Source: a virus | Length of the DNA stretch: 23,816 nucleotides | Reading direction: 5' to 3' (one strand) | IMG/VR virus record: IMGVR_UViG_3300005918_001140 | Coordinates: 1 to 23,816 of that record | Shown here: positions 1 through 23,816 of the stretch, one piece after another | How the letters are laid out: each line of letters starts with the position of its first letter | Numbering within the stretch: position 1 is the first letter of the stretch | Translations under genes and position numbers: made by a program | Notes under the pieces: model-generated | The model's database searches: none | Told to the model about the DNA's origin: nothing | Seen by the model: only the letters and a program-made list of their open reading frames with translations

Positions 1-215
1 GATTCTGAATTATTACCATGTGGATCAGGCTCATACCATTTGCCGTTCGAGTCAGAATTATACCAAGCTTTTGTGAAACCAAATTTACTGCGCCATTCAT
101 TAACCCTACCTATACAGCATTCAGTAAATTTCTTTGGGTTAATTGCTACGATATACCAGCCACATTCTTTTGGTATTTCATCTTTAACAGATTTCCATTC
201 TATATGCTTTACCAT
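1..215 (-). CDS. Hypothetical small phage protein (DUF551-like), C-terminus cut by window edge
   Basis: The minus strand opens with ATG at 215 behind a GGAGA ribosome site (221-225, 5-base spacer) and stays open to the window edge, so 71 codons are visible and the stop is missing. The protein begins MVKHIEWKSVKDEIPKECGW and is rich in Trp (five in about 65 residues). The W-x-S-V-x-D-x-x-P opening followed by a GWY strand resembles small phage DUF551-type proteins, whose function is unknown. The start lies inside the end of the preceding 29-codon reading frame, which suggests coupled translation as the last visible gene of the leftward unit. The reading frame is well supported; the family is only a resemblance. 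Confidence 0.6.
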   Translation of the reverse strand, partial: MVKHIEWKSVKDEIPKECGWYIVAINPKKFTECCIGRVNEWRSKFGFTKAWYNSDSNGKWYEPDPHGNNSE

Positions 216-298
216 AATACTCTCCTTGACTTTAATAGGTCTTCTTTATATGTGATACATCCACCTGAACTATTTACTGGAATTGGTAGTTTACTCAT
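209..298 (-). CDS. Possible 29-aa coupled peptide
   Basis: A short frame (begins MSKLPIPVNSSGGCITYKED, ends RRVLW) starts at an ATG overlapping the stop of the upstream HAD gene by one base (TAATG) and ends just inside the start of the next gene (ATGGTAA). It fills a gap of about 80 bases that would otherwise be empty in a densely packed operon. A GGAGA lies about 10 bases upstream of its ATG. No domain is recognisable. It could be a real peptide or just a translational bridge coupling the flanking genes. Confidence 0.4.
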   Translation of the reverse strand: MSKLPIPVNSSGGCITYKEDLLKSRRVLW

Positions 299-765
299 TA
301 GTATAAGTTCTCCATTTGAACTGCTTTGTAGCCAGCTTTACGAAAGGCTTTGATGTTGTGTGGACTATCATCAAAACATATTTCAATATCATATTTAGTT
401 TCTAATACTTTAAGAACTGAAACTTTCCAAGCTGAATGTGATTGAGAAATATTTGGTTTCAGAACTAATGTGCAATTATGTTCACTTTTAACATCGAACA
501 TTGTCAACTTCTCATTACTACTGAACCAGTCAATCGTTTCACGTAGATATCTTAAAGGTCTACCAGAAAGGAATAAGATGTGCCTACCACCAAACACATA
601 TGAATTTACTAGGCGTAGAAGCCATTCATTGACAGGGAAATCTGCTATATTCTCATGATATCCCTCTTCATCCATCTTCCCATTAGTAAAATATTTAAGT
701 TGCCATGCGTATGAATCCGCAAACACTCCATCGATATCCATAACTATTAATTTTTGCTTTGTCAT
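298..765 (-). CDS. HAD-superfamily phosphatase
   Basis: A 155-residue protein with the haloacid dehalogenase motifs in order: motif I DIDGV (nucleophile Asp10, acid Asp12), motif II SGRP (Ser67), a lysine at about 114 as the motif III candidate, and motif IV FDDSPHN (Asp132/Asp133). The size and the D-x-D-G-V...SGR layout resemble compact phage phosphatases, including the 3'-phosphatase half of T4-type polynucleotide kinase, so a nucleotide or DNA 3'-end substrate is plausible but not shown. The start overlaps the upstream stop (TAATG) and has GAGGAATTTTA before it. It is the second gene of the unit driven by the promoter at 958-993. A second small HAD protein lies at 3783-4091. Confidence 0.8.
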   Translation of the reverse strand: MTKQKLIVMDIDGVFADSYAWQLKYFTNGKMDEEGYHENIADFPVNEWLLRLVNSYVFGGRHILFLSGRPLRYLRETIDWFSSNEKLTMFDVKSEHNCTLVLKPNISQSHSAWKVSVLKVLETKYDIEICFDDSPHNIKAFRKAGYKAVQMENLY

Positions 766-944
766 TAAAATTCCTCGTTATGCATGTTATATTCGCTCTC
801 TGTAATCTTTTGCCATGATGCAAGGATGCAATTTGTTTCATCCATCCATTCAAGACTTAATGGGTGTGTATCTATGAGCTTATTCTTAGGAACAAATCTA
901 CCATATGGATTCATTGCCATGTAGCTTATGAAAAAATATTTCAT
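765..944 (-). CDS. Hypothetical 59-aa protein, first gene of its transcription unit
   Basis: This is the promoter-proximal gene. The ribosome site GGAGG is followed by TA and two consecutive ATGs; the second (944) has the better 5-base spacing and is chosen, giving MKYFFISYMAMNPYGRFVPK. The protein has a YMAMNPYGRF segment and a Trp-rich C-terminal half (SLEWMDETNCILASWQKITE). Small phage proteins of this style, thought to be modulators, are common, but I recognise no family. The stop overlaps the following HAD start. The upstream leader is almost identical to that of the gene at 2839-3030. Confidence 0.7.
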   Translation of the reverse strand: MKYFFISYMAMNPYGRFVPKNKLIDTHPLSLEWMDETNCILASWQKITESEYNMHNEEF

Positions 945-957
945 CATTACCTCCAAT

Positions 958-993
958 TGATTATATTATATAACAAACCATTACATCTGTCAA
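958..993 (-). promoter_or_regulatory. Sigma70-type promoter P1
   Basis: On the minus strand a perfect TTGACA (988-993) is separated by 17 bases from a perfect TATAAT (965-970). Transcription would begin near 958 and give a leader of roughly 15 bases carrying GGAGG. The -10 box, leader and ribosome site are shared almost base for base with promoter P2 at 3043-3080. It serves the unit 944 to 1 and follows directly after the terminator at 1009-1086. Confidence 0.88.
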
Positions 994-1008
994 TATTAAT
1001 CTTAATAT

Positions 1009-1086
1009 AAAAAAATCACTGATGATTCTCACTCCGAAATTACCATATAACCTTACGTAATAAACGGAATCATCAGTGATTTTATA
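1009..1086 (-). terminator. Rho-independent terminator with a long loop
   Basis: A perfect 17-base inverted repeat (arms 1012-1028 and 1067-1083, core ATCACTGATGATTC) encloses a 38-base loop. In the minus direction it is followed by a run of seven Ts, as expected for a terminator closing the leftward unit from promoter P2. In the plus direction it is followed by TTTTATATT. The 38-base loop is long and contains the palindrome TTACGTAA, so an inner structure is possible. The remaining unannotated sequence between about 1087 and 1162 shows nothing I can identify. Confidence 0.72.
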
Positions 1087-1162
1087 TTAAATTTTTGATT
1101 AGAATTATAGACTCATAATCTACAAAACTATCATTATAATAGTCGGTTCCATGTTAATCACC

Positions 1163-1249
1163 CTACCCTTTGGAGATATTAGTTGTTGTTTGTCGAAAGG
1201 CACATTGTGAGTAAACCCCACAAACAACGAGTATATAAAATAAGTTCAT
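1163..1249 (-). CDS. Possible 28-aa hydrophobic peptide
   Basis: A short frame begins at ATG 1249 (MNLFYILVVCGVYSQCAFRQ) with AAGGAAG four to five bases upstream, which matches the phage's ribosome-site style. The first 14 residues are hydrophobic and could be a membrane segment; Cys10 is not in a proper lipobox because residue 9 is Val. It lies between the 71-codon gene and the terminator, in an otherwise gene-free stretch of about 330 bases. A further 10-codon frame with GGGTGA before it follows at about 1152-1120 and is not listed. Support is limited to position and ribosome site. Confidence 0.3.
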   Translation of the reverse strand: MNLFYILVVCGVYSQCAFRQTTTNISKG

Positions 1250-1290
1250 GTCTTCCTTTTCCTGCAATGAAATCAGAATACACTCACCCT

Positions 1291-1506
1291 TTATGGTTCA
1301 TATTTCAAAGTCAGTATAGGATTGGCTAACCACTTCTTAGCAAGCTCAATCGCACGTTTCTCTGTAGCAACGTGACCATCACATTTTGCTGGCCAGAATG
1401 TCATGCGTTTTGAATGAGGGCAACGTCTAAGGAAATAATATCGTATTCTCCAAGGTCGTTTCATACCTTCTTTATAGCCATATTCCTTTTCACTATTCCT
1501 AATCAT
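1291..1506 (-). CDS. Hypothetical basic protein, 71 aa
   Basis: The frame encodes a small, strongly basic, aromatic protein: a core of KRPWRIRYYFLRRCPHSKR, then a possible helix at about residues 48-60 (EKRAIELAKKWL). No family is recognised. The ATG at 1506 overlaps the stop of the preceding 24-codon frame (ATGA) but has no convincing ribosome site, and the next in-frame ATG (residue 15) has AGAAGG too close to it. Expression therefore probably depends on coupling to, or frameshifting from, the upstream frame, which contains a slippery A8-G run (see findings). The protein may really be longer at its N-terminus. Confidence 0.6.
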   Translation of the reverse strand: MIRNSEKEYGYKEGMKRPWRIRYYFLRRCPHSKRMTFWPAKCDGHVATEKRAIELAKKWLANPILTLKYEP

Positions 1507-1577
1507 AACTTTGACTTTTTTTTAGCATCATCAAGAATACTTATATGATGTCCAATTTTACCAATTTTTATTCCCAT
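1503..1577 (-). CDS. Short 24-aa frame ending at a slippery A8G run
   Basis: ATG at 1577 follows AAGGTGA with a good spacer and lies inside the end of the zinc-binding gene. The frame encodes MGIKIGKIGHHISILDDAKK and ends at TGA overlapping the next ATG. Near its end the zero frame reads GCT AAA AAA AAG, which contains the A-AAA-AAG heptamer used by E. coli dnaX for -1 frameshifting. A -1 shift there opens directly into the 71-codon gene, giving a 95-residue product. It could be a genuine mini-gene, the N-terminal part of a frameshifted gene, or the result of a one-base homopolymer error. Confidence 0.45.
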   Translation of the reverse strand: MGIKIGKIGHHISILDDAKKKSKL

Positions 1578-1816
1578 GTCTTCACCTTAACATCACTTGT
1601 AGACAATTTCCACTTACTTTCAACAGGCTCAATTCGTGGATGTATAGCAATTTTACATATTCCGCAAGGTGGATGATTAAGAGCCTTGTCGTGATGTTCA
1701 CAGTTAGCACAGCATTTCATAGCCTCAATCTGCGATTTCATAGCCTCAATCTGCGATTTTAAAGTTTCGACTTCTACCTGTAATCGATATACATGCGCTT
1801 CGGCTTTAGTTGTCAT
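1568..1816 (-). CDS. Coiled-coil protein with two Cys pairs (probable zinc binding)
   Basis: The start chosen is the ATG at 1816 (MTTKAEAHVYRLQVEVETLK), which overlaps the end of thyX; an upstream TTG-initiated extension is less likely because it lies wholly within thyX. Residues of about 8-33 form a coiled coil that includes an exact heptad duplication, KSQIEAM twice, encoded by a perfect 21-base tandem repeat. It is followed by CANC...CGIC, two CxxC pairs 15 residues apart with nearby His, typical of a small zinc ribbon. This would be a small oligomeric metal-binding protein of unknown role. Sliding of the 21-base repeat would change coiled-coil length in whole heptads. Confidence 0.65.
   Translation of the reverse strand: MTTKAEAHVYRLQVEVETLKSQIEAMKSQIEAMKCCANCEHHDKALNHPPCGICKIAIHPRIEPVESKWKLSTSDVKVKTWE
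1718..1759. repeat. 21-bp perfect tandem repeat, two copies
   Basis: Two identical 21-base units sit head to tail (1718-1738 and 1739-1759) inside the coiled-coil gene and encode the heptad KSQIEAM twice. The exact identity points to recent slippage duplication. Confidence 0.9.
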
Positions 1817-2837
1817 AATCAATTTCACCAAAATGGCGAGCCACACAACCATCCAAGTCTTCGAAATAGCACATTTTCAGATATTCAGTTGACCGACCAC
1901 CCTTGATTTTATCCTTTATAAGTTCTTTCAAATGTGCATCACGATACATTTTAATTTCTTGGCGTAAACTTTCACTAACCACTTTCTCATTATTTTTTGC
2001 GTTACCTTTACTTCCAATGAACGCTTTAATTTGTTCAATTAGCTCTAACCGAATAGGAAAATCATAATTCCTTTCATTGTCACTAGCACTGCCAATTTCA
2101 ATTTCTTTATTCATTCCATATGCATGAATATTGAGAAATTTTTCAATCTTTTCAACAGTCATCCGATTGTCAATAATCTTTAATAGGTTTCTAATATATG
2201 GAACTCTACAAACTTCAGATTTAACCAAAGATGCAAGTCTTATAATTTCTGGGTGTGCATGATTATTCATTCTCAATGCGAGGAAGTTAATAAGGCTTCT
2301 GAAATTAATAGTCCAAATCATTTTGCTTCTGAAATTCTCAACGATTAAATATTTGTAGCAATCTGCTGGAATCCCAATCGACTTAGCCCACTTCATAGTT
2401 TGAAGAGAAGTAAAGTCAAGCCCATGCATTCTAGTTAGGAATTCACGCCATATTTCGGAATTTATATTATCTGGCTTTTCTGGTATAACAAAGTTCTCTA
2501 CATTTGTTGATATAACTTCTTCGAAGCTTGCTGGTGAAATATTTAAGTCACCGTAGCTAGTTAAAGTATCTAATAATTTGGAACAGGAATATCTAGTAGA
2601 TTTTACAGTTGGACTAGCCATTCTATGTCTAGCCAATTGCTGTAAAATTGCTCTTGAGAAACCGCTTAATGTAAAGTTCAATGTAATGTGTTCTGAAACA
2701 CTTTCATGCTTCCATAAACCAACTACCTTATTCACGATTTCCATTGTAGGGTTATCTATATTATATGGTATCCCAACTGCTTTAACAATGACCTTAGATG
2801 GGGGAAAGTGATTTAATTCAACTTTAATATACTTCAT
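1806..2837 (-). CDS. thyX: Flavin-dependent thymidylate synthase ThyX, C-terminally extended
   Basis: ThyX makes dTMP from dUMP using methylene-tetrahydrofolate, FAD and NADPH. The protein shows the family signature RHR-x7-S with RHR at 70-72 and S80 then R82-Y83, the upstream HESVSEH segment (44-50) and a later NFRSLINFLALR stretch that fits the substrate-binding R-S-x-x-x-F-x-x-x-R region. At 343 residues it is about 100 longer than typical bacterial ThyX; the extra C-terminal part (about 240-343) is lysine-rich and helical with no domain I recognise. The start at 2837 has AGAAGG upstream. It is the second gene after promoter P2 and complements the dUTPase and reductase encoded further upstream. 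Confidence 0.92.
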   Translation of the reverse strand: MKYIKVELNHFPPSKVIVKAVGIPYNIDNPTMEIVNKVVGLWKHESVSEHITLNFTLSGFSRAILQQLARHRMASPTVKSTRYSCSKLLDTLTSYGDLNISPASFEEVISTNVENFVIPEKPDNINSEIWREFLTRMHGLDFTSLQTMKWAKSIGIPADCYKYLIVENFRSKMIWTINFRSLINFLALRMNNHAHPEIIRLASLVKSEVCRVPYIRNLLKIIDNRMTVEKIEKFLNIHAYGMNKEIEIGSASDNERNYDFPIRLELIEQIKAFIGSKGNAKNNEKVVSESLRQEIKMYRDAHLKELIKDKIKGGRSTEYLKMCYFEDLDGCVARHFGEIDYDN

Positions 2838-2838
2838 T

Positions 2839-3030
2839 TTAACCTTCTATATGACTTTTGAGAGTTGCAATTAATTCTTCGTAGCTTCCACTAAGAGCCT
2901 TTGTTCTAACTACTTCAATTTCATCGTTAGCCCATCCCTCTCTTTTTGCCTGACGTTTGAATTTGACTAGAAGTGAATATGCGTTTCCACCATCATGTAA
3001 ATCTCCTGTAAAATCTTTTAATTTTTTCAT
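2839..3030 (-). CDS. Hypothetical 63-aa protein, first gene after promoter P2
   Basis: The start is the second of two adjacent ATGs (3030), 5 bases from GGAGG, the same arrangement as the gene at 765-944. The product, MKKLKDFTGDLHDGGNAYSL onward, has a G-N-A-Y-x-L-L helix, then REGWANDEIE and a SGSYEELIATL ending. This matches the general pattern of a widespread family of small phage and bacterial proteins (helix, 'G-x-x-x-E-E-I', 'SGDYD-x-L-L-x-T'), which has no assigned function. It ends 1 base before the thyX start and shares its ribosome-site region. Confidence 0.72.
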   Translation of the reverse strand: MKKLKDFTGDLHDGGNAYSLLVKFKRQAKREGWANDEIEVVRTKALSGSYEELIATLKSHIEG

Positions 3031-3042
3031 CATTACCTCCAA

Positions 3043-3080
3043 TTGATTATATTATATAACAAACCATAACATTATGTCAA
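3043..3080 (-). promoter_or_regulatory. Sigma70-type promoter P2
   Basis: Minus-strand TTGACA (3075-3080) and TATAAT (3051-3056) are spaced by 18 bases. From GGTTTGTTATATAATATAAT through the ribosome site and ATGATGAA the sequence is the same as in P1. It drives 2839-3030, thyX and the small genes downstream as far as the terminator at 1009-1086. Confidence 0.88.
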
Positions 3081-3091
3081 CATTTATTTAT

Positions 3092-3122
3092 AAAAAAAAT
3101 GACACCATTACTGATGCCACCT
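3092..3122 (-). terminator. Rho-independent terminator
   Basis: In the minus direction a seven-pair stem (TGGCATC with GGTGTCA, two G-U pairs) closes over AGTAAT and is followed by eight Ts. It ends the unit containing the methyltransferase at 3145-3768, immediately before promoter P2. A small palindrome ATCCCAATGGGAT (3133-3145) lies between the gene and this terminator and may add to pausing. Confidence 0.72.
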
Positions 3123-3144
3123 TTTACGAAATATCCCAATGGGA

Positions 3145-3768
3145 TTATTTTATACTTAAAACAAAATTTACCCAACCACAATCATTTGCAAATTTATTCT
3201 TAGATATAGCAATTCGATAGTTCTTTGTATGATTGATAAATCCAGCATCTTTGAAAATCTTAGTCCATTTTTCATCAGAAAAGCAAGATATGTGTGTTGG
3301 GTCGTCACCTTCTCTTGGAACTTCTGGACCTTCTCCAACGGTGCTTATATAAAGGATTGCGCCAGATTTCATAACACGCTTTATTTCAGCAAGTTCTTCC
3401 ATGATATCTTCTTCTGGGATATGCTCAATTACTTGACTCATGTGAACGAAATTGAACTTTGAATCATTGAATGGAATTTTATTATTTTCAATAACAGCCA
3501 TTCTATCTTTAACCTTGGTGAATTTGGTATTGTCTATATACCACTGAGATACATCACAACCAAACATTTCTAGCCCATTCTTGCGGAATAGCTCACAGTA
3601 GCTACCAGTAGCACAGCCAACATCAAGAGATATTGAGTCTTTTACAATGATATTCCCAAATACTTCATTGAGGAAATTCATATATTCCTCATGCCAACCA
3701 CCAACTGAATTCATATCGAATCCCTTATCATCTTTACAATATTCGTGATACTCTTTTCCATACTTCAT
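3145..3768 (-). CDS. Class I SAM-dependent methyltransferase
   Basis: The 207-residue protein has a Rossmann SAM-binding motif I, LDVGCATGSY (49-58), an acidic strand-2 end (FGCDVS), the 'DSKFNFVHMSQVIEHI' motif IV/post region, and the 'KSGAILYIST' strand-5 pattern of Methyltransf_11/25-type enzymes. The ATG at 3768 is chosen because AAGGAAG lies 8 bases upstream; an upstream TTG would start before the ribosome site. Substrate is unknown; such enzymes commonly methylate sugars or small molecules. Its N-terminal block (YGKEYHEYCKDD...GGWHEEY) closely parallels that of the methyltransferase at 22122-22952, so the two appear paralogous. It lies one gene upstream of promoter P2 and is cotranscribed with the small HAD gene. 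Confidence 0.85.
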   Translation of the reverse strand: MKYGKEYHEYCKDDKGFDMNSVGGWHEEYMNFLNEVFGNIIVKDSISLDVGCATGSYCELFRKNGLEMFGCDVSQWYIDNTKFTKVKDRMAVIENNKIPFNDSKFNFVHMSQVIEHIPEEDIMEELAEIKRVMKSGAILYISTVGEGPEVPREGDDPTHISCFSDEKWTKIFKDAGFINHTKNYRIAISKNKFANDCGWVNFVLSIK

Positions 3769-3782
3769 TTTAAATACTTCCT

Positions 3783-4091
3783 TTACCAAACTTCGTTGGT
3801 TCTTCTTCTATCCAAATAAATTACACCATCGTCATGTAGGGTTCTTGGAGACTGAACATTGAAAATGATGTTAAATTCTACACCAAGGCTTTTCAATTCG
3901 GCAACTAATGTTTCCTGAGTTCTTTCAATACTCCATTCCTTGCCTTTATCTTGTCCTCCTCGCATTGTAATAAATATCAATGTATCACCTTTTCGGCTAA
4001 GTTCCAAGATTTTATCCCTAGCACCATCAATCCATTCATTTGTATGATACTCAAAAACAGTTCCATCTATATCAAATATGTGTGTAGCCAA
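3783..4091 (-). CDS. Small HAD-like phosphatase with TTG start
   Basis: The only suitable start is TTG at 4091, six bases after AGGAG, giving MATHIFDIDGTVFEYHTNEW. The 102-residue protein has motif I DIDGT (Asp8, Asp10), motif II-like FITMRGGQDK and a YLDRRR ending. This matches minimal HAD proteins without a cap domain, such as those near sugar or capsule genes; a classical DD motif IV is not obvious, as only the single Asp in YLDRR is seen. Substrate is unknown. It is followed 14 bases later by the methyltransferase. A terminator hairpin lies directly upstream of its ribosome site, so transcription must read through or be attenuated there. Confidence 0.72.
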   Translation of the reverse strand: MATHIFDIDGTVFEYHTNEWIDGARDKILELSRKGDTLIFITMRGGQDKGKEWSIERTQETLVAELKSLGVEFNIIFNVQSPRTLHDDGVIYLDRRRTNEVW

Positions 4092-4104
4092 GATTAGCTC
4101 CTAT

Positions 4105-4144
4105 AAAAAAAATCCTCCCAAAATAAATGAGAGGATTTTTTTTT
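4105..4144. terminator. Bidirectional rho-independent terminator or attenuator
   Basis: A stem of TCCTC with GAGGA, extended by A-tracts and T-tracts on both sides (eight As, nine Ts), encloses about 13 bases. It would work on either strand. On the minus strand it sits just before the AGGAG of the small HAD gene, with no promoter visible between them. Confidence 0.78.
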
Positions 4145-4152
4145 GTTTTACA

Positions 4153-4311
4153 TCATTTTGGTGAAAGCATTCGATATACTTTCATTACTTTTTCAAGTTC
4201 CAGTGTGGCAACTCTAACCTTTCTGTGACCAGATTTGGTATTTGTATCAATACCACTTCCGATAGTTTCAAGTAATTCTTTAATTTTAGCAATTGCTTCA
4301 TTTAGTTCCAT
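4153..4311 (-). CDS. Hypothetical 52-aa helical protein
   Basis: ATG at 4311 is preceded by GGAGAAGAAGAA. The protein begins MELNEAIAKIKELLETIGSG and ends in VRVATLELEKVMKVYRMLSP. Two amphipathic helices flank a basic NTKSGHRK turn. This layout (short helix, KSGHRKVR turn, ELEK helix) resembles small phage proteins of unknown, perhaps nucleic-acid-associated, role. It lies between the repeat-rich gene and the terminator at 4105-4144. Confidence 0.62.
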   Translation of the reverse strand: MELNEAIAKIKELLETIGSGIDTNTKSGHRKVRVATLELEKVMKVYRMLSPK

Positions 4312-4344
4312 TTCTTCTTCTCCAATGTTTAAATTTTAAATCGT

Positions 4345-4830
4345 TTATGAGTCTAGGTCATCTAGGTCAAGTCCGTCAAGGTCATCTGATTTAGAAGGAG
4401 TTTTTGCTTTGGATTTAATGATCTTAACAGGCTTCTTCTTTTCAGCTTTCTTAACAGGCTTCTTCTTTTCAGCTTTCTTAACAGGCTTCTTCTTTTCAGC
4501 TTTCTTAACAGGGGGCTTAGAAGCTTTCTTTTCAACCTTATTAACAGGTTTTTCGACAGGTTCAGCTTTCTTTTCAACCTTATTAACAGGTTTTTCGACA
4601 GGTTCAGCTTTCTTTTCAACCTTATTAACAGGTTTTTCGACAGGTTCAGCTTTCTTAGCATTTTTAATTTCAAGCTCAAGGAGTTTAATTCTTGCTGTCT
4701 TCGTTGCGATATTGTTCTTGATTTCCTTCTTCTCTTTTTCGAGCTTAATGATTTCTTGTTTAAGTTCATCATTAGTCATCTTGTCGCAACGAGCTTTATA
4801 TGCTTCAATTTCTTTCTTCTTAGTTTCCAT
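4345..4830 (-). CDS. Coiled-coil protein with lysine/proline repeats and acidic tail
   Basis: The start chosen is ATG 4830 (METKKKEIEAYKARCDKMTN), because GGAGG lies 8 bases before it and an earlier ATG overlaps that site. The protein has three parts: a charged coiled coil (about 1-60), a repeat region with three exact copies of a 14-residue unit of the form KAEPVEKPVNKVEK, then three exact copies of a 9-residue KKAEKKKPV unit, and a hyperacidic tail (DDLDGLDLDDLDS). Lysine/alanine/proline repeats resemble histone H1-like or other DNA-condensing tails; the acidic tail recalls partner-binding tails of single-strand DNA-binding proteins. DNA or RNP organisation is therefore a reasonable inference, not a demonstrated function. 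It has its own promoter (4871-4906). Confidence 0.7.
   Translation of the reverse strand: METKKKEIEAYKARCDKMTNDELKQEIIKLEKEKKEIKNNIATKTARIKLLELEIKNAKKAEPVEKPVNKVEKKAEPVEKPVNKVEKKAEPVEKPVNKVEKKASKPPVKKAEKKKPVKKAEKKKPVKKAEKKKPVKIIKSKAKTPSKSDDLDGLDLDDLDS
4424..4504. repeat. Three perfect 27-bp tandem repeats
   Basis: Units 4424-4450, 4451-4477 and 4478-4504 are identical and encode the 9-residue basic unit KKAEKKKPV three times. Perfect identity suggests recent expansion by slippage or recombination. Confidence 0.93.
4523..4648. repeat. Three perfect 42-bp tandem repeats
   Basis: Units 4523-4564, 4565-4606 and 4607-4648 are identical and encode a 14-residue Glu-Pro-Val/Lys unit three times. 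They lie in the same gene as the 27-bp repeats, so two independent repeat families have expanded side by side. Confidence 0.93.
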
Positions 4831-4870
4831 TATAGAAACCTCCATTTGGTTTAATTCATCACATTTGATG

Positions 4871-4906
4871 ATATTCTATACTATCATATTCAAATCACAA
4901 TGTCAA
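4871..4906 (-). promoter_or_regulatory. Sigma70-type promoter of the repeat-protein gene
   Basis: Minus-strand TTGACA (4901-4906), 17-base spacer, TAGTAT (4878-4883). The -35 box overlaps the last codons of the zinc-ribbon gene. The transcript leader of about 40 bases carries GGAGG before ATG 4830. Confidence 0.75.
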
Positions 4907-5103
4907 ATATATTTCTTTATATTTTTTAAAGATATTCTCTCTATTAAATTGCCTAGAACTGCAACTGAACACTCTTTGCATAAATATATATATTCGCCAG
5001 TTTTCAAATCATATGCGTAAACAAGTAAGCTTTTCCCACACCGATTACAAGTATGGGGTTTAAGCGTACCCATGGGTGGAATGTTATTTTCCTGTGCTTC
5101 CAT
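4903..5103 (-). CDS. Small zinc-ribbon protein
   Basis: ATG 5103 (MEAQENNIPPMGTLKPHTCN) overlaps the 3' end of the dUTPase gene and is preceded by GAGGGTGG. The 66-residue protein has one zinc ribbon, CNRCGKSL...CKEC (CxxC, about 20 residues, CxxC), on a beta-hairpin with YVYAYDL and YIYLC strands, then a basic C-terminal helix (RISLKNIKKYI). It may be a nucleic-acid or protein-binding adaptor; no specific role can be read from the sequence. It is the last gene of the reductase-dUTPase unit. Confidence 0.68.
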   Translation of the reverse strand: MEAQENNIPPMGTLKPHTCNRCGKSLLVYAYDLKTGEYIYLCKECSVAVLGNLIERISLKNIKKYI

Positions 5104-5545
5104 AGCCACCCTCACCCCTTTCAGTCTTATCCTTACAGATTGTATCGGACTCGATGATATGAACGTCGTCAGCACCCTCTATAATCATCTGAGCAACTCT
5201 ATCGCCAGCACTAACTAAATAATCTACTTTACTGTGATTAATTAGGATTACGCCAATATCTCCCTGATAGTCGGCATCGACAGTTCCTGGAGCATTTAAT
5301 ACGGTTACACCAAATTTCAAAGCCAATCCCGAACGAGGTCTGATACCAAGACCTACTTTATCATCTTCTGGTTGCCAACATAATCCAGTTTTAACCAAAG
5401 CCCATTCACCAGCAAGGATTTCAACATCTTCAATTGCGTGAAGGTCATATCCCTTGGCTTTCTTAGAGCCTTTTACTGGTATAACTGCTTTATCGTGAAG
5501 TTTTCTGAAATAAATAATATTTCCTGTTAATACATTTCCTGTCAT
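5084..5545 (-). CDS. dut: dUTPase (trimeric, all-beta)
   Basis: dUTPase hydrolyses dUTP to dUMP and pyrophosphate, keeping uracil out of DNA and feeding dUMP to ThyX. All five motifs of the trimeric family are present: I KGYDLHA (31-37), II RPRSGLA (69-75), III GTVDADYQGDIGVIL (87-101) with the catalytic Asp, IV GDRVAQM (114-120), and V RGEGGYGSTG (143-152), the Phe/Gly-rich lid, with Tyr in place of the common Phe. The start is set at ATG 5545 because it forms an ATGA overlap with the stop of the 57-residue gene and gives the usual family length (153 residues). It lies in the same unit as the ribonucleotide reductase. Confidence 0.95.
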   Translation of the reverse strand: MTGNVLTGNIIYFRKLHDKAVIPVKGSKKAKGYDLHAIEDVEILAGEWALVKTGLCWQPEDDKVGLGIRPRSGLALKFGVTVLNAPGTVDADYQGDIGVILINHSKVDYLVSAGDRVAQMIIEGADDVHIIESDTICKDKTERGEGGYGSTGK

Positions 5546-5715
5546 TTCTTTCGATTCTCCTTTTCCCATTTACGTTTCTGCTTACGGTTCATTCGACACG
5601 TATCGGCATTGAATCCACCATCAGGTTTAGCATCTTCCAAAGAAGCCCTTTTCATCTGCTTATTACGCCGACCAGCTTCCTTTGAAAGACCTTTACTACT
5701 CAAACCCTTACCCAT
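5542..5715 (-). CDS. Hypothetical highly basic 57-aa protein
   Basis: ATG 5715 follows a strong TAGGAGG site. The product starts MGKGLSSKGLSKEAGRRNKQ and is rich in Lys/Arg throughout, ending in KQKRKWEKENRKK. The S/G/K-rich start and lack of hydrophobic core suggest a disordered nucleic-acid-binding peptide. It lies between the reductase and dUTPase genes, overlapping the latter by four bases (ATGA), so it is clearly in the same operon. Confidence 0.75.
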   Translation of the reverse strand: MGKGLSSKGLSKEAGRRNKQMKRASLEDAKPDGGFNADTCRMNRKQKRKWEKENRKK

Positions 5716-5724
5716 AATAACCTC

Positions 5725-8610
5725 CTACGATATATGGCAATTTCCCCCACCACAACACAGTTCAACTTCTTTGGTATCTTCTTCTTTGGTATCTTCACTG
5801 AGAATATCAGCCCATTCTATATCTTGCTCAACTGCATATTTTTCATAAGTCGCTTTATCTATTTTGTCATATGGCAAATATAGAAATCCGCTAGTATTAG
5901 TTGCAATCGATTCTGGTAAGAATGATAATCCTATAAATTTATGATTACCAATAAGGATATTTTCAACTTCTTCCCATTCATGTTCACGAACATAAACAGT
6001 ACAACTTGGGTTATGGTCACACCAAGAATTCAACACTTCATTGACATATTCAAGTTGTTGTCTGGCGGTCACATCTTCAACAAGAAGTGAATTTTCTGGA
6101 CTCTTCATTGCAAACTTAAATACTCTACCATTAACACCTTTAATATCTTCATATGAGATACCATTCTTTGCAAGTGCATCATGTAATGGGCTTTCAGTTC
6201 CGATTAATACTCTACGCATATAATACTTGGAGTATCTTGGATGAATACCACTCGAGCATCCAACTAGTTGAGATACAGTTCCAGATGGTTTAACACAAGT
6301 ATTTGCCTTTGGTTTTGATTTAAGCCCAACTACTTTCCAGAATTCTTCTACAGTATTATCAACAACCCGTTTGAGTATTCTTAATCTTGCACCAAAGTCA
6401 CCAGTTGTATATGCTTGACAGTCACATAAACCAGTTAATGATACGCCTATAACTGGGTCATTTTCCTGATTGAATGTAACTTCATCTGAAACAAAACCAT
6501 AATCGGTTAATGTCGCTTGTAATAAAGCTAAGATGGTAACGTATCTTACATGAGTCATATCATCCTTGAGAGAGTAATGTGGTCTACATACCTTCTCAAC
6601 TAGGTTACATTGCTTAGTCAATACATTATTAAAAACACATTGATGTAATTTATTTTCAGTTAAGCAATACGATTTATGTTTACCATTTAATTTCACAATA
6701 CTTTTATATATTTGATTTTTTCCCTTTCCAGTAGATTCATTGCGATTGTTGCATATTAAGCGTTTGCATGGGATATTTATAGTTTTTACAATTTGAACAT
6801 AATATACACCAGATTTTCGTATAAATGTATCATTGTTTGGTGTATTGGCAACACTTCCCCGTTTCGCCATTATATTAAATGATGAATTTATACCAACCTT
6901 TGTTAATAGAAGTTGCAAATCTTTAATATTTTCACAATTTCCATAAATGCGAATACCTTTAGAGGCATTACATCCGTCTGCATCAGCCCACCCAGCAATA
7001 AATTTTAGTATAGATTTACGATTCCATGAAAATATATCTTTGGGTAGCCCTTGTTCGGTTTTCATACGTTTACATAAATCTACATTAAGTGTATCGAAAT
7101 ATATATTTTTGTATTCTGAACCATTTTGATTTTGATATACTTTGTCAACAATCCTTCCATTGAGTCCATTTATAGGTTTATTACTATTTGTAAATATATC
7201 TGATTTTGGAGTACATGTATTTTTTGTATATAATAAGCTACCATCACCGATAAAGAAACCATATTCATACGCATCATTTATAGAAATGCCTTCATCTTCC
7301 ATCATTTTAATATTACTTCTTGGTGAATGTATACTATATTTACTATCTTTGATTAAATCGATTAAATCGATTAAATCGATTTCTTTAAATTCTACATTAA
7401 ACCGATTTTTAACCAAAAATTTGTGATTTTTCGTTGCATCTAAATAAGAACCATCTGAAAATGAAACTCTATACAAATCGTCATTATCTCCAGTTTGATA
7501 TGGCTTGACCTTAGACCATTCAACGCCGTTCCAAATTTCAACTTCCTTTCCTATAACATCCTCAATCTTTTCAATTCCATCCTTTGTAATAATTTTTGTA
7601 TCCCCCGAAACACAGAAAGCATTAGGTGGAATTATAATCTCTCCACATGGATTTACACCCCATCCCTTTTTACTTACTCTGCCAAGCCCTTTCATCTTCT
7701 CTTCAATGTTCTTATAGAAGATATATCCTGGTTCTCCATTAACCTTAGTCAGTTTCCAAGCCTTTTTGAATTGCTTTTTGTTTTCAAAATAAACCATTGA
7801 GTTATTTGAATTATATCTCCATGGATATAGAGCTAGATTTTCCTTAGTCTTGCAATAAATCATTTCTTCATCGTTTTCATCGAAGAGACTGATTAAAGCG
7901 GCTCTGCGAACGCCACCCTGAACTGCACAATCGGCAATCATACAACAGATATCATGAACTTGGATTGGTTTGATTTTTGTTTGACCCAATGCGAGTGCTT
8001 CGTTGAACATATCTAATATAAATTCACGCACTTTCAATAATGGTGCTGGCCCTGACGCATAGCCACCAGAAGTTAATAGTGGCGCACCATGTTCACGAAC
8101 ATTACTCGTATCAAATGCAACGACATTCCCTTCATATAATTGTTCTATGAAATTATTCAGAGACCAAGCCCAACCACTTCTAGTATCTTCAACGACATCT
8201 ATCTCATTCTTAGTGTACCATGAATCGGGTAATGTAGGTAACTGATTTACGAATTTACTTTGTACAGATATTCCTACACCACATGTGCAGAGTAAGGAAT
8301 ATAACAGGTCTGCAAAGGATTTAATAGAATCAATTGCTTGATATTTACAATTAAATGCCATTGCATTTTCAGCATCAACGGCTTTACCAGCGGAGAAAAA
8401 TAATCTCATTGAACCAACAATAGACTGTTCGTGCATAAGTTCCCTACACACTTCTATGGCTTTTTCAATTTTATCATTACCAGTAAATCTATTCTTGATA
8501 TAATCTATATATCTATCGACTGACTCGGCATATTTCTCCATTCTGCCGTTATGTTTTCCTGCGTAAGTTCTATTGTGAATAATGTTTTGATATACACTTA
8601 AATTTGTCAT
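5725..8610 (-). CDS. rtpR: Adenosylcobalamin-dependent ribonucleoside-triphosphate reductase (class II), intein-containing
   Basis: The enzyme reduces ribonucleoside triphosphates to dNTPs with a thiyl radical generated from coenzyme B12; being monomeric and oxygen-independent, it needs no radical-generating partner. The 961-residue precursor contains an intein at residues 333-667, leaving a 626-residue enzyme, shorter than the 739-residue Lactobacillus leichmannii protein. Matches to the latter are clear: N320, C322 and E324 in NPCGEI correspond to N406, C408 (thiyl) and E410; C668, eleven extein residues after C322, corresponds to C419; C88 (FNCKY) is the likely C119 partner; and the C-terminal pair C953/C958 (CCGGGNC) corresponds to C731/C736 used for re-reduction. 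It heads a unit with the 57-aa, dut and zinc-ribbon genes. Activity requires splicing, since the intein separates two catalytic cysteines. Confidence 0.93.
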   Translation of the reverse strand: MTNLSVYQNIIHNRTYAGKHNGRMEKYAESVDRYIDYIKNRFTGNDKIEKAIEVCRELMHEQSIVGSMRLFFSAGKAVDAENAMAFNCKYQAIDSIKSFADLLYSLLCTCGVGISVQSKFVNQLPTLPDSWYTKNEIDVVEDTRSGWAWSLNNFIEQLYEGNVVAFDTSNVREHGAPLLTSGGYASGPAPLLKVREFILDMFNEALALGQTKIKPIQVHDICCMIADCAVQGGVRRAALISLFDENDEEMIYCKTKENLALYPWRYNSNNSMVYFENKKQFKKAWKLTKVNGEPGYIFYKNIEEKMKGLGRVSKKGWGVNPCGEIIIPPNAFCVSGDTKIITKDGIEKIEDVIGKEVEIWNGVEWSKVKPYQTGDNDDLYRVSFSDGSYLDATKNHKFLVKNRFNVEFKEIDLIDLIDLIKDSKYSIHSPRSNIKMMEDEGISINDAYEYGFFIGDGSLLYTKNTCTPKSDIFTNSNKPINGLNGRIVDKVYQNQNGSEYKNIYFDTLNVDLCKRMKTEQGLPKDIFSWNRKSILKFIAGWADADGCNASKGIRIYGNCENIKDLQLLLTKVGINSSFNIMAKRGSVANTPNNDTFIRKSGVYYVQIVKTINIPCKRLICNNRNESTGKGKNQIYKSIVKLNGKHKSYCLTENKLHQCVFNNVLTKQCNLVEKVCRPHYSLKDDMTHVRYVTILALLQATLTDYGFVSDEVTFNQENDPVIGVSLTGLCDCQAYTTGDFGARLRILKRVVDNTVEEFWKVVGLKSKPKANTCVKPSGTVSQLVGCSSGIHPRYSKYYMRRVLIGTESPLHDALAKNGISYEDIKGVNGRVFKFAMKSPENSLLVEDVTARQQLEYVNEVLNSWCDHNPSCTVYVREHEWEEVENILIGNHKFIGLSFLPESIATNTSGFLYLPYDKIDKATYEKYAVEQDIEWADILSEDTKEEDTKEVELCCGGGNCHIS
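6610..7614 (-). mobile_element. LAGLIDADG intein in rtpR (335 aa)
   Basis: Block A starts at Cys333 (CVSGDTKI). Block B is DATKNHKF with Thr393 and His396. Two LAGLIDADG dodecapeptides follow: YGFFIGDGS (about 450-458) and FIAGWADADG (about 537-546), indicating a homing endonuclease. Block F is an atypical YCLTENKLHQ...VLTKQ ending at Gln667, followed by extein Cys668. The penultimate residue is Lys instead of the usual His, and the last is Gln instead of Asn; Gln-ending inteins are known in other proteins. Removal restores NPCGEIIIPPNAF joined to CNLVE, the expected reductase sequence. A 9-base unit repeated three times (7351-7377) encodes an I-D-L repeat within it. Confidence 0.9.
7351..7377. 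repeat. Three 9-bp tandem repeats in the rtpR intein
   Basis: GATTAAATC is repeated three times without interruption, encoding the I-D-L tripeptide repeat between intein block B and the first LAGLIDADG motif. It is a simple slippage repeat in a linker. Confidence 0.85.
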
Positions 8611-8647
8611 TTAATCTTTAGTATCCTTTAAAAATTTGGGTTGACAC

Positions 8648-8685
8648 AATATAACACTTTCGGGGCATTATTAGTATGAATATTT
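8648..8685 (-). promoter_or_regulatory. Possible extended -10 promoter for the reductase unit
   Basis: In the 75-base gap before rtpR the minus strand has TGTTATATT (TATATT at 8648-8653 with a TGn extension), about 38 bases upstream of the ATG, followed by AAAGGA. No good -35 box is seen 17 bases further upstream. The gap also separates rtpR from the dNMP kinase unit. A weak promoter or simple readthrough are both possible. Confidence 0.4.
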
Positions 8686-9408
8686 TTAATTGTTGTTGAT
8701 TATATTGTTTGGAAATCGCATCTTAACCCACTCATGGATGAGTTTAAATTCTTTTTCTGATAGATGTTCTTCCATCACATGCAATTCTTCGATTGTACAT
8801 TCTCTACGTTTTGCCCTGACTCTTTCATCAGCAATAATAACATATGGAATGATATCAACATCAAATCCAAGCTTTGTCATTATAACAAATATTTCCATTA
8901 AGAAACGGAAGTCATCAATGATAATGTAATCTATAGGTGTATCTTTAAACCTTCCAATTATATCAATCATATACTCAGCCCAGATAGTCATTCTGTGAGG
9001 TTGAGCGATATTGGTTCCAACTAACTGATATGCCTTTCGGATGCTTTTAATTTTGTGTTCGTCACTTATATCAAATTCCCATGAATTTCTAACCAACTTC
9101 ACAACTCGGTCATAATCATCTTGGGTCTCTTCCGAAACCTTTATATCTCTTCCAACGCCAGAAGCTCCCCTGACAAAATTATATATTGTAGTTTCAATCT
9201 CACTATCAAATGCGCCCTCTGTAAGTATTTTTGTAACTGGCTTTAAGTTCTTATCAAACCCAAACATAGAATCAACAAACCTCTTTATAGGGTCTGCAAA
9301 AGATAAATTGAGGATTCTTTTCCCAACTTCTTTCAATTTCTTAGTGTGTTGTGACGTGATATAACCTTTACCAGAGCCAATTTGCCCTGCATATAATCTA
9401 ATTTCCAT
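8686..9408 (-). CDS. Deoxynucleoside monophosphate kinase (T4 gp1-like)
   Basis: The enzyme would phosphorylate dNMPs (in T4, dTMP, dGMP and hydroxymethyl-dCMP) to dNDPs. The 240-residue protein has a P-loop GQIGSGKG (8-15) right at the N-terminus, a hydrophobic strand ending IIIDDFRFLMEI that matches the conserved D-x-R-F motif of the gp1 family, and an Arg-rich lid-like segment ADERVRAKRR. Length agrees with gp1 (about 240). The start overlaps the preceding gene's end, with GGAGA nine bases upstream. With RTPR, Dut and ThyX it completes a phage route towards dTTP. Confidence 0.8.
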   Translation of the reverse strand: MEIRLYAGQIGSGKGYITSQHTKKLKEVGKRILNLSFADPIKRFVDSMFGFDKNLKPVTKILTEGAFDSEIETTIYNFVRGASGVGRDIKVSEETQDDYDRVVKLVRNSWEFDISDEHKIKSIRKAYQLVGTNIAQPHRMTIWAEYMIDIIGRFKDTPIDYIIIDDFRFLMEIFVIMTKLGFDVDIIPYVIIADERVRAKRRECTIEELHVMEEHLSEKEFKLIHEWVKMRFPNNIINNN

Positions 9409-9679
9409 TATCTAATTTCTCCATCTTTTTAGTGATACCAACCCATCCAACAAAATTTTCTAACGATTCAATTGAATTCGTTCTATCGAATGTTGAGATT
9501 GCGTTTTTATCATAATGACTTGGTATAAATTTAATGACATTTGTAAATATATCACCATTTGGTTTTTCTACAGCGATATGATAAAATTGAAGTCCCATGT
9601 CATCGTTGACGTTTGGTCTATTAATTCCAACTGCATTCTGCGTTATTTCGATATACTTTTTAATTTTTTCTGAAACCAT
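9398..9679 (-). CDS. Hypothetical 93-aa protein
   Basis: ATG 9679 is preceded by AAAGGA with a good spacer. The product begins MVSEKIKKYIEITQNAVGIN, with a helix, then alternating strands (LQFYHIAVEK, DIFTNVIKFIP) and a FVGWVGITKK segment. It looks like a compact alpha/beta protein. No family is recognised. It overlaps the kinase start by 11 bases and follows the DNA methyltransferase by 13 bases, so all three are cotranscribed. Confidence 0.7.
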   Translation of the reverse strand: MVSEKIKKYIEITQNAVGINRPNVNDDMGLQFYHIAVEKPNGDIFTNVIKFIPSHYDKNAISTFDRTNSIESLENFVGWVGITKKMEKLDNGN

Positions 9680-9692
9680 ATAATGTTATCCT

Positions 9693-10526
9693 TTACCAAA
9701 GTTTATTTAATTTGCGCTCGATTCCAAGTTCATCGTGATATCGCTGTCCATCCATTCGATATTCAATCAAATCAATATATTCCTGAGCTAGTTCAATCCC
9801 AATATATTTGCGGTCTAATTCTTGTGCCATGCATAAAGTAGTACCAGAACCAGCCATAGGGTCTAATACAACATCACCCCTATTGCTCCAAGTTTTGATA
9901 TGGTCTTTTGCAAGTTCCAATGGAAATGTAGCTGGATGCACCGCAAGGCTTTTATCGCCATAATTGACCACGCCCACGTTATAACGCCAGATATTCCAGC
10001 GGTATCCGAAGTTCTTAATCACTGCACCACGTTTCTTACATGGTTTAACTTTCAAAGAACCATCAGCTTTACGCTCAGTTCCACTTACCTTCATTCCAGC
10101 ATGTTTATTTTTTCTATCCTGAATTGCGTTGAATGTCTTAGGTTCACCTTTTGTCAGAATAAACATATATTCAAAACATTGATAGTAACGGTATACTTCT
10201 GGGTAAGGAATTGCATTCTTTTCATATATCATTGTATCGTGTACGTTCATACCAAGAGAATTGAAAAATAAAGCTTGTTTAAAGCTCGTCAGGCTTTCCC
10301 CTTTGGCTTTAGTGGATGAATCGCCGACTATCCACACAAGAGTTCCACCAGGCTTGAGTACGCGATATAGCTCTTTTGCAATTGCTTCAAAGTCGAATAC
10401 AAATCCTTTATATTCTCTAAGCTTGTCATATGGGGGACTTGTAACAACTAAGTCTATACATTCATCAGGTAATGTAGTTAAGACTTTTGCACAATCTCCC
10501 TTTAATATCTTATTCGTTTCCATCAT
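9693..10526 (-). CDS. Beta-class DNA methyltransferase (N4-cytosine or N6-adenine)
   Basis: The 277-residue protein has catalytic motif IV TSPPY (29-33) near the N-terminus and the SAM-binding motif I DPMAGSGTT (222-230) near the C-terminus, the order that defines the beta group, with the target-recognition region between (about 100-200). HPATFPLELAKDHI (before motif I) is the usual motif X. SPPY rather than DPPY is most often found in N4-cytosine enzymes, though N6-adenine cannot be excluded. No restriction endonuclease is nearby, so it is probably an orphan enzyme protecting phage DNA or affecting regulation. The double ATG start at 10526 follows GGAGGGA and overlaps the upstream stop. Confidence 0.9.
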   Translation of the reverse strand: MMETNKILKGDCAKVLTTLPDECIDLVVTSPPYDKLREYKGFVFDFEAIAKELYRVLKPGGTLVWIVGDSSTKAKGESLTSFKQALFFNSLGMNVHDTMIYEKNAIPYPEVYRYYQCFEYMFILTKGEPKTFNAIQDRKNKHAGMKVSGTERKADGSLKVKPCKKRGAVIKNFGYRWNIWRYNVGVVNYGDKSLAVHPATFPLELAKDHIKTWSNRGDVVLDPMAGSGTTLCMAQELDRKYIGIELAQEYIDLIEYRMDGQRYHDELGIERKLNKLW

Positions 10527-10837
10527 TCACATCCCTCCGTCATTTCGCTATATATATGGCTTAATGCCTTTGTATACGCACTTTCACGTTCATCACACAT
10601 TTCCATATCTTGTAGAGTTTTTATAGCATCTTCATATGTAACCATGTTATGTATTAGTTCAACAATCAATTGTTTTGCAAATAATTCTTTTTGATTATCG
10701 TTCATTTCACGCACTGCATCCGTCAGTAAATCTTTTGATTTCTGTAATGCACTTACCTGATTTTCAAGTTTACAAATATCCCTAACCATCCCGATACAGA
10801 TTATTACTAATATGGCTCCGATGATGGGAATTGGCAT
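10523..10837 (-). CDS. Single-pass membrane protein with coiled coil
   Basis: The 104-residue protein starts MPIPIIGAILVIICIGMVRD: residues of about 3-18 form a transmembrane segment right at the N-terminus, followed by a coiled coil (KLENQVSALQKSKDLL...) and a charged helical tail. GGAG lies seven bases before the ATG. Topology resembles inner-membrane-anchored phage accessory proteins; a spanin is possible in principle but there is no lysis gene beside it, and it is embedded in a DNA-metabolism unit. Function unknown. Confidence 0.68.
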   Translation of the reverse strand: MPIPIIGAILVIICIGMVRDICKLENQVSALQKSKDLLTDAVREMNDNQKELFAKQLIVELIHNMVTYEDAIKTLQDMEMCDERESAYTKALSHIYSEMTEGCE

Positions 10838-11028
10838 TCTTCTGCTCCTATTAAATCAACGTCATATACACCATGATTAAATTGCATAGTATATTTTTTG
10901 AGTAGAATTCGCTGTCTATATAGTCCATGTTCATTTGCTAAATATTCTCGCAATTCTTTGAACTTAACACCCGCCTCAACTATAAATCGATAAGAGTTAC
11001 CCCTTATTTGTGTCCAACCTACCTTCAT
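10807..11028 (-). CDS. Hypothetical 73-aa protein
   Basis: ATG 11028 is chosen because AAAGGA lies upstream with a proper spacer; a longer upstream extension has no ribosome site. It overlaps the genes on both sides. The product starts MKVGWTQIRGNSYRFIVEAG and contains a LREYLANEHGLYRQRILLKK helix region. No family is recognised; the basic central helix might bind nucleic acid. Confidence 0.62.
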   Translation of the reverse strand: MKVGWTQIRGNSYRFIVEAGVKFKELREYLANEHGLYRQRILLKKYTMQFNHGVYDVDLIGAEECQFPSSEPY

Positions 11029-11290
11029 AATTTTTATCCTTTTTGAAATGAATATCAAACTCAAGACCCAATGCTTTAGAAAGGTCTAAGATACTTCTGA
11101 GAGAAAGAATGAATGTAGGGCTTAGAACGGCAGATATATTCGCTCTAGTACAACCCATTATCTTCGCTAGGTCACTTTGTGAGATATTATCAAGTTCATG
11201 TATTCGCTTTCTGAATACATCTTTGATTTTGTCCGAAATTTCTTGCAGTTCTTTTTCAACATGCTTATTTCGTTTTGCTACTTTTGGCAT
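10997..11290 (-). CDS. XRE-like helix-turn-helix regulator
   Basis: The 97-residue protein carries a clear helix-turn-helix at about residues 37-52 (SQSDLAKIMGCTRANISAV), where the first helix ends in the typical A-K-x-M-G and the recognition helix reads T-R-A-N-I-S. It has a charged N-terminal helix (VEKELQEISDKIKDVF) and a hydrophobic continuation (SLRSILDLSKALGLEFDI) as in lambda-repressor-like or XRE proteins. AGGAG lies before ATG 11290. As the second gene of the leftward unit, close to the divergent promoter pair, it is the best candidate for a regulator of the early/late switch; targets are inferred. Confidence 0.82.
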   Translation of the reverse strand: MPKVAKRNKHVEKELQEISDKIKDVFRKRIHELDNISQSDLAKIMGCTRANISAVLSPTFILSLRSILDLSKALGLEFDIHFKKDKNYEGRLDTNKG

Positions 11291-11829
11291 ACTTGTAACT
11301 CCTGTCTTGAAGATAGAAAGTCGGAATTGTAAACTACAAGTTCCAACAGATTATATTTGGTGAGTGGTTTCATGAAACTATCTCCACCAAACGGTCCCAT
11401 ATGGTGCATGACACACTGTGAGATATACTTCCAAATGCGTTCATCCAACATACTTTTATTCTTCTGTATCATCTTAACCGCAACGACTGGATGATTTATA
11501 TAATCCCACCAGTTAGGATATTTTTGCATCTTGCCGATATCATGCAGTAATAGAGAAGATAGAACAATATCACCTTTAATATTATTTACTTTCTTTTTAC
11601 CATCACAATCCCATTTATAGGCTTGCATAAATAGATTAGCATACCAACAGGCATATTGAATGTGCCATATAAGCCCACCCTTGGCTCTCGCTGGAAGTGG
11701 ATGATACTTTTTACTAGCTGGTATCTCAGAAAGGAAATCAGGGGCTTCTTTTAAGCACTTGACCGTAAAATCCCTAATAGATTTATTATAAATATTATTT
11801 ATAATACCCTGTAGGTTTGTATAATTCAA
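11278..11829 (-). CDS. HD-domain metal-dependent phosphohydrolase, TTG start
   Basis: The start is set at TTG 11829 because a perfect AAGGAG sits six bases upstream; the alternative upstream TTG lies before that site. The 183-residue protein has HPLPARAKGGLIWHI (first His), LLLHDIGK (the HD dyad), INHPVVAVKMI and CVMHHMGP, the ordered histidines of the HD superfamily, which hydrolyse phosphate esters of nucleotides. Possible roles are nucleotide salvage (5'-nucleotidase or dNTPase-like) or hydrolysis of signalling nucleotides. It is the first gene of the leftward early unit, under the consensus promoter at 11859-11887. Confidence 0.82.
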   Translation of the reverse strand: MNYTNLQGIINNIYNKSIRDFTVKCLKEAPDFLSEIPASKKYHPLPARAKGGLIWHIQYACWYANLFMQAYKWDCDGKKKVNNIKGDIVLSSLLLHDIGKMQKYPNWWDYINHPVVAVKMIQKNKSMLDERIWKYISQCVMHHMGPFGGDSFMKPLTKYNLLELVVYNSDFLSSRQELQVCQK

Positions 11830-11858
11830 TTTAAACTCCTTAAATGTGCATTTAATCA

Positions 11859-11887
11859 ATTATAACAATTCATCTATCCATTGTCAA
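11859..11887 (-). promoter_or_regulatory. Consensus promoter of the leftward early arm
   Basis: Minus-strand TTGACA (11882-11887), exactly 17 bases, then TATAAT (11859-11864): a perfect sigma70 promoter, about 25 bases upstream of the AAGGAG of the HD gene. Its spacer contains CATCTAT (plus-strand reading, 11871-11877), repeated in the divergent promoter. Confidence 0.9.
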
Positions 11888-11894
11888 GATATTC

Positions 11895-11924
11895 TTTACA
11901 TCTATAAAACTATTGTGCTATGAT
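11895..11924 (+). promoter_or_regulatory. Promoter of the terminase gene, divergent
   Basis: TTTACA (11895-11900), 18-base spacer, TATGAT (11919-11924). The expected first transcribed base is at or beside the A of ATG 11931, so the terminase transcript would have no leader. The -35 boxes of the two divergent promoters are only seven bases apart. A second CATCTAT lies at 11899-11905. Confidence 0.65.
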
Positions 11925-11930
11925 TAGACT

Positions 11931-14900
11931 ATGAAAATAAATGAGATAGAAGCGATAAAAATGAAGTTACTCGGCGTCCTAGATGACCCCGAATTCGTAA
12001 ATGATTTATTTAGAGAATATAAAGGACGAGAAGGTGAAATCTCTCAGATTATAAATGAATCATTTGAAGAGATTGTTGAGATGTCAAATCCATTTAGATA
12101 TGAAATGGTTAGCCCTGAAACATTCCTAGATGACCCATATTATTGTGGGATAAATCCAGAAAGTGGTGTCGGTGTTTGTGAATCGATATATCCACAACTA
12201 AGAAAGGATTTCATAAACATCCATAGCCCAGATTCAGTTATATCCGAAGTGGTATTAACTGGTTCAATTGGATGGGGAAAATCATTTTTCATGCAACTTG
12301 GAGTATTGTGGCAACTCTACTATCTGGCTTGTCTGAAATATCCCCAGAGATATTACCGATTGGCTCCCAGTACTCCCATAGGTATAATCATTATATCTGT
12401 TACAGAGAGACAAGGTAAAAAGAACATTTTTGCCACTGTTAAAGATATGATACGCATGATACCTTTTTTTCAAGAGAACTTCATGTTTGATGAAAAGAAA
12501 TCAACTGACTCATTAATATTCCCCAATAAGATTGAATTATTTCCAGCATCTTCTTCTCATTCGTCAAATATCGGTCTTAACCTATTTTCTGGCGCAATGG
12601 ATGAAGCAAACTTCTTCAAAAAGATTAAGAATTCTAAGCGTTCTGAAAATGGAACTGGTTTGTTTGATGAAGCGAAAACATTGTATAGAAGCTTGAGAAG
12701 ACGACTTGATTCTCGATTTTTGAAAAAGGGTAGACGTCCTGGAATTCTATACTTGGGTTCCTCAAGAGTATATCCAAACGATTTCACAACTGAGCATATT
12801 GACGAATTAGAATCAGCCATGAGAAAGACAGGAAATAAATCTGCACATATCATGGATTATAACCAGTGGAAAGTAAATCGTGATGCATATTCAAAACAAG
12901 AATTCCGAGTTGAAATTGGTGAACTGAATAGAAGAAGTAGAATTCTGAATGAATTTGAGAAGCCGAAAGGTAAAGTGGTTATCAATGTTCCAATGGATTT
13001 CTATGACGCATTTGAGAGAGATATTGAGAATGCTATAAGAGATATCGCTGGACTTGGTGTTCATGCTATTCAGCCATTCATCGGTAATAAAGATAAGATT
13101 ATGGAAATGTTTGATGAAGGTCTCCAAAGCATTTTCAGCGTTGAACAAGCAACACTTTCACCGAAATCAGAATTCTTAGTTAGAGAATTCATTCGTAAGA
13201 CCTGCACCAATCCAGATGTTCCAAGGTATAGTGGAATGGATATCGGGATAACGAAAGATAGGTTTGGTTTTGCTGTTGGTTATATTGAGGGATATGCCGA
13301 TATGAAACGTGAATTATTCAATGACGAAACTCAGAAAATGGAAAGTTATACTGAGAGATTACCAAAAATAGTTGTTGAATTGTTATTGGAAATTGTTCCA
13401 GAGAAAGAATTTGGTGAGGTTGAGATAGCACGAGTCAGGTATCTAATCTTCCAATTGATAAAGAAGCTGTATAGAGTTCGTAGAGCAAGCTGTGATGGGT
13501 TCCAATCAAAGGATATGCAACAACAAATGAAACGAAATGGAATCAATATGGTATATGTTTCCATGGATAGAACGCCAGAGCCATACGAAACATTCAGAAC
13601 AGCATTGTATGAAGGTAGAATTCGTTCCGTATATCATCCAAAACTCGAAATTGAACTCAATGAACTTGAGAGAGATTATAGTAGAAATAAAATTGACCAT
13701 CCACCAACTGGATGTTTCTTGGGTGAAACTAAAATAAAATTACTTAATGGCAAGCATGTAAAAATTAAAGAATTGGTCGGGAAGTCAAATGTTGAGTTAT
13801 ATGGTTGTAAATCCGATGGTGAAATAATTCCAACAATTGCTAAAAAGATATGGAAAACTAAAGAAGTTGTAGATTATTTACAAATTACGTTAGATAATGG
13901 GGAAATTGTAAAATGCACACCAGAACATAAGTTTATGTTGCGTGATGGAACTTATAAAGAAGCTCAATATTTAAGCAATGTAGATTCATTGATGCCTCTA
14001 TACTCAAATTATGAGGGGAGTTTTTTAAATGGATATGAAAGATTTCAAAATAATAAAACCAAGAAGCAGGTATTTACACATTCAATGGTTGATAGATATT
14101 ATAATGGTAAGCGAGATTCAGACGATGTAGTGGTTCATCACTATGATATAAACCCAAAGAATAATAGTAGTATAAATCTCAAACGGATGACCAGAGAAGA
14201 CCATGCTAGAGTTCACAGTCTATTAAACGAACTCGGAAATAAACCAGAAAATATTGCAAGGCGAGTAAAAACATTAAAACGAAATACTAGAATTCGTGCT
14301 GGTATCGACCCAGATTCAAAATTAGCACCATGGGAAATTCGTTTAAAAGATAGTAAAATGAATCCAGCGCAAGTAAGTAAACACTTAACCAAAATTTCTA
14401 GGACATCAAATAGAAGAAAATTGTCAAGGGCGCAAGCAAATAAAGTAAATTCTGGCTATTGGCAAAGCGAAGAGGGTAAACTGCGAAGACAGGAACTATC
14501 AAAAACGCAATTAAAGGAGGCTCTTGCCAAAAGAATACAGCGAGAAGATGACCGCTGGTTATCCAAATTTGATACATCTTTAGAATATAAAGGTATTACT
14601 GAAATTTACAAAATTTATGGTGGTGGTAATGTTGCTGTCAAACGTCGACTAAAATCAATTGGTTATATAATCAATATAGGATATAAGCACAATCACAAGA
14701 TTGTAAAAATCGAAAAAATCCATTCAAAAACCCCAATCCCAGTTTATGATATAGAAGTTCCAGTGAGTAATAACTTTGCATTATCGGCTGGTATATTCGT
14801 TCACAACTCAAAAGATATGGCTGATGCCGTTGCTTCTATGGTATATAATATGCATGTTGATCCAGTTTATAGCACAAGTGACTTAATGCCGAGTATAATG

Positions 14901-14993
14901 GGAACTGAGGGCGAAGATGGAGCTACACAACATCATGAATTTAGTGACGACCCAGAAATTGAAGCATTTGAACGAGAAATTCGTGGGATGTAA
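11931..14993 (+). CDS. terL: Terminase large subunit, intein-containing
   Basis: The terminase is the ATPase motor and nuclease that packages DNA into proheads. The 1020-residue precursor contains a 365-residue intein (595-959), leaving 655 residues. ATPase: Walker A-like GSIGWGKS (111-118) and Walker B AMDEANF with D224-E225. RNase H-like nuclease: first acid in SGMDIG (D437), second in SCDGFQ (D522), and the conserved G-SKDMADAV motif that forms when G594 is joined to S960 (acids D962/D965). The start at 11931 has no Shine-Dalgarno and sits at the predicted transcript start; M11 (11961) is an alternative but also lacks a clear site. It opens the rightward structural arm. Confidence 0.93.
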   Translation: MKINEIEAIKMKLLGVLDDPEFVNDLFREYKGREGEISQIINESFEEIVEMSNPFRYEMVSPETFLDDPYYCGINPESGVGVCESIYPQLRKDFINIHSPDSVISEVVLTGSIGWGKSFFMQLGVLWQLYYLACLKYPQRYYRLAPSTPIGIIIISVTERQGKKNIFATVKDMIRMIPFFQENFMFDEKKSTDSLIFPNKIELFPASSSHSSNIGLNLFSGAMDEANFFKKIKNSKRSENGTGLFDEAKTLYRSLRRRLDSRFLKKGRRPGILYLGSSRVYPNDFTTEHIDELESAMRKTGNKSAHIMDYNQWKVNRDAYSKQEFRVEIGELNRRSRILNEFEKPKGKVVINVPMDFYDAFERDIENAIRDIAGLGVHAIQPFIGNKDKIMEMFDEGLQSIFSVEQATLSPKSEFLVREFIRKTCTNPDVPRYSGMDIGITKDRFGFAVGYIEGYADMKRELFNDETQKMESYTERLPKIVVELLLEIVPEKEFGEVEIARVRYLIFQLIKKLYRVRRASCDGFQSKDMQQQMKRNGINMVYVSMDRTPEPYETFRTALYEGRIRSVYHPKLEIELNELERDYSRNKIDHPPTGCFLGETKIKLLNGKHVKIKELVGKSNVELYGCKSDGEIIPTIAKKIWKTKEVVDYLQITLDNGEIVKCTPEHKFMLRDGTYKEAQYLSNVDSLMPLYSNYEGSFLNGYERFQNNKTKKQVFTHSMVDRYYNGKRDSDDVVVHHYDINPKNNSSINLKRMTREDHARVHSLLNELGNKPENIARRVKTLKRNTRIRAGIDPDSKLAPWEIRLKDSKMNPAQVSKHLTKISRTSNRRKLSRAQANKVNSGYWQSEEGKLRRQELSKTQLKEALAKRIQREDDRWLSKFDTSLEYKGITEIYKIYGGGNVAVKRRLKSIGYIINIGYKHNHKIVKIEKIHSKTPIPVYDIEVPVSNNFALSAGIFVHNSKDMADAVASMVYNMHVDPVYSTSDLMPSIMGTEGEDGATQHHEFSDDPEIEAFEREIRGM
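13713..14807 (+). mobile_element. HNH intein in terL (365 aa)
   Basis: Block A begins at Cys595 (CFLGETKIKLLNG). Block B is VKCTPEHKF with T663 and H666. The endonuclease is an HNH type: VVVHHYDINPKNNSSINL (about 733-750) followed by EDHARVH. A basic region with a helical DNA-binding segment (GITEIYKIYGGGNVAVKRRL) follows. The C-terminal blocks are NHKIVKIEKI, VYDIEVP and IFVHN959, ahead of Ser960. This is a canonical class with Cys1, His-Asn end and Ser+1. Excision joins DHPPTG to SKDMADAV. Confidence 0.93.
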
Positions 14994-14997
14994 GGAA

Positions 14998-15026
14998 TTG
15001 CAAAGTAGTTAATATTGGTGTATAAT
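14998..15026 (+). promoter_or_regulatory. Promoter for portal and head genes
   Basis: TTGCAA (14998-15003), 17 bases, TATAAT (15021-15026), in the 65-base gap between terL and the portal gene, followed by AAAGGAT before ATG 15059. The TTGCA -35 box recurs in the two other rightward promoters at 20498 and 22041, unlike the TTGACA of the leftward arm. Confidence 0.75.
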
Positions 15027-15058
15027 ATTACCTGAATACGATTAAAGGATGTAATCAT

Positions 15059-16687
15059 ATGAGCATATTAAATAAAATTGCAGGAGTTCTTGGCTACGAA
15101 GAAAAGAAATCCGTTTCAGTAGACGACCCAACGCCACGACCAAGTGACGTTGTATCGGATGAAGATAATTACCCCGAAAGTGCGAAACAGCATGATTATT
15201 GGGGAACTAAAGTTCAAAAGACATTATATATAGATTCTAGCGATAAACTTCGTTATGAAGAATTTGACAAGATGGATAACGAAATGCCTGAGATTTCTTC
15301 TGCTTTAGATATAAATGCAGATTTCATCATATATCCGAACTCATATGATAAAACAAAAGTATTCAAAGTTAAGAGTACGGATAAAAAAGCTCAAAATATT
15401 ATAGATGAAGTAGATGCAAGAATATCCATGCAAGAACAGCTATATGCTCAAGTTAGAGCTATGTTGAAGTATGGTGATAATGTAGAAGAACTAGTTGTAG
15501 ATGTATCAGGAAAACAATTCTTGGGATTTAGAAATATTCCAGTTAGAACTATAGTTCCTGTAATGAATGATGGTTTCCCATCATCAAGCCCATATATGCT
15601 ACAACATATTGAAGGTAAAACAATTGCTTCGTTGGATAATGATGAAGTATTTCATTTATCTCTAAGCACTTACAGAAAGCGATATTCTGCTCATGGTAAA
15701 GGTGTTTCCATGATAGAGAAAAGTAGATTGTCTTATAGACAGATTCTACTTATGGAAGAAGGAATGATGATTTCCAGACTTTCAAGAGCTAATCAGAATT
15801 ATGCCATGATTGTTGATGTTGGTGAACTACAAGGCGTTGAAGCATTAAACTTCTTGGATAAATATAAATCAAGAGTTATGCGCCGTAAATATATCGATAA
15901 TAAGACAGGTAGATGGAAATGGAAATATAACCCACTTTCAGTTATCGAAGATATCATGGTTCCAACAAGAGCAGGTTCAGGTGGTAACGTAATTCCATTG
16001 AATAATAACTCTGCAGTTGGTAAAAACATTGAAGATGTAATGTATTATCAGGATAAATTCATTTATTCAACTGGAACACCTAAGCTATTAATCGGTAAAG
16101 AATTAGACATTAATGCTAAGAGTACGTCAGATGTTCAAATGAGTACTTTCCTCAGAAGAATTAGAAGATTTCAAACTATCATTTCCCCACCAATTAAATT
16201 GCTATATAAGCACATTTTAAAGATTGAGGGAATGAATGTTGACCTAGCATCACTCAATATTGAATGGGCTTCTAACTCAACAATAGACCAAGAGCGAATA
16301 TACATCATTGAGAAACTTAAAGCCGAAGTTGCAAAAATATTAAAGGTTGATTTGAAAGTAGTTGATGATATTTATATTTATACAACTCTAATGGGTATGA
16401 GCGAAGATGAAGCCAAAGCAATGAAGCTTAGAATGGATGATGTAAGGGAAGATGAAGCTGATAAAGCCCTTGATATGGCAAACTCACTTAACACAATCAA
16501 TCCAAATGATAAGGATGAAGAGAAGCCTCCAACAAAGGAAGAATCAATCGCAATCATTAAAGAGAAGTTAACTGAAAGTGAATTTGCTGAATGGGAAAAG
16601 ATGAACGAAATCGTTGAGAATAACCCAGTCATCGGCAAAATGATGTTTGAATTGATAGAATTATCTCAGGCGAAAATCGGAGAATAA
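15059..16687 (+). CDS. Portal protein (T4 gp20-like)
   Basis: The portal forms the dodecameric DNA channel at the special head vertex. The 542-residue protein follows terL directly and has features of the gp20 family: an N-terminal arm, a YEEFDKMDNEMPEISSALD helix, the segment VIEDIMVPTRAGSGGNVIPL (close to the gp20 'ED-x-x-L-P-x-x-x-x-G-x-G-T-x-V-x-x-L-P' stretch), then YYQDKFIYSTGTPKLLIG and a long C-terminal helical, acidic region (MSEDEAKAMKLRMDD...). Length matches gp20 (about 520). AAAGGA precedes the ATG. It interacts with terminase during packaging and with the scaffold during assembly. Confidence 0.9.
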   Translation: MSILNKIAGVLGYEEKKSVSVDDPTPRPSDVVSDEDNYPESAKQHDYWGTKVQKTLYIDSSDKLRYEEFDKMDNEMPEISSALDINADFIIYPNSYDKTKVFKVKSTDKKAQNIIDEVDARISMQEQLYAQVRAMLKYGDNVEELVVDVSGKQFLGFRNIPVRTIVPVMNDGFPSSSPYMLQHIEGKTIASLDNDEVFHLSLSTYRKRYSAHGKGVSMIEKSRLSYRQILLMEEGMMISRLSRANQNYAMIVDVGELQGVEALNFLDKYKSRVMRRKYIDNKTGRWKWKYNPLSVIEDIMVPTRAGSGGNVIPLNNNSAVGKNIEDVMYYQDKFIYSTGTPKLLIGKELDINAKSTSDVQMSTFLRRIRRFQTIISPPIKLLYKHILKIEGMNVDLASLNIEWASNSTIDQERIYIIEKLKAEVAKILKVDLKVVDDIYIYTTLMGMSEDEAKAMKLRMDDVREDEADKALDMANSLNTINPNDKDEEKPPTKEESIAIIKEKLTESEFAEWEKMNEIVENNPVIGKMMFELIELSQAKIGE

Positions 16688-16688
16688 T

Positions 16689-17801
16689 GTGGATATCTTA
16701 GATTACATAGAAGCAAAGTTTTCAAAAAATATGCTCAAGAAGAATAAAGGTATTGATATTCCAATCAATACTAATGTGAAAAGTAAAGCTTCTATAATCG
16801 GTGACTTCTTTCGAACGAAGAAGTCTTATAGAAAAGAACTTGAAAGAAACTTCTCCGCGTTTAAGACAAATACCATCGATAGGGATGAGTTCTTGTCTTT
16901 GCAACGAGAAGCAATTTCAAACAACTTTAAACAGGCATTCTTATTGGGAAAGCAATTTAGTGATGAAGATGCAACCAAATTATCCGAAGATGAAAACCGT
17001 TCGATTGGTTATCAAGTCGGTAAAGAAATGCAATTCATGAATACGTTCTCAAAAGATATCATGAATGGAACTGGTAAGATGGATTATAGTAGAAGACTTA
17101 AAATGTATTCAGATAGTCTAAAGCCAATGTTCATCTTTGGAAAGATTGTATATCTCCCAGAAGATGTTCAAATCTACTGGAAGCTTGGTATAACCGATAA
17201 ACACTGTATAGATTGCCTTACATTCGCAATGAATAGCCCATATGGTAAAAAGGATTTACCAACGGTACCACAGGCAGGGAATACAGCTTGTTTATCAAAT
17301 TGTCTATGTCAGTTAGAATTCAAAATAGAAGATTATGACAATAAGTATGAAAACTTTCTATTAGATAAGTATATGCCTAGTAGAAAAGAGATACCCGATG
17401 AAATGGAAATTGATAGATTAATTGAGGTCAGTTCTCTATTCTATAGATATCGGGGATTGTATGCGATAACTAACAATGCTACATATCTTGTATATGCTAA
17501 GAAATTTAAGCTGGAATACTCAGATACAATTCATACAAATAATTATGCAGTTTCTTCACGACTTCCAATTGCTAAGTATGTAGCTGAAATCAAGCTATTC
17601 GCTTCCAATGAGCATTTCGAAGTCGCTGTTGATGGGTTTACCCCGAAGGATTTTCTTTCGGTTTTTGATAACGGTCGGCAATTTTACGGAGAGGTAATAT
17701 CTTCAAATGGTATGTATGTGAAGGTTAAAGACATATCGGGTAAGGTTGTTGATATTGATATAATGAGTGCGATACTGTTTAAATTGAAGGACAATAAATG
17801 A
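16689..17801 (+). CDS. MuF-like minor head protein with zinc-type cysteines, GTG start
   Basis: A GTG at 16689, one base after the portal stop, follows GGAGA with a suitable spacer. Residues of about 165-210 contain WKLGITDKHCIDC, a PYGKKDLPTVPQAGNT segment and ACLSNCLC (Cys173, 176, 201, 205, 207), the pattern seen in minor head/MuF-type proteins encoded right after the portal (a W...D...C-x-x-C loop, then P-x-x-G-x-T-x-C-x-x-x-C-x-C). The C-terminal third (about 290-370) is rich in beta strands and could be a small barrel. It is likely a few-copy protein inside or at the portal vertex. Confidence in the MuF relation is moderate. Confidence 0.7.
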   Translation: MDILDYIEAKFSKNMLKKNKGIDIPINTNVKSKASIIGDFFRTKKSYRKELERNFSAFKTNTIDRDEFLSLQREAISNNFKQAFLLGKQFSDEDATKLSEDENRSIGYQVGKEMQFMNTFSKDIMNGTGKMDYSRRLKMYSDSLKPMFIFGKIVYLPEDVQIYWKLGITDKHCIDCLTFAMNSPYGKKDLPTVPQAGNTACLSNCLCQLEFKIEDYDNKYENFLLDKYMPSRKEIPDEMEIDRLIEVSSLFYRYRGLYAITNNATYLVYAKKFKLEYSDTIHTNNYAVSSRLPIAKYVAEIKLFASNEHFEVAVDGFTPKDFLSVFDNGRQFYGEVISSNGMYVKVKDISGKVVDIDIMSAILFKLKDNK

Positions 17802-17802
17802 A

Positions 17803-17943
17803 ATGAAAGCAATTAAAATCACGTTAAAGCGTTCAGGGTTTACAAATAAGCAAATAAATGAATGGGAAGTGCATTATAACACTGCTCTTGAGCTTAAAAT
17901 ACCATACCCACACTATTACGCATTATTTAAAACAGTTCATTGA
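17803..17943 (+). CDS. Hypothetical 46-aa protein
   Basis: ATG 17803 follows the MuF-like stop by one base, with AAGGA about 11 bases upstream. The product starts MKAIKITLKRSGFTNKQINE and looks like a short basic strand-helix peptide ending in PYPHYYALFKTVH. It has no recognised family. It fills the gap before the prohead protease and belongs to the head operon. Confidence 0.6.
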   Translation: MKAIKITLKRSGFTNKQINEWEVHYNTALELKIPYPHYYALFKTVH

Positions 17944-17990
17944 CATTCAGTCACACATTCATTTATAGTAAATACAACAGGAGTTCGATT

Positions 17991-19256
17991 ATGAATAAAA
18001 AGTTAGTACACGAAATCAATTGGCATGGAACCGACCACAAAGTCGAGACCAAGCAACTTGAAGACGGTACCAAAAAACTGAGTTATATCATTTCTGGTGC
18101 TTTCATGCAAGCAGATACTCCGAACAGAAATAATCGTGTATATCCCAAGGAAGTAGCAAATGAAGCTATTGCCAAATTAAGACCAATGGTGGAAGAAGGG
18201 CGTATAAGAATGCTCGTTGACCATCCTGGCTTTTTTGATGGTGGCCCTTCTTTGTTAAAGTCTGGTGCTATACTTAAAGAGATTACGGATGTTCAGGAAG
18301 ATGGGTTTGCATATTATAAAGCTAAGATACTTAACAATGAATCTGCTAAGGTGTTGAAAGACATTTTAGATGAAGGTGGAAAAATTGGTGTTTCTACTAG
18401 AGGGTATGGTTATGGTATCGATAAAGAGGTAGAAGGTCACGAAGGTACTTTTGAAGTAATTAGTGATTTTGAACTTAATTCAGTTGATTTCGTAGACGAC
18501 CCCTCGGTTCTCGACACAGAGAAATACATGCACATCGAATCTAATATAAGGAGTAAACTTACTATGTTTAAAACAGTAGAAGAACTAAGAACTGCTTTGC
18601 CAAACTTGGTTAAACAGCTTGTAGATTCAACTACACTTGAATTGAATACTGAATTCGACAAAAAGATTGAAGAAATGAAAGCTACTCTCGAAGAAAAGAC
18701 TTCTCTCGTAGAAGCTAAAACTGCTCTTTTTGACAGTCTCATTGAAAAAATCAAAGAAATCAGTCCTGACAAATTCAAAGTTGTTGAAGAAAGCGCAATC
18801 GTTACTGAAAGAGATGCTGAAATTGTTAAGATTACCGCATCATTAACAGAGGCTATTGCTAATCTTGATAGTTCTAAGCTTGAGCTTAAAACAATCCAAG
18901 ATGACCACATTAAAGCTGTTAGAGAGGCATACATTGAGCAACTTAAAGCTACTGATGAAGCCTTCTTTAAATTCGAATCATTTGAAAATTGTTTTGAAAA
19001 TTGCATAACCAAAGACGAAGTAAAAAGCGTTTATGAAAGCAATTCCAAAATCGTTAAAGAAATGACAGAAAATTCTGGCAAGCCAGCTGATTCTAAGTCA
19101 AAACAAACTGAAGATAGCGCAGAGAAATCTGACAAAGATTCACTTTTGACCGAAGCTCAACTGATTGACTTTAACGGTAGAAATAAAGATAGACGCTCAA
19201 TGCGCCTACCTAACATGACAGAAGCCAAATACCTCGAAATGTTTGGTAAAAAATAA
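17991..19256 (+). CDS. Prohead protease fused to scaffold (T4 gp21-like)
   Basis: The start is ATG 17991, seven bases after AGGAG; upstream in-frame codons have no ribosome site. The N-terminal half (to about 190) is a gp21-like prohead serine protease: SGAFMQADTPNRNNRVYP substrate-binding block, catalytic His in LVDHPG (H78), catalytic Ser in GVSTRGYG (S135), and ELNSVDFVDDPS strand. The His-Ser spacing agrees with T4 gp21. The C-terminal half (about 192-421) is a long acidic coiled coil typical of scaffold, ending in a Ser/Lys-rich linker and a basic NMTEAKYLEMFG tail that may contact the capsid. An internal ribosome site probably gives a separate scaffold product. Confidence 0.88.
   Translation: MNKKLVHEINWHGTDHKVETKQLEDGTKKLSYIISGAFMQADTPNRNNRVYPKEVANEAIAKLRPMVEEGRIRMLVDHPGFFDGGPSLLKSGAILKEITDVQEDGFAYYKAKILNNESAKVLKDILDEGGKIGVSTRGYGYGIDKEVEGHEGTFEVISDFELNSVDFVDDPSVLDTEKYMHIESNIRSKLTMFKTVEELRTALPNLVKQLVDSTTLELNTEFDKKIEEMKATLEEKTSLVEAKTALFDSLIEKIKEISPDKFKVVEESAIVTERDAEIVKITASLTEAIANLDSSKLELKTIQDDHIKAVREAYIEQLKATDEAFFKFESFENCFENCITKDEVKSVYESNSKIVKEMTENSGKPADSKSKQTEDSAEKSDKDSLLTEAQLIDFNGRNKDRRSMRLPNMTEAKYLEMFGKK
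18564..19256 (+). CDS. Probable scaffold protein from an internal in-frame start
   Basis: Inside the protease gene, AAGGAG (18548-18553) lies ten bases before an in-frame ATG (18564), exactly at the junction between the protease domain and the coiled coil. Translation from it gives a 230-residue protein starting MFKTVEELRTALPNLVKQLV, essentially pure coiled coil plus tail. This is the arrangement of lambda C/Nu3 and other phages in which scaffold is nested in the protease gene. The product would be made in excess over the fused protease and be degraded during maturation. Confidence 0.65.
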   Translation: MFKTVEELRTALPNLVKQLVDSTTLELNTEFDKKIEEMKATLEEKTSLVEAKTALFDSLIEKIKEISPDKFKVVEESAIVTERDAEIVKITASLTEAIANLDSSKLELKTIQDDHIKAVREAYIEQLKATDEAFFKFESFENCFENCITKDEVKSVYESNSKIVKEMTENSGKPADSKSKQTEDSAEKSDKDSLLTEAQLIDFNGRNKDRRSMRLPNMTEAKYLEMFGKK

Positions 19257-19273
19257 GAAGGAGACCATTTGTA

Positions 19274-20437
19274 ATGAAAGTAACATTTACAGAACGAAAT
19301 GACATGCTTATGGACAAGTATGGACATCTTCTTGACGAAGCCAAACATTTCAGCGGAAGCCAAATGTTGAACGAGTTAGAAGAGAACAAAATGGCTGTCT
19401 TAATTGACAATGCTGTTCAAGGTGCTTGTAGAAAGCATGGACAAGACTACAATGAATTCACATTGAGAAGTCTTGATGAAGCAACGACAAAGCAAACAGA
19501 CACAGGCGATATCGCCTATACTGTGAAGCTTCAACTTGCAATGATTGGTCAAATCTATCCTAATATGATTTCCAGAGAATTCGTTTCTCTACAGCCAATC
19601 ACTCAACCAAACTATAAAATCTTTTATAACGATTTTAAACGTTCGGATGGAACATCACTTTCCTCAGATATTCACGCAAGACGTGAATATGCAAACAATG
19701 TTGAGTATGACCCAACATCACCAACAGATATCCAGACAGTTGACATGGAAGTTACATCGGAAGATGTTGCGGCCACAACTAAAAAGCTCAAGGGTAATGT
19801 AACTATAGAAGTTGAACAAGATTTACTTGCATATCATGGTATGAATGCAATGAGCCTTGTGACATCTAATATGGGTGCTGAACTAACTCGTGAGTGGGAT
19901 AGAACAATCATAGCTGATTTATTCTCTCTAGCTTCTGGTGGTACTGCATATTTCAATAAGAAACAACCTGTTGGAATTTCTTACGAAGAGCGCAAATTCT
20001 GGATGGAAACATTCTATGAATCAATCCTCGACGTTGATAACATGATTTTCAAAGCACGTTATCGTAGAACAAACTTCCTAATCGTTTCTGCTGATGAAGC
20101 TACATTCATGGCAAAAATGAAAGGTTTTGAAGCTTCGAACATCGCTTCTGATGCTCAAATAATCAAAACTGGTGGACGTTATTTCGCTGGAACACTCGCT
20201 AATCGTTGGAGAGTATACGTAGACCCATTCATCACAGGCGAAATGCTTGTTGGTTACAATGGTGCTGGTAACTGGTCTGAGACTGGTTATGTTTTCTCCC
20301 CTTACGAAATGGCTTATCTCACTGATGCTTTCACTAATCCTGATACATTAGTTAAGACAAGAGCTATTATGTCAAGAGCGGCCAGAAAATGTGTTATCCC
20401 TGGACTTTATGGTAAGGTTATCATAACTAATTCATAA
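19274..20437 (+). CDS. Major capsid protein (T4 gp23-like, HK97 fold)
   Basis: The 387-residue protein directly follows protease-scaffold, with AAGGAG ten bases before the ATG. Features match gp23-type capsid proteins: a charged N-terminal helix likely removed by the protease, the block MIGQIYPNMISREFVSLQPI...KIFY (gp23: 'P-x-L-I-x-x-x-x-G-V-Q-P'), an ELTREWDRTIIADL spine helix and the conserved C-terminal MSRAARKCVIPGLYGKVI. It is shorter than gp23 (521 residues), suggesting no insertion domain. A terminator follows, so it is probably the most strongly expressed gene here. Confidence 0.9.
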   Translation: MKVTFTERNDMLMDKYGHLLDEAKHFSGSQMLNELEENKMAVLIDNAVQGACRKHGQDYNEFTLRSLDEATTKQTDTGDIAYTVKLQLAMIGQIYPNMISREFVSLQPITQPNYKIFYNDFKRSDGTSLSSDIHARREYANNVEYDPTSPTDIQTVDMEVTSEDVAATTKKLKGNVTIEVEQDLLAYHGMNAMSLVTSNMGAELTREWDRTIIADLFSLASGGTAYFNKKQPVGISYEERKFWMETFYESILDVDNMIFKARYRRTNFLIVSADEATFMAKMKGFEASNIASDAQIIKTGGRYFAGTLANRWRVYVDPFITGEMLVGYNGAGNWSETGYVFSPYEMAYLTDAFTNPDTLVKTRAIMSRAARKCVIPGLYGKVIITNS

Positions 20438-20451
20438 TCTCTAAATTAAGA

Positions 20452-20485
20452 ACGGTGAGCTTTTAATTAGGCTCATCGTCTTTTA
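20452..20485 (+). terminator. Rho-independent terminator after the capsid gene
   Basis: ACGGTGAGC (20452-20460) pairs with GCTCATCGT (20471-20479) over nine pairs (one G-U) around a ten-base loop, followed by CTTTTAT. The T-run is short but the stem is strong. Confidence 0.68.
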
Positions 20486-20497
20486 TCGTCAGGCGGT

Positions 20498-20527
20498 TTG
20501 CAAAAATAACCCCGATTATGATAGAAT
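20498..20527 (+). promoter_or_regulatory. Promoter of the post-capsid gene
   Basis: TTGCAA (20498-20503), 18 bases, TAGAAT (20522-20527). The same layout occurs at 22041-22070, and the whole segment is homologous to it. It lies just after the capsid terminator and restarts transcription for the island of accessory genes. Confidence 0.6.
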
Positions 20528-20552
20528 GTTAAATAGTGTTACGGAAACATGA
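20499..20552 (+). pseudogene. Remnant of a second GT9 glycosyltransferase 3' end
   Basis: Read from 20499 this stretch encodes CKNNPDYDRMLNSVTET and stops. The intact glycosyltransferase ends CMNKFNYDRILNSVMEK..., so the fragment matches residue by residue (C-x-N-x-x-x-YDR-x-LNSV). DNA identity continues past the stop into the ribosome site and the first codons of the next gene. There is no start, ribosome site or frame for the rest of a glycosyltransferase: it is a decayed 3' end left by duplication and deletion. Confidence 0.75.
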
Positions 20553-20577
20553 AATCAATATTAAAGGATATAAAAAA

Positions 20578-21024
20578 ATGGCTAAGAAGAAAAATTCAAG
20601 TAAGTCAAATAAGAAGAAGATGGATTCTTCTATATCTGAAATTATTCCAAATAATGAAAATGACCTTGGAATAGAATTTCCAGTAGTTGAAGATACCAAA
20701 CCTATTGTAGAACTTGAAGAAGTTGTGGAAGAGGTTAAGCCTGTTGTCGTTGAAGAAGTTGTGGAAGAGGTTAAGCCTGTTGTCGTTGAAGAAGTTGTTG
20801 AAGATGACAAACCTATTGTTAAAAAGGTTAAACCTGTTGTTGAAGCAGATGTGCTTGTAAAGGTGAAGTATATCGGTAAATATGGAACGGTGAGCGCACA
20901 GATGTTTGATGGAACATTCCAACACTTCATTAGAGGCAATATCCACGACATTCCAGAAAAATATGCACAGCGTCTTCTTAAAGGTAAAGATTATGTTGGT
21001 GGTGATCCTGACGAGAACTCATAA
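20578..21024 (+). CDS. Hypothetical protein with K-rich leader and acidic Val/Glu/Pro repeats
   Basis: ATG 20578 follows AAAGGA. The 148-residue protein has three parts: a lysine/serine leader (MAKKKNSSKSNKKKMDSS), a region with two exact 12-residue repeats VVEEVKPVVVEE and a third imperfect copy, and a compact C-terminal domain of about 50 residues (VKVKYIGKYGTVSAQMFDG... ending in a Pro-Glu-Lys-Tyr helix). The repeats look extended and disordered; the C-terminal domain may dock to the capsid or neck. Its position right after the major capsid gene suggests a decoration or head-completion protein, but no family is recognised. The leader resembles that of the methyltransferase at 22122. Confidence 0.68.
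   Translation: MAKKKNSSKSNKKKMDSSISEIIPNNENDLGIEFPVVEDTKPIVELEEVVEEVKPVVVEEVVEEVKPVVVEEVVEDDKPIVKKVKPVVEADVLVKVKYIGKYGTVSAQMFDGTFQHFIRGNIHDIPEKYAQRLLKGKDYVGGDPDENS
20722..20793. repeat. Two perfect 36-bp tandem repeats
   Basis: Units 20722-20757 and 20758-20793 are identical and encode the acidic 12-residue repeat; a third, diverged copy starts at 20794. Confidence 0.9.
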
Positions 21025-21029
21025 TATAT

Positions 21030-21043
21030 GGGCTACGTAGCCC
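21030..21043. repeat. 14-bp perfect palindrome
   Basis: GGGCTACGTAGCCC lies in the 51-base gap before the glycosyltransferase gene. It could fold as a five-pair stem with an ACGT loop followed by TATATCTATATT (weak terminator or mRNA-stabilising hairpin) or be a protein-binding site. Confidence 0.5.
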
Positions 21044-21075
21044 TATATCTATATTAAACTGAATGGAGAAATTAA

Positions 21076-22119
21076 ATGGATTTATATGCAAATATGGGGA
21101 AGTGTGTACAGATATTACCAACGTCAAGCTCATTTGAGCCTCTTGAGGTCTATCCGAACATGATTTTCGATGCAGATACTATTACGATGGATATAAACAT
21201 CGTACAGAACGTCGTGCCATTCTCATGTGATTCAATCAAAGAACAGAAGAAGATTGTTTTATGTAGAACATACGCACTGGGTGATGTAATACAATTAATT
21301 CCAATTGCCAGACATTTACGTAAGACGTATGGTATGAAGGTCACTATTGCGACAAGTGATAGATATACAAGAACCATTAAAACGCTATTTCCAGAATTTA
21401 CAATAATTCCATATACAAGTCGTAATTTGGTGGAGAGTGATATATATGGAATTAAACTTGGATTGGATGGTGTATTAGAAGCCGACCATTCGAATACAAA
21501 TCCAGAACGGTTAATACACCGAGTTCATATTTATTCAAAATTCATATTGGATGAAGAATTAAATGAACTGGATTGGACTTCTCATGTAAAGGAAAGTAGG
21601 ATACTATTTAAGAAAACGGATGAAGTGATAGGAATTCAGTTACGTGGTTCTGGTAAAATGAAAACTATGCCAGAGGAATTTGTAAAAAAGATGGTTTTTG
21701 AAATCACCAAGACCCATAAAGTAATGTTGATTGACCAAGACTCTAAGCGTGGATTTGAAGGGAAGAATATAATTAATGCATGTGGTAGAACCGATATCGT
21801 GAAGTTGTATACACATTTGAAGTATTTGAAGTGTTGTTTAACTATGGATAGTGGCGTATTGTGGCTTGCTCACATGGCTAGTTGCCCTACAATAACCTTT
21901 CTTTCATCCACAAGGAAAGAAGAGAGATTATCATTACATCCATTATATAAGCAGGGTAAAGCTCTTGTTGTTGATTTGGCGAAAGATGTAGGGTGTAAAC
22001 CTTGTTTTGAAACTACAAAATATTGTGGTGGCTCAATTAATTGCATGAACAAGTTTAATTATGATAGAATATTAAATAGTGTTATGGAAAAAATAAAATT
22101 AATATTAAAGGACAATTAA
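21076..22119 (+). CDS. GT9-family (heptosyltransferase-like) glycosyltransferase
   Basis: GT9 enzymes transfer sugars (classically ADP-heptose) using a GT-B fold. The 347-residue protein has the N-terminal RTYALGDVIQLIPIARHL motif (about 64-81), the central IGIQLRGSGKMKTMP, and the C-terminal nucleotide-sugar site TMDSGVLWLAHMASCPTITF, followed by a Cys-rich tail (GCKPCFETTKYCGGSINCM) typical of some GT9 proteins. The start has GGAGA upstream. It is embedded among head genes, so glycosylation of the virion is more plausible than of host surface polysaccharide, though the acceptor is unknown. Its last 26 codons also contain the promoter for the next gene. Confidence 0.82.
   Translation: MDLYANMGKCVQILPTSSSFEPLEVYPNMIFDADTITMDINIVQNVVPFSCDSIKEQKKIVLCRTYALGDVIQLIPIARHLRKTYGMKVTIATSDRYTRTIKTLFPEFTIIPYTSRNLVESDIYGIKLGLDGVLEADHSNTNPERLIHRVHIYSKFILDEELNELDWTSHVKESRILFKKTDEVIGIQLRGSGKMKTMPEEFVKKMVFEITKTHKVMLIDQDSKRGFEGKNIINACGRTDIVKLYTHLKYLKCCLTMDSGVLWLAHMASCPTITFLSSTRKEERLSLHPLYKQGKALVVDLAKDVGCKPCFETTKYCGGSINCMNKFNYDRILNSVMEKIKLILKDN
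22041..22070 (+). promoter_or_regulatory. Promoter embedded in the glycosyltransferase coding end
   Basis: TTGCAT (22041-22046), 18 bases, TAGAAT (22065-22070), inside the last codons of the glycosyltransferase. It is the counterpart of the promoter at 20498-20527 and would serve the methyltransferase at 22122. Confidence 0.5.
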
Positions 22120-22121
22120 AA

Positions 22122-22952
22122 ATGGTTAAGAAAAATACAGGTAAGGCAAATAAAGCCCCCAAATCTCCTAAAGTGTCAAAGGCAACTAAGCCAGAAATTA
22201 CTACAGCCCCCAAAGTAAATTTGGATGTAACTGTTCCGATAGATGAAGATGATGTTTCAGAAATTGGGCCAGAAGTAAAAGCTCCAGTTGTCAAAAAGAC
22301 AGAAGAGCCAACAGTTAAGAATGGTATCGTTATGCGTATCAAAGAAAATGCAGTTGCGTTCGGTAAACATTATTTTGATACAACTAAGGAAGCTGGTTGT
22401 GATTTATCATTTGCTGGTGAATGGCAACAGGCATATGGTGGATTAATCGCAAGATTACTAGAAACTGATGGTAAAAAAGTTCTTGATATTGGTGGAGCAT
22501 TTGGTACAATTTCTCATGCTATCGCTACTATTGGTAAATGTAAAGTTCTGAATGTTGATATAAGTAAACACGTTGTTGAAAATCAAACATTCAAAGAGGA
22601 TAAATTGGTTCCAGCTATAGTTGCACCAATTCAGCATATGAAACAGGTTGATGATGAATCATTTGACGCTGTGCATATTTCTCACGTATTAAACTATGTG
22701 CATCCAGAAGACTTAGAACGCTCAATAAAAGAAGTTGCTAGAGTATTGAAATCTGGTGGAAAGTGTTTCATCATTCATTCTGGTAAGACTTTTAAGAAGG
22801 ATGCATTCAGTGTTGACCATAAAGAGTTAATCGCATTATGTGAAGAGTATATCGGTGATGTATTGAAGATTGATACAGCTAAAGTCGATGACAGAGATTA
22901 TAAATTCTTCGCTAACTATACATGGGATTGTCTTTTAATTCAAAAGAAATAA
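22122..22952 (+). CDS. SAM-dependent methyltransferase with K/A/P-rich leader
   Basis: The 276-residue protein begins with a disordered leader of about 65 residues (MVKKNTGKANKAPKSPKVSK then an acidic V/P/E stretch), followed by a class I methyltransferase: motif I VLDIGGAFGT (120-129), acidic strand-2 end LNVDIS, then DESFDAVHISHVLNYVHPEDL and a KSGGKCFIIHSG strand. AAAGGA precedes the ATG. Its catalytic part is paralogous to the enzyme at 3145-3768; the leader is unique to this copy and resembles that of the protein at 20578. Adjacent to the glycosyltransferase, it most likely methylates the same glycan or a virion protein. Confidence 0.82.
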   Translation: MVKKNTGKANKAPKSPKVSKATKPEITTAPKVNLDVTVPIDEDDVSEIGPEVKAPVVKKTEEPTVKNGIVMRIKENAVAFGKHYFDTTKEAGCDLSFAGEWQQAYGGLIARLLETDGKKVLDIGGAFGTISHAIATIGKCKVLNVDISKHVVENQTFKEDKLVPAIVAPIQHMKQVDDESFDAVHISHVLNYVHPEDLERSIKEVARVLKSGGKCFIIHSGKTFKKDAFSVDHKELIALCEEYIGDVLKIDTAKVDDRDYKFFANYTWDCLLIQKK

Positions 22953-22962
22953 GGTGTAAATC

Positions 22963-23637
22963 ATGGATATTGCCAAAATAACTACTCAATTTGAAACATT
23001 ATATGGAATAGACTTAACAGGTGAAAGTGAAGCAATCTTGCTACAAGATGCAATTAATAAGATTGGTGAATTGTACCCAAAGGTAGAGAAATCTTCTTTG
23101 CTTACTGTAGCCGAACAAACTTCATATTCGATAGAACATGAAAATGTAATTGCTCTCAAGGCTGTTTACTACGATAGACAGAGAAACATTTCTCCGTTTG
23201 AAAACTCAAGTTTAATCCCAAATGGGAACGATGTGAAATCTCTAAGTCGTCAATTTACTGACATCATGGAAGGTGAAACATTTGACAGATTGAATCCAGT
23301 TGGTGCGGTGATAAATGATGCTACTGGCTTTGATTTATTGCCAACGCCAACTCAGGATGATATCGAAGTTCATTACGAATATGCTAGATATAGAACCATT
23401 GCCGAAATTCCCGAAATGTTTAAGGATGATTTAACAAAATTATTCTTTAATTATCAAGCGAAGAATGCTCAGTTTGTTGCCATGAAAGATAGTGGTGGAA
23501 ATCAATTCAACTTTGATAGAATGGGGAATATCGGCGTGGGTTCTGATGGTAAAAAGACACAAAGTGAAAAACTTGACGATGAACTTAAAAGCATCGAAAA
23601 GGGCATCCGTAACAAAATTCTAGGACTTCCAGGCTGA
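22963..23637 (+). CDS. Putative head-tail connector / neck protein
   Basis: The 224-residue protein starts MDIAKITTQFETLYGIDLTG with two N-terminal helices (QDAINKIGELYPKVEKSS), a middle region of beta strands (TSYSIEHENVIALKAVYYDR) and a helical C-terminus (DDLTKLFFNYQAKNAQFVAM). This helix-strand-helix layout and its position after capsid genes resemble gp6/gp15-like adaptor proteins that bind the portal, but I do not recognise a specific family. Its stop overlaps the next start (TGATG). Confidence 0.5.
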   Translation: MDIAKITTQFETLYGIDLTGESEAILLQDAINKIGELYPKVEKSSLLTVAEQTSYSIEHENVIALKAVYYDRQRNISPFENSSLIPNGNDVKSLSRQFTDIMEGETFDRLNPVGAVINDATGFDLLPTPTQDDIEVHYEYARYRTIAEIPEMFKDDLTKLFFNYQAKNAQFVAMKDSGGNQFNFDRMGNIGVGSDGKKTQSEKLDDELKSIEKGIRNKILGLPG

Positions 23638-23816
23638 TGATAACAAGAGAATTCATAGATGAAAATGAGAGGATTATAGATACAATCCTTGATACAACAT
23701 TAACTCTTTTAGATGATGTAGCAAAATTGATAACTAATTTGAATGATGAACACATGACTGAAAAATTAAAAGCATTTGCAACTGAAATCATTCAAGAAGA
23801 GTATGAAATCAATCAT
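23637..23816 (+). CDS. Hypothetical structural-region protein, C-terminus cut by window edge
   Basis: ATG 23637 overlaps the previous stop by one base. Sixty codons are visible (MITREFIDENERIIDTILDT...), all helical and acidic, with no stop before the window end. There is no strong ribosome site, so translation is probably coupled. It may be another connector or tail-completion component; nothing more can be said from the fragment. Confidence 0.6.
   Translation, partial: MITREFIDENERIIDTILDTTLTLLDDVAKLITNLNDEHMTEKLKAFATEIIQEEYEINH

Follow-up and report, generated by a model that had tools for sequence, protein, structure and literature searches.

A phage class II ribonucleotide reductase intein inserted immediately before the equivalent of RTPR C419

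The ribonucleotide reductase (RNR) of a tailed phage is interrupted by an intein whose +1 residue aligns with C419, the second active-site cysteine of the monomeric class II reductase RTPR, and the same cysteine would therefore serve in splicing and, later, in catalysis. We consider it very probable that this is an ordinary selfish class 1 LAGLIDADG intein, one of a site-specific lineage that occupies the C419 position in the class II RNRs of phages and cyanobacteria. It provides a clean case in which a host enzyme puts the +1 nucleophile of an intein to a second use, as one of its redox cysteines.

The window, by which we mean the whole 23,816-base stretch analysed, is an IMG/VR virus record from a tailed phage, with terminase, portal, head protease and major head protein on its right side and, on its left side, a nucleotide cassette of ThyX thymidylate synthase, dUTPase, deoxynucleoside monophosphate kinase and DNA methyltransferase. 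The ThyX-type synthase (1806-2837, minus strand) carries ~130 extra C-terminal residues beyond the model, and two SAM methyltransferases lie at opposite ends of the window (3145-3789, minus strand; 22122-22952, plus strand). A second, different intein is found in the terminase large subunit (13713-14810, plus strand, within the ORF at 11931-14993); it spans approximately residues 595-960, reads CFLGETKIK...FVHN/S (a slash marks a splice junction here and below), contains an HNH_3 endonuclease and has the canonical His-Asn end.

The reductase ORF is open and encodes a precursor of 961 aa, or 626 aa once spliced, and three further IMG/VR contigs encode a 100% identical reductase protein, giving an open frame in four contigs in all. 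It matches TIGR02505 (E 3.7e-62, a score that falls under the curated cut-off because of the intein insert) and PDB 1l1l (E 3e-31), homology which suggests that the enzyme is adenosylcobalamin-dependent. In RTPR, C408 forms the thiyl radical, C119 and C419 form the active-site disulfide, and C731 and C736 act as a C-terminal relay. The general RNR scheme is one of a radical cysteine and a cysteine pair (PMC4390871). The features of the host gene are:

5725..8610, minus strand: intein-containing gene for a predicted class II (adenosylcobalamin, monomeric RTPR-type) ribonucleotide reductase, from TIGR02505 and PDB 1l1l
8347..8349, minus strand: Cys88 (FNC motif), likely the RTPR C119 equivalent; NC kept in 10/10 aligned reductases
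7645..7647, minus strand: thiyl cysteine of NPCGEI, the RTPR C408 equivalent, from the 1l1l alignment
6607..6609, minus strand: +1 Cys of the C-extein, the RTPR C419 equivalent, from the ungapped 1l1l alignment
5737..5754, minus strand: C-terminal cysteine pair C953/C958, aligning with the C-terminal C-x4-C of 1l1l

The C408 and C419 positions, together with the C-terminal pair, place the enzyme among the monomeric class II RNRs (RTPR/NrdJm). The C119 region lies outside the phmmer alignment, and equating Cys88 with C119 rests on the conservation of NC.

Within this gene, domain models and the predicted fold delimit the intein and its working parts, listed here with their conservation among the 31 distinct viral inteins that we found at the C419 position:

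6610..7614, minus strand: intein of 335 aa (residues 333-667), splicing domain plus LAGLIDADG homing endonuclease, from domain models and fold
7612..7614, minus strand: intein Cys1 (residue 333), 31/31
7423..7434, minus strand: block B TKNH (intein T61, H64); H 31/31, T 30/31
7237..7260, minus strand: first LAGLIDADG motif, GFFIGDGS (acidic residue D124); D 30/31, with I-DmoI and PI-PfuI homology
6973..7002, minus strand: second LAGLIDADG motif, FIAGWADADG (intein D213); DG 31/31
6664..6666, minus strand: block F position 4 Cys (intein C317), 31/31
6643..6645, minus strand: block F His (intein H324), 25/31
6610..6615, minus strand: intein C-terminal Lys-Gln (K334, Q335); Gln 31/31, penultimate residue K 12, Y 12, H 4, F 2, G 1

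The TIGR01445 intein_Nterm model matches from residue 333 exactly (E 2e-9), and PF14890 and PF14528 (LAGLIDADG_3) give weaker matches, under their curated cut-offs. An AlphaFold model of the intein, built on an alignment of 31 sequences, has a mean pLDDT of 91.8, and the solved folds that it most closely resembles are those of inteins with a homing endonuclease, TliVMA (7qsu) and PI-PfuI (1dq3). Cys1, block B T61 and H64, the +1 Cys and a cyclisable C-terminal residue (Asn, Gln or Asp; here Gln335) are those of a class 1 intein, and two motifs with acidic D124 and D213, together with the I-DmoI and PI-PfuI matches, are those of a LAGLIDADG homing endonuclease. The penultimate residue is Lys334 in place of His, which is usual for class 1 but not obligatory. 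Class 3 splicing, which the block F Cys might bring to mind, is ruled out by the presence and invariance of Cys1; cysteine is the second commonest residue at that block F position across inteins generally (PMC4031507).

Excision of residues 333-667 gives the junction NPCGEIIIPPNAF-CNLVE. When the spliced protein is compared with PDB 1l1l by phmmer, NPCGEIIIPPNAFCNL falls on NPCGEISLANGEPCNL with zero gaps, so that C408 is matched by the NPC Cys and C419 by the +1 Cys, 11 residues apart; positions 408 and 419 were obtained by counting from the printed ends of the alignment, and a literature search for this numbering gave no match. A natural inteinless viral reductase, L005, 57% identical to the window extein, runs uninterrupted over the site as NPCGEVILLSDQFCNLSE. 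A sequence-only reading of this DNA had proposed the same intein boundaries (residues 333-667, 6610-7614), the same junction and the Lys-Gln end, and had taken the 11-residue distance from the thiyl cysteine as the C408-C419 spacing of RTPR, with the +1 nucleophile equivalent to C419. All of this anatomy is correct: the two comparisons that it had suggested as checks, with an RTPR structure and with intein models, put the Cys on C419 and the intein start at residue 333, respectively. The intact frame, the conserved residues and the inteinless allele suggest that the exteins are indeed spliced, and loss of the +1 Cys should break both splicing and the enzyme.

The phage RNR intein family, which we gathered by tblastn and pattern scans, is large, and most of its members directly precede the radical cysteine (SNL/C or NP/C) in class I NrdA or class II enzymes, so that in dozens of relatives the +1 residue is the radical cysteine itself. 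A +1 nucleophile that doubles as a catalytic cysteine is thus common in this family. Among 64 inteins at the radical-cysteine site, a set that contains some near-duplicates, the ends are Gly-Gln (33), Gly-Asn (27), Ser-Gln (2), Leu-Asn (1) and Arg-Arg (1), with His-Asn in 0/64. A second scan yielded the 31 viral inteins at the C419 position (distinct meaning below 90% identity), mostly from uncultured viral contigs, which are fragments; 27 lie at exactly the window site and four are one codon further on. C1, H64, C317, Gln335 and the +1 Cys are each invariant in all 31. Judged by these relatives, the Lys-Gln end is the norm of the window intein's lineage, an inherited family trait, and this argues against inferring regulation from the end. 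Two further members of the wider family occupy other places: one (L051, 3501-4484) is apparently in an RNR small subunit with Ser at +1 (IEDVH/SETYSRL), and another (L106, 140-1036, on a contig binned as Nitrospinaceae) lies towards the C-terminal end of a class II reductase (QDHW/CEHKPSITV).

The C419-position inteins form one clade, apart from the radical-cysteine family, with 100/100 support in three trees. There are two exceptions to its site preference, a viral intein at the radical-cysteine site (L164) and one in an unrelated protein (L149, 4001-4969), the latter an apparent jump into what looks like a glycosyltransferase gene (FGNEH/CDYNNR). Movement within the clade has been horizontal: between the window and L030, identity is 55% for the inteins but 31% for the spliced host enzymes, the opposite of what vertical descent would give, and the closest host enzyme to the window reductase is that of the inteinless L005, an empty-site allele (pairwise identities vary by a few percent with the alignment method). 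The endonuclease motifs are intact and near-invariant (DG of the second motif in 31/31, D124 in 30/31). In the four shifted viral inteins (L146, L147, L156 and L157; ELC/C...Q/CLVE), C419 stays in the N-extein and the +1 residue is an added Cys that follows it, and in L176 and L185 the +1 residue is a Ser immediately after the radical cysteine. Such one-codon slips, and the Ser, are to be expected of an element that targets DNA rather than of a tuned switch.

Viruses are not the only carriers. A pattern scan of bacterial genomes had suggested that the clade was confined to viruses, which is wrong, as the pattern-based locus scan is limited and missed cyanobacterial members that a profile search caught: 24/386 cyanobacterial genomes carry inteins of the clade (E-values 1e-106 to 1e-124), and in two other phyla (396 and 399 genomes) the same search gave nothing comparably strong. 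The 23 cyanobacterial inteins that could be parsed all precede the same CNL motif, with NFH or DFH upstream where this is readable, and end in Gly-Asn (15) or Gly-Gln (8). They nest within the viral clade, and those ending in Asn form one supported group, so that Gln and Asn appear interchangeable given the switch in this branch. The reductase genes that bear them are presumably chromosomal. In 20 of these reductases the upstream side can be read, and 11 of those have a further intein at the radical cysteine. Since the same clade occupies the same site in cyanobacteria, the insertion site is already part of known biology and is not new; it probably corresponds to a catalogued RIR1 allele, to which we assign no letter. 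Catalogued RNR intein alleles include rir1-b, -g, -k, -l and -m, some of them with cyanobacteria (PMC4071816). Thermus thermophilus HB27 plasmid pTT27, read through for use of the C419 site, has no annotated NrdJ, and the NrdJ of a Halorussus plasmid is annotated as an ordinary 2139-base gene.

Double occupancy is also seen in viruses, where at least 10 class II reductases (L036/L143, L032/L135, L037/L159, L123, L132, L144, L151, L152, L157 and L158) have inteins at or beside both cysteine sites, with ~10-18 extein residues between them. L032 has a third intein, at NIRR/C...HN/S. The genes of L140 and L143 are near-identical and differ by the upstream intein, indicating that the upstream element is polymorphic.

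How might an intein of this kind work and persist? In the pathway we propose, for a lineage that inserts immediately before the second active-site cysteine, Cys1 would attack the Phe-Cys junction, the N-extein would pass to the +1 Cys as a branched thioester, and the intein would be freed by cyclisation of Gln335, with block F residues assisting in place of a penultimate His. A Phe-Cys peptide bond would then form, releasing the thiol that becomes one partner in the active-site disulfide. A catalytic region that does not vary may serve as a safe harbour, offering a conserved DNA target and a +1 nucleophile unable to drift, and imprecise loss of the intein would presumably kill an enzyme that the phage needs. 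What we infer is that splicing follows this chemistry, efficiently and constitutively, and that the intein has a working endonuclease.

The sequence-only reading had regarded Lys-Gln as an oddity that slows splicing, and an intein that is decaying, slow or splicing-deficient, having lost efficient C-terminal cleavage, would leave a large share of the reductase unspliced or cut into halves. The missing penultimate His and the slow splicing of two PolII inteins, Pab and Mma, with a C-terminal Gln (PMC4031507) are in keeping with such a defect, and count against the selfish-intein reading too, as does the origin of most C419-site relatives in uncultured viral contigs. However, the absence of that His is a family rule, and Gln is last in all 31 viral relatives across deep divergence, 12 of them ending in Lys-Gln. 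The splicing and endonuclease motifs are all intact, and the frame is open in each of the four contigs. The literature is itself split: a Gln end is an accepted class 1 variant, and one viral example, the RNR intein of Chilo iridescent virus, splices better with Gln than with Asn (PMC4031507). With Gln-ended inteins slow in some cases and preferred in another, slow splicing is not something that can be read from the letters of a sequence. The invariance of Gln, C1, H64 and C317 argues against a crippled intein, which we think extremely unlikely, and conservation over deep divergence suggests that a Gln-ended, His-less splicing centre works in this lineage.

It is tempting to speculate, as that same reading did, that dNTP synthesis is gated by redox-sensitive splicing. 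Oxidation would lock Cys1, C317, the +1 Cys or nearby reductase cysteines in a disulfide, holding the precursor unspliced and dNTP synthesis off until the cell was reduced again. Three invariant cysteines do sit at the splicing centre, with C408 just 11 residues upstream, and gating is made chemically feasible by precedents in the catalytic cysteine of M. smegmatis DnaBi1, which forms a disulfide under peroxide (PMC6195587), and in other inteins sensitised by active-site disulfides (PMC4031507). But the conserved cysteines are those of splicing, and the identical set is present across the family at whatever site, hence it is no adaptation to C419; beyond the splicing centre cysteines are poorly conserved (position 283, 42%; 326, 29%; others at most 16%; n=31), and no conserved one that might act as a dedicated redox partner is visible in the 31-intein alignment. 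Furthermore, in four relatives the +1 role falls to a cysteine other than C419, and a lytic phage would presumably need its dNTPs fast. We found no positive evidence for gating, which we judge very unlikely. A more general version, in which the C419-site intein of class II reductases, by itself or paired with an intein at the radical cysteine, acts as a maturation gate with a rate set by thiol state, strikes us as a long shot; if true, active-site cysteines would be kept apart until splicing, and dNTP supply would be tuned post-translationally. A selfish mobile intein remains our preferred reading, and its relatives are useful in their own right. At or beside a single site there are 31 viral inteins and 23 cyanobacterial ones, which differ naturally in having Gln or Asn as last residue, show five different penultimate residues and include one-codon shifts; they form a comparative set with which the splicing of inteins without a His-Asn end can be tested.

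Among known systems, the cyanobacterial class II RNR inteins (NFH/CNL) share both site and clade with the window intein, and differ in their Gly-Asn or Gly-Gln ends. The radical-cysteine inteins of phage RNRs, such as those of Vibrio phage ICP1 NrdA, Staphylococcus phage V1SA20, Rheinheimera Barba and Caulobacter phages, and Thermus phage G20c RTPR, resemble it in having a LAGLIDADG endonuclease, a block F Cys, no penultimate His, a Gln or Asn end and a catalytic cysteine at +1; those of NrdA are full-length kin at 24-30% identity, and that of G20c aligns in part. In contrast to the window intein, which ends in Lys-Gln before the C419 equivalent, they precede the thiyl cysteine (SNL/C or NP/C) and mostly end in Gly-Gln or Gly-Asn. 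PI-PfuI of Pyrococcus furiosus (1dq3) is also an RNR intein with a LAGLIDADG endonuclease, and is both the best solved sequence relative of the window endonuclease part and the second-best fold match, but it is archaeal, larger and 12% identical over the fold alignment. The NrdJ-1 split intein shares a host of the nrdJ-type class II RNR kind, yet it is split, mini, Asn-ended and at another site. We take that site to be beside the thiyl cysteine with Ser at +1, much like the upstream inteins of L132 and L144. NrdJ-1 splices very fast (PMC7090010). The Chilo iridescent virus RNR intein, viral and Gln-ended like that of the window, is likened to it here by its description (PMC4031507) rather than by sequence or site.
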